From the NCBI GenBank assembly GCA_018819065.1, contig JAHJQL010000053.1, positions 1 to 49,399 of the forward strand: DNA of 49,399 bases. Direction: 5' to 3'. Numbering within the stretch: the first letter of the stretch is position 1; every line of letters begins with the position of its first letter. Both the position numbers and the translations under genes were made by a program. Of this stretch, positions 1 to 49,399 are shown piece after piece. The notes under the pieces are model-generated. The model ran no database searches. It saw nothing but the letters and a program-made list of their open reading frames with translations, and had not been told where the DNA came from. The DNA is from Nanobdellota archaeon (lineage in GTDB: Archaea; Nanobdellota; Nanobdellia; Woesearchaeales; GCA-2686295).

Positions 1-64
1 CAAAAAGAACGGATTATTTATAACTATTTTGAAAAACAATAATCTTTAAAACAAAAAAATAAAA

Positions 65-101
65 CTTACAATGTAAGTATAAAAAACCTACAATGTAAGT
101 A
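65..101. promoter_or_regulatory. Duplicated palindromic motif upstream of endA, candidate operator
   Basis: CTTACA-A-TGTAAG palindrome at 65-77; TACAATGTAAGTA at 67-79 is repeated exactly at 89-101 (22-bp offset). Confidence 0.45.
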
Positions 102-187
102 AACATAATTGTTTGAACAACAAACAACTAAAAAACAAAAATAACAAAACAAACATATTTAAAAAGAACTAAATTTAAACAAAAAAA

Positions 188-826
188 ATGCCAAGAAAAA
201 AAGAAGTAAACTCAAAAAAAGAAGACACTCAAAAAAAAATAACGAAAAAGAAAAAAAATGCTGAAGAAACAAATCAAGAAACAAAAGTAAAAGAAGAAAA
301 AGAAACCTTAAAATCAGTATTTGCACAAGAAAGAGTACTTTTAGAAAACTCTGATGAAGCAAGAGAACTATACAACAAAGGAGCGTTTGGAAAAATTTTA
401 GAAGACCAAAAATTGCAGTTATCACTCCAAGAAGCACTTTACTTAATGGAGAAGAAAAAAATACATGTAACAGACTCAAAAAACAAAAAATTAACATTTG
501 AAAGTTTTCTCAAACAAGCGACACAAAAAGAGCCAAACTTCTGGATAAGATACTGTGTATACAAAGACATGAGAGCAAGAGGATACATAGTAAAGACTGC
601 GTTAAAGTTTGGAGCTGATTTCAGAGTATATGACCGAGGAATAAAGCCAGGAGAAGACCATGCAAGATGGATAATCTACCCCGTACACGAAGGATCAACA
701 TTAACATGGTATGAATTCGCGGCCAAAAACAGGGTTGCACACTCAACAAAGAAAAGACTAATGATGGGTGTTGTTGACGATGAAGGAGATGTTACATACT
801 GGGAGATTAAGTGGATGAGACCATAA
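188..826 (+). CDS. endA: tRNA-splicing endonuclease EndA
   Basis: C-terminal catalytic region YIVKTALKFGADFRVYDRG...HARWIIYPVHE...VAHSTKKRLMMGVVDDEGDVTYWEIKW typical of archaeal EndA; lysine-rich N-terminal extension. Confidence 0.93.
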   Translation: MPRKKEVNSKKEDTQKKITKKKKNAEETNQETKVKEEKETLKSVFAQERVLLENSDEARELYNKGAFGKILEDQKLQLSLQEALYLMEKKKIHVTDSKNKKLTFESFLKQATQKEPNFWIRYCVYKDMRARGYIVKTALKFGADFRVYDRGIKPGEDHARWIIYPVHEGSTLTWYEFAAKNRVAHSTKKRLMMGVVDDEGDVTYWEIKWMRP

Positions 827-864
827 ACGAAAATTTTTAAAATCTCCATTGATTAGAAAAATAA

Positions 865-1776
865 ATGTTATTCAAAGAACAAGTTCTAAAGATTGTAAAA
901 GAAAAAGGACCAATAATCCCTAATCTTATAAAAAGAGAAACAGGGGGAGACACATTCTTAGTCGGAGCAGTGCTATCAGAACTATTAGGAGAGGGACTAA
1001 TAAGAATATCAAACACAAAGATAGGAAACTCACCAACTTATTACTGCCAGGGGCATGAATTCAAGCTTCTAAACCTTAAAAAATACTTAAACGAAAAAGA
1101 CCAACGAACAATAGATTTGTTAAGAGAAAAAAAAATACTAAAAGACACAGATCAAGACATGCTAATAAGAGTAAGCCTTCGAAACATAAAAGATTTTGCA
1201 AAACAACTAGAAGTAAATGTCAAAGGAGAAAAAGAAGTGTTTTGGAAATGGTACTTGACATCAAAAGAAGAAACTGAACATCTAATAAAAAAAGAGATTT
1301 TAGGCGAAGCAGAGCCAGAGCAAAAAAAAGAAGAAAAACAAACACCAAAAGAAGAACCAAAAAAAGAAAGAACAGAAGAAAAACAAGAAATAATAAAAGA
1401 AGAACCAAAAAAAGAAAGAACAGAAGAAAAACAAGAAATAATAAGGCAAACAAAAGAACCAGCGGACGACGAGTTCTCCAGAAAACTACACAATTACTTT
1501 GAAAAAAAAGAGATAGAAGTAGAAAAAGAAACTATTATAAGAAAAAACTCGGAGATAGAACTACAAGTAATAATTCCAAGTGCTGTTGGAAAAGTAGAGT
1601 ACTTCTGCAAAGCAAAAAACAAGAAGAAATGCAACGACGGAGATTTAAGCTCTGCATATATAAAAGGACAAATGATGAAGCTACCAACACTATTCATCAC
1701 AACAGGGGAAGTTACAAAGAAAGCAGAAAACATGCTAAAAAATGAATTTAAAAGCCTTGTTTTAAAAAAGATATAA
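865..1776 (+). CDS. Winged-helix protein with K/E-rich linker and C-terminal nuclease-like (PD-(D/E)XK-like) domain, unassigned
   Basis: N-terminal wHTH-like IVKEKGPIIPNLIKRETGGDTFLVGAVLSELLGEGLIRIS; C-terminal VGKVEYFCKAKNKKKCNDGDLSSAYIKGQMMKLPTLFITTGE. Confidence 0.55.
   Translation: MLFKEQVLKIVKEKGPIIPNLIKRETGGDTFLVGAVLSELLGEGLIRISNTKIGNSPTYYCQGHEFKLLNLKKYLNEKDQRTIDLLREKKILKDTDQDMLIRVSLRNIKDFAKQLEVNVKGEKEVFWKWYLTSKEETEHLIKKEILGEAEPEQKKEEKQTPKEEPKKERTEEKQEIIKEEPKKERTEEKQEIIRQTKEPADDEFSRKLHNYFEKKEIEVEKETIIRKNSEIELQVIIPSAVGKVEYFCKAKNKKKCNDGDLSSAYIKGQMMKLPTLFITTGEVTKKAENMLKNEFKSLVLKKI
1348..1443 (+). repeat. Perfect tandem duplication of a 48-bp unit (KEEPKKERTEEKQEII x2) in the linker of the wHTH protein
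   Basis: 1348-1395 and 1396-1443 are identical at the nucleotide level. Confidence 0.95.
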
Positions 1777-1780
1777 AAAA

Positions 1781-2815
1781 ATGGGCACACCAATAACAGA
1801 CCTTTTAGTTGGAAAAGAAATAACCATCCAAGAACTGAAAGGAAAAATACTAGCTGTTGACACATACAACTTATTATACCAATTCTTATCAAGCATAAGG
1901 CAACCTAATGGAACACCCTTAATGGATTCTAAAGGCAGAACAACAAGCCACCTAATAGGACTATTTAATAGGATAACAAAACTAATGCTAGAAGATATAA
2001 AGTTCGTCTTCGTGTTTGACGGAGAAACACCTGAATTGAAGAAAAAAGAGCGTGAAAGAAGAAAAAAACTTAAGCTAGAGGCACAAGACCTTTACGAAGA
2101 AGCAAAGCAAAGAGAAGACACAAGAGAAATGAAGAAATACGCTTCTAGAACGTCAAAACTTGATGAAGAAATGATAAAAGAAGCAAAGAAGCTAATAACT
2201 GCTCTTGGAATGCCAATAATAGACGCTGCAAGCGAAGGAGAAGCACAAGCAGCGTTCATGGTTCAAAACAAAGACTGCTACGCAGTAGTCAGCCAAGATA
2301 CTGACTCACTAATATTTGGAGCGCCACTTGTAGTAAAAAACCTCACAATCAGCGGTAAGAGAAAAACAATCAATAAACTAACTTATAAAAATATCAGCCC
2401 AGAACTAATATCTTTGTTTGACAATCTAAACAATCTTGGAGTTACACAAGAACAACTAATAGTCATTGCCATGCTTGCAGGAACAGACTATAACATCGGC
2501 GGAGTAAAAGGTATTGGTCCAAAAAAAGCACTCGCTCTTGTAAAAAATAACAAAGAGGATTATGAAGCGACATTTAAAGAAGCAAAGTGGGATGAAAACT
2601 TTGACATTGAATGGCAAGAAATATTTTATCTCATAAAAAAAATACCTGTGAAAAAAGATTATGAATTAGAATGGAAAAATCCTGACTCAGAAGCAATAAT
2701 TAAGCTTTTAGTAGATGAGCACGACTTTAACAGGGAAAGAGTTGAAAAGACAATTGAAAAACTGTTTAAAGGAAAGCCTAAGAAAGAACAAAAAGGATTA
2801 GGGGAGTTCTTCTAA
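1781..2815 (+). CDS. fen: Flap endonuclease FEN1
   Basis: VDTYNLLYQFLSSIRQ, FVFDGETPELK, EGEAQAAFM, DTDSLIFGA, GTDYNIGGVKGIGPKKAL; C-terminal PIP-box QKGLGEFF. Confidence 0.97.
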   Translation: MGTPITDLLVGKEITIQELKGKILAVDTYNLLYQFLSSIRQPNGTPLMDSKGRTTSHLIGLFNRITKLMLEDIKFVFVFDGETPELKKKERERRKKLKLEAQDLYEEAKQREDTREMKKYASRTSKLDEEMIKEAKKLITALGMPIIDAASEGEAQAAFMVQNKDCYAVVSQDTDSLIFGAPLVVKNLTISGKRKTINKLTYKNISPELISLFDNLNNLGVTQEQLIVIAMLAGTDYNIGGVKGIGPKKALALVKNNKEDYEATFKEAKWDENFDIEWQEIFYLIKKIPVKKDYELEWKNPDSEAIIKLLVDEHDFNRERVEKTIEKLFKGKPKKEQKGLGEFF

Positions 2816-3685
2816 ATGGAATGGTACGTATACGCATTAGCAGCCGCAATATTTACCGCTGCAGCAACAATTACTCAGAAAAAAACCTTAAAAAACGAGC
2901 ACGCCCTTGAATTCTCTGCAGTTCTTGCAGCCATAAACTTTGCATTCACATTCTTATTTCTCCCAAGCACAAATTTTAATATTGGAATAAAAAAGTATCT
3001 CATAATATACTTAGCATCGTGGCTTGGCTCCGTTGCTTTCTTGTTCATAGCAAAATCCATTAGACACATGGAGTTATCATCATCATCCCCCCTATTAAAC
3101 TTTGGACCTGGTATAACTGCCATTTTAGCATTCATATTTCTTGGAGAAAAAATTACGAGCACCCAAATAATAGGTATAGGTTTGCTAATTTTAGGCGCCT
3201 ACATTCTTGAAATAAAAGGCCACATCTCAAACATACTGACACCTGTAAAAGAACTAACAAAATCCAAGTACACACGATATATATTGTTTGCACTGCTCCT
3301 TTACGGATTCTCAACACTAATCGACAGGCACGTAATGACTCAAGGCGTAAGCCCCTCTTCATACATGTTCATTGTTCACGGATTCATATTCTTAAATTAT
3401 TTGATAATCATAACTTTCTTTTATGATGGATTATCAGGCATTAAACACGGTCTAAAAACTGTTGGTAAATGGATATTCCTAATCTCAGCATTCACCGTTG
3501 CTTACAGATATTTTCAGATAAAAGCAATCTCAATGGCATATGTTGCGCTTGTTGTTACAATAAAAAGACTCTCAACAATTCTAACAACCCTGATTGGCGG
3601 AAAGATTTATCACGAGAAAAACCTGCTTATCAAAGTACTTGGCTGCATAATAATGTTTTGGGGTGCTGTTTTCATAATACTATAA
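2816..3685 (+). CDS. EamA/DMT-family transporter-like membrane protein
   Basis: Multiple TM helices; two EamA-like halves (PLLNFGPGITAILAFIFLGEKIT; TIKRLSTILTTLIGGKIYHEK). Confidence 0.8.
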   Translation: MEWYVYALAAAIFTAAATITQKKTLKNEHALEFSAVLAAINFAFTFLFLPSTNFNIGIKKYLIIYLASWLGSVAFLFIAKSIRHMELSSSSPLLNFGPGITAILAFIFLGEKITSTQIIGIGLLILGAYILEIKGHISNILTPVKELTKSKYTRYILFALLLYGFSTLIDRHVMTQGVSPSSYMFIVHGFIFLNYLIIITFFYDGLSGIKHGLKTVGKWIFLISAFTVAYRYFQIKAISMAYVALVVTIKRLSTILTTLIGGKIYHEKNLLIKVLGCIIMFWGAVFIIL

Positions 3686-3716
3686 GTTTAAAAAAAACAA
3701 AGATTCTTTTAAAAAA

Positions 3717-5468
3717 ATGATTGGTGCAAAAGTTAAACTTGAAAAAGCTGAAGAAGTTAAAATCTTCTTGATAAAAAAGAAGTTGTTAGACTTTGACCAT
3801 CAAAACTTAAAAGATAGTGGACACATAATATTTCCTGTTGTTAAGAAATTTGAAAGTAAGGATGTTAAATTCATAGAAACCAACTTCATCAAGAAAACAA
3901 AGCAGAAGAACTGGAAAGAGTTGCTTAAAGAAAAACTCTCAGAGGAAGAATACTCCAAACTTATAACTGCCTATGACGTAGTCGGAACAATAGCAATACT
4001 AGAAATTCCACCAAAGCTTGAAAATAAAGAGAAAATAATTGCAGAGACACTTCTTAAGACAAACAAAAACATAAAAACAGTCTTAAAAAAAGCAGGTGAG
4101 CACACAGGCGTTTTTAGAACGCAAAAGATGAATTGGCTGGCTGGAGAAAACACTAAAGAAACAGTTCACAAAGAGAATAATGTTGAGTTACGAGTGGATG
4201 TTGAAAAAACTTATTTTAGCACTAGACTTGGCACTGAAAGAAAAAGAATAACTGCTCAGATAAAAAAAGATGAACACATACTAGTCATGTTTTCAGGAGT
4301 AGCACCCTACCCACTAGTTTTTTCAAAAAACACAAATGCAAAGAACATCACTGGAATAGAAATAAACAAAAAAGCCCACGAACTTGGAGAAGAAAATATT
4401 ATTATCAACAAAGCAGGAAATGTCAATCTCATAAAAGGAGACGTGAAAAAACTGTTGCCCAACATCTACAAACAAATAATTGGCCTTAAGTCAAACATAA
4501 AAAAACAAGCACTCAACAACAGAATAAAGGAAAAACCACTAATCTATGAACTATATGCAACGGAGAAAAACATAGTTGAGAATAAAGAGCTGGAAAAAGT
4601 CATAAAACTCTTGAAGAATGAAGGGGTTGAAGAGATATTCATCCACGCACCACACGTAATTAGGAAAGGAGAAGAACTATGCCTTGATGAAGATGAAATG
4701 TTAAAATCAACCCTTAAATTTCTGCAAATTGTAAAAAAGCATAAAGTCAACGCAATAATTCATCCTTCAAACAAAAAAAGAGATTATAAAACCTTAATTC
4801 AAAATATCAACATGATAAAAAAGAAATTTCCAATAGAGTTTGAAAAAAACATTTACTTTGAAAACTTGATAACACCACACACATTTAGTGATGTAAAAGG
4901 AATATTAACAGTTGCAAAGAAAACAAAAATGAAGAATATCTGCATTGACCCAGCACATCACTACAAGAGTTTTGAGAGCAACGACGAATTAGAATTGTTC
5001 ATCAAAGAGTTAAAATCTAATTTTAAAACCTACTTCCATCTAAACGGAGCAGACAAAAATGGAGGAGAAGGATTAAAGCTAGATCAAGGAAGCATCGACC
5101 TTAAAAGAATCCTTTCATTTGTAAATAAAGGAATTGTTGAAGTTGTCAGCAACGATGAACAAAAAGGAACTGAAATGATAAAAAGCTATGATGCTCTAAA
5201 AGAAAAGAAAATGTTCTTTGATAGAATATGCATGCCACTTCCAAAGTCAGCTGAAAACTTTCTCAAATACGCTCTTTTAGTATCAAAGAAAGGAACTATA
5301 ATACACTTTTACGACTTTTTGCACGAAGAAGAATTTGAAAAGTGTGAAGAAAAAGTAAAATCTGCATGCAAAAAATCAAGATTAAAATATAAAAAACTTG
5401 ACTTTGTAAAGTGTGGACAGTACTCGCCTAGAAAATTCAGGGTTTGCCTTGATTTTCAGATAGTTTGA
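3717..5468 (+). CDS. trm5: tRNA (guanine37-N1)-methyltransferase Trm5 with inserted TIM-barrel domain
   Basis: Trm5 motifs TRLGTERKRI, GIEINKKAHELGEENI, GDVKKLLPNI (aa 241-250) resume at FDRICMPLPKSAENFL (aa 501 on) and GTIIHFYDF; about 250 aa in between are foreign to Trm5. Confidence 0.9.
   Translation: MIGAKVKLEKAEEVKIFLIKKKLLDFDHQNLKDSGHIIFPVVKKFESKDVKFIETNFIKKTKQKNWKELLKEKLSEEEYSKLITAYDVVGTIAILEIPPKLENKEKIIAETLLKTNKNIKTVLKKAGEHTGVFRTQKMNWLAGENTKETVHKENNVELRVDVEKTYFSTRLGTERKRITAQIKKDEHILVMFSGVAPYPLVFSKNTNAKNITGIEINKKAHELGEENIIINKAGNVNLIKGDVKKLLPNIYKQIIGLKSNIKKQALNNRIKEKPLIYELYATEKNIVENKELEKVIKLLKNEGVEEIFIHAPHVIRKGEELCLDEDEMLKSTLKFLQIVKKHKVNAIIHPSNKKRDYKTLIQNINMIKKKFPIEFEKNIYFENLITPHTFSDVKGILTVAKKTKMKNICIDPAHHYKSFESNDELELFIKELKSNFKTYFHLNGADKNGGEGLKLDQGSIDLKRILSFVNKGIVEVVSNDEQKGTEMIKSYDALKEKKMFFDRICMPLPKSAENFLKYALLVSKKGTIIHFYDFLHEEEFEKCEEKVKSACKKSRLKYKKLDFVKCGQYSPRKFRVCLDFQIV
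4467..5213 (+). other. Domain insertion in trm5: AP endonuclease 2/xylose isomerase-like TIM barrel
   Basis: IFIHAPH, AIIHPSN, IYFENL, ICIDPAHHY, YFHLNGADKNGGEG, GSIDLKRIL, EVVSNDEQKGTEMIKSYDAL in the order typical of that superfamily. Confidence 0.75.
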
Positions 5469-5600
5469 AGTTGCCGGTATAAAAATATTTAAAAGCACAA
5501 ACAACTTTCCAAACATAATGACAACCATAAATAAAACTGGTGATTGTATTCCTTGTAAGTGAACAATTCTTTGTAGATGACGAAATAAAAAGTTTGAAGG

Positions 5601-5816
5601 GTGGTTGTTTTCCTGGTTCTAAAAACGATAATTGAAAATAGACTGACCAATCAAAGAATAATAATAAGCCAATCAAATCTTTCTGAAAGAACAGTTAGAA
5701 ATTCTTTGAAAAAATTGTTAAATTTGGGCATAATCACTCAAACAATTAACTTCTCAGACTTAAGATTTAAGTTTTATAAAATTAACAGGAGGTATAAAAA
5801 ATGGAAAAGAACATAG
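5601..5816 (+). CDS. Small winged-helix protein, possibly the 3' part of a frameshifted regulator gene
   Basis: IIISQSNLSERTVRNSLKKLLNLGIITQTINFSDLRFKFYKIN is a wHTH; a TATA-like element TATTTAAAA near 5486 precedes an ATG at 5518 in another frame. Confidence 0.5.
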   Translation: MVVFLVLKTIIENRLTNQRIIISQSNLSERTVRNSLKKLLNLGIITQTINFSDLRFKFYKINRRYKKWKRT

Positions 5817-6052
5817 ATGGACTTGTAGAACACATAATCTCCAATGAAGAATTGGAGAATGTAGGAATTGAGTGTGAGGATTTGGGCATTAGAATTCGTA
5901 TGGTGGATGCAGAAGAGATATATCTTACCAAAAAAGGAATCTCAATCCGTACAAAAGAGAAATATCTTTCAACAAATGACTTGAAAGAATATATTAGTAA
6001 AAATGAGCGTCAAAACCAGAAAGAAAGCTACTTTGACAACTTCACACCTTAA
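5801..6052 (+). CDS. Hypothetical small protein (83 aa)
   Basis: Good Shine-Dalgarno AGGAGGT about 8 nt before ATG; overlaps the end of the wHTH ORF. Confidence 0.65.
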   Translation: MEKNIDGLVEHIISNEELENVGIECEDLGIRIRMVDAEEIYLTKKGISIRTKEKYLSTNDLKEYISKNERQNQKESYFDNFTP

Positions 6053-6061
6053 AATAGATAT

Positions 6062-6138
6062 TTGCGTGCTCTCTAGTTACTTCCGTTCTTCATAGACCGC
6101 GAGGTCTCAGCGGGTGTTCACTCGGTCATTGCACGCAA
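6062..6138. ncRNA. Candidate structured RNA element, strand uncertain
   Basis: 8-bp closing stem TTGCGTGC/GCACGCAA; AGACC-GCGA-GGTCT hairpin with GNRA loop on plus; CGGGT-GTTC-ACTCG hairpin; 41/77 G+C in an AT-rich intergenic region. Confidence 0.5.
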
Positions 6139-6168
6139 TTTTATAGAACGAAAAGTTAATTTATATAA

Positions 6169-7290
6169 CTATCCATATATTAAATATTTTAAAAGATCTT
6201 TATCTTCTTTTTTAACTTTCTTAATTGCTTTTACAAAGTCTTCATGATAAATCTTTATCCTATCATCTCTTATCGCAAAATAACCTGCTTCTGTGCACAC
6301 AGCTTTGATCTCTGCACCTGAAAAGTTTTTCATCAATTTTAAAAGTGAAACAACATCAACTGCTTTATCTAAAGACATCCTCTTACTGTGTATTTTAAAT
6401 ATCTCCTTTAAACCTTCTGCATTAGGATTTGGTACTTCAATTAACCTATCAAATCTCCCCGGTCTTAATATTGCAGGGTCTAAAATGTCTTCTCTGTTTG
6501 TACAACCAATTATTTTCACATTATCTAGTGGTTTAAAGCCATCAAGTTCTGCTAAGAGCTGCATAAAAGTTCTCTGAACCTCTCGCTCTCCAGACGTGCC
6601 CACATCAATCCTTTTAGACGCGAGAGCATCTATCTCGTCAATAAACACAATAGATGGTGCTTGTGCTCTGGCCAAGTTAAAAATCTCTTTAACAAGTTTT
6701 GCACCTTCACCGATGAATTTTTGAACTAATTCTGAACCAACAATCTCTATAAAAGTCGAGTTTGTTGACGCCGCAACAGCTTTTGCAAGCAGGGTTTTTC
6801 CAGTTCCTGGCGGTCCATAAAGCAAGATTCCTTTTGGTGGGTCTATTCCCACTTTTTTGAAAAGCTCGGGCTTTTTAAGAGGCAATTCAATTACTTCTTT
6901 AATCTCTTCAACCTGCTGGTCTAGACCACCAATATCACTCCAAGAAGTTGTCGGCTTTTCAAGTATGACGAATTGCTCTACATTAAATCTTTTAGACATG
7001 TTAACTTTATCAACAACAGTTAGGTTCTTTTGCTCTAAAAGAACAGAGTCTCCTGGAGCTAATTTCGCCACTGAACTAGAAACTTCCACAAAGAAGCTGT
7101 TGCCATTAGGAAGCTTAACTATTGCATTTGAACCAGTCAAAGTCATTATTTCACCTATTAAAAGCGCAGGAGTCTTGAATCTGTCAACTTCATTTTTTAA
7201 TTGAGAGACAGTCTCTCTTAACAATTGATTCTCTTCCTCCAACTCATTAGAATCCACTGAGTAAGAGAACATCGACTTGTCTTTATTCAT
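6169..7290 (-). CDS. pan: Proteasome-activating nucleotidase (AAA+ ATPase)
   Basis: GPPGTGKTLLAKAVA Walker A, IVFIDEIDAL Walker B, RPGRFDRLIEVP, coiled-coil N-terminus, C-terminal HbYX motif (IYG). Confidence 0.95.
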   Translation of the reverse strand: MNKDKSMFSYSVDSNELEEENQLLRETVSQLKNEVDRFKTPALLIGEIMTLTGSNAIVKLPNGNSFFVEVSSSVAKLAPGDSVLLEQKNLTVVDKVNMSKRFNVEQFVILEKPTTSWSDIGGLDQQVEEIKEVIELPLKKPELFKKVGIDPPKGILLYGPPGTGKTLLAKAVAASTNSTFIEIVGSELVQKFIGEGAKLVKEIFNLARAQAPSIVFIDEIDALASKRIDVGTSGEREVQRTFMQLLAELDGFKPLDNVKIIGCTNREDILDPAILRPGRFDRLIEVPNPNAEGLKEIFKIHSKRMSLDKAVDVVSLLKLMKNFSGAEIKAVCTEAGYFAIRDDRIKIYHEDFVKAIKKVKKEDKDLLKYLIYG

Positions 7291-7316
7291 AAAAATTAAG
7301 AATTGAAACGAGATTT

Positions 7317-8384
7317 TTAAACCTTTGGGATAATTATTAAGCTTTTATCAAACGTGGTTAGCGACTTCGTCCCTTTTTTTGTTATCAAAATATCATCTTC
7401 TATCCTTATTCCAAAATCTTTGTATATTCCTGGCTCAATAGTTATAACCATTCCTTCTCTAAGCACATCTTTTGATGTCAGATTCACATTTGGAAGTTCG
7501 TGTATCTCAACACCGAGTCCATGACCAAGACTATGTGTGAATTGTTTGCTATAATGTCCAAGCCTATTTCTGACAAACTCTTCAATTATTCTTATGTCCA
7601 CGCCTGGTTTTAGCATCTTAATTGCTTCTTTTTGTATTTCAAGAATAAAATTATAGATGCTAAGCTCTTTATTTGAAGGCGTTCCTATGTATACAGTCCT
7701 TGATATATCAGAACAATATCCTTTATATTTTAAACCAAAGTCTAAAATCAAAAAACCACCCCTCATCTTTTGATTACCAGAGTAGTGTGGAATCCTAGAA
7801 TTTTTTCCTGATGCAACTATTGGCTCAAACGAAAGTTGGCAACCAAGTTTTATAGCTTCAAGCTTGATAAACTTCCTAACATCATCTTCATATTCAAAAT
7901 TGAAGTTATCAACTATTTTTTGCAGTATTAACTCTGCAAGAGAACAAGAGGTTTTTATCTTGTTTATCTCAGAGTTCGTTTTTATCTTCCTCGCCTGTTG
8001 AAATATCGACTCAACGTTTTTTGTCCTGACAAACTTGTTCAAAAGTCTTTTTTGTTTGACACTCACTTTTGACTCATTAATCCCTAAAACAAATATTTTT
8101 TTATGTTTGACAACTCGTTTTATTCTTTCAAAGAGTTTTTTATAAACAACTTTTTTAAAGTCAGTCTTCACATCCTCAAGAGCATTAACAAATAGTGTTG
8201 GTTTTCCATTCTTTGGAATGAGTAGTGCAGACTCATCAACCTCTCGTCCCATTACATAAAAAAAGTTAGGATCAGAAAAGAACAGCAGACAAGCATTCAC
8301 TCTTGCTTTCATCAAATTGTCCTGTATCTTTTTAATTATCATAGTGCAACTACCTCTTTTTCTTGTCAAAAATAGCTTTGTCAA
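7317..8384 (-). CDS. M24-family aminopeptidase (Xaa-Pro dipeptidase type)
   Basis: LILDFGLKYKGYCSDISRTVYIG, THSLGHGLGVEIHELP, GMVITIEPGIY, GIRIEDDILIT. Confidence 0.9.
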   Translation of the reverse strand: MTKLFLTRKRGSCTMIIKKIQDNLMKARVNACLLFFSDPNFFYVMGREVDESALLIPKNGKPTLFVNALEDVKTDFKKVVYKKLFERIKRVVKHKKIFVLGINESKVSVKQKRLLNKFVRTKNVESIFQQARKIKTNSEINKIKTSCSLAELILQKIVDNFNFEYEDDVRKFIKLEAIKLGCQLSFEPIVASGKNSRIPHYSGNQKMRGGFLILDFGLKYKGYCSDISRTVYIGTPSNKELSIYNFILEIQKEAIKMLKPGVDIRIIEEFVRNRLGHYSKQFTHSLGHGLGVEIHELPNVNLTSKDVLREGMVITIEPGIYKDFGIRIEDDILITKKGTKSLTTFDKSLIIIPKV

Positions 8385-9012
8385 GGAGTAGCATGTTTGA
8401 ACTATTTTTTAACGCTAAAGGATAATCTTGACTTGTTCCCATGCTTAAATATTTCATCTTTATCCCTTGTATTTTTTCCTTTTTCACACTTCTAAAAAGT
8501 TTATTCATATCCTTGAAATGCTTATCAATATTAGCTTCATCCATGTTAATTGATGAAATACTGCACATTAGTCCAAGAACAGATAAATTTTTTAGCCCAC
8601 TTAACTGTTTTAAAAACATAATTAACTGATCTTTTTTTACACCTTGAACGTTTTTGTATCCTAAAATGTTAACTCTTATTAATATTGACATATTTTTTTT
8701 GCTTCTCCAACACTGCTTATCAATTGTTTTTGCAATATCTAGAGAATCAACTGTTTGGATGAGATTAAAAGTTTCCACAGCATCTTTCACATCACTTTTC
8801 TTAAGCGTTCCAACAAAATGCCAGTTGACAGGATATTTAATCTTGGCTTTCTTCTTTTTTGCTTCTGAAACGATGATTTCAGCCACATCTTTAACATCTA
8901 AAAATAATGCTTGATTTATCTCCCTTACAGAATGGCTTGCAACAACTGCCACTATCTTGACTTTATGACTTGCCTCACTTCTAATTTTTGATAGGTTCTT
9001 AAGAATGCTCAT
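8350..9012 (-). CDS. YggS/PLPBP-family-like protein, apparently lacking the PLP lysine
   Basis: WHFVGTLKKSDVKDAV, LIQTVDSLDIAKTID, ILIRVNILGYKNVQGV, GLMCI, YLSMGTSQDYPLAL, AIF; the usual AVSKxx site reads AVVASHS. Confidence 0.75.
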   Translation of the reverse strand: MSILKNLSKIRSEASHKVKIVAVVASHSVREINQALFLDVKDVAEIIVSEAKKKKAKIKYPVNWHFVGTLKKSDVKDAVETFNLIQTVDSLDIAKTIDKQCWRSKKNMSILIRVNILGYKNVQGVKKDQLIMFLKQLSGLKNLSVLGLMCSISSINMDEANIDKHFKDMNKLFRSVKKEKIQGIKMKYLSMGTSQDYPLALKNSSNMLLLDKAIFDKKKR

Positions 9013-9113
9013 AGTTTTAATCTTGTTTGATTGTTGTTATATAAAAAGTTATCTTGAAAAATACTAATAAAGGCAGTTAGGTTTTTAAATCAAAAACAAA
9101 TCCTTATCAGATA

Positions 9114-9590
9114 ATGGTTGCTGTAAAAGTCAATAGCATGGTCAAGCTCCACACGCTCTGCCTTCTAAATAGTGGTCCAAAGCACGGCTACGAAATCATA
9201 AAAGAACTTGAAAATACTATGGATCAAAAAATCAGTGCGAGCCACGTTTATCCTTTCTTAAAATCTCTTGAAAGTAACAAGCTAATAAACTGTCAAAAAG
9301 TGGAGCTACGAGATAAAAAAAAGTATGTTCTTACTAAGAATGGTGAGGAATTTATCAACCTGATTTTTGATAGCATAGGACACATAATGAATTCTGTTAT
9401 TGAAAAAAAGGTTTTGACGTGCGCAGGTTGTGGTTGTAAGATTTATCAAGGTTCATATCAGAACGTGAAATCTGATTTAAAAGAAAATTTTTGCTGCATA
9501 CACTGTGCGGATGCATCAAGAGAAAAAAGAGTTATTTTGCATTCTTGGCAGATTCAAGGTCCGCTAAAAACCGTTTCAAAGTCTTTATGA
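9114..9590 (+). CDS. PadR-like winged-helix regulator with C-terminal Cys-rich metal-binding-like domain
   Basis: CLLNSGPKHGYEIIKELENTMDQKISASHVYPFLKSLESNKLI...KKYVLTKNGEEFI; then CAGCGCKIYQGSY...FCCIHC. Confidence 0.85.
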   Translation: MVAVKVNSMVKLHTLCLLNSGPKHGYEIIKELENTMDQKISASHVYPFLKSLESNKLINCQKVELRDKKKYVLTKNGEEFINLIFDSIGHIMNSVIEKKVLTCAGCGCKIYQGSYQNVKSDLKENFCCIHCADASREKRVILHSWQIQGPLKTVSKSL

Positions 9591-12057
9591 GGTGTTCTGG
9601 CTGCGTGTTTAACAATTCAGAAGAGATAGTTATTGCATCTTCTTTTGATTCTTTTTTTGATGACAAAATTAAGCATTCATTTTTTATGTCTTTGTCTTTT
9701 TTCATGGCTTTCTTAGCTGCTTTCCATTTCTCAAACAACTCCTCAACTCTGTGAATTATGAATTTTTCTTCGCAGCCAAGCAGCACAGACATCTCATCAA
9801 GAATGATTTTTCTCTCGTTAATGAATTTGTAAGCCGCATCTCCGCAGACAAATTCTATTCTTATAATTCCATCCTGAACTTTAGTGGTTCTCAAAATTCT
9901 CAAAACTTTGCATTCGCCTGTGAGGTTTAGGTGTGTTCCTCCGCATGCTTCAACGTCAAACCCTGGAATTTCCACTATCCTTATCTTTTTCCCCGGAACC
10001 GCTCCTCCTTGATATATTGTAAATCCGTACTTTGTTTCTGCAACATCTCTTGGCATGAATGACTTGTAAACTGGCAGGTTTTGATTTATTATGTTGTTTG
10101 CAAGTTCTTCTATTTTCTTAATTTGCTCCGACGTCAACTGCTCATAATGAGTTATGTCTAGTCTGGCTTTATCTACGAATTTTGCAGCACCTGCTTGCCA
10201 GATGTGGTTTCCAAGAATTTTTTTTGCAGCTCCATTTAAAATGTGTGTTCCTGTGTGGTGCTGTGCTAATTGAATTCGCCTGTCAAGATCAATCTTTCCA
10301 GAAACTAGCAATCCTTTTTTAAAAGAAGGTTTTTTCTCAAGCGCGTGAACAATTATACTTCCCTGTTTGAAAACATCAACAACTTTTAGGCCTTCAATCT
10401 CTCCAACATCATGAACCTGCCCTCCTGATGTCGGGTAGAAATTTGTCTTGTCAAGAACTATGAATTTGTCAGAAACCAATTGCACTACTGCTTTAAAACT
10501 AGTCAAGTCATAGTGTTCAAAATATAACGTTTCAGTATCTGGGATTCCTTTTAAGTCTAAATCTGTTTCTCTTCTGGTTTGAGTTTTTTGCTCTCCTAAG
10601 TCGTGTCTCTCAGCGACTTTGGCATAGAAATTCTCAGGGATGATTATCTCTCTTCCTTCTTTTTTTGCCTCCTCTAAAACTTGGTCAGGAGTTATTCCTT
10701 GGCTATCGTAAAGCTCTATTAGTTTTTGTTCTGAAACATCTTTTTTTATCACTTGCAATATTATCTGTTGATTCTTCTTTTTTGTTTCATAATACTTCTT
10801 TCTTTCAACCTCTAAGATTTCATCAACCTCTCGCAGGTTGTCTGATAACTCTGGAAATATCACTTTTAAGTAATCAGCGTGCCATTTACACACATCACTT
10901 AATGTCACGTCCCAGCCGTAGCGGTCTATAAATGCTTGTGCTCTTCGAAGAATTATTCGAAGATTATAACCTCCACCAACATTGCTTGGAAGCGCGCCAT
11001 CACTCATAGCGAACAGCAATGATCTTGAGTGCTCTGCAACTGAATAAATCCCTGACATTGGAATTATCGCTTTTTTTAATTCTAAAACATCAACACCAAC
11101 TTTTTTAGCGACTAGCTGCCATGATTTACTCATATCTTGAGATTCATCAACATTTAAAAGACCAGAGTAAGGCACGTATCTTCTCATTAAGTCATTATTT
11201 ACACTAATACCTGTTTTTTCCCTTAACTTTTTAAGAACTGTTGGAAATATTGCGTCATACATAGTGTTTGTTCCTTGGGTAAACCACGCATTTCTCTCCT
11301 GACCCATACCCATATCAAGTACTTTCATGTTCAAATCTTTATGACCTGTGTTTGTCTGTTCATAAAGCATGTACACTTGGTTTCCAAGCTCACATCCTCT
11401 TGAGAAGAATTCCATGCAGCAACCAAAATTTCCTCCTCCAGCCCATGAATCTTCATGAAAGGTTACTTCGCTATTTGGCAAGCCTATCCCTTTCTTAATC
11501 CATGCATGGATGTGTCTAAAAACCTCGTTTTGATTCCATTTATCTGGTGGAACAAACATGTGCTGTCCTATCATCACAAATCCTGTGTTGTGACTTCCTG
11601 TTATTCCAACATTATCAATATCTCCAAATCTTAAGCAGAATTGAGGTATGACTAATGGGTTTGCTGGTGGCTTTATTTCACCAGAGATAACGTATGGTTG
11701 AAAGGCTGCAATTGATGCATTAGTGTATTCCATGGTTGGATTCCACCTCGCAACCACAGGGTAACGCTTTATAGGTGTGTAACCAAATTTTTTAAACATC
11801 TTAGAAAACTCAGTCCATACTTGGGGATATTCAAGCCTATTCTTGGCAGGAGTTGAGCCTATAAACCCGAATTCTTTGCTGCAAGAAGGGTCTCCACAAA
11901 CATCCCTTTTCGTGGTTGACCAAAATGGTTTTTTGCATGAAGGACAAAACTTTCTATGAAACCCTTCTTCTTCTAATGTTTGAACAGGGTAATACTTTTC
12001 CGGGTTCTTCCAAAATACTGGTCTAAACTTTTTCTTTATATCCTTGTCAGCCAACAT
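9532..12057 (-). CDS. alaS: Alanyl-tRNA synthetase
   Basis: Archaeal AlaRS N-terminus, class II core (RWNPTMEYTNASIAAFQPYV), editing motif HHTGTHILNGA, GFDVEACGGTH. Confidence 0.97.
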   Translation of the reverse strand: MLADKDIKKKFRPVFWKNPEKYYPVQTLEEEGFHRKFCPSCKKPFWSTTKRDVCGDPSCSKEFGFIGSTPAKNRLEYPQVWTEFSKMFKKFGYTPIKRYPVVARWNPTMEYTNASIAAFQPYVISGEIKPPANPLVIPQFCLRFGDIDNVGITGSHNTGFVMIGQHMFVPPDKWNQNEVFRHIHAWIKKGIGLPNSEVTFHEDSWAGGGNFGCCMEFFSRGCELGNQVYMLYEQTNTGHKDLNMKVLDMGMGQERNAWFTQGTNTMYDAIFPTVLKKLREKTGISVNNDLMRRYVPYSGLLNVDESQDMSKSWQLVAKKVGVDVLELKKAIIPMSGIYSVAEHSRSLLFAMSDGALPSNVGGGYNLRIILRRAQAFIDRYGWDVTLSDVCKWHADYLKVIFPELSDNLREVDEILEVERKKYYETKKKNQQIILQVIKKDVSEQKLIELYDSQGITPDQVLEEAKKEGREIIIPENFYAKVAERHDLGEQKTQTRRETDLDLKGIPDTETLYFEHYDLTSFKAVVQLVSDKFIVLDKTNFYPTSGGQVHDVGEIEGLKVVDVFKQGSIIVHALEKKPSFKKGLLVSGKIDLDRRIQLAQHHTGTHILNGAAKKILGNHIWQAGAAKFVDKARLDITHYEQLTSEQIKKIEELANNIINQNLPVYKSFMPRDVAETKYGFTIYQGGAVPGKKIRIVEIPGFDVEACGGTHLNLTGECKVLRILRTTKVQDGIIRIEFVCGDAAYKFINERKIILDEMSVLLGCEEKFIIHRVEELFEKWKAAKKAMKKDKDIKNECLILSSKKESKEDAITISSELLNTQPEHLIKTLKRFLADLESAKNAK

Positions 12058-12161
12058 GAAGCTTAAAAAACCAAGATTATATTTAAAACTTTTGCGATAA
12101 ACACTCTTTTAAGCAGAAATTATGAAAAAACTATTTAAATCAGACGACTTTCGAGAAGAGA

Positions 12162-12746
12162 ATGCTTAAGAGAATTGAACAAAAAAAAGCTCGAAGAAAA
12201 AAGTTTTACATAGGCGCAATACTAGTTTTTTTGATGATTATAAGCATGCTTGGAATTTTACTTGGTAATGATGGTGGGGCCCAGTTTGAATATAATAAAT
12301 TTAAGTTTGAAGTAGAAAACAATCTTCTCGTTACCAAGATTAATGGTGAGAAAAAAACATTTAGGTTTCTGCCTCAAGAATTATTAAGCATAAAAACCCC
12401 TGCAGATTTAAAACAAACATTAAAAGAGCCAATGATGGTTTTGACCTTTGACCCTGGTGTTGGAGTCCAAAACTTAATATACCTTGATTTGATTAGAAAA
12501 GATTTTTCAGACTCGTTTGACTCATTTGTGCAAAGTGGGATTACAAACCAATCAGAGCTATATAACATGCCTTTAGTAAATTGTGATAATGCGACTCAAA
12601 GTATACCTGTAATTTATTTTAACTTATCAAATGAAACATCGATAACCAAAGATGATTACTGCACGGTTTTTAATGGTCAAACAATTGAATTTCTAAAACT
12701 AAGAGATTTAACGCTATACATTTACTACGGAGTTATAAATGGCTAA
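12162..12746 (+). CDS. Membrane-anchored hypothetical protein, paralog of next ORF
   Basis: One N-terminal TM helix; YNKFKFEVENNLLVTKINGEKKTFRF resembles YNGFDFYFEKNQGLWLTRIEIGNTPYDIPF in the next ORF. Confidence 0.7.
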   Translation: MLKRIEQKKARRKKFYIGAILVFLMIISMLGILLGNDGGAQFEYNKFKFEVENNLLVTKINGEKKTFRFLPQELLSIKTPADLKQTLKEPMMVLTFDPGVGVQNLIYLDLIRKDFSDSFDSFVQSGITNQSELYNMPLVNCDNATQSIPVIYFNLSNETSITKDDYCTVFNGQTIEFLKLRDLTLYIYYGVING

Positions 12747-13359
12747 AAAGACGTTAAAAACAGCTGACAAGAATCAGCTTAGAAATTTTACAATAATAAT
12801 TTGTGTACTCATAATAGTTTTTTTTGGAACAATATACGTAGGCAAACACATCAACAAGAAAGAAGTTGATAAAAGCAAGTATAATGGCTTTGACTTCTAC
12901 TTTGAAAAAAACCAAGGTTTATGGCTTACAAGAATAGAGATAGGAAACACTCCCTATGACATACCGTTTTACAATCATCCAAGAGATTTGGAAGATATAA
13001 TTGTTGAAACAAATGTGGAGAATATCATACTCAAAGAAAAACCTCAAAAAATAATTATTAGCATACCCGCTAACAGCGGTTCAGAAATGGCTATTGCAGG
13101 AATAGAAATATCAAAGATAACTGGAGAAAGATATCAAGTTCTAAATATTCCAACGAAGAGTGCTTTTAGCGAGTTTGTTGAAGGAATGCCTTTTGCAACT
13201 TGTAGCGATGCAAATGAAAAAACTGTTGTAATATCCTTTAAAAAGAGCAATAAAAACCTAATAAGCAGCGAGGGAAGATGCATACTTTTGGAATTTAAAG
13301 AAGGTGACGCTATAAGAGTTGCTGACACACTAGCATATAAATTACTAAAAATAATGTAA
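12739..13359 (+). CDS. Membrane-anchored hypothetical protein, paralog of preceding ORF
   Basis: N-terminal TM helix, overlaps upstream gene by 8 nt, shared domain layout. Confidence 0.7.
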   Translation: MAKKTLKTADKNQLRNFTIIICVLIIVFFGTIYVGKHINKKEVDKSKYNGFDFYFEKNQGLWLTRIEIGNTPYDIPFYNHPRDLEDIIVETNVENIILKEKPQKIIISIPANSGSEMAIAGIEISKITGERYQVLNIPTKSAFSEFVEGMPFATCSDANEKTVVISFKKSNKNLISSEGRCILLEFKEGDAIRVADTLAYKLLKIM

Positions 13360-13364
13360 AAAAA

Positions 13365-13955
13365 ATGCCCCATTACTATTCTGAAAAACAAACATCACCA
13401 TTAAACTTGACGAAGATAAACTTAAAAGTTGGTAATGAATTTTTTCCAATGTATTCAGGCTCAGGGGTCTTCTCAAAGAAAAAGCTTGACAAAGGAACTG
13501 AACTACTTGCAAAAAATCTGCTTATCCAACCTGTTTGGGATGTCTTAGACCTCGGGTGTGGAATTGGAATTGTTGGAATTTACGCCAAGAAAATGTTTCC
13601 TTCCATAAACTTGTTTATGAGTGATGTGAATGAGCGCGCAGTTTTTCTTGCAAGAAAAAACGCTAAACTAAACCAAGTCGAAGCCAAAGTAAGACAATCA
13701 GATGGCTTTAACAAGATAAGTGAGGAGTTTGATGCTGTAATCTTTAACCCTCCTCAAGTCGCTGGAAAAGAAGTTTGTTTTAGACTAATAGAAGAATCTT
13801 TCAAGCACTTAAAAAAAGGTGGGATACTAGAAATAGTCGCAAGGCACAACAAAGGAGGGAAAACCTTGTCTGAGAAGATGAATTCTTTGTTTGACAATGT
13901 AAAAGATGTTGCTAAAGGCTCTGGATATAGAGTGTATGTTAGCCAGAAGAATTGA
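13365..13955 (+). CDS. Class I SAM methyltransferase, MJ0882/RsmC-like
   Basis: GSGVFSKKKLDKGTELL, VLDLGCGIGIVGIYA, DVNERAVFLARKNAKLN, FDAVIFNPPQ. Confidence 0.85.
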   Translation: MPHYYSEKQTSPLNLTKINLKVGNEFFPMYSGSGVFSKKKLDKGTELLAKNLLIQPVWDVLDLGCGIGIVGIYAKKMFPSINLFMSDVNERAVFLARKNAKLNQVEAKVRQSDGFNKISEEFDAVIFNPPQVAGKEVCFRLIEESFKHLKKGGILEIVARHNKGGKTLSEKMNSLFDNVKDVAKGSGYRVYVSQKN

Positions 13956-13961
13956 TGATTT

Positions 13962-14345
13962 TTAATTGTCAAAAGAGAAATTAAAGAGCTTTAACTCTTC
14001 AACATTGTTATTCTTCAAAAACACTAGTCTTATACCAACACCAAGCTTTAAGACAGCGGAGAGCAAAGCCATGTGTTCATCGCCTGCTCCTGAAGACATG
14101 TTAATGGCGACTTCAGCACCTAAAGATTCATTATGAAGAGCAGCAACTATTTCATCAGAGAGGATATGTGGTGGTTTACTAAAATCAAAAACTAATAGTT
14201 TTACATTTTCTTGGGGTTTAAAGTTTTCTTTGCCAAAATTATTAGTAATCAAAAAGACTTTATCCCATGAAGCCCCGTTGATTATCCCTCTAACACAGTT
14301 CCAAGTACCTTTTCCAGTCGATAAGCATGCTAAAAGAACAGTCAT
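13962..14345 (-). CDS. Small CARF-like/Rossmann-like standalone domain protein
   Basis: VLLACLSTGKGTWNCVRGI..WDKVFLITNNFGKENF and AEVAINMSSGAGDEHMALLSAVLKLGVGIRLVFL resemble CARF-type ligand-binding motifs. Confidence 0.5.
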   Translation of the reverse strand: MTVLLACLSTGKGTWNCVRGIINGASWDKVFLITNNFGKENFKPQENVKLLVFDFSKPPHILSDEIVAALHNESLGAEVAINMSSGAGDEHMALLSAVLKLGVGIRLVFLKNNNVEELKLFNFSFDN

Positions 14346-14475
14346 AGAAAAAAAATGCGTTAAAGAGTTTTATAAATGTTTTGTGAAAAAAACCATGAAA
14401 ATTCTAAAAAAAACAAAAACAAAAGCTTTAAATAGTTGTTATAACTCATAAATTTCAGCATTTGAGGGTGGTTAA

Positions 14476-14739
14476 ATGGCCGAAGAAGAAAAAAAATTTT
14501 CAAAACAATTAATAGGAAAAACAGTAGTTTCAAAGACGGGAAAAAAGTTTGGTGAAGTAGGCGACATAGTGTTTGAGACTAGTTCAGGAGAACTAATACA
14601 CATGATTCTAGCAAACCCAACATCATATGCAGATAAGTTGGAGCTTGAAAAAACAAAAGAAGGAGACATACTAATACCATTTAGTGCTGTAATGGCTATT
14701 GGTGATTTCTTAGTCGTCGCTGAAGAAGATATCATCTAA
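14476..14739 (+). CDS. PRC-barrel domain protein
   Basis: QLIGKTVVSKTGKKFGEVGDIVFETSSGELIHMIL...ILIPFSAVMAIGDFLVV. Confidence 0.9.
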   Translation: MAEEEKKFSKQLIGKTVVSKTGKKFGEVGDIVFETSSGELIHMILANPTSYADKLELEKTKEGDILIPFSAVMAIGDFLVVAEEDII

Positions 14740-14747
14740 TTCAACAA

Positions 14748-14758
14748 CTTTATAAATA
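14748..14758 (+). promoter_or_regulatory. TATA box for rfcS (near-leaderless transcript expected)
   Basis: CTTTATAAATA about 25-30 nt upstream of ATG 14780. Confidence 0.55.
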
Positions 14759-14779
14759 ATTCTTTATTCTTTTTAACTA

Positions 14780-15733
14780 ATGGATACTATGATTTGGACT
14801 GAAAAATATAGGCCTCAGACATTCTCAGAAGTCAAAGGGCAAATAGAGATAGTTAAAAGGGTGGAAGCTTTTGTAAAACAAAAGAACATGCCTCACCTAT
14901 TATTTGCAGGACCTGCAGGAACAGGCAAAACCACTCTTTCATTAGTTGTTGCAAAACAGTTGTTTGGCCAGTCGTGGAGAGATAATTTTCTAGAGTTAAA
15001 TGCTTCTGATGAGCGAGGAATTGATGTTATAAGAGTTAAAGTGAAAGATTTTGCAAGAACGAGGGCGATAGGAGACGTTCCCTTTAAGATAATATATCTT
15101 GATGAGTGCGACGCATTAACAAAAGAAGCTCAGCAAGCACTAAGGAGAACGATGGAGAACTACACCCAAACATGCAGATTCATACTATCCTGCAATTATT
15201 CTTCAAAAATTATAGATCCCATACAATCACGATGTACAGTCTTTCGGTTCAAACCACTGCCAAAAAAGGATATTTTTACAATTATAGACAAAATAGTGGA
15301 AAATGAGCACTTGAAGATAGATGAAAAGGCAAAAGAAGCACTTTATGAAATATCAGAAGGAGACTGCAGAAGATTAGAAAACATACTACAAGCATCCTCT
15401 GCTCTTGATAAACACATAACAGAAAGCCTAATATATGAAATGGCTAGTGTTGCAAGACCAAAAGAAGTTAATAAAGTCTTAGAGTTTTGTATAAAAAAAG
15501 ATTTTTTACAAGCAAGGAATGAGCTGTTAAAAACGATGCTTGAATATGGTTTGTCGGGACTAGATATTATAAAACAAATACAAAAAGAAATTTGGAACTT
15601 GAAGATAGATGATAAGAAGAAGCTAGAGATGATAAAAGAGTGTGGTGAAGCAGAGTTTAGGATGGTTGAAGGAAGTGATGAATTCATACAGTTAGAAGCG
15701 CTTCTAAGTAAGTTTGTTCTAATAAATAATTAG
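14780..15733 (+). CDS. rfcS: Replication factor C small subunit
   Basis: WTEKYRPQTFSEVKGQ, LLFAGPAGTGKTTLSLVVAKQLF, LELNASDERGIDVIR, IIYLDECDALTKEAQQALRRTME. Confidence 0.97.
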   Translation: MDTMIWTEKYRPQTFSEVKGQIEIVKRVEAFVKQKNMPHLLFAGPAGTGKTTLSLVVAKQLFGQSWRDNFLELNASDERGIDVIRVKVKDFARTRAIGDVPFKIIYLDECDALTKEAQQALRRTMENYTQTCRFILSCNYSSKIIDPIQSRCTVFRFKPLPKKDIFTIIDKIVENEHLKIDEKAKEALYEISEGDCRRLENILQASSALDKHITESLIYEMASVARPKEVNKVLEFCIKKDFLQARNELLKTMLEYGLSGLDIIKQIQKEIWNLKIDDKKKLEMIKECGEAEFRMVEGSDEFIQLEALLSKFVLINN

Positions 15734-15765
15734 GGGGGAAAAATTAAAGAAAAGAATAAAAAAAA

Positions 15766-16713
15766 TTATATGTGTTTGACTAACACATTTGTTGATACTG
15801 ATTGTTTATAGCCATAATCAACAAAGATGTCAACAATCTTTATCTTATCACTCTTTTGGTTGGCTGCTATCTCTTGCGTACACCTAACTTGCCTTTCTCC
15901 TGTTGAAAGCTTAACTTCTCCAGAGTATGCAGTTCCTGCTGTTGCAGTATTTGAAAGTCCGCTACAAGTCAATCCTACGATGTGTGTATCAACAGTTAAT
16001 TTAACAACATCCTTGTTTGCAGGGGCGTCATCACAGTTCGCATCTGCTTTTGATAACAAACCATTTCCAACGTTCTTAATAGTTATAGTGAATGACACTT
16101 TGTCAGGGCCAGCTGAGAACTCTTGAAATGAAGTTATCTGTACTGGTGCTCCAGAATTCTGAACTGTCTTTTCGCCTGAGACTGAACAAACATTTGTATC
16201 AGCTGAGTCAAGCAAATTCTCTTTTATACACATCTGCGAAGTCGCTTTGGTTTGATAATTATAGCACACATCAACCATGAAAGGAAACACACTGTTACCT
16301 GACAACCGCCCTCCAAAGTTCAATGTTGGAAATGTAACATATTCAGGCGGTGAATTAATAGCTTGACCGGTGTCTGGATTTATATCATTCTTTAATATGT
16401 CTGCTAAAGGGTGAACTGTTAAAGATGCAGGGTTAGAAACTCCAAAATCAACAGAGTCAAATCCTTTTAATGTCAAAGTCACTTTTTCCTTTGGAATCAT
16501 CACTTCTCCCTTGTTTTCAAGCTTCATTGTAACTGTAAAAGGCGTTGCGCCTCCATCAGTTACCTCAGTTGGTGGCTCTCCTGCAACGAAATTAATCAAA
16601 AGACCAGTTGTTCCACCTAAAAACGTCTTCTGATTATTAATCGCTGGGCCACCATCAGTGCATGAAGCTAAAACTAGCAAAAATGCAAAAACAATAATTA
16701 ATTCTTTTCTCAT
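15766..16713 (-). CDS. Secreted lipoprotein, family member A
   Basis: Signal peptide with lipobox LVLASC; GTTGLLINFVAGEPPTEV motif shared with two downstream paralogs. Confidence 0.8.
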   Translation of the reverse strand: MRKELIIVFAFLLVLASCTDGGPAINNQKTFLGGTTGLLINFVAGEPPTEVTDGGATPFTVTMKLENKGEVMIPKEKVTLTLKGFDSVDFGVSNPASLTVHPLADILKNDINPDTGQAINSPPEYVTFPTLNFGGRLSGNSVFPFMVDVCYNYQTKATSQMCIKENLLDSADTNVCSVSGEKTVQNSGAPVQITSFQEFSAGPDKVSFTITIKNVGNGLLSKADANCDDAPANKDVVKLTVDTHIVGLTCSGLSNTATAGTAYSGEVKLSTGERQVRCTQEIAANQKSDKIKIVDIFVDYGYKQSVSTNVLVKHI

Positions 16714-16759
16714 TTTACAAAACCTCCAGTTTTCAAAACATATTTATTAAATATGAACT

Positions 16760-18049
16760 TTAACTAACTCTCTTTATCTTCACAGTTCTCATCTGAGTTT
16801 GAGAGTAACCATACCATAACTCAATTATTAAAGGCGCTTTATAAGCTGATTTTGTGGTTCCATACTCATAGTTATATATGCAAGTTATTTGACCTCTACC
16901 TTCTCTTAGTCTAATAGTTCTATCATCTGGTGAGCATTTAAGTCTTTGGTCGCTTCCAGACATTCTTACGCTTCCCAAGAGGACAACATCAAGGCTTTTT
17001 GCGCTTAGTCTTCCAGGGTAGTATGGGCTGCAAAGCTCCAAGTCACCAGGGTGTATAATTGTTCCACCACCAACATTTTGAACATAAATAGTGAATATTG
17101 CACTCTTAGGAGTGCTCTCTTGTCGTACACTAGTCACTGCGACAGGCGCTCCTTGACTTGAGGTCATCTCAACCTGACTAGTAAGACACGCTTTCCTATT
17201 TTGAGAGAACGGGTCTGGGTCTATGCAAACAGTTGGTGTTGCAAAAGTTGCATATGCATAGCAAGTAGTGAATAACAAGTTAACATTTGCTTCGTCAAGT
17301 CCTTGAGGCCAAGTGTTTTGTATTCTTGCCGGAAACGGTACAATTGTTGACTCTCCACCTGGATAATTATGATCATCAGGAATAAGGTTGAACTCTTCAC
17401 CGTTAAACCTGTCAAACTTAAGACCACCAATCAAAGAGAGCAAACTTACACCCGGATACCTGTCAAAAACACCATCCATCATTAAGTCCCACAAGTCAAC
17501 GTTAAAAGATCCTTGTCCGGTTTGAGAATTATAACTAAAATCAAGTTCTGGCAAGCCTGAGAGTCCAATCATTTGAAATAAGTTGTTTATATTGGTATTC
17601 CAAGCACCCCTACCATCCCATCCAACAGCGCCACCAGATTCTCCAAAGTTACAGTTGATACCTCCGCCAATCGCGCTTGCAAGGAAGTTTAATCCAAAGC
17701 GACAGTCTTGCCACCAAGAATCCCCGGTTTTTTCTATGTTTATCCCTTCAACGTAGATTAAGCTTGGGTCATAGCCAGAGACATAAACTCCTCCTCTTGT
17801 ATAAGATGTGCCAACATTGTGAAGATCAATCTCGATGTCAAACTTGTTCTCCTGTTCTGACAAGTCGCTATAATAATAAACCCTTGAAGGAGGGGCTCCT
17901 GGTTGAATAAGCATTCTTACTCCTTCAGTTCCCTGATAAAAATTTTTTCTTTCAGCATCCTCGTTTGGAGCGTAGCCTCCTTTTCCACCACAAGAACTTA
18001 AGATTAACATAGAAACAATCAATAACACGAGTGATATTTTCTTAAACAT
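16760..18049 (-). CDS. Secreted lipoprotein, family member B
   Basis: Lipobox LILSSC; GTEGVRMLIQPGAPPSRV. Confidence 0.8.
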   Translation of the reverse strand: MFKKISLVLLIVSMLILSSCGGKGGYAPNEDAERKNFYQGTEGVRMLIQPGAPPSRVYYYSDLSEQENKFDIEIDLHNVGTSYTRGGVYVSGYDPSLIYVEGINIEKTGDSWWQDCRFGLNFLASAIGGGINCNFGESGGAVGWDGRGAWNTNINNLFQMIGLSGLPELDFSYNSQTGQGSFNVDLWDLMMDGVFDRYPGVSLLSLIGGLKFDRFNGEEFNLIPDDHNYPGGESTIVPFPARIQNTWPQGLDEANVNLLFTTCYAYATFATPTVCIDPDPFSQNRKACLTSQVEMTSSQGAPVAVTSVRQESTPKSAIFTIYVQNVGGGTIIHPGDLELCSPYYPGRLSAKSLDVVLLGSVRMSGSDQRLKCSPDDRTIRLREGRGQITCIYNYEYGTTKSAYKAPLIIELWYGYSQTQMRTVKIKRVS

Positions 18050-18103
18050 AATAATTACCTTGTCCTTTTAATATTTAAACTTATTGATTTAACAATTATA
18101 AAA

Positions 18104-19648
18104 TTATGATTTGTTACGACATGAAGGACTCACTGTTGCATTCCACTCACAAACAGGAGTTAAACCACAAAAGTCTGCCTCGCATTCTTCCTTTTTAACA
18201 TAAAAATTACAAGATTTTATATCTAGATTACACGCTTTGCAGGAGCTTCCAGACCAATCACATTTAGGTTCTAAATCACAAAAATTAGCTTTGCATTCTT
18301 CTTTTTTAGAGTATGAATTACAAGAATTTATGTCTGTATTGCAGACTCTGCAGCCACTTCCAGTCCAACCGCATTCTGGCTCTAAATCACAAGCGTTTTC
18401 TTCACAAGAGTCTTTGCTTGTGTAAGTGTTGCATTTCTGTATCTTTGAACATTTTGAGCAGCAAACACTTCCTGGACCACAGTAGCCTTCTTCATGAATA
18501 CAATCACTGTGAAGAATTACTACTTGGCTTTTGTTTGAAAAGTTTATCTGCGTTCCTTGATTTATATCTCCGGCGATGCAACTCCAGCTTGATGTAGTAA
18601 AAACAAATCCGCAATTCATAAATCTTTTAGCGCATGCTTCACAACTATCCACACAAACACCACCTATATTGACCTGCCACGAATTTGTGCAAGTTCCTGA
18701 TGTTATTGGATCTAAGTTAATATTTGTTCTTTCTATATTTATTTCCTTAGAAAGAGTTGATAGATAGACATAATCAAGTTCCATAAACAGGTTTGCAGCG
18801 TAGTTTTGATTCACACCAATCCCTGCGTTTTCCATGTAACACCTAGTTATTCCTCTATCACCTGTAAGCCTTATAATGCTTGGTTCACATTTTAATTCCT
18901 CGTTTGAAAGCTTTGCAGAAATCCTAACTGTATTCCAATTAGACTTGTTTTGAGCCTGAATACCACAAGAGTTCAAAGAATCTGATGGAATGGGTGTAAG
19001 AATTGTTCCAGAGCCAACATTTTGTATCTCAACAAAGATTATCGGCCTTGCAAACTTTCCTTGCTGCTGACTTTCAAAGTGTAAACGAGTAATTGCAACT
19101 GGAGCTCCTTGACCAGAATAGCTTTTATCTTCTCTCTTACAGACTTTAGTCCTTGCATCAGTGCTTCCATAAGTATCTATGCAGATGTTATCAGCAAGTG
19201 TTGTTTTGTAAGGATAACAAACAGACACTGACAATTTAGTGCTTGGACTTTCTCGCTGACCAGGTATCTTTTTAGACCTTAGAGATGGAAGATAGTGATA
19301 AGCTCGCTCTCCTAACGGATAAACATATGATTTTCCTTGTAAGCTAACATTTTTCCACTGTTCTGGCTGATTTTGGGCTATTTCTAAGTAGAAAGAATCA
19401 AAATACCAGTCTAAAGACGCATTGTATGGTGAACCATTAAGCGAAAACGCGCCTTGATTAGATATAACTATGCTAACTGGAAACTCTGACTGCTCCAAAA
19501 CAAGCTCAGGAGGCGCATCCTTCATAAACTCTATCATCACCCCTTTTGTGCCAGTAAAATAGTTGACAGAATAAGGATCTGGATTGCCACAGGCAGATAA
19601 AAAGAATAATACACCAAATATGACAAAAAATAGTTTTGATTTCATCAA
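18104..19648 (-). CDS. Secreted lipoprotein, family member C, with Cys-rich C-terminal repeats
   Basis: Lipobox FFLSAC; GTKGVMIEFMKDAPPELV; Cys-rich C-terminus. Confidence 0.8.
   Translation of the reverse strand: MMKSKLFFVIFGVLFFLSACGNPDPYSVNYFTGTKGVMIEFMKDAPPELVLEQSEFPVSIVISNQGAFSLNGSPYNASLDWYFDSFYLEIAQNQPEQWKNVSLQGKSYVYPLGERAYHYLPSLRSKKIPGQRESPSTKLSVSVCYPYKTTLADNICIDTYGSTDARTKVCKREDKSYSGQGAPVAITRLHFESQQQGKFARPIIFVEIQNVGSGTILTPIPSDSLNSCGIQAQNKSNWNTVRISAKLSNEELKCEPSIIRLTGDRGITRCYMENAGIGVNQNYAANLFMELDYVYLSTLSKEINIERTNINLDPITSGTCTNSWQVNIGGVCVDSCEACAKRFMNCGFVFTTSSWSCIAGDINQGTQINFSNKSQVVILHSDCIHEEGYCGPGSVCCSKCSKIQKCNTYTSKDSCEENACDLEPECGWTGSGCRVCNTDINSCNSYSKKEECKANFCDLEPKCDWSGSSCKACNLDIKSCNFYVKKEECEADFCGLTPVCEWNATVSPSCRNKS
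18107..18433 (-). repeat. Three tandem ~37-aa Cys-rich repeats at C-terminus of lipoprotein C
   Basis: CNTYTSKDSCEENACDLEPECGWTGSGCRVCNTDINS / CNSYSKKEECKANFCDLEPKCDWSGSSCKACNLDIKS / CNFYVKKEECEADFCGLTPVCEWNATVSPSCRNKS. Confidence 0.93.
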
Positions 19649-21456
19649 GTAACCCTTATGTTCGTTGTTTTTTCAAGTGAGTATTTATAGATTGTTTTTA
19701 CTCCAAAAGTCTTATCAACTTTAATATTTGTTCCTAAAAAAGTTGAAGGATTTTTCATTTCAGACTTACAAGTGATTGTGGTAAATGAATATATCGAACC
19801 ATTTTGAAGTAATGACGACACACGAAAAAAATAGCTGTCTAACTCTCCAGAAGATGAATTCGCCTCTTTTGGAATGCAATCATAGAGTCTCATCTCGTTT
19901 GGAACCATGACTTCCATTACTTCAACATAATCTATCTTTCCCTGAGACCATTGGTTTGAAAGAGTAACTCCAAATGAAGGAAGCCTTTTATCCCCTAAGT
20001 CAACTCCAACAGGTAAAGTCAAAGATTTTATACCAATAGCCGCTGGTCCGTTTGTGTATATCGCTTGAGCATTTGTTGGTATGTTTAATTCTTTATTAAT
20101 ACTCTTTTTCTGAACGTAAAAAGATTTTATCGTTTCTCTATCAACAAAAGTATAAGTTATATCCGCCCAAGTCGGAAATAAGAATTCTGAAACAAAAGCG
20201 ACTTTGTAACTTCCAACAGACAGGTTTTTAAACTCACACTCTAAAGGAACAGACTCATCATAAAAAAGAGTAATCTTTTGAGGATAAATCGTTCCATTGT
20301 ACAACTTTTTGTCTTTAGTTGCATAACAACGGTTGGTGGCATTAATAGCCCCTGTAAAACTCCTACCTATTAATGTGCCCCACACAACTGCAGGTGCGCC
20401 AACACTAAAAGGGTTCTCTGTAGGCTTTAAATCCTCTATATAAACCCCTAAAGGGGCTTCCTCATTATCTTCAACCTGACCAGTAAAGTATTGCATCTGT
20501 GTAGAATTGGAAAACTTTTGACTTATAATAGTTGGAAGCCTAAGAATGGAACTCACCATTTTTTGAGTGTTACCTATAAAGTAATCGTGCAACACAGCAA
20601 GCCCACCCCTTGCATCTTGGCCTGAGAATGAAAGAGCAGGACCAACAGCCATGTTAGATATCAACGCGTAAGTTCCAAGAAGTATAACTATAAAAAAATA
20701 CCTTTTACCCCAAACCTCCACTGCTTGAGAGTCGTTTGGATTCATGAATAAATAAAGAGCCCAAACAGGTGCAGCCAGTAAAACAGCCATTATGTAATCA
20801 GTGTAATAAAACTTCATGATGTAAGGTAAGAAGAAAGCAAACAATGAAACACCAATTATAGTCCATGTTTGAGAAGAAAGACCTGACCTGTAAATTATAA
20901 ATATTGCAAATAATGAAAGTGCAGCATAAATTCCAAGCATCATAGTGAATCTGCCAGGAAGCCTGCTAAAATTATTCACGAGACCATCGAAGAAGTGTAT
21001 GGCGATTGTTATTAGCAAAAACAAGCCCATGTTTGGCTGCGTGGTACTAGAAGAGCCTCCTTTCTCTTTTGCCTTATTATACGCAAACTTAGCAAAAGAA
21101 GTAGCCCACCCACCAACTTTTTTAGCTCCTCGCCCAACTGCTTTTGCACCAGTACCAGCTGCACTGGCCGCTCCTTTTAGCTTTTCCTTCCGAGCAACAC
21201 TCTTATCATCTTTTGCTTTTTGCTTATCGCTTGAAAGAATTTTAGAATGATCAACACCTGCATCTGCAAGCTCTTTTTCTATTGCTGCAATCTCTTTTTT
21301 ATCCTCTGCAATCAAATTTTCATACATAGAAATATTACTAGTATCATCATCTCTTCTTTGAGCTGACTTCAAATTATCTTCATGACGCTTCAAATCATCC
21401 TTAGCAACAACAAGCTCTCCTTTTAGTTTTGCAACTTCAGGAGTTTTGCCTCCCAT
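19645..21456 (-). CDS. Large multi-pass membrane protein with extracellular beta-rich domain
   Basis: N-terminal coiled coil, several TM helices, C-terminal probable extracellular region; overlaps the next gene by 4 nt. Confidence 0.75.
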   Translation of the reverse strand: MGGKTPEVAKLKGELVVAKDDLKRHEDNLKSAQRRDDDTSNISMYENLIAEDKKEIAAIEKELADAGVDHSKILSSDKQKAKDDKSVARKEKLKGAASAAGTGAKAVGRGAKKVGGWATSFAKFAYNKAKEKGGSSSTTQPNMGLFLLITIAIHFFDGLVNNFSRLPGRFTMMLGIYAALSLFAIFIIYRSGLSSQTWTIIGVSLFAFFLPYIMKFYYTDYIMAVLLAAPVWALYLFMNPNDSQAVEVWGKRYFFIVILLGTYALISNMAVGPALSFSGQDARGGLAVLHDYFIGNTQKMVSSILRLPTIISQKFSNSTQMQYFTGQVEDNEEAPLGVYIEDLKPTENPFSVGAPAVVWGTLIGRSFTGAINATNRCYATKDKKLYNGTIYPQKITLFYDESVPLECEFKNLSVGSYKVAFVSEFLFPTWADITYTFVDRETIKSFYVQKKSINKELNIPTNAQAIYTNGPAAIGIKSLTLPVGVDLGDKRLPSFGVTLSNQWSQGKIDYVEVMEVMVPNEMRLYDCIPKEANSSSGELDSYFFRVSSLLQNGSIYSFTTITCKSEMKNPSTFLGTNIKVDKTFGVKTIYKYSLEKTTNIRVT

Positions 21457-21457
21457 C

Positions 21458-22651
21458 CTAATCGTCCTCTACCACAACGACTTTTAACTCTGCAATGTCA
21501 ACTAAGCTTTTTGGTATTAATTCTAAAGAATTAGTTCCAACTTCAACATAATCATCAAGGTTTATAGTGTATTTTAAGTCGGTGGTTCTTATGTATTTTC
21601 TCCTGCCGTTTATCAAGTATTCTAAGTTTTTAGAGTCTTTATTTACAAATCTTAAAGTCATAGTTATGTTGTAGTTGTCCTTGTCAAATTCATCATTTAA
21701 CACGTAATCTTTGTCTTCGTCTAATTCAAAGTAAAACACTGGATAAGTCAAACTTTCTAGCTGTACAACTACTGACACCCTGTCAATAAGGTATGACCCT
21801 TCAGTCACTATGAACTCCAACTCGTTTCGGTCATTGGTAACAAAGTTTTTGTCAAGAGGGAGAATTTTATAAACTCCACAATCAGCAACTCCTGAAAACA
21901 ATATTTCCCCGTTTAAATATATCATCATAGGACCAACAGTGGTAACTTGACAGTTTGGATAGAATTTTAACTTAATAGTCTCTAAATTATTATATTCAAC
22001 ATCTGAGAGGTAGAAGAACTGCTTGTTCTTACTGTTAGAAACATCTAAAACATCCCCTGTTATAACCACGTTTTTTAACTGGTAACGATTAGTTCTCCAA
22101 ATGGCAAATCTCGGGCTTGAGACTTGGAATGAAAGAACATTTCTTTGAGATAAGAATTCTGAAGGCAGACTAATTGGTTGAGGAGTTCCTTTATCAATAA
22201 ATCCGCTGAAAATTTCTTGTCCATTAAGGTACAACTCTAAGTTTCCAGCCGAATCTTCAACATTAAATGTGAGTTGTAAATTGCTTGTTAATTTCTTGTC
22301 TATATCGAATGTGAAATTAAAAAATTTCTTATCACCAACGCCGTTCTTGACAAATATTGAATTTACATTTTTAAGAGTTTTACCCTCACGAGATGCGTAA
22401 ATTCTAAATGAAGGAATGTTGTGCTCTCGATAGTCAAACTTAAGATAATCTAACCTTCCAACGTGTTCTTGCAATAATACTTTACTCAAGCCATTGACTC
22501 CGTTGTCACCATTATTAGTATCATTTTCTCCTAGTAACTCAGCCCTGTTTTGTGGTGGTAAGAATAAAATATAGATGACTATTAACACAGCGATTAGTAT
22601 AACAAATATGGCTGCACCACCAGCACTTGCACCTTGTCCTCTCTTTGACAT
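21458..22651 (-). CDS. Single-TM secreted/anchored protein (start moved to ATG 22651)
   Basis: MSKRGQGASAGGAAIFVILIAVLIVIYILFLPP; TATA-like TTTATATAT near 22673-22684 makes the downstream ATG a better, near-leaderless start than 22708. Confidence 0.75.
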   Translation of the reverse strand: MSKRGQGASAGGAAIFVILIAVLIVIYILFLPPQNRAELLGENDTNNGDNGVNGLSKVLLQEHVGRLDYLKFDYREHNIPSFRIYASREGKTLKNVNSIFVKNGVGDKKFFNFTFDIDKKLTSNLQLTFNVEDSAGNLELYLNGQEIFSGFIDKGTPQPISLPSEFLSQRNVLSFQVSSPRFAIWRTNRYQLKNVVITGDVLDVSNSKNKQFFYLSDVEYNNLETIKLKFYPNCQVTTVGPMMIYLNGEILFSGVADCGVYKILPLDKNFVTNDRNELEFIVTEGSYLIDRVSVVVQLESLTYPVFYFELDEDKDYVLNDEFDKDNYNITMTLRFVNKDSKNLEYLINGRRKYIRTTDLKYTINLDDYVEVGTNSLELIPKSLVDIAELKVVVVEDD

Positions 22652-22736
22652 ATAACAAAATACTATGATAAACATATATAAATTTATTGGTTTTTTTCGA
22701 TAAAACATTTAAACATTCAAAGCATAAATAAAAAAT

Positions 22737-23780
22737 ATGAAATTAATCAAGAAGAACCTTAAAAAACAAGAATTAACAATTAAGCCAGAAACAATAGATG
22801 ACTTGTGGATGCTAAGCCAGATAATTGAGCCCGGTGATTTAATTAAAGGACGGACTGAGAGAAAGATAAAAATTGGTGAAAATACTGATAGAAACATTAA
22901 AGTTGTGAAAAAACAAGTGTTTTTATCAATAATTGCAGAAAAGATAGAGCTTGCTGACAACACTCTTCGAGTTCTTGGAGTCATAAATGACGGACCTGAT
23001 GATATCCCAAGAGGTGAGCACCACAGCTTCAAACTAGAAATAAATGACTTGTTCACAATAGTAAAAGAGAAGTGGCTCAATTACCAACTTGAAAAGATAA
23101 ATGAAGCACAAAAAACAGTTGCGCTTAAAATACTCATCGTCATCTTTGATCGAGAAGAAGCATTCTTTGCAAAGCTTAAAGGAGAGAGTTATAATCTCAT
23201 TGCAACAATCAAAGGGGATGTGCAAAAAAAAGAGTCTAAACACGTTTCAAAAAACGATTTTTACAAGGAGATAAGTAAGAAACTAACAGAGTATGACAAA
23301 ACTGATGAGATAAATCACATAATACTGGCAAGCCCAGGGTTTTGGAAAGAAAACCTTCTAAAAGAACTCTCAGAAGAAATCAAGAAAAAGTCAATAACTG
23401 CAACAGTTTCACAAGCAAGCGAAAGAGCAATTCCTGAACTTATGAAAAGACCTGAGCTGCAGACAATACTTGAGCAAAACAGAGCTACACAAGAGATAAA
23501 GATTATTGATAAACTATTAGAAAACATATCAAAAGACTCTGCTTGCTATGGTGTGGAAGAAACAAAAGAAAAAATAGGTATAGGGGCTGTAAGTGATCTT
23601 CTAATAAGTTTTTCTCTGCTAAGAAAGTCAAGGGAGCAAAACAGTTACAAACTTTTAGAAAGGATGATGATTAATTGTGAGCAAGCCGGAGGAAAGATTC
23701 ACATAATAAGCTCTGAAGAAGCAAAAAAAACCCTTGATTCACTCACAGGCATCGCAGGTATTCTAAGATGGAAGAGTTAA
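22737..23780 (+). CDS. pelA: Pelota, mRNA surveillance/ribosome rescue factor
   Basis: DLWMLSQIIEPGDLIKGRTERKIKIG; C-terminal GGKIHIISSEEAKKTLDSLTGIAGILRW. Confidence 0.95.
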   Translation: MKLIKKNLKKQELTIKPETIDDLWMLSQIIEPGDLIKGRTERKIKIGENTDRNIKVVKKQVFLSIIAEKIELADNTLRVLGVINDGPDDIPRGEHHSFKLEINDLFTIVKEKWLNYQLEKINEAQKTVALKILIVIFDREEAFFAKLKGESYNLIATIKGDVQKKESKHVSKNDFYKEISKKLTEYDKTDEINHIILASPGFWKENLLKELSEEIKKKSITATVSQASERAIPELMKRPELQTILEQNRATQEIKIIDKLLENISKDSACYGVEETKEKIGIGAVSDLLISFSLLRKSREQNSYKLLERMMINCEQAGGKIHIISSEEAKKTLDSLTGIAGILRWKS

Positions 23781-24592
23781 TTAAAGATATACTTTCAAAA
23801 AAAGAGCTTAGAAACCTCGACACATCAATTGTTGAAGAGTTCTTAAAAGATTTCCTTGACAAAAACAGAAAAGTGAAGAGTAATTTAGAAGAGAAGAAAT
23901 TTAACAAAAGAAGTGAAGAATACAAACAAACAGTAAAAGAAGTGAGAAGAAAGTTAAGGGAGATATATGGTGTATTCATAGATGAGAATTATTCAAAAAA
24001 AGAGCATCTCCTTAAAAATCTAAACCGCAGAAACGAAAAAGAAACAGTAGAAAAAATTCTAAAGCTGCACACATCAACAAATGAGAGGCTGCCTTATTAC
24101 AAAGAAGTCTATCAAAAAATCTTTAAAATAACTGGAAGGAAAAAAATTATACTCGACCTTGCGTGCGGGTTAAATCCTTTGAGCTACAAATTTCTAGGAT
24201 ATAAACCAGTGAAGTATATTGCTTCAGATATCTCGTCTGAAGATCTAAAATTCATAGCCCTGTTCTTCAAAAAGATGAAGATAAGCGGAAAAACTATCAA
24301 GATAGACCTTGTAAGAGAACAAGAAAAACTCCAAGGATTAAAAGCTGGTATCTGCTTCATGTTCAAAACCCTTGACTCCCTTGAAACTCAGAAGAAAAAC
24401 ACCTCAAGAACATTAATAGACACTATAAATGCTGAATGGATTGTTATATCATTTCCAAAAACAAGCCTTGGAGGATATAAAACAATCAAAAAATCAAAAA
24501 GGCAATGGTTTGTTAACTTTTTAAAACACAACAACCATAAACACCAATCTTTTGAGACTTTAAATGAATTCTTTTTTGTGATTGAAAAATAA
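23768..24592 (+). CDS. FmrO/RmtB-like 16S rRNA (m7G) methyltransferase family protein
   Basis: HTSTNERLPYYKEVYQKIF, ILDLACGLNPLSYKF, CFMFKTLDSLETQKK, VISFPKTSLGGYKTIKKSKRQWFVNFL match the aminoglycoside-resistance methyltransferase family signature. Confidence 0.85.
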   Translation: MEELIKDILSKKELRNLDTSIVEEFLKDFLDKNRKVKSNLEEKKFNKRSEEYKQTVKEVRRKLREIYGVFIDENYSKKEHLLKNLNRRNEKETVEKILKLHTSTNERLPYYKEVYQKIFKITGRKKIILDLACGLNPLSYKFLGYKPVKYIASDISSEDLKFIALFFKKMKISGKTIKIDLVREQEKLQGLKAGICFMFKTLDSLETQKKNTSRTLIDTINAEWIVISFPKTSLGGYKTIKKSKRQWFVNFLKHNNHKHQSFETLNEFFFVIEK

Positions 24593-24598
24593 GTCTTG

Positions 24599-24624
24599 AA
24601 AAAGAGAAAAAAACGCTCTTTTTT
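24599..24624 (+). terminator. Hairpin plus T-run after the methyltransferase gene
   Basis: AAAAAGAG (24599-24606) / CTCTTTTT (24616-24623), followed by T. Confidence 0.55.
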
Positions 24625-24700
24625 GTTATTGGATAATTGTAAAAAACAGTAACATATTTATAGTAGTTATACGTTTTTAATATCAAAAAGGGGTGATTAG

Positions 24701-24717
24701 TCCTACTTTTAGGAGGT
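24701..24717 (+). promoter_or_regulatory. Small hairpin overlapping the Shine-Dalgarno of the TrmB-family gene
   Basis: TCCTA-CTTT-TAGGA stem; AGGAGGT 24711-24717; start codon at 24725. Confidence 0.4.
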
Positions 24718-24724
24718 AAGGTAA

Positions 24725-25531
24725 ATGATAGTTAAAGAAGAATTTCTGAGCAAGTTGAGGAGATATTTTTCTCTAAATCTGTATGAGGTAAAGATTTGGA
24801 CTGCTCTTCTATCAAGAGGAGTTAGCACGGCAGGAGAACTAAGCGATATTGCAAACGTTCCAAGAAGCAGAAGCTACGACGTATTAGAAAGCCTAGAAAA
24901 AAAAGGTTTTGTTATAATGAAACTTGGAAAACCAATAAAATACTTGGCAGTCCCACCAAAAGAAGTAGTTGAAAGGGTAAAAAAGAATGTTAAAACAGCA
25001 GCAGACGAGCAAATAGCAAAGCTACAGGACCTAAAAAATACTGAGGTAATAAATGAGCTAAATTCTTTACACACTCAAGGAGTGGAGCTTATAGAACCAT
25101 CAGACCTGTCTGGATCTTTGAAAGGAAGACACAACTTATACAACCACTTAGAATTAACCATAAAGAACGCTGAAAAAACAGTCACTATAATGACTACAAC
25201 TCAAGGATTGATGAGAAAAGTAGAAGGATTGATGCCTGTATTTGAAGAAGTAAAGAAAAGAGGAGTGAAGATTAGAATTGCAGCACCATTAACAGAAGAA
25301 TCAAAAGAAGCAGCAAAGATTGTAAGAGGAGTTGCTGAACTTAGACACACAGACAATAGGGCAAGATTCACCATTGTAGATGGGAAAGAAGTTGTATTTA
25401 TGGTTTTGGATGACTCTGAAGTACACCCAACATATGATATTGGAATTTGGATAAACACACCATTCTTTGCATCAGCACTTGAAGATTTATTTGAGCTTGC
25501 TTGGAAAGTTATGAAACCAATAAAAGCTTAA
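24725..25531 (+). CDS. TrmB-family transcriptional regulator
   Basis: wHTH LYEVKIWTALLSRGVSTAGELSDIANVPRSRSYDVLESLEKKGFV plus C-terminal TrmB-type sensor domain. Confidence 0.9.
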   Translation: MIVKEEFLSKLRRYFSLNLYEVKIWTALLSRGVSTAGELSDIANVPRSRSYDVLESLEKKGFVIMKLGKPIKYLAVPPKEVVERVKKNVKTAADEQIAKLQDLKNTEVINELNSLHTQGVELIEPSDLSGSLKGRHNLYNHLELTIKNAEKTVTIMTTTQGLMRKVEGLMPVFEEVKKRGVKIRIAAPLTEESKEAAKIVRGVAELRHTDNRARFTIVDGKEVVFMVLDDSEVHPTYDIGIWINTPFFASALEDLFELAWKVMKPIKA

Positions 25532-25601
25532 TTTTTTTCTTTTTCTAATCATTTTTTTATTCAATAACATTTATATATTAAACTTGTTATCAAAAAAGAA
25601 T

Positions 25602-27134
25602 ATGGAAGTAGAAAAAACCTTGTCAAAACTTCACACTTTTGAGAGAAAAGTCTTGCCAAACATAAAAGATGGAATTTCTCTTTTTGAATTAGCAGAAAAA
25701 TCTATGTTAAAAGAAATTGAAGCCACAAGAGCCATTCAGTGGCTTTATAACAAAAAGGCTGTGGAAATAAAAGAAGAAGTAAAAGAATTAATATCTTTGG
25801 ATGAAAATGGTTTGCTTTATGCAAAAAAAGGTTTACCTGAGAGAAGATTTTTACAAGCAGCCATTAATAACTCTAAAATAAGTGATATAAAAAAAGCAGC
25901 AGAACTAGGTGATGATGAAATAAACATTTGCATTGGTGCATTAAAGAAGAAAGCTGCAATAAATATAGATAAAAAAGATGAACTAATAATCACCTTGACT
26001 GAAAACGGAAAAAAACTGTTGAACAAAGAATTTCTCGAAGAAACATTCTTAAAAAAGAAGTTTCCGCTAGAAACAAAAAGTCTAAGCCCTGAAGAAAAAT
26101 TCTCATTTGACAATTTAATATCTAGAAAAAAGATACTAAAAAAAGACGTGAAGAAAATAAAGAATATATGCTTGACTGCCTTTGGAAGAGACTTATCAAA
26201 GAAATCAAACACTAAAAAAGAGTATATCGATCGATTAACACCAAAGATGCTAAAGGATGGCTCGTGGAAAAACAAAGAATTTAGAGCCTACGACGTAACA
26301 ATAAACGTTCCAAAGATAAACAGGGGAAAGAGACACTTTGTAAGCCAATCAATAGAATCGGCAAAGAGAATATGGCTTGACATGGGTTTTAAAGAAATGA
26401 CTGGCGACATGATACAAACATCTTTTTGGAACTTTGACGCACTATTCACCGCACAAGACCACCCTGTAAGAGACTTGCAGGACACTTTCTACATCCAAAA
26501 ACCAAAGAAAGGAACCCTCCCAGAAAAAGATGTTGTTGACAAAGTAAAAAGAACACATGAGTATGGCTGGACAACGAATAGCAAAGGTTGGAAATACAAT
26601 TGGAATGAGGAAGAATCAAAAAAAATTGTTTTAAGGACACACACAACATGCTTATCAGCCCAGACATTATTCAACCTTAAAAAAGAAGATGTTCCGGGAA
26701 AGTTCTTTGCTCTGGGAAAGTGCTTTAGAAACGAAACTCTTGACTGGTCACACCTCTTTGAATTCAACCAAACAGAAGGAATAGTTGTTGATGAAAATGC
26801 AAACTTTAGACACTTGCTAGGATATCTAAAAGCTTTTTTTAAAAAAATGGGTTATGAAAAAGCCAGGTTTAGACCTGCATACTTTCCATACACTGAATTT
26901 AGCATTGAAATAGATGTACTACACCCCGTTCATAACACTTGGTTTGAACTTGGAGGAGCAGGGATATTTAGACCTGAAGTTGTAAAGCCAATCCTTGGAA
27001 TAGACATCCCAGTCCTTGCATGGGGACCCGGGTTTGATAGGATGATACTTGAATTTTACAAGATAAACGACATAAGAGAATTATATAAGAATGACTTAAA
27101 ACAACTTCGAGAAATAAAGGATTGGACAAGATAA
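25602..27134 (+). CDS. pheS: Phenylalanyl-tRNA synthetase alpha subunit (start at ATG 25602)
   Basis: DVTINVPKINRGKRHFVSQ, FWNFDALFTAQDHPVRDLQDTFY, GKCFRNETLDWSHLFEFNQTEG, FELGGAGIFRPEV. Confidence 0.96.
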   Translation: MEVEKTLSKLHTFERKVLPNIKDGISLFELAEKSMLKEIEATRAIQWLYNKKAVEIKEEVKELISLDENGLLYAKKGLPERRFLQAAINNSKISDIKKAAELGDDEINICIGALKKKAAINIDKKDELIITLTENGKKLLNKEFLEETFLKKKFPLETKSLSPEEKFSFDNLISRKKILKKDVKKIKNICLTAFGRDLSKKSNTKKEYIDRLTPKMLKDGSWKNKEFRAYDVTINVPKINRGKRHFVSQSIESAKRIWLDMGFKEMTGDMIQTSFWNFDALFTAQDHPVRDLQDTFYIQKPKKGTLPEKDVVDKVKRTHEYGWTTNSKGWKYNWNEEESKKIVLRTHTTCLSAQTLFNLKKEDVPGKFFALGKCFRNETLDWSHLFEFNQTEGIVVDENANFRHLLGYLKAFFKKMGYEKARFRPAYFPYTEFSIEIDVLHPVHNTWFELGGAGIFRPEVVKPILGIDIPVLAWGPGFDRMILEFYKINDIRELYKNDLKQLREIKDWTR

Positions 27135-27136
27135 AA

Positions 27137-28804
27137 ATGCCAACAGTAAACTTAAATAAAAAAGTGCTTGAAAGCCTCATTGGAAAGAAACTATCTCTTG
27201 AAGATCTTAAACACAAAATAAGCATGCTTGGAACTGATCTTGATAAAATAGAAGGTGAAGAGATAATTGTTGAGGTTTTTCCAAACAGACCAGATATGCT
27301 TTCAGAGCAAGGATTTGCAAGAGCACTATCAAGTTTTATCGGAGTAAAAACAGGGCTTAAAAAGTACAAAATCAACAAGCCAATGAAAGACTATGAAGTC
27401 AAAATAAAAAAAGATGTTGAGAAAGTCAGACCATACACTGTTTGTGCAATCGTTAAAAAAATGAAATTTGACGACGACAAGATTAAAGAGATAATACAAA
27501 TCCAAGAAAAACTCCACGTAAGCATGGGCAGAAACAGAAAGAAACTAGCCATAGGAATTTATCCTTTGGAAAAGATTAAACTCCCAATAACTTACACTGC
27601 TAAAAAACCTTCTCAAATCAAGTTTAAACCTTTAGAATCTGAAAGGGAAATGACTGCTTTTCAAATATTAAGCCAACACCCCGCCGGAAGAAACTATGGA
27701 TTTTTATTGGAAGGAAAAGAATTATTCCCAATATTCATTGATGCAAACAAGGAGATATTATCAATGCCACCTATAATAAATTCTCATAACACTGGAAAAA
27801 TATCTGAAAAGACAAAAGAGATATTCATCGAGTGTAGTGGATTTGATCTTTTATCTTTAAATCAATGCTTAAACATAATCGTGACAACACTAATTGATAT
27901 GGGTGGAGAAGCGTATCAGATGCAACTATTATATGAAAAATATGGAAAGAAAAAACTGGTATCCCCTAATCTTGAACCTGAAAAATGGAACTTAAATATA
28001 GATTATGTTAATAATATGTTAGGATTAAAACTATCAAAAAAAGAGATAAAAGAATTATTAGAAAAAATGGGTTACGGATATGAAAATGACAAAGTGTTAG
28101 TTCCTGCTTACAGAACAGACATCTTACATCAAATAGACCTTGCAGAAGACATAGCAATTGCTTATGGTTATGAGAATTTTGAGCCAAAAATCCCAAACGT
28201 TTCAACGATAGGACAAGAAGATAAATTAGAGATACTAAAATCAAGAGTCGCGAATATTCTTGCAAATCTTGGACTTATAGAAACAATTTCTTATCACTTA
28301 ACAAGCAAAGAAGAACACAATGAAAAAATGATGTGTGAAGAAGAAGTTGTGGAGATAGAAAAATCCAAAAGCAGCGAGTACACTATGTTAAGAAGCTGGA
28401 TTACTCCAAGCTTAATGCAAGTATTGTCAAAAAACACCAACAGAGAATATCCACAGAACATATTTGAGATAGGAAACACCTTTAAAATAAACAAGTCAAG
28501 AGAAACAAGTGTTGAAGAAAATCAACATTTAGCAATAGCAATTTGTGGACCAGACGCGGATTTTACGAAAGCTAAACAAGTATTTGATTCATTGATGAAT
28601 GCTTTAGATTTAAAGTACGAATCAAAAGAAATAGAACACAATTCATTCATACCAGGAAGAGTTGCAAACATCATTATTAATAAAAAAGATGTTGGTTTAA
28701 TAGGAGAAGTACACCCACAAGTAATCACTAATTTTAAAATAGAAATGCCAATAGCAACTGTTGAATTAAATCTTACAAGGATAAAAGAGGAAATGAAAAA
28801 ATGA
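27137..28804 (+). CDS. pheT: Phenylalanyl-tRNA synthetase beta subunit (start at ATG 27137)
   Basis: MPTVNLNKKVLESLIGK, EVFPNRPDMLSEQGFARAL, PAYRTDILHQIDLAEDIAIAYGYENF. Confidence 0.96.
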   Translation: MPTVNLNKKVLESLIGKKLSLEDLKHKISMLGTDLDKIEGEEIIVEVFPNRPDMLSEQGFARALSSFIGVKTGLKKYKINKPMKDYEVKIKKDVEKVRPYTVCAIVKKMKFDDDKIKEIIQIQEKLHVSMGRNRKKLAIGIYPLEKIKLPITYTAKKPSQIKFKPLESEREMTAFQILSQHPAGRNYGFLLEGKELFPIFIDANKEILSMPPIINSHNTGKISEKTKEIFIECSGFDLLSLNQCLNIIVTTLIDMGGEAYQMQLLYEKYGKKKLVSPNLEPEKWNLNIDYVNNMLGLKLSKKEIKELLEKMGYGYENDKVLVPAYRTDILHQIDLAEDIAIAYGYENFEPKIPNVSTIGQEDKLEILKSRVANILANLGLIETISYHLTSKEEHNEKMMCEEEVVEIEKSKSSEYTMLRSWITPSLMQVLSKNTNREYPQNIFEIGNTFKINKSRETSVEENQHLAIAICGPDADFTKAKQVFDSLMNALDLKYESKEIEHNSFIPGRVANIIINKKDVGLIGEVHPQVITNFKIEMPIATVELNLTRIKEEMKK

Positions 28805-29424
28805 GAAAAATACAAGTGGTGGTGCTTGGTTCAAGCAAATCCATATGCACAAAGAAAGCCTATAAATTAGCTGAAGAAGTCGGGCTAGAGCTTGCAAAAA
28901 GAGACTGCATAACCATATCGGGCGGCGGACTTGGAGTGATGGAAGCTGCATTAAAAGGGGCTAAAAAAGGAAATGGAACAACAGTAGCAATAATTCCTTG
29001 GGAGAACATCTACAAAGTTAATGATTACGCAGACATAGTCATTGCAACAGGCATAGGTTGGAGTCGGGATGCCATAAACTTAAACTCTTGTGACGGAGCA
29101 ATAATTGTTCATGGAGGAGCTGGAACACTCAATGAAGCAACATATGGTTATATTATGAACAAACCACTCGTCGCTCTTAGAAGTAGTGGGGGGATTGCAG
29201 AGGAAATTGCAGGAAAATACCTTGACATCAGAAAAAACGTTAAAATTATTTCTGCCGAAACTGCAAAAGAAGCAGTTGAAACTGTCCTTAAGATAATTAA
29301 GAAGAGAGAAAAAGATGGTTATACAATCTCAGAATTTGACAAAGACATCTTAATGATGGAAGATAAAGAAGACTGGGATATAATTATTAAGAGAAAGAAA
29401 AATAAATATAAAAATGTAGAATAA
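28801..29424 (+). CDS. LOG-family/TIGR00725-type Rossmann protein
   Basis: VLGSSKS, ISGGGLGVMEAALKGAKKGNGTTVAIIP, AIIVHGGAGTLNEATYGYIMNKPLV. Confidence 0.85.
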   Translation: MRKIQVVVLGSSKSICTKKAYKLAEEVGLELAKRDCITISGGGLGVMEAALKGAKKGNGTTVAIIPWENIYKVNDYADIVIATGIGWSRDAINLNSCDGAIIVHGGAGTLNEATYGYIMNKPLVALRSSGGIAEEIAGKYLDIRKNVKIISAETAKEAVETVLKIIKKREKDGYTISEFDKDILMMEDKEDWDIIIKRKKNKYKNVE

Positions 29425-29430
29425 AAAAAA

Positions 29431-29871
29431 TTATTTTTTCTTAGAAGACTTTTTTTCTTTCTTTTGTTCTTCTACAACAACTTTTGGAGCTTCTTTCTTT
29501 GAAACATCCTTCTTCTCAATTTTTGGTTTAACAGTCGCGATTTTTGTGTTTTGAGCAACTTCTTTTACATCTGATACTGGCTGCTCTTTTTTCTTCTTCT
29601 GTTTCAAAGGTCTTTGAGAAGGTTTTTTTGGTTTTGTTTCCTTTACATCTATTTTTAACTTTTTAAACTCTTCAAAGACTGTTGAGCGAGAAGCATTCTT
29701 CTTCAGTTTCACAACTTCTTTTAATGGCTCTAAATGTTTAACATTGCATTTTCGCCTTCTAGTCTGACCATCTATTAGAACAAAAGTGTCATCTATAATA
29801 TCAACCACGACGCATTTTAAGCCTGCGTCTCTTCCAGCTATTTTTATACACATTCTTCCTATTTCAAACAA
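29431..29871 (-). CDS. rpl14e: Ribosomal protein L14e (probable TTG start at 29871)
   Basis: FEIGRMCIKIAGRDAGLKCVVVDIIDDTFVLIDGQTRRRKCNVKHLEP; SD GGAGGTGAT just before TTG; K-rich C-terminal tail. Confidence 0.88.
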   Translation of the reverse strand: MFEIGRMCIKIAGRDAGLKCVVVDIIDDTFVLIDGQTRRRKCNVKHLEPLKEVVKLKKNASRSTVFEEFKKLKIDVKETKPKKPSQRPLKQKKKKEQPVSDVKEVAQNTKIATVKPKIEKKDVSKKEAPKVVVEEQKKEKKSSKKK

Positions 29872-29932
29872 AAAAATCACCTCCAACGATTTTTTTGGTG
29901 TCCAAAAAATTTTTAATTTTTAATACAAACAT
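29864..29932 (-). other. Possible 22-codon upstream ORF coupled to L14e
   Basis: ATG at 29932 with upstream GGAGG; MFVLKIKNFLDTKKIVGGDFFV; TGA stop overlaps L14e codons 2-3; spans the L14e SD. Confidence 0.4.
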
Positions 29933-29977
29933 TTTATTTTCCTCCAGTCTTAGAAACAGTGTTTGTCACCAATACAC

Positions 29978-30244
29978 TTAAGACCTTGATTCTTCTATTA
30001 TTCTTCTTTTAGCACAAGCGTTGCATAAGTAACCACCATAAGGCCTTTGTGGTCTCTTCTTAGTCTTTGCAATAGTCTGCATCTTTGAATCTCTGAGTCT
30101 AGGTATGCCTATTAATTCTTTTTCACACACTGCACATTTATGCGTTTTTGGTTTTCTTTTTTCATAGTGGATAACTGTTTTTCCACCTGGTGTTCTTTTG
30201 AAAACCTTTCTAAATGTTCCTGATTTTTTGCTTCCTGCTGGCAT
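29978..30244 (-). CDS. rpl34e: Ribosomal protein L34e
   Basis: TFRKVFKRTPGGKTVIHYEKRKPKTHKCAVC...RPYGGYLCNACAKRRI. Confidence 0.95.
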   Translation of the reverse strand: MPAGSKKSGTFRKVFKRTPGGKTVIHYEKRKPKTHKCAVCEKELIGIPRLRDSKMQTIAKTKKRPQRPYGGYLCNACAKRRIIEESRS

Positions 30245-30277
30245 TTTTAAATGAAAAAGGTTTCTTTTTATAAACCT

Positions 30278-31030
30278 TTAGCTTATGTTAAGTAATTTTC
30301 TTAAACCAAAACTAAATATTAATGAAAAAATTATGTATGTTCCAAGCCATCCTGGTTTCCAACCAAATATACTTATTGATCCAAACGGCTTTACTCTCTG
30401 ATTATTTATTGACAGTTTAGTTAAGTCTGAGTCTTTGACTACTGTGTCAGGAAGTGCATAATTATCTGATGATATTATTAAATCCTTTTGGAATTCTCTA
30501 TTTCCAAAAGAAAATTTTAGCTGGTAATCACCTGTCTGACCTTTTAAACTCCAAACAGCTTTGTTGCCGTCTATTGTTTGTGTGTGGTTTGATAAAAAAG
30601 TTAGCTCTGGCAACACTTCTAGTGTTATATTTCCAAAAGTTCCTTCTTTAAAATTAGCTAAGACTTGGAACTGCGAGTCCGCCTGTATTGGTAGATAAGT
30701 TAAGTGAGCATTTAACCAGCCAAAAACTATAATTATAGGTATAAATGTAAATAGTGTTGGTTTTAAAGAGTGTTTCATATACTCCATATTCTTTGACATT
30801 ATCTTTTTTTGATGAGCCATGACTTTTGAAGGGTTGTCCTTAAACTTCTTCATCTCTGCTTGAAAAGTCTTCATCTCAGTTTTTAACTTCTTCATCAAAG
30901 TCTGATCAGTAGCATATTTATAGACTAAAGTTATTATTAAAGTCAAAATAAAAGAGATTAATAGTATAGACCAGAAGTATCCTAATTTTAACAAAGGTGC
31001 AAATATTGGATTTAAAATTTTTTCAAACAT
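30278..31030 (-). CDS. DUF106/EMC3-like YidC-Oxa1 superfamily insertase
   Basis: Location after secY; MKTFQAEMKKFKDNPSKVMAHQKKIMSKNMEYMKHSLKPTLFTFIPIIIVFGWLN. Confidence 0.88.
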   Translation of the reverse strand: MFEKILNPIFAPLLKLGYFWSILLISFILTLIITLVYKYATDQTLMKKLKTEMKTFQAEMKKFKDNPSKVMAHQKKIMSKNMEYMKHSLKPTLFTFIPIIIVFGWLNAHLTYLPIQADSQFQVLANFKEGTFGNITLEVLPELTFLSNHTQTIDGNKAVWSLKGQTGDYQLKFSFGNREFQKDLIISSDNYALPDTVVKDSDLTKLSINNQRVKPFGSISIFGWKPGWLGTYIIFSLIFSFGLRKLLNIS

Positions 31031-31032
31031 TT

Positions 31033-32397
31033 TTATTTACCCATAAATCTTCTCATCATTGGATTCATATCCATCATGTGCTGCTGTGCAATCTCTTCGT
31101 ATAGCTTGTACACTATCATAACTGTTAGAAGTATTCCTGTACCACTTCCATACGCGCCTGTTAAATCGGCTACGGCTGCAAGTAATCCCACTGCAAGCCC
31201 GCCCATTATAGTTAATGGACTGATATATCTTTGCAAAAGTCTCTCTAGTACTCGTTCATCCTTTCTAAACCCTGGTATTTGAAGCCCTGAAGCCATTATT
31301 TGCTTTGCTTGTGACCTTGCGTCTAGTCCAGCTGTTTGAACCCAGAAATAGCTGAAGAGAACTGACCCTGCCATGAAAAATAATAAGTACGCGATTGCTT
31401 GGCCTATCATTGAAAATGAAAACGAGCCTGTTATTACACTTTCGAGAATGTTTGGAGCATATAACCATGCAGCCAGACCTGAAACTGGTGTGTTATTCGA
31501 AAATGTTCCTAAAATTGGAAAACCCCAATTATGAAGCAATCTAGCAAATAATTGTATGTTTGCAGCTAATGCTGCAACTAATATTACTGGTATGTTGCTT
31601 GTGTAAAAGAAGTTTAAGGGCCATCTCATACCATAACCTCTCACCCTTCCAAAGCTTAAAGGTATCTCCACCTTCATTGATTGAGTGTAAACTACCACCA
31701 TAAAAACCAGTATAGTTGCGACTATTGCAGAAAACATTATCATCGCTGTTTGAGGATCACCAACGCTTAAGCTTTGAAATAACGCTGGAAGTGCCCCTGT
31801 TGATATTGATGGGTTGCTTGGGCTTGGAAGTGGGTTAAACACTCTTACAAATATTGTTTGGCTTACACCTGCAGCAATAAACAAGCTTATTCCTGAACCA
31901 AAACCCCACTTACTGACAACTTCATCCATAAACATTATTAATATTCCACCCAAGAACAACTGAAATATTAAAACACCAGCGTGAACTCCTTCTGGCTGCA
32001 AGCCACCCATATATACATATATTGCTCCTTCCAACAAGATGAATCCTACTGATAAAACTTTTTGTATTCCTTGAAACCTCTTCTTTCCTTCATGAGATGT
32101 CAAGTCGAATTTGACAATTCCAGAGCCATTTAACAACTGCAAGACTATCGAAGCAGTCACTATTGGTCCAATACCTAAGCTTATGATGCTTCCAAAACTA
32201 GCTCCAAGAATTATTGATAAAAATTCAAATTGCTGCAAAGCGTTGTGTCCAAGACCATAAAGAGGTATCAGACCCAAGACAAAAAACAAGACTAAAACTA
32301 TGAGTGTCCACTTGAGTTTATCTTTAAAAGACAACTTCTTCTGAGTCGGTGATGCGACCTCGGGAAGGTTGTATAGTATTTTTTCAAAAAAAGACAT
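31033..32397 (-). CDS. secY: Preprotein translocase subunit SecY
   Basis: Multi-TM; FKDKLKWTLIVLVLFFVLGLIPLYGL, IPLSFGRVRGYGMRWPLNFFYTSNIPVILVAAL. Confidence 0.97.
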   Translation of the reverse strand: MSFFEKILYNLPEVASPTQKKLSFKDKLKWTLIVLVLFFVLGLIPLYGLGHNALQQFEFLSIILGASFGSIISLGIGPIVTASIVLQLLNGSGIVKFDLTSHEGKKRFQGIQKVLSVGFILLEGAIYVYMGGLQPEGVHAGVLIFQLFLGGILIMFMDEVVSKWGFGSGISLFIAAGVSQTIFVRVFNPLPSPSNPSISTGALPALFQSLSVGDPQTAMIMFSAIVATILVFMVVVYTQSMKVEIPLSFGRVRGYGMRWPLNFFYTSNIPVILVAALAANIQLFARLLHNWGFPILGTFSNNTPVSGLAAWLYAPNILESVITGSFSFSMIGQAIAYLLFFMAGSVLFSYFWVQTAGLDARSQAKQIMASGLQIPGFRKDERVLERLLQRYISPLTIMGGLAVGLLAAVADLTGAYGSGTGILLTVMIVYKLYEEIAQQHMMDMNPMMRRFMGK

Positions 32398-32399
32398 TT

Positions 32400-32834
32400 T
32401 TATTCTTCTTTAGCTTCTGCTTGCTTAACTTTTTTTTTCTGTATTAATCCTGAAATTGTTCCACCTGCATCTGATATTTTTTTAACGGCAGACGCCGAGG
32501 CATATGAAACTGTTATGTTATATTTTTGACTCACACTTCCTGTTCCTAAAAGTTTGTCAAACCCTTCTTTTCCTAAATCAATAGTTGTCTCTTTAAATTT
32601 ATTTAAGTCTTTTAGGTTTATTGATTTTAATGGTGTTCTAAGTGATTTAAAGCCTTTCTTCTTATAATAAGACATATCTTTCCAAAAACTCGGCTTTTTA
32701 GAGTCACCTCTCTTTCCAGAGCCTGCATTTCCTTTTCCACCTCTACTTCCTGAGCCTCTATGCTTTTTTTTAGCTCCCCAACCATGAGTGTGACTTCCTC
32801 TCAGCCTAGTGTTTTTCTTTCTTTTTCGTTCCAT
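32400..32834 (-). CDS. rpl15: Ribosomal protein L15 (uL15)
   Basis: TRLRGSHTHGWGAKKKHRGSGSRGGKGNAGSGKR. Confidence 0.95.
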   Translation of the reverse strand: MERKRKKNTRLRGSHTHGWGAKKKHRGSGSRGGKGNAGSGKRGDSKKPSFWKDMSYYKKKGFKSLRTPLKSINLKDLNKFKETTIDLGKEGFDKLLGTGSVSQKYNITVSYASASAVKKISDAGGTISGLIQKKKVKQAEAKEE

Positions 32835-32836
32835 TT

Positions 32837-33253
32837 TTACAACATTCTCTTTATTAAATCGTTAATATTTTTTCCTCTGTAACCAAGAACTCCTCCTTGC
32901 TGAAATGATTTTTTTATCCCTTTTCTTTCAAATCCACCCCTTGGAGGTGCTAGTTCAAAGAAGGGTTTTAGTTTTCCTTCCTCATCTTTTTTTCCTCTCT
33001 TTGAGATTAGTTCTTTTTCTGTTTCTTCATCAATCTCTCCGTACGTGATGTAATCCTTGGCTTTTCTTAACATACCACTAGCTGAATTTGATTTTTCAAG
33101 GACGACACAAACATGCTTCTTTCTTAGCCTAAGAAAAAAAAGTGTATCTTGTATATCTGTATTTACTCTAACCATTCCTCTTATTCTTATAACTGCGATT
33201 TTCTCTTTCTTTTTTTCTTGCTTCTTTTGATCAACAATGTTTTCTTGAGTCAT
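32837..33253 (-). CDS. rpl30: Ribosomal protein L30 (uL30)
   Basis: IAVIRIRGMVRVNTDIQDTLFFLRLRKKHVCVVL. Confidence 0.93.
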   Translation of the reverse strand: MTQENIVDQKKQEKKKEKIAVIRIRGMVRVNTDIQDTLFFLRLRKKHVCVVLEKSNSASGMLRKAKDYITYGEIDEETEKELISKRGKKDEEGKLKPFFELAPPRGGFERKGIKKSFQQGGVLGYRGKNINDLIKRML

Positions 33254-33256
33254 TTT

Positions 33257-34093
33257 TTATTCCTTCTTTTGAGCTGGTTTCGTTTTGGATTCTTTCTTTA
33301 GTCTAGAAGGTTTTCCTCTCTCTTTTTTCTCTTCTACATTTTCAACTGTTAGAACTTCTTCTGTGATTTCAGTCACAGCCCCTTGTTCTGGTTTGTATGA
33401 GCCTTCCACAATTAATAGTTTAGCAACGTATTTTGGCTGAACCTTAGTTTTTGAAAGCTTTCTTAATGCAGACTCTAAAGCATTGATTAAGTTTATCTTA
33501 TTCTTTGTTTGACCATAGGTTTTTGACCATATGTCCTGCACCCCTGCTAATTGTAAAATTTTTGCACATTCCTTTTCAATACAAAGACCTGTACCTTTTG
33601 GAGCTGGCATCAACTTTATAGTTACAGATCCGCATTTTCCTTCTACCTTGAATGGTATTGAGTGTGGTTCGTCACTTCTTGATTCCCAAGAGCCTGATCC
33701 TCTTCTAATAACAAATAAGTTTAATTTAGCTTTTCTTATGGCTTTTTCTCTTGCAAGGACTGTTTCTTTTGCTTTTCCACGACCTATTCCTATGTGTCCG
33801 TTTTTGTCTCCTACAACTGCTAAAGTAGTGAACTTTGGTTTGTTTCCCTCTTTTGTCTTTTTTTGTGTTTGCCTAAAAACTCTTCTTTGTCCACCACCAA
33901 ACTTTCCTTTCGCCTGACCTATCAACAATAGTTCGGTCTCTAAATCTAATAATTTGTCAACTATTTGTGACTCTAATATAACTTGTCCTTTTGTTAATAT
34001 TTCGTCAATGTCAATTATTTCCTTGTTCTGAACTTTTTGTCCGAGTTCAGTTTTTGATATCCATGTTTCTTCTTTTATTCTTTCCATTTTCAT
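33257..34093 (-). CDS. rps5: Ribosomal protein S5 (uS5)
   Basis: FTTLAVVGDKNGHIGIGRGKAKETVLAREKAIRKAKLNL. Confidence 0.95.
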   Translation of the reverse strand: MKMERIKEETWISKTELGQKVQNKEIIDIDEILTKGQVILESQIVDKLLDLETELLLIGQAKGKFGGGQRRVFRQTQKKTKEGNKPKFTTLAVVGDKNGHIGIGRGKAKETVLAREKAIRKAKLNLFVIRRGSGSWESRSDEPHSIPFKVEGKCGSVTIKLMPAPKGTGLCIEKECAKILQLAGVQDIWSKTYGQTKNKINLINALESALRKLSKTKVQPKYVAKLLIVEGSYKPEQGAVTEITEEVLTVENVEEKKERGKPSRLKKESKTKPAQKKE

Positions 34094-34581
34094 TTCGCTA
34101 ACTTATTTTTCAGCGTTTCAAACTCTTTTGATATTTTATCTGATATATGACTTCCTGTTAGTCTTTCTTTTGGAGGAAAAACGTCTTCTGATGCAGGAAC
34201 ACTCATTCCTGAATCTACAACTCCTTTAATCAAAGAGTATAATCTTGATCCTTTTATTGGTGTTTGAAGACCTAAGTCAACTATTGCTTCCTTTATCTTT
34301 TTTTCTGACGCCTTCTTCCCTAAAATTAACCCTGTGAGATAACTTGCAGGAATATTTTTACACGAGTTTTTCCAGCCAAGTTTTTGAAGCTCTTTTGAGT
34401 TTGCAGATACTAAGACTTTGTCGCCGTCTGGCTCGTATCTGACTATTTGGGCTATTAAGTAGTTATTGGTTTTTCTAATGACTAGTCTATCCTTTCTGCT
34501 TTTAAGAAGGGCAAGCCTCCTCTTATAATTAGTCTTTCCTTCCCTTTTTCGTCTATATTCAAATTTGATTTTTTTGCTCAT
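34090..34581 (-). CDS. rpl18: Ribosomal protein L18 (uL18)
   Basis: YRRKREGKTNYKRRLALLKSRKDRLVIRKTNNYLIAQIV. Confidence 0.94.
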   Translation of the reverse strand: MSKKIKFEYRRKREGKTNYKRRLALLKSRKDRLVIRKTNNYLIAQIVRYEPDGDKVLVSANSKELQKLGWKNSCKNIPASYLTGLILGKKASEKKIKEAIVDLGLQTPIKGSRLYSLIKGVVDSGMSVPASEDVFPPKERLTGSHISDKISKEFETLKNKLAK

Positions 34582-35036
34582 TTTTTAGATTTTTTTATCA
34601 AGTTATGATCTTCCAGATAAATTTGTATGTGTCTTTTGCTTCTGAAAAAATTTCCTTTTGCCTTTAAATAAAGGTCTGAGTATGTCTTCTTCGTAATTAA
34701 GGCATTACCTCTCAGGGTTTTCAAAAACGCTCGTTGGGTTCTTATCTTAATTTTCCAAGTATCTTTATTGGCCGTTCTAGTAGTTATCTTTCCTTTTCTA
34801 GTGGATGGTCCTTTTCGTAATCCCTTTCTTCTCTGCTTGTTTCGTTCTCTTACTCGAACTTTTGAAGTCCCTCTTTTTTGTTTAAGAATTATTGCATCAT
34901 CAGCTATTAAACCTCTAATATCTGTTTTTGTTATTGCTTCTTTTATATCTTCAAGCCTTTCTGGATTAAAAACTACTCTTTTGCTTGATGCTTTTAATAC
35001 GCTTGCTGCAAGTTTTTTCTGGGTTTTTAATCTCAT
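34578..35036 (-). CDS. rpl19e: Ribosomal protein L19e
   Basis: LKTQKKLAASVLKASSKRVVFNPERLEDIKEAITKTDIRGLI. Confidence 0.95.
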   Translation of the reverse strand: MRLKTQKKLAASVLKASSKRVVFNPERLEDIKEAITKTDIRGLIADDAIILKQKRGTSKVRVRERNKQRRKGLRKGPSTRKGKITTRTANKDTWKIKIRTQRAFLKTLRGNALITKKTYSDLYLKAKGNFFRSKRHIQIYLEDHNLIKKSKK

Positions 35037-35048
35037 TTTAGTTTTTAT

Positions 35049-35591
35049 TTATTGTTTTTTTGTGAGTATTTTGTCTAACTCTTTTTTTTCTTGTTCTTTT
35101 TTGTCATCAATAATTGTTTCTTCTTTCTTCTCTTTTTCCTTTTTCTCTTCTTTCTTCTTCTTTTCTTTTCTCTGTTTTTGCTCGTCTTTCTTTTTCTTTC
35201 GTTCTTCTAATAAAGTTTTTATTTCTGTTATTTTTTTATTAACATTAAAATTAAACACTCTTATTCCTTGCTTATCTGCTTTCTCTAGTACTTCAAGCCT
35301 TTTTTTTGATCCTAGTTTTGATGAAATAACAATTCCTTGAGTTTTCTTATCAACAGACTCTAACTGATCAATGCTTCTTATCACAATAATATCAAGCCCT
35401 TCTCTTTTGCCCTTAATTCGTTTATCATTTTGGTAACCTGGGCTTATGACTGGTGCATAACCTCTTTTAAGCAATCTTCTTTTATTATGAAGTCCTTTAG
35501 GTCTTATCCATTTTTTACCAACTCTTTTCTTCTTATGAGCGTCAGTTCTTAGGAATGAGGGTTTCTTTTTCTTAGTTATGTTTAAATTCAT
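35049..35591 (-). CDS. rpl32e: Ribosomal protein L32e with K/E-rich tail
   Basis: FLRTDAHKKKRVGKKWIRPKGLHNKRRLLKRGYAPVISPGYQ. Confidence 0.94.
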   Translation of the reverse strand: MNLNITKKKKPSFLRTDAHKKKRVGKKWIRPKGLHNKRRLLKRGYAPVISPGYQNDKRIKGKREGLDIIVIRSIDQLESVDKKTQGIVISSKLGSKKRLEVLEKADKQGIRVFNFNVNKKITEIKTLLEERKKKKDEQKQRKEKKKKEEKKEKEKKEETIIDDKKEQEKKELDKILTKKQ

Positions 35592-36142
35592 TTTAGCTCT
35601 TTTCCATCTTTTTCAACGATGTATATGCCGTCTTGAAATATTCTCTTGTCAAATCCTGGTCTCCTTGTTAATTGTTCGATTGACGCAGCCATTTGTCCTG
35701 CTCTTTCCTTATCAATGCTTTCAACAATCACATCTGACCCATCGATTTTCACAGTTGTTCCTTCCAAAACATTCACTGTTCTTGGAACTTTTTCACCTAT
35801 GAAGTTCTTGATTTCAAAAGTGTTTCCTTTCAACCCCACACTCATCGGAAAGTGTCCTGAACACACCTTTAACTTATAGGTATGACCCTCCACCACTCCT
35901 TTAAAAGTGTTTTTTAAGTGTGCTTTGAAAGTGTTTACTACTTTTTTTGATTTCTTCGTCAAGTTTGGTGCTGAAATTAATATAATGTTATTCTCCACTT
36001 TGAAAGTTATTTGAGGATTGAACAAGTTCTTTTTCAATTCTCCTTTAGGACCATTTACTAATGCAACTCCTTTGTTAAAAGTTACTTGTATCCCGTCAGG
36101 TATGTTCAAGTTTTCTTCATATTGTTTTTTAGTCATTTTCAA
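35588..36142 (-). CDS. rpl6: Ribosomal protein L6 (uL6)
   Basis: IPDGIQVTFNKGVALVNGPKGELKK...SGHFPMSVGLKGNTFEIKNFIGEKVPR. Confidence 0.95.
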   Translation of the reverse strand: MKMTKKQYEENLNIPDGIQVTFNKGVALVNGPKGELKKNLFNPQITFKVENNIILISAPNLTKKSKKVVNTFKAHLKNTFKGVVEGHTYKLKVCSGHFPMSVGLKGNTFEIKNFIGEKVPRTVNVLEGTTVKIDGSDVIVESIDKERAGQMAASIEQLTRRPGFDKRIFQDGIYIVEKDGKELK

Positions 36143-36531
36143 TAGCAGTATGCAAGTAGTTTTCCTCCAAGCTTGTTCTCCTTTGCTTGGTTGTGAGTCA
36201 TTAATCCTTTGTTTGTTGATATAATTATTATTCCGAAGTTCTTTGCTGGCAAGTATCTCTTTTCAAATTTTTCATATTCGAAAAGTTTTATTTGATAATT
36301 CGGTCTTATGATGTTTGTCTTGTTTATGTTTCCTGTGAGCATTATTTTTAACATGTTTCCGCTGCTAAAGGGAACTTCTTCAAACCCACCTATGTAACCT
36401 TCTTCTTTCATGATTGTCAAAATGCCTCTAATCAACTTTGAGTTGTTTTTAGTCAATACCTCACTCTTTCCAAGTTGTTCATAATTTTGAATGAATGATA
36501 AAACGTTTGCCAGTGTGTTGTTTAAACTCAT
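36139..36531 (-). CDS. rps8: Ribosomal protein S8 (uS8)
   Basis: LNNTLANVLSFIQNYEQLGKSEV...KNFGIIIISTNKGLMTHNQA. Confidence 0.95.
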   Translation of the reverse strand: MSLNNTLANVLSFIQNYEQLGKSEVLTKNNSKLIRGILTIMKEEGYIGGFEEVPFSSGNMLKIMLTGNINKTNIIRPNYQIKLFEYEKFEKRYLPAKNFGIIIISTNKGLMTHNQAKENKLGGKLLAYCY

Positions 36532-36543
36532 TTTTGCACCTTT

Positions 36544-36771
36544 TTAACTAAATTTCTTAAATCCTAAGTTTAGAGCCACATTTCTAAAACATTGTCTGCA
36601 AAGCCCTAAACCATACTTACTTATGTGAGCGCCATTCCTTCCGCACCGTTTGCACTTCTTTGTTGATTTGCCAAATTTTCTAATGGTAGGAAGGTTGTGT
36701 TTTTGAAATTTTATAGCTTTAGATTTGTGCTCTATTTGCTTCAATATTTTCTTAGCATCTGAAGTAGTCAT
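36544..36771 (-). CDS. rps14: Ribosomal protein S14 (uS14), zinc-binding
   Basis: [36 protein letters not shown]. Confidence 0.9.
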
Positions 36772-37283
36772 TCTTTTTCACCTATTGACACTTTAAACTC
36801 TTTTTTCAAAAATTCTATGGCGTCTTCTTTTGATATTCTGTGTTTGTGGGATATTTTTCTCTTCACAAGTTTTCTTTTTTTAATTCTAAAGCCTGGGCGT
36901 TCTAGTGTTAAGCTAGTTTGAAGTCCTATTATACCTATTTCAGGATCATACTTTGCTTCTGGAATATCTATGTATTCGTGAATTCCAAAAGATATGTTTC
37001 CATAGTCATCTATTGAATTTGGTGAAAGTCTATTTTCTTTTGCTTTGAGCAACCTTACAAGCACGGCTTTGGCATCTCCTTTTCTTAAAGTTATCTTGCA
37101 ACCAATTGGTAGGCCTGGTCTTAATCCCCAGCCCGCGATTCTCTTTTGTGTAATCGTCTTTACAGGGTTTATTCCTGTTATTTGTTTTAACAGTTTCTCT
37201 GCCTTTTTTAATTTGGTCTGGTCTTTTCCAGCTCCAATATTTAAAGTCAATTTCTCTATCCTAACTTCTTTCATCGGGTTCAT
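36768..37283 (-). CDS. rpl5: Ribosomal protein L5 (uL5)
   Basis: [40 protein letters not shown]. Confidence 0.96.
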
Positions 37284-37969
37284 TTTATGTTTATTGCGGG
37301 TTTGTCTTTTCCTATAACTATTGCATAATTTTTACTTGTTTCGAATTCTTCTGAATCTAATTTAAACTTCAAAACGTTGTCTTTTATGCTAACAACATTC
37401 GCTATTTTTCCAACGTGACTTCCTTTGAACAAGAAAATAGTTGCGCCTGTCTCCAATTTAAAAACTGATTTTATTTCTTGTTCTGGAATGGATATTAAGA
37501 GGCTGTCGCCCGTCTTATATTCATCTTTTTTAACAATTATATTTCTGCCACCACTAGTTATCAACTGTATTTTGTTTTTTCCAAGTAATTTCTTGTTTTC
37601 TAACTTGGATATTTTGTGCTGTGCGTCTTTCTTGTCAATTTTTTCTAAGTATAAGGTGTTTTGTTGATTGATTAGCATTACGTAGTGCTCGTTTTCTTTT
37701 GGTATTGAAAAAACATCCATCAATCCGACTGGGTATTTGTGATCATTTCTTCTTCGCCCATCAACTAATATTTCTTCGTCGTGAAGTATTTTCTTGACTT
37801 CTTTTGTGGTTTTTGCCTTTCCTAAAATATTTCTAAGTATGATGTTAATAGGGATTGAAAGTTTTTTAGTGTGAGCTCCTGGATTTGGTCTGGTTACAAA
37901 GACTGTGTGCTTTCTAGTTATAGGCCATGTGCTTGGAACTTTTTGTATTTTTAAATGATTTTTTGGCAT
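37280..37969 (-). CDS. rps4e: Ribosomal protein S4e
   Basis: FVTRPNPGAHTKKLSIPINIILRNILGKAKTTKEVKKIL. Confidence 0.95.
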   Translation of the reverse strand: MPKNHLKIQKVPSTWPITRKHTVFVTRPNPGAHTKKLSIPINIILRNILGKAKTTKEVKKILHDEEILVDGRRRNDHKYPVGLMDVFSIPKENEHYVMLINQQNTLYLEKIDKKDAQHKISKLENKKLLGKNKIQLITSGGRNIIVKKDEYKTGDSLLISIPEQEIKSVFKLETGATIFLFKGSHVGKIANVVSIKDNVLKFKLDSEEFETSKNYAIVIGKDKPAINIK

Positions 37970-38358
37970 TATTGTTCACCTTTCAGTTTTAGTTTTTGTA
38001 CTCTTTTTTTATCATCAAGATTTAGGTTTGTGATTAAGAGGTTTGATGCTTTGAATGGAACTTTTGATTTTGAACCTTCCTTTTTTGAAACTTCTATTTT
38101 TTCTAAGTAAATCTTTTCTTTCTTCACATCAACTCTTTCCACTTTGCTTTCGTGACCTTTGTAGGTTCCTCTCATAACTTTGACTTTGTCTCCGGTTCTA
38201 ACTCTTAATGATCTCTTGCCGTGCTTCTTTCTGAGTTCTTGGCTTAAGTGAGCGTTCAAAAACTTGCTCTTTATGTGTAGAGGGGCGTTAAATATGTACT
38301 TCCTCTGTTTTCGAACTTGCTTACTCTTTACCCATTTTTTTGAAAATTTTGATTTCAT
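37969..38358 (-). CDS. rpl24: Ribosomal protein L24 (uL24)
   Basis: RSLRVRTGDKVKVMRGTYKGHESKVERVDVKKEKIYLE. Confidence 0.95.
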   Translation of the reverse strand: MKSKFSKKWVKSKQVRKQRKYIFNAPLHIKSKFLNAHLSQELRKKHGKRSLRVRTGDKVKVMRGTYKGHESKVERVDVKKEKIYLEKIEVSKKEGSKSKVPFKASNLLITNLNLDDKKRVQKLKLKGEQ

Positions 38359-38359
38359 T

Positions 38360-38761
38360 TTATACGATTATGCTTGCTATTTTTGAAACTCCAGGCCACC
38401 TCTCGCAAGCTTCTTTGGCTATTGGACCTTTGAATATTGTTCCTTTCGGGTTTCCTTTATCATCTTTTAGTACTACTGCAGCGTTATCTTCAAATTTTAT
38501 TCTTGTGCCGTTTGGTCTTCTGTACTCCTTCTTCTGTCTTACTATGACTGCAAAAACGACTTGTTTCCTCATATCTGGTTTTCCTTTCTTAACAGCTGCC
38601 AAAACTAGTGAACCAACACCTGCAGCAGGCAGTCTTCCTTTCACAGTCTTGCTTCCTATAACGCTGACTAGTTTGATTAGCTTTGCGCCTGAGTTGTCGC
38701 AGGTTTCAACATATGAACCAACGTTCAAACCTTTCGTTATAGTTGCTTTTACAGCTTTCAT
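38360..38761 (-). CDS. rpl14: Ribosomal protein L14 (uL14)
   Basis: GSYVETCDNSGAKLIKLVSV...RLPAAGVGSLVLAAVKKGKPDMRKQVVFAVIVRQKKEYRRPNG. Confidence 0.96.
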   Translation of the reverse strand: MKAVKATITKGLNVGSYVETCDNSGAKLIKLVSVIGSKTVKGRLPAAGVGSLVLAAVKKGKPDMRKQVVFAVIVRQKKEYRRPNGTRIKFEDNAAVVLKDDKGNPKGTIFKGPIAKEACERWPGVSKIASIIV

Positions 38762-39045
38762 TTTTTAACCAACAATTCTTTTTTCTTGATAATTTCTTTA
38801 ACTATGAAATTCTTAGTCTTTGATATAGGTCTCGTTTCTATTATTCTAACAACATCCCCTTCTTTTGCATTTATGTTGTTTGGATTGTGGGCTTTTACTT
38901 TCGTTCTTCTTTTTTCGTATCGTTCATATTTTGGAACTAATTTTTTTCTATCCCACTCAACTGTGACTGTGTTTTTCATCTTATCTGATATAACCATGCC
39001 TTCAAAAACCCTTCCTCGTTCACTTATTTGTTTTGATTTTTTCAT
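38758..39045 (-). CDS. rps17: Ribosomal protein S17 (uS17)
   Basis: RGRVFEGMVISDKMKNTVTVEWDRKKLVPKYERYEKRRTKVKAHNP. Confidence 0.95.
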   Translation of the reverse strand: MKKSKQISERGRVFEGMVISDKMKNTVTVEWDRKKLVPKYERYEKRRTKVKAHNPNNINAKEGDVVRIIETRPISKTKNFIVKEIIKKKELLVKK

Positions 39046-39290
39046 CTTTCACCTTTAATTTTTATTCTGTCGTGAGGTCTTTTTACGATTTGTTCTCCGA
39101 TGATTTCTCTTTCGTTAATTTTGAATGTTGATATTTTTTTCAAGACTGTTCTCGTCTTGTTTTGTGTTTTTATTTTGAATGTATTTTTTGTTTCGTCGAT
39201 GACTACTCCTTTTAATCCTTCTAGTGTTTTATTTTTACTTTTGGTTATCTCTATTTCTGAGCCGATATACTCTTCTTTTAGTTTGTTCAT
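39042..39290 (-). CDS. rnp1: RNase P protein component 1 (Rpp29/Pop4-like)
   Basis: EEYIGSEIEITKSKNKTLEGLKGVVIDETKNTFKIKT in canonical position before S17. Confidence 0.9.
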   Translation of the reverse strand: MNKLKEEYIGSEIEITKSKNKTLEGLKGVVIDETKNTFKIKTQNKTRTVLKKISTFKINEREIIGEQIVKRPHDRIKIKGER

Positions 39291-39607
39291 TTGTTTGAGC
39301 CTTTAACATTTATTGTGTTCGGCGCAAACCCCAAGGACACTAATTCTTCCTTGATTTGCTTTAAGTGATTCCCTTGAAGTTCAACATATCCTTCTTTTGA
39401 GGTCCCTCCGCAAGCAAACTTGTTCTTGAGTTTCTTGGCCAAGTCTTTCAAGTCGATTTCGTATTGGTTTATTCCTTCTATCAACGTGTATTTCTTACCA
39501 AACTTCTTCTTGATTAACTTCACAGTTATTTGTTGGCTCTCCTTTGCGATTGTTTCACAAACACAAAGATCTTTTGGCAACCCGCAGGTATTGCATATTT
39601 CACTCAT
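39287..39607 (-). CDS. Translation initiation factor SUI1/eIF1
   Basis: MSEICNTCGLPKDLCVCETIAKESQQITVKLIKKKFGKKYTLIEGI...FACGGTSKEGYVELQGNH. Confidence 0.95.
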   Translation of the reverse strand: MSEICNTCGLPKDLCVCETIAKESQQITVKLIKKKFGKKYTLIEGINQYEIDLKDLAKKLKNKFACGGTSKEGYVELQGNHLKQIKEELVSLGFAPNTINVKGSNK

Positions 39608-39791
39608 TTTTTTGTTTTTGTATTGTTTTTATTTTTGCAATTGTTTTTTTTAATTGTTTTATTTGACCAGGGTTCTTTATGTTTGAACCCGTCGCTATTT
39701 GTGAGTTTAGTTTTATTAATTCTAATTTTGCTTCTTGATATTTCTTTTCCAAATCTGCTTTGTTTAAAGCTGACAACTCCTTGAATTTCAT
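39600..39791 (-). CDS. rpl29: Ribosomal protein L29 (uL29)
   Basis: MKFKELSALNKADLEKKYQEAKLELIKLNSQIATGSNIKNPGQIKQLKKTIAKIKT. Confidence 0.92.
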   Translation of the reverse strand: MKFKELSALNKADLEKKYQEAKLELIKLNSQIATGSNIKNPGQIKQLKKTIAKIKTIQKQKNE

Positions 39792-39838
39792 AATTTTCCC
39801 TCCAGAAAATTATGTTGCTCAAAATTCTTCAAATTTTG
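39789..39838 (-). promoter_or_regulatory. Two consecutive perfect hairpins in the S3-L29 gap; SD in loop, start codon in stem
   Basis: mRNA CAUAAUUUUC-UGGAGG-GAAAAUUAUG (39789-39814) and CAAAATT-CTTCA-AATTTTG (39820-39838). Confidence 0.7.
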
Positions 39839-39843
39839 TTGCT

Positions 39844-40677
39844 TCATATGTCTCCTCCAGACAATTTGTTTGTGTTTGAATCTTTTTTGTCTTTTTTTGA
39901 ATCTTCTTTTTTCTCAACTTTTGGTTTTTTCGCTTTTAAGTCTTTTTTTGGCTTTGAAGGTTTGTCTTCTTCATCCTTTTTTTCAATTTGTTCTTCTGCA
40001 GATTTGATTTCTTCAACTTTTAGGTCTTCAGTGATTTTTTCTGCTTCCACACCTTTTACTTCTTCAATTACTTCTTGTAATTCTGATAAAACTTTAATTC
40101 TGTCTGGCAATATTATTGTGCTTGGCATTATGCTTACTTGTATGCCAACAATTCCTGTTTTGAGTTTTGCTATTGCATAGGCTTTAAGCACTCCTGAAAC
40201 AGATATATCTCCACATTTTTTCAAGTATCCTTGGTAAAATCTCCAAGTCTTTGCTCTGCTGCTCGGTATTTTTCCTGAAATTAAAATCTCGACACCAAGG
40301 GCGCCTGCAGACATTACATCAGTCATCGCTTTATGACCAACTCCTTTAAATCTCTGAGAACCGAATCGTTCTAGTGAACCTGCAATCATTTCAGCTATTA
40401 TGTTTGCATCTAGTCCTATGTATTTTACTTCTTCAATTTCAATCTGAGGGTTTTCTAGGTTAAATTCTTTCTTCAAACTCTTTGTTATTCTTGATATGTT
40501 TGATCCTGATCTTCCAACGACTAATCCCGGTCTTGATGTTACTATAATTATTTTTTCTCCTAGCGGAGTTTTTTGGAGTTTTACATTACTAAGACCAACT
40601 CTTCCAAGTGATTTTTTTACAAATTCTTTTATCTGAAACTCTTTTACATTGTTCGCTACAAATTTTCTTTCTATCAT
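39844..40677 (-). CDS. rps3: Ribosomal protein S3 (uS3) with charged tail
   Basis: KIIIVTSRPGLVVGRSGSNI...LGVEILISGKIPSSRAKTWRFYQGYLKKCGD. Confidence 0.96.
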   Translation of the reverse strand: MIERKFVANNVKEFQIKEFVKKSLGRVGLSNVKLQKTPLGEKIIIVTSRPGLVVGRSGSNISRITKSLKKEFNLENPQIEIEEVKYIGLDANIIAEMIAGSLERFGSQRFKGVGHKAMTDVMSAGALGVEILISGKIPSSRAKTWRFYQGYLKKCGDISVSGVLKAYAIAKLKTGIVGIQVSIMPSTIILPDRIKVLSELQEVIEEVKGVEAEKITEDLKVEEIKSAEEQIEKKDEEDKPSKPKKDLKAKKPKVEKKEDSKKDKKDSNTNKLSGGDI

Positions 40678-41198
40678 TTTTTATCTTCCTTCTTCTCTGC
40701 TTGTTTTTCTTTGGTGTCTTTGTTTTGGATTTCTTGTTTTGTTGATTCTTGTTTCTTTGAAGTTTTATGAGTTATTTCTTGAACAACTAGTTCTATGTGT
40801 GACCTTTTCATCTTTCTCCTTCTTAATCTTCCTTGGTGCCAAGGAGTTGAAGCTCTCTGTGCTGACAAATGCACAATCTTTAAGTCAGACCCAAGTCCTT
40901 TGCTAGTGGCGTTTGACTCTGCAGACTGGACTAATTTAAGTATATACCCCGCTGTTTTAATAGGATACTTTCCAGGCCCTATTCCTTTTTTATGACCCGC
41001 TCCTTCTGTAAATCTAGTGTATTTGACTGCTTTTTCTTTCTTTTTTACGCCTTCTAAAAATTTCTTTGCGTATTCAACAGTTTTAGTTCTAAGTTTTGAA
41101 CACACCTCTATTGATTGTTTCGTTGATATTGGTGCGTCTAATAAGACTGCTCTTGCAGTGTTTTCTTCTGATTTTTGATATGAATACTTGTAGGTCAT
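40674..41198 (-). CDS. rpl22: Ribosomal protein L22 (uL22)
   Basis: GPGKYPIKTAGYILKLVQSAESNATSKGL...ISAQ-type HLSAQRASTPWHQGRLRRRKMKRSHIELVV. Confidence 0.95.
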   Translation of the reverse strand: MTYKYSYQKSEENTARAVLLDAPISTKQSIEVCSKLRTKTVEYAKKFLEGVKKKEKAVKYTRFTEGAGHKKGIGPGKYPIKTAGYILKLVQSAESNATSKGLGSDLKIVHLSAQRASTPWHQGRLRRRKMKRSHIELVVQEITHKTSKKQESTKQEIQNKDTKEKQAEKKEDKK

Positions 41199-41200
41199 TT

Positions 41201-41578
41201 TTATCTAACTGATAATGCTGAACTTGATTTTGTGGCTCCAACACCTGGTGAGTTGTGTGATGGCCTTTTTCTTGACAAGGCAAATTCTCCTAAGTAATGC
41301 CCTATCATATCCTCTTGCACTCTCACAACAATAAATTCTTTTCCGTTGTGAATTTTGATTGTTTTTCCAACCATTAATGGAAGTACTATCATTGATCTTA
41401 AGTGTGTTTTGACGTTGTCTTTCTTGTTTACTTTTTCAAGGAAATCTTTTTCTTTTTCAGAGAATCCTCTTTTTATTTTTCTCCTCTGTCTTGCTGGAAA
41501 CGCCTCTGCAAGTTCATTTATTGATAACTTCTTGAGTTCTTCTAATTTTTTTCCTCGATATGAATATTCTTTTGCCAT
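41201..41578 (-). CDS. rps19: Ribosomal protein S19 (uS19)
   Basis: HLRSMIVLPLMVGKTIKIHNGKEFIVVRVQEDMIGHYLGEFALSRKRPSHNSPGVGATKSS. Confidence 0.96.
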   Translation of the reverse strand: MAKEYSYRGKKLEELKKLSINELAEAFPARQRRKIKRGFSEKEKDFLEKVNKKDNVKTHLRSMIVLPLMVGKTIKIHNGKEFIVVRVQEDMIGHYLGEFALSRKRPSHNSPGVGATKSSSALSVR

Positions 41579-41596
41579 TAAAATTCACCTAAATTT

Positions 41597-42298
41597 TTAC
41601 TTGTTCCTTCCTGTGTGCCTTGGTCTAATCATTCCTACTTTTCTTCCTGGAGGGGCGTTTCTTGGCGCAATTGTTGGTCTTCCTTTTCTTGAAGATCTTG
41701 ATCCTCCATAAGGGTGATCGACTGCGTTCATTGCCGCTGCAGATACAATAGGCCAGTATTTTCCTTTTGCTTTCATCAATTTAAACTTGTTTCCTGCTTT
41801 TAAAAAAGGTTTTTCAGGTCTTCCTGAGCCCGCTATTAGTCCAATCATTGCTAGGCATTTTGGGTTGAATTCCTTTTGTTTATTTGATGGCAGCTTCACT
41901 ACTACTTTATTTTTTGTCTTGGCCAATATTTTTGCAGTTCCACCTGATGAGCGTACCATTTTTCCACCATCTCCTGGTGTTGATTCTATATTGAATATGA
42001 ATGTTCCTTCAGGTATTTTACCAAGCGGCAAGGTGTTGCCTATCTTTATCTCGACAGCATCTCCTTTTTCAAGGATGTCTCCTACTTTTACGCCTTCTGG
42101 TGCAACCACTAAGTTTTGATTCTCATCTTTATATTTAATAAGTAAGAGTGGTGCAGTATGACTTACTGATTTAATTATGTCAACTATCTCACCTTTTGAT
42201 GAAAGTAAATGTGAAGTTTCGCCTGCATATTTAAAGCTATTAACTCTATATGTTGGGCTTCCTTTTCCTCGTTTTTGTGAAGTTAGACTTTTTCCCAT
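41597..42298 (-). CDS. rpl2: Ribosomal protein L2 (uL2)
   Basis: NIESTPGDGGKMVRSSGGTAKILAK...AAAMNAVDHPYGGSRSSRKGRPTIAPRNAPPGRKVGMIRPRHTG. Confidence 0.97.
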   Translation of the reverse strand: MGKSLTSQKRGKGSPTYRVNSFKYAGETSHLLSSKGEIVDIIKSVSHTAPLLLIKYKDENQNLVVAPEGVKVGDILEKGDAVEIKIGNTLPLGKIPEGTFIFNIESTPGDGGKMVRSSGGTAKILAKTKNKVVVKLPSNKQKEFNPKCLAMIGLIAGSGRPEKPFLKAGNKFKLMKAKGKYWPIVSAAAMNAVDHPYGGSRSSRKGRPTIAPRNAPPGRKVGMIRPRHTGRNK

Positions 42299-42300
42299 TT

Positions 42301-42552
42301 TTACATCAATCCTAATTTTGTCGCTAAGTCAATTGCTGGTGTTTCATCTGAAAATTTAATGTAAGCTTTCTTTTTTCCTTCAGGAGTTATGTGGGTGTTT
42401 ATCTTCACCACTTTGACTTTGAATGTTTTTTCTATGTCTTCTTTAATATCTTTTTTTGTTGTTTTTCTTTCAACTATGAAAACTAGTTTGTTCTCTGATT
42501 CCATCAACCTTATTGATTTCTCTGTTGATAAAGGATATTTTATTGCGTTCAT
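42301..42552 (-). CDS. rpl23: Ribosomal protein L23 (uL23)
   Basis: IKYPLSTEKSIRLMESENKLVFIVERKTTKKDIKEDIEKTFKVKVVKINTHITPEGKKKAYIKF. Confidence 0.95.
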   Translation of the reverse strand: MNAIKYPLSTEKSIRLMESENKLVFIVERKTTKKDIKEDIEKTFKVKVVKINTHITPEGKKKAYIKFSDETPAIDLATKLGLM

Positions 42553-43475
42553 TTTTTCTTAGGTTTTTCTACCACTTTTTTTGCAGTTGTCTTCTTAGTT
42601 TCTTTCTTTTCTTTTGTCATTTCTTTTGATTCTACTTTTGTCGTCTTTTTCTTCTCTTTTGTTTTCTCTTTCTTCAACTCAGTTTTTGCTTCTTGTACTT
42701 TTGGAGTTTTATATTGGGTTGTAAATATTTGTGTTTCTTTGAGTTCTTTAATTGCTGACTCTGTGAAAATAGTCATTCTACCGCAAACTCCGCCAGGAGC
42801 CAACTTTTCTACATCAAGGTTTTGAATTGCTGTAACTTCAAATCCTGGAATGTTTGCAAATGTTTTATGAGCTGCTTTGTCAGCAGTTACTATTAGTAAT
42901 CCTTTTGAATTGTTCGTCTTTGTTCTTTGAAGTTCCTCTTCAAAACCTAGTTTTATGAGTGTTTCTCTTAGTTTTTTTGTTTGTTGTAGTGTGACTATTT
43001 CATTTGAAATTATGAACGGATAGTTTTTTGGAATTTTGTGCCCTCGACTTTTTACTGCTTCAAGATTTATCGTTGCAGATATGGCTGCACATATTGCTTT
43101 TCTTCTTTCTTTCTTATTTATTCCTTCAGACCAGTTTTTTTCTGCTTTTGGAGGGTGTGCTCTTCTTCCTCCGACCATTCCTGGTGCGAATGCTCCAACC
43201 CAAACCATTCTAGTTCCTCTTCTTGACAATATTTTCCTTGGAACTCTTGATATTCCAAAACCATATGATCCTCTGTAATTTCTTCTTCTTCTTGAAACAT
43301 CTGCTGAAGCTCTTTTTCCTGCTCTTGGATCTGAACCGTATGGTTGTCTCTTGTTTGATTGTATCGTTAAAAACGCCCTTTTTATAAGGTCTCTTCTTAT
43401 CTCTTTATAAAACTGGTTTGGCAACTCTACACTTCCAGTTTCTGTTTTTTCCAAGTTTAGTATTTTTAGCTTCAT
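42549..43475 (-). CDS. rpl4: Ribosomal protein L4 (uL4) with K/T-rich tail
   Basis: VELPNQFYKEIRRDLIKRAFLTIQSNKRQPYGSDPRAGKR...GGRRAHPPKAEKNWSEGINKKERRKAICAAI. Confidence 0.96.
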   Translation of the reverse strand: MKLKILNLEKTETGSVELPNQFYKEIRRDLIKRAFLTIQSNKRQPYGSDPRAGKRASADVSRRRRNYRGSYGFGISRVPRKILSRRGTRMVWVGAFAPGMVGGRRAHPPKAEKNWSEGINKKERRKAICAAISATINLEAVKSRGHKIPKNYPFIISNEIVTLQQTKKLRETLIKLGFEEELQRTKTNNSKGLLIVTADKAAHKTFANIPGFEVTAIQNLDVEKLAPGGVCGRMTIFTESAIKELKETQIFTTQYKTPKVQEAKTELKKEKTKEKKKTTKVESKEMTKEKKETKKTTAKKVVEKPKKK

Positions 43476-44416
43476 TGTATTGATAAGTGGTGTTTCTTTT
43501 TACCCTCTCTGATTGGAGTAGTCATAATTATTGCTCGTTTTTTAGGACCTAGTATTGATCCGTGGATCACTAAATAAGTTGATTTTATGTTTCCATATTT
43601 GTGAAAGTTTTTTCCGTATTTCTCTAGTTCTGATGATATGTCTAATATTTGTTTGTTGTATTCGACTCTTTGATGAAAGCCCATTTGACCTGCGTGTGCG
43701 ACTCTCCATGAAATGTGTTGTTGTCTGACCCAAGGTCCTAGTGAACCTGGAGCTCTTACACCTTTCTCTGATTTGTGGGATTTAAGTCCTATTCCAAATC
43801 TTTTTACTGGTCCTTGAAACCCTTTTCCCTTGGTTACTGCATGGATATCGACTAGTTGGTTAATGTCGAAGACTGAATCAAGATTTATCTCTTTATCATG
43901 ATTTTTCTTTACAAATTCTAATTTATCTTTGTTTGAGCCACCCAATCCTATTTCTAGTGCTTCTGGTTTTTTCTTTCCAAAACCGGCTTTTTTAGGTTGT
44001 GTATAAACAGTTATAGTGATTTTTTCAAAAGAGTCAGGGTTTATTTTTTCTAACTGTTCTTTATTTTCTTTAGGTGATTTTAATTTTCTTAAAAGTTCTT
44101 TTTCTGTCTTGAAAAAAACTTCTTTTTCGAGTTTTAGTGCTTGAAAATGTTTTTTATAAAATCTTATTGAGTATATTCTTATTGGAGGACACTCAATCAG
44201 CGTTGCTGGAACAGACATTTCTTCTCCTTTTAAATGAGAATTCTTGTTTTCATTTAAAGCCATGATGTGTGTCATTCCAACTTTGTAACCTATAAAAGCC
44301 AATGGTTTTGCTTTGTCAGATTTCATCCATGACCTGACTCGTGCGTACATTCTTTTAGCCTTCTTTCTAGGCCAAAACTGCATGCTTCCTCTCCTTGGAC
44401 TTCTTATTGTTGGCAT
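43472..44416 (-). CDS. rpl3: Ribosomal protein L3 (uL3)
   Basis: SPRRGSMQFWPRKKAKRMYARVRSW...VTKGKGFQGPVKRFGIGLKSHKSEKGVRAPGSLGPWVRQQHISWRVAHAGQMGFHQR. Confidence 0.97.
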   Translation of the reverse strand: MPTIRSPRRGSMQFWPRKKAKRMYARVRSWMKSDKAKPLAFIGYKVGMTHIMALNENKNSHLKGEEMSVPATLIECPPIRIYSIRFYKKHFQALKLEKEVFFKTEKELLRKLKSPKENKEQLEKINPDSFEKITITVYTQPKKAGFGKKKPEALEIGLGGSNKDKLEFVKKNHDKEINLDSVFDINQLVDIHAVTKGKGFQGPVKRFGIGLKSHKSEKGVRAPGSLGPWVRQQHISWRVAHAGQMGFHQRVEYNKQILDISSELEKYGKNFHKYGNIKSTYLVIHGSILGPKKRAIIMTTPIREGKKKHHLSIQ

Positions 44417-44450
44417 TTTATGTGTTCACCATTAAAAAAAACTTGCAGAA

Positions 44451-44462
44451 CCCTCTTTTAAA
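44451..44462 (-). promoter_or_regulatory. Probable TATA box of the ribosomal protein cluster
   Basis: ACTTTAAAAGAG (minus strand), about 35-45 nt upstream of rpl3 ATG. Confidence 0.5.
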
Positions 44463-44465
44463 GTG

Positions 44466-44485
44466 TACTGAAAAAGTTTTTTTTC
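44466..44485 (-). terminator. Perfect hairpin between priS-priL and the ribosomal promoter
   Basis: CTGAAAAA-GTTT-TTTTTCAG, 3 nt from the TATA element; terminator or operator. Confidence 0.35.
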
Positions 44486-44551
44486 AGGCGTAAATTTTCA
44501 AATTTGAATCTTTCTAAGATTACAAACTTCGTCTACGAAATCAGAATTTAT

Positions 44552-45916
44552 TTATAAATCTTGTGATGGGTTGCTCTGGTGGTGTTCTTTTTTCTTGTGA
44601 TTTTTTTGCTTTGACAAATCTTTTGCTTTAAGCAAAGTATAATTGACTGGGTTTTTGATTTTTTTGCAAAAAGAATCAGGCTTACACATCCTCATATCAA
44701 TGTAATAACTTTTGTTGTTGCAATTTGGTGGGAGTATTTTTTGTTTTCTTTGAGCAGTATATCGCAACTGACCTTCGACATATACTTCTTTTAAGGGCTC
44801 TTTGTTTTTTTTATTCCACTCTTTTAATCTCTCCTTTATTTGCTCTTGGTTCCAACCAACATTTAACAAAAAGTTTGAGAGTATGAAAACCGCTCTTTTC
44901 TTCCCATCGTCAAGACCGTTAAGAATGTTTTTTATACAGGGAGGGAATAGTTGTTCTGAAATCGCGTCAGTTATTTCTTCATAAGAAACTTCTTTTTTTA
45001 TAATATTTCCTTCATCTTCTTCTTTTACTTCAAAATCAAACGCTTGAACTAGTAAGTTTGTTGCTTCGTTTTTCTGTGCATTTTTATCTAAGAAAACCAC
45101 TCCTAATTTCACATTTTCTGGTTTTGCCTGTTCTTTATTAAAAGATGATATTTTGTCAGGGTGTATTGGAATTGATATTAATTCTGACTTCTCATGGAAT
45201 GAATAAGGCATTCTAAATAGGTGTCTTGATGATATTAATATGGTGTCTATGTCTAGGAATGGTTCTGCATTTAATTTCTCTATTTTATCGCCAAAATTAG
45301 TTGTTTCAACTCGTATTATATCACTTGGTTGTTTGCCTGTTTTTTTGACTATTTTTTCAAAATCGTGCTTTTCAAGCTTAAGTATTGCATCACTAACAGG
45401 TTCTTTTATCATGTGTTTTATATACGCTGCAATTTTTCTTGGCGCCTCCGGAAATAGTTTTTTTGTTGATGTGCCACCTATTATTTCTGGAAACGATTCG
45501 AATGGAACTGCTATGTGAAATCCTTTATTTCCTGAGAACTTGCAAGTTATTGACTTTAAACCATAGTGTTTTAAGACTTTTACAGTGTATTGCGCTGCTA
45601 TTTTTGAGTATTCTAAAAGTTTGCAATCAACATCCAACACCAAATCCCAACCAGCCCTTAATTCATCCATCTCAGCAGATCTAAGAGTTGTGTCTATTTG
45701 CAAAGGATTAGTCCATCTCTCTTCAGAGCAATGAAAAGAAGTAGCTCCTCTTTTTGCGTGTTCTAAAATGTCTGTTTTGTATCTTAAGACATCTGGTCTT
45801 TTTCCAAAACCGCCCTCTCCATACTTTACAGCGACTTCTCTATCTTCTGCAACTCTCAAAATCTCTTCTTGTACATCTTCTCGTTTATAGAATTTAAGTG
45901 TCTTGCTGATAAACAT
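44552..45916 (-). CDS. priS: Single-chain DNA primase: PriS catalytic domain plus PriL C-terminal Fe-S-like domain
   Basis: GWDLVLDVDCKLLEYSK, ITCKFSGNKGFHIAVPFE (PriS); LFPPCIKNILNGLDDGKKRAVFILSNFLLNVGWNQEQI...ILPPNC...MCKPDSFC...NPVNY (PriL CTD). Confidence 0.88.
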   Translation of the reverse strand: MFISKTLKFYKREDVQEEILRVAEDREVAVKYGEGGFGKRPDVLRYKTDILEHAKRGATSFHCSEERWTNPLQIDTTLRSAEMDELRAGWDLVLDVDCKLLEYSKIAAQYTVKVLKHYGLKSITCKFSGNKGFHIAVPFESFPEIIGGTSTKKLFPEAPRKIAAYIKHMIKEPVSDAILKLEKHDFEKIVKKTGKQPSDIIRVETTNFGDKIEKLNAEPFLDIDTILISSRHLFRMPYSFHEKSELISIPIHPDKISSFNKEQAKPENVKLGVVFLDKNAQKNEATNLLVQAFDFEVKEEDEGNIIKKEVSYEEITDAISEQLFPPCIKNILNGLDDGKKRAVFILSNFLLNVGWNQEQIKERLKEWNKKNKEPLKEVYVEGQLRYTAQRKQKILPPNCNNKSYYIDMRMCKPDSFCKKIKNPVNYTLLKAKDLSKQKNHKKKEHHQSNPSQDL

Positions 45917-46041
45917 TCATTTAAAGAAATCTATCGAGTTTATATTTTTAATGTGAAAAGAGGAACTTTTTGAATAAAAACAAGTTTTTAGTTTAGAGAT
46001 TGAAAATAATTTATATCTTGATAAAAACCCATCATTGAAAA

Positions 46042-46230
46042 TTAAAAATCGTCAGTTCTAAACTTAAAACGTTTGAAGAGATTAAAGATTTGTATGAGAT
46101 TTATGCATGGTATGATGTTCTTGCAAAAGTTGTTGTTGAATAAAAAGGAGACTTGAAAAAACTCTTTCAAAACAATGTGTTAATTGTTGAAGGGATTTCT
46201 TCAACAGAAACATTGCTGGTTTTTGAGTAA
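46042..46230 (+). pseudogene. Decayed standalone Lrp/AsnC RAM-domain gene
   Basis: In-frame: VSSKLKTFEEIKDLYEIYAWYDVLAKVVVE*KGDLKKLFQNNVLIVEGISSTETLLVFE*; TAA at 46141 and no clear start codon. Confidence 0.65.
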
Positions 46231-46236
46231 AAATAC

Positions 46237-48450
46237 TTACTCATGATAATCTGAATCGATTAACTCCCTTATCTTCTTTGCTTTCTTCTCACCTATAAGT
46301 TTTACCTTCCTAAGGGCCTCTTCTGATGCATTAATAACTTTTCCTGGAGATTTAAACTCTTTAAGCAGCGGTCTTGCAAGTGCAGCCCCTATTCCTGGAA
46401 TTGCACTTATCAAATATTCTTGCTGTTCTTTTAAGGAAAGGGGTTTTGCCGTGTGCATCTGAAAATCTTTCTTCTCACCATCTTGCTCTCTTTGAGCAAT
46501 TATTTTAAGTGTTGCGGCTGTGTCTAAATGATTTTTAGTAAATATTATTGGAATTCTATAAGACACAGCTATTGTTGAAAGCATCCCTCTTATGGCATTT
46601 GGATGTATGTTTCTCTGTGAAAAAATATCTTCTTCACCTTCGACAATAATAACTGGCTTTAAGTAAGTTGACAAATCTCTTATTTGTTGAAGCAGGCGCC
46701 CGTCTATTATTGAATCAACGAAATCTTTTTTAGTTTTATACTCAACCACGACTTCATCACTTAATAAATAATCACCTACTTCCAACGTCTTTAAGTCAAG
46801 AATAATTCCGTCTTCTAAGAGTGTCTTCATAACTTTTGACCCTTTCTCACGGTAATCGACAACTATTTTCGTTTTTGATTCTTCAACAAATAAATTCAGT
46901 TTTTGATCTTGAGTTTTTTCTTTTGTTAAATTAATTTTTTTAAAGTCTTCTTTGAGTTTTTTAAGGTTAACAGACATTCTTCGTTCCTTGTGAAAAGCAG
47001 ACCACCTATATCCTTCATCTCTTGTCTTCTTAGTTACTAACACAAACACTTTACCCTTATCAAGTCTACCAGTCCGTCCCCTTCTTTGTATGCTTCTTAT
47101 GGCTGATGGCACGGGTTCATAAAATATTACTAAATCAACTTGAGGTATGTCTAGTCCTTCCTCTCCAACAGATGTGCTTATCAAACAATTAAACTCTCCT
47201 TTTGAGAATAAATCTATTATCTCCTTTTGCTCTTTCTGACTCAAACCCTTATCTTCTTTTGTAGTTTGACCAATGAAAACCTTGCTTGAAATAGATAGTT
47301 CATCCAAAACATCCTTTATTCTCGAAGAACTCGCCCGATATTGTGTGAAAATAATTATTTTTATATTCTTATTTTTCTGTATCTCCTCAGACAATATTTT
47401 TTTTAATAAATCTAATTTTGGATGATCTAGTCCTTCCTTTGTTAATTTTTCAAGTTTAGTCCTGGCGACTTTGAAATCTTTGTCTTCTAAAAGGTTTTTT
47501 ACAGCTTTAACAGATGTTGTTTTTGACTGGTTTTCTAATTTTTCAAAGTATTTCCTTAATGGTTCTAATCCTTGTGACTCTAGCAATTCTAACGCGTGTT
47601 GTATCTTCATAACTTCTGCTAATAAACTTATGGATTTTAATATCTCAAAATCTTTTTCCCCGGAAGAAATCCTGCCTCTGAGTTCTGCTTGTAAAGACAA
47701 CAAAGAAGTTCTTGTGTGACTAGAAAAATCTCCTTGCAAATAACCAAGAGTTCTTAAAGTAGTTATTTTAGTTTTTAAAGATGCAATCAAACTATTTTTT
47801 ATCTCTTTAAACTCCTCAGGAAAATCAACCTCTAACCATTTAATATCAACATCTTGAATATATGGTTTTACATCAGGATCATTTTCAGTTCTAATCTCAA
47901 CATCTTCTATGAATAAGTTTTGGCATACATCTTCTATTTTCGATAATTCTGACCCTGGAGATGCTGTGAGCCCAAGAATTCTTGGGTGTTTTGCCTTAGA
48001 ATGATATTGTTTTGCAATAAACACGTATGAATAATCCTTAACTGCTCTGTGTGCTTCGTCTACAATCAGTAAACTAACATTTTCTAATGATAATTTATTT
48101 GATAAAATGTCGTTTTCTAATCCCTGAGGTGTGCTTACAACAATCTTTGCATCTTCCCAAAGCAAAACCCTTTTTTCCGGCTTTACAAAACCAGAAAAAA
48201 GAATGATTTTGTCATCAAATTCAAAATGTTTCTTAAAAGTCTTAAGGTGTTGCTCCACGAGGGGCTTTGTGGGTGCTAAGACAACCACTTTTGATTTTGG
48301 ATAATTTGTTAACCTATGAGCTGCCAGAAGTAATGCAATCCCTGTTTTTCCCATGCCTGTTGGCAAGACGACCAAACAATTCTTCTGAACACACGTGTTA
48401 AATATTGATTCTTGATATCGCCGTGGTTTAAAATTTTTTATCACAAACAA
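46237..48450 (-). CDS. hef: Hef helicase/nuclease (XPF/FANCM family)
   Basis: VVLPTGMGKTGIALLLA, LLIVDEAHRAVKDYSYVFIA, QRRGRTGRLDKG; nuclease VDYRE...LEVGDYLLSDEVVVEYKTKKDFVDSIIDGRL; C-terminal HhH. Confidence 0.95.
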   Translation of the reverse strand: MFVIKNFKPRRYQESIFNTCVQKNCLVVLPTGMGKTGIALLLAAHRLTNYPKSKVVVLAPTKPLVEQHLKTFKKHFEFDDKIILFSGFVKPEKRVLLWEDAKIVVSTPQGLENDILSNKLSLENVSLLIVDEAHRAVKDYSYVFIAKQYHSKAKHPRILGLTASPGSELSKIEDVCQNLFIEDVEIRTENDPDVKPYIQDVDIKWLEVDFPEEFKEIKNSLIASLKTKITTLRTLGYLQGDFSSHTRTSLLSLQAELRGRISSGEKDFEILKSISLLAEVMKIQHALELLESQGLEPLRKYFEKLENQSKTTSVKAVKNLLEDKDFKVARTKLEKLTKEGLDHPKLDLLKKILSEEIQKNKNIKIIIFTQYRASSSRIKDVLDELSISSKVFIGQTTKEDKGLSQKEQKEIIDLFSKGEFNCLISTSVGEEGLDIPQVDLVIFYEPVPSAIRSIQRRGRTGRLDKGKVFVLVTKKTRDEGYRWSAFHKERRMSVNLKKLKEDFKKINLTKEKTQDQKLNLFVEESKTKIVVDYREKGSKVMKTLLEDGIILDLKTLEVGDYLLSDEVVVEYKTKKDFVDSIIDGRLLQQIRDLSTYLKPVIIVEGEEDIFSQRNIHPNAIRGMLSTIAVSYRIPIIFTKNHLDTAATLKIIAQREQDGEKKDFQMHTAKPLSLKEQQEYLISAIPGIGAALARPLLKEFKSPGKVINASEEALRKVKLIGEKKAKKIRELIDSDYHE

Positions 48451-48518
48451 TAATATTTAAGAATTATTTATATGTGTTTTTAAAAAAGAAAAAAAGTGAA
48501 AAAAAAGAAAAAAAACTT

Positions 48519-48752
48519 TTATTTCCTTCCCCTAGCCATTTTAGCTCTGGAAACATCTCCTTTTCTGTCAACAAAATATAAGTATCCTGATTGTTTTTTG
48601 ACACCTACTCTTGCAACTTTTTCAGCTTTTTGTTTTCCTTTCTTTCCGCCGCCCCTTGACATCTTTGCTCTAGAAACATCTCCGTTTTTATCAACGAAGT
48701 AGAGATATCCTGCTTCTTTTTTTACTCCTGCTTTTACTACCATTTCAGCCAT
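48519..48752 (-). CDS. Small basic protein with duplicated GYLYFVDxxGDVSRAKMxRG motif
   Basis: Two copies: VKKEAGYLYFVDKNGDVSRAKMSRGGG and VKKQSGYLYFVDRKGDVSRAKMARGRK; SD-like AGGGGGT upstream. Confidence 0.8.
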   Translation of the reverse strand: MAEMVVKAGVKKEAGYLYFVDKNGDVSRAKMSRGGGKKGKQKAEKVARVGVKKQSGYLYFVDRKGDVSRAKMARGRK

Positions 48753-48873
48753 ATTATTCTACCCCCTTCATAGTTTAAAGGTTTTAACACCTCGACTATA
48801 AAAAAATTGTTTGTGACGTTAAAAAAAGGTTTTAATTATTTAAATCTTTCGAAATTTACCGAGAAAGAAGTTC

Positions 48874-49209
48874 TTATTTTGGAATGTCAACGTATTTTTT
48901 TATCAATTTTTTGGCTACTTGACCAAAGAACACACCCATTATAAACAAGAAAAAAATGAAAAGCCGGTGACCTGACTCCGTCGCAATCAAGTAACCAAGC
49001 AAAAAACCCATAATTATAAAATAATATGGAAAGTTCAACCCTTTTTTATACTCATACATCGTGGATACAATCATTCCGAAAATTAAGATTATAATTGCTT
49101 TGAAAAACAAACTATCTATTAAAAAAGAAAGTATTAATCCCAAAATCAGAAAAACCAAACAAGCAATTTCGAATATGTTTGCAAACCACATTTTAATTAT
49201 GAAAAACAA
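48874..49209 (-). CDS. Small hypothetical membrane protein
   Basis: 111 aa, about four hydrophobic helices. Confidence 0.6.
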   Translation of the reverse strand: MFFIIKMWFANIFEIACLVFLILGLILSFLIDSLFFKAIIILIFGMIVSTMYEYKKGLNFPYYFIIMGFLLGYLIATESGHRLFIFFLFIMGVFFGQVAKKLIKKYVDIPK

Positions 49210-49272
49210 ATCTTAACAATTAATTTGTTGAGTTGAGTATTTAAAATCTTTGTTTTTAACCAGTATCTCCGA

Positions 49273-49310
49273 ATGTAGCTGTTTGCTACATGTAAAAATC
49301 TTTGATTTTT
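49273..49310. other. Two adjacent perfect inverted repeats at the window edge
   Basis: ATGTAGC-TGTTT-GCTACAT and AAAAATC-TTT-GATTTTT, 2 nt apart. Confidence 0.5.
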
Positions 49311-49399
49311 GAAAATATTTCTATTTTTGAATCTGTTTGTCTAACTTTTGTTTCGAACAACAGCTTTTTAGGCGTTGTTTCACCCCCTGTTTATTTCAC

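What the first reader, a model, noticed from the sequence alone, without database searches (positions are those of the whole stretch)
22737..24592. Pelota translationally coupled to an FmrO/RmtB-like 16S rRNA methyltransferase
Sequence: pelA (ends 23780) overlaps by 13 bp an ORF with HTSTNERLPYYKEVYQKIF, LDLACGLNPLSYKF, FMFKTLDSLETQKK and SFPKTSLGGYKTIKKSKRQWFVNFL. Knowledge: this motif set is the hallmark of the aminoglycoside-resistance 16S rRNA m7G1405 methyltransferases (FmrO/Arm/Rmt family), which act on assembled 30S subunits. Inference: an archaeal member coupled to the ribosome-rescue factor Pelota suggests a decoding-site modification tied to ribosome splitting or quality control, and could represent an ancestral, non-resistance role of the family.
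Basis: partly seen in the sequence, partly recalled or inferred. Interest (0 to 1): 0.82.

Follow-up and report, generated by a model that had tools for sequence, protein, structure and literature searches.

The report
Archaeal ribosome methyltransferase beside Pelota
About half of the genomes sampled from one phylum of tiny archaea carry an ordinary chromosomal gene related to the bacterial enzymes that cause aminoglycoside resistance by methylating the ribosome, and here it overlaps the gene for the ribosome-rescue factor Pelota, which points to a housekeeping role in making or recycling ribosomes rather than to drug resistance.

Summary
pelA (22737-23780) overlaps by 13 bp a 274-codon gene (23768-24592). 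That gene is a true relative of the 16S rRNA m7G1405 methyltransferases: Pfam FmrO 99 bits against a cut-off of 27, best solved relative Sgm, and a confident whole-length fold. It scores below NCBI's cut-off for the resistance enzymes. With its archaeal relatives it forms a branch separate from the six bacterial enzymes sampled, with the cofactor core kept but several other family positions changed. The family is in 191 of 382 genomes of the phylum. The pelA-fmrO pair is conserved in 11 family-level groups of the order, nearly always overlapping or within 30 bp. Elsewhere the gene sits beside other ribosome and translation genes. Best reading: a housekeeping small-subunit rRNA methyltransferase, probably at or near G1405, coupled to 30S maturation or recycling. 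Methylation, its target and any functional tie to Pelota are inferred. Genomes without fmrO keep the pelA-trmB backbone, so hitchhiking in a favoured slot remains a live rival. Podar et al. 2013 noted the family in two nanoarchaea; the breadth, linkage and sequence signature appear new.

The parts
22737..23780 (+). pelA, Pelota/Dom34 ribosome-rescue factor, 347 aa
   Evidence: TIGR00111 E=8e-70, 236 bits, cut-off 178; eRF1_1, eRF1_2 and eRF1_3 domains
23768..24592 (+). fmrO-family 16S rRNA methyltransferase-like gene, 274 aa
   Evidence: PF07091 E=3e-28; NF000466 E=2e-51 below cut-off; Sgm 3lcu E=8e-27; AlphaFold2 model pLDDT 96.8, pTM 0.91; best folds Sgm, RmtC, RmtF, RmtB, ArmA
23768..23780 (+). 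13-bp overlap ATGGAAGAGTTAA: start of fmrO inside the end of pelA (likely translational coupling)
   Evidence: Sequence; of 42 directly adjacent pairs 33 overlap by 7-28 bp and 41 lie within 30 bp; 13 bp is the commonest overlap, 14 pairs
22706..22714 (+). possible TATA-like element (CATTTAAAC), centred about 27 nt before the pelA ATG
   Evidence: read from sequence; inference only
24600..24624 (+). possible hairpin and T-run after fmrO (AAAAGAG...CTCTTTTTT), suggesting the pair ends here
   Evidence: read from sequence; inference only
24725..25531 (+). TrmB-family regulator downstream, the next gene of the conserved backbone
   Evidence: PF01978 E=5e-19; 74-95% identical in relatives' loci
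25584..27134 (+). pheS, Phe-tRNA synthetase alpha chain (backbone)
   Evidence: PF01409 E=2e-81
27122..28804 (+). pheT, Phe-tRNA synthetase beta chain (backbone)
   Evidence: PF17759 E=3e-47, B5 and B3_4 domains
21458..22708 (-). divergent gene of unknown function that flanks pelA throughout the order (backbone)
   Evidence: no convincing Pfam match; relatives divergent to pelA in fmrO-positive and fmrO-negative genomes

Best explanation
The gene encodes a chromosomal housekeeping methyltransferase of the FmrO/Rmt fold. It probably binds the assembled small ribosomal subunit through its N-terminal helical domain and methylates the decoding-site helix 44 of 16S rRNA, most likely N7 of G1405 or a base close by. 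It would act late in 30S maturation or on free 30S after ribosome splitting. Shown by computation: family and fold, conserved cofactor core, phylum-wide chromosomal distribution, the overlapping pelA-fmrO pair in 11 families, ribosome-related neighbours elsewhere, and a G1405 equivalent in all relatives' 16S genes examined. Inferred: methylation itself, the base modified, co-translation with Pelota, and the timing.
For: Family and fold: (the 16 best PDB hits are all G1405 enzymes, aligned over essentially the whole protein, including RmtC bound to the 30S subunit, 8ghu). Core residues D130, G134, N136, P137, D/E154, D180, K200, F229 and E267 are kept almost throughout in 134 archaeal members and shared with nearly all of the bacterial enzymes. 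Usually single copy, present in 191/382 phylum genomes and 111/295 order genomes. pelA directly upstream or one ORF away in 47/140 loci of 11 families; 33 of 42 direct pairs overlap. Other contexts: aIF1A-(Rio1)-PNO1/arCOG04150-fmrO-(Top6B) in families f91 and f103, fibrillarin f41, RNA 3'-cyclase and a divergent ABCE1 in f9, Elp3 f21 (confirmed), f71 and f82 (by clustering), NSUN/RsmF-type m5C methyltransferase f71 and f83, Trm14 f105, Dph5 f101, against 2-3 translation genes among 29 genes sampled from random stretches. G1405 equivalent present in 14 genomes' 16S genes.
Against: Positions common to the bacterial enzymes differ in archaea: H64 to R, P203 (T in RmtC) to D, and the [N/H]Y pair near 243-244 to an R-x-W motif; so the target base or orientation could differ. 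Scores below the NCBI equivalog cut-off. Half of the phylum does without the gene and the 16S decoding-site sequence looks the same in genomes with and without it, so the modification is dispensable. No direct evidence of methylation exists.
Confidence: 0.55

Rival explanations
1. The enzyme is a 30S methyltransferase, but its place behind pelA is a historical accident: fmrO settled in a favoured insertion slot of a conserved backbone (divergent gene - pelA - slot - trmB - pheS - pheT), and the overlap is only compact packing or a way to borrow expression. There is no functional tie to Pelota.
For: fmrO-negative genomes keep the backbone without it (L175, L185) or with other genes in the slot (L188). 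No locus examined outside the order has a pelA link. All pelA-linked cases lie in one order.
Against: Elsewhere the gene is often next to other ribosome factors (PNO1, aIF1A, ABCE1, fibrillarin). pelA-linked and PNO1-linked copies are close kin on the tree (f27 with f91; f64 with f103), suggesting repeated moves between ribosome-related sites (moderate support). 33 of 42 pairs keep an overlap.
Confidence: 0.35
2. Same fold, new target: the archaeal clade methylates another nucleotide or another RNA (another helix 44/45 base, or tRNA).
For: Clade-specific switches R64, D203, R245, each in most of 134 archaeal members and in none of the six bacterial enzymes. Separate branch, 100/99. Several neighbours act on tRNA (Elp3, Trm14, methylthiotransferase).
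Against: Whole-length fold including the N-terminal domain matches the 30S-binding enzymes best. K200, S/T228, F229, E267 and the H-x-S-x-x-E-R segment are common to both groups. The G1405 equivalent is present.
Confidence: 0.25
3. An intrinsic aminoglycoside-protection gene, as in antibiotic producers and in plasmid-borne Rmt/Arm.
For: Homology to the resistance enzymes.
Against: Chromosomal and usually single copy in half of a phylum, in ribosome operons rather than with biosynthesis or mobile genes. Below the resistance-equivalog cut-off. Archaea are in general poorly sensitive to most aminoglycosides (own knowledge).
Confidence: 0.08

Closest known systems
Bacterial 16S rRNA (m7G1405) methyltransferases: Sgm/FmrO of producers, ArmA, RmtA-H
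   Same: Pfam family, whole-length fold with N-terminal helical domain, SAM core, H-x-S-x-x-E-R segment, C-terminal E267
   Different: About 21-29% identical; separate clade; H64>R, P203>D, [N/H]Y>R-x-W; chromosomal ribosome-gene context instead of resistance context; target unproven
Nanoarchaeal homologue noted by Podar et al. 2013 (N. equitans, Nst1; PMC3655853)
   Different: That paper states it is in no other archaea; here it is in about half of 382 sampled genomes of the phylum and operon-linked
KsgA/Dim1 (RsmA) late 30S methyltransferase
   Same: Works-like analogy: late small-subunit rRNA methylation near the decoding site
   Different: Different family and target. Not mutually exclusive here: both 47, fmrO only 144, KsgA only 35, neither 156 genomes; Fisher p=0.17
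Eukaryotic Dom34(Pelota)-Rli1(ABCE1)-Rio1-Pno1 pre-40S test cycle
   Same: The same partner genes neighbour archaeal fmrO in different lineages
   Different: No FmrO-type enzyme is known in that cycle (own knowledge); functional link here is only by gene neighbourhood

Membership tests
FmrO family (Pfam PF07091) | Profile score above the curated cut-off | tested here: met
   99.4 bits against 27
FmrO family (Pfam PF07091) | Rossmann SAM core plus N-terminal helical domain | tested here: met
   AlphaFold2 pLDDT 96.8; Foldseek to 3lcv TM 0.77/0.81 over 281 columns
FmrO family (Pfam PF07091) | Cofactor-side conserved residues | tested here: met
   D130, G134, N136, P137, D154, D180, K200, F229, E267 present in the window protein
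Rmt 16S rRNA (guanine(1405)-N(7))-methyltransferase resistance equivalog (NF000466) | Score above the equivalog cut-off | tested here: not met
   174.7 bits against 250
Rmt 16S rRNA (guanine(1405)-N(7))-methyltransferase resistance equivalog (NF000466) | Positions common to the six bacterial enzymes (H64, P203 in five of six, [N/H]Y near 243-244) | tested here: not met
   R64, D203 and no NY pair; R245 in 123/134 archaeal members
Rmt 16S rRNA (guanine(1405)-N(7))-methyltransferase resistance equivalog (NF000466) | Methylates N7 of G1405 in 30S | not testable with these tools
   Only the presence of the target base was checked in relatives
Rmt 16S rRNA (guanine(1405)-N(7))-methyltransferase resistance equivalog (NF000466) | Confers aminoglycoside resistance | not testable with these tools
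   needs expression and MIC in a laboratory strain
Pelota (TIGR00111) | Score above equivalog cut-off with the three eRF1-type domains | tested here: met
   235.8 bits against 177.65; eRF1_1, _2, _3

The most novel reading that the evidence does not exclude
The FmrO/Rmt fold serves in these archaea as a small-subunit maturation or recycling methyltransferase working with Pelota, ABCE1, Rio1 and PNO1, and this ribosome-biogenesis role, not drug resistance, is the older function from which the clinical resistance enzymes derive.
Probability: 0.2. Interest if true: 0.8.

Novelty: new variant of a known kind. Interest (0 to 1): 0.6.

Why it matters
The m7G1405 enzymes are known as resistance genes, and their origin and any native purpose are open questions. 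A phylum-wide archaeal clade, physically tied to ribosome rescue and small-subunit biogenesis genes, makes a non-resistance role directly testable, including in the cultivable N. equitans. If confirmed it would add an archaeal decoding-site modification and give an evolutionary source or sister group for clinical resistance enzymes.

Tried and rejected
KsgA replacement: because N. equitans lacks KsgA/Dim1 modification (cited in PMC7897474), I asked whether fmrO stands in for it. KsgA is indeed missing from most of the phylum at this sensitivity, but presence of fmrO and of KsgA are not negatively associated (odds ratio 1.45, p=0.17): rejected as a simple swap. A difference in the 16S decoding site between fmrO-positive and fmrO-negative genomes: none seen in the conserved stretch around 1392-1408. 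Single origin of the pelA link: not shown; on the tree pelA-linked genes need 8 changes, at least 4 forced by well-supported branches. Reading the RsmB/F-type neighbour as RsmF (m5C1407): rejected, its best NCBI model is tRNA C49 m5C methyltransferase and it is under all RsmF cut-offs. One genome-contig scan with the single protein gave one relative only; the diverse alignment had no stretch conserved enough for a viral-contig scan. The host's own 16S gene is not in its assembly. The structural paper on Sgm was not held, nor was the N. equitans 16S modification paper, so mutational data on active-site residues were not used.

Full report
Observation. The two ORFs are as described: pelA 22737-23780 (347 aa) and a 274-aa ORF 23768-24592 whose ATG lies in the last codons of pelA, a 13-bp overlap. 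The upstream protein is Pelota (TIGR00111, 236 bits, cut-off 178). The downstream protein matches Pfam FmrO with 99.4 bits (cut-off 27), the generic Rmt model with 174.7 bits (below its equivalog cut-off of 250) and, among solved structures, Sgm, RmtC, RmtF, ArmA and RmtB. A hairpin and T-run follow fmrO and a TATA-like element precedes pelA, so the two genes probably form one short transcript; this is inference from sequence.

Fold and residues. An AlphaFold2 model from 106 archaeal sequences is confident throughout (pLDDT 96.8, pTM 0.91). Its 16 best PDB matches are all G1405 enzymes, matched over essentially the whole protein, including the N-terminal helical domain and RmtC solved on the 30S subunit. 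In an alignment of 134 archaeal members with ArmA, RmtB, RmtC, RmtD2, RmtF and Sgm, the cofactor core and the H-x-S-x-x-E-R segment are common to both. Three spots separate the groups: position 64 is H in all six bacterial enzymes but mostly R in archaea (H in 16 of 134); position 203 is P in five and T in RmtC, but D or E in 130 of 134 archaea; the [N/H]Y pair near 243-244 is replaced by a motif with R245 (123 of 134) and W247. W247 itself is shared with four of the bacterial enzymes. So this is a distinct subfamily, and its target cannot be taken for granted. Which of these positions touch the target base was not determined here.

Distribution. The family is in 111 of 295 genomes of the window's order and 191 of 382 genomes sampled across its phylum, nearly always as one copy; Pelota is in 292 of 295. 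The PF07091 search finds the family in none of 14 well-known control genomes, four of them archaea. G298 is a single contig of 490,885 bp, the size of the N. equitans genome (own knowledge); Podar et al. 2013 (PMC3655853) had reported the homologue there and in Nst1 and in no other archaeon. Organism names of the other genomes are not shown by the tool, so calling the order Woesearchaeales-like is inference.

Neighbourhoods. In 140 analysed loci, pelA is directly upstream on the same strand, or one ORF away, in 47 loci from 11 family-level groups. Of 42 direct pairs, 33 overlap by 7-28 bp, 41 lie within 30 bp, and 13 bp is the commonest overlap. trmB, then pheS-pheT, usually follow. In order genomes without fmrO the backbone is the same minus fmrO (L175, L185) or with other genes in the slot (L188). 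Outside the pelA-linked group the gene often sits in other ribosome or translation contexts: aIF1A-PNO1(arCOG04150)-fmrO-topoisomerase VI in f103, with Rio1-PNO1-fmrO or aIF1A-PNO1-fmrO in f91; fibrillarin in f41; RNA 3'-cyclase and a divergent ABCE1 in f9; Elp3 in f21 and, by sequence clustering, f71 and f82; methylthiotransferase f26; an aspartyl/asparaginyl/lysyl-type tRNA synthetase f60; NSUN-type m5C methyltransferase f71 and f83; Trm14 f105; Dph5 f101. Other families have unrelated neighbours (DNA polymerase D, a flippase, TatD, peptidase M16, Thy1). By my own, unblinded classification about 12 of some 26-28 non-pelA families have a translation-related close co-directional neighbour, against 2-3 of 29 genes sampled from random stretches of ten of these genomes. 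This is a small sample and the ORF calls were mechanical, so it is support rather than proof.

Phylogeny. The six bacterial enzymes fall on one side of a fully supported branch (100/99) and all archaeal ones on the other. pelA-linked genes are scattered (8 changes, at least 4 forced). Two pelA-linked genes group with PNO1-linked families (f27 with f91, 85/96; f64 with f103, 97/80), which suggests the gene has moved between these two ribosome-related sites. The root and the direction of transfer between bacteria and archaea are not resolved, so 'ancestral, non-resistance role' is untested.

Mechanism. Most likely the enzyme binds assembled 30S, as its bacterial relatives do (own knowledge and the 8ghu entry), and methylates helix 44 at or near the G1405 equivalent, which is present in every 16S gene examined (14 genomes, with and without fmrO). 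In eukaryotes Pelota and ABCE1 split ribosomes and have been proposed to act with Rio1 and Pno1 in a final test cycle of new 40S subunits (own knowledge; a recent paper tying Rio1 and Dom34 to 18S rRNA quality control is PMC11045238, listed but not read). The same four genes are neighbours of archaeal fmrO in different lineages, which is why a late 30S maturation or recycling step is my preferred reading. Shown: family, fold, distribution, linkage. Inferred: activity, base, timing, and any contact with Pelota.

Verdict. A real and largely undescribed variant of a known family, with a testable housekeeping hypothesis. The Pelota tie is a strong gene-order fact with an unproven meaning.

Noticed in passing
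382 genomes of the phylum; own genome G000: KsgA/Dim1, found in all 14 control genomes, gives a match at E<=1e-10 in only 93 of 382 genomes of this phylum; the window's own genome shows only a partial PF00398 match (E=1e-9). Wide loss or strong divergence of this near-universal late 30S methyltransferase.
   Followed up: partly
window 24725-25531 and relatives L003-L015: The TrmB-like regulator downstream is 74-95% identical between genera and family-level groups while its neighbours PelA and FmrO are only about 30-67% identical; unusually strong constraint for a regulator.
   Followed up: no
window 18104-22708, minus strand: Three genes of unknown function (416, 603 and 514 aa; no convincing Pfam match) divergent from pelA; relatives of the first lie in the same place across the order in genomes with and without fmrO.
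   Followed up: partly
L172-L191, between pelA and trmB: The slot between pelA and trmB is variable: empty in L175 and L185, one gene in L188, several genes in others; a possible site for gene gain.
   Followed up: partly
L015 (G028): fmrO and trmB kept but pelA replaced upstream by a two-gene set whose second protein looks like an AbiEii-type nucleotidyltransferase toxin (by eye, not tested).
   Followed up: no
families f94, f95, f101, f113 (e.g. L170:5671-6150): A small membrane-like protein of about 155 aa without Pfam match sits directly upstream of fmrO in four families, often with diphthine synthase just downstream.
   Followed up: partly
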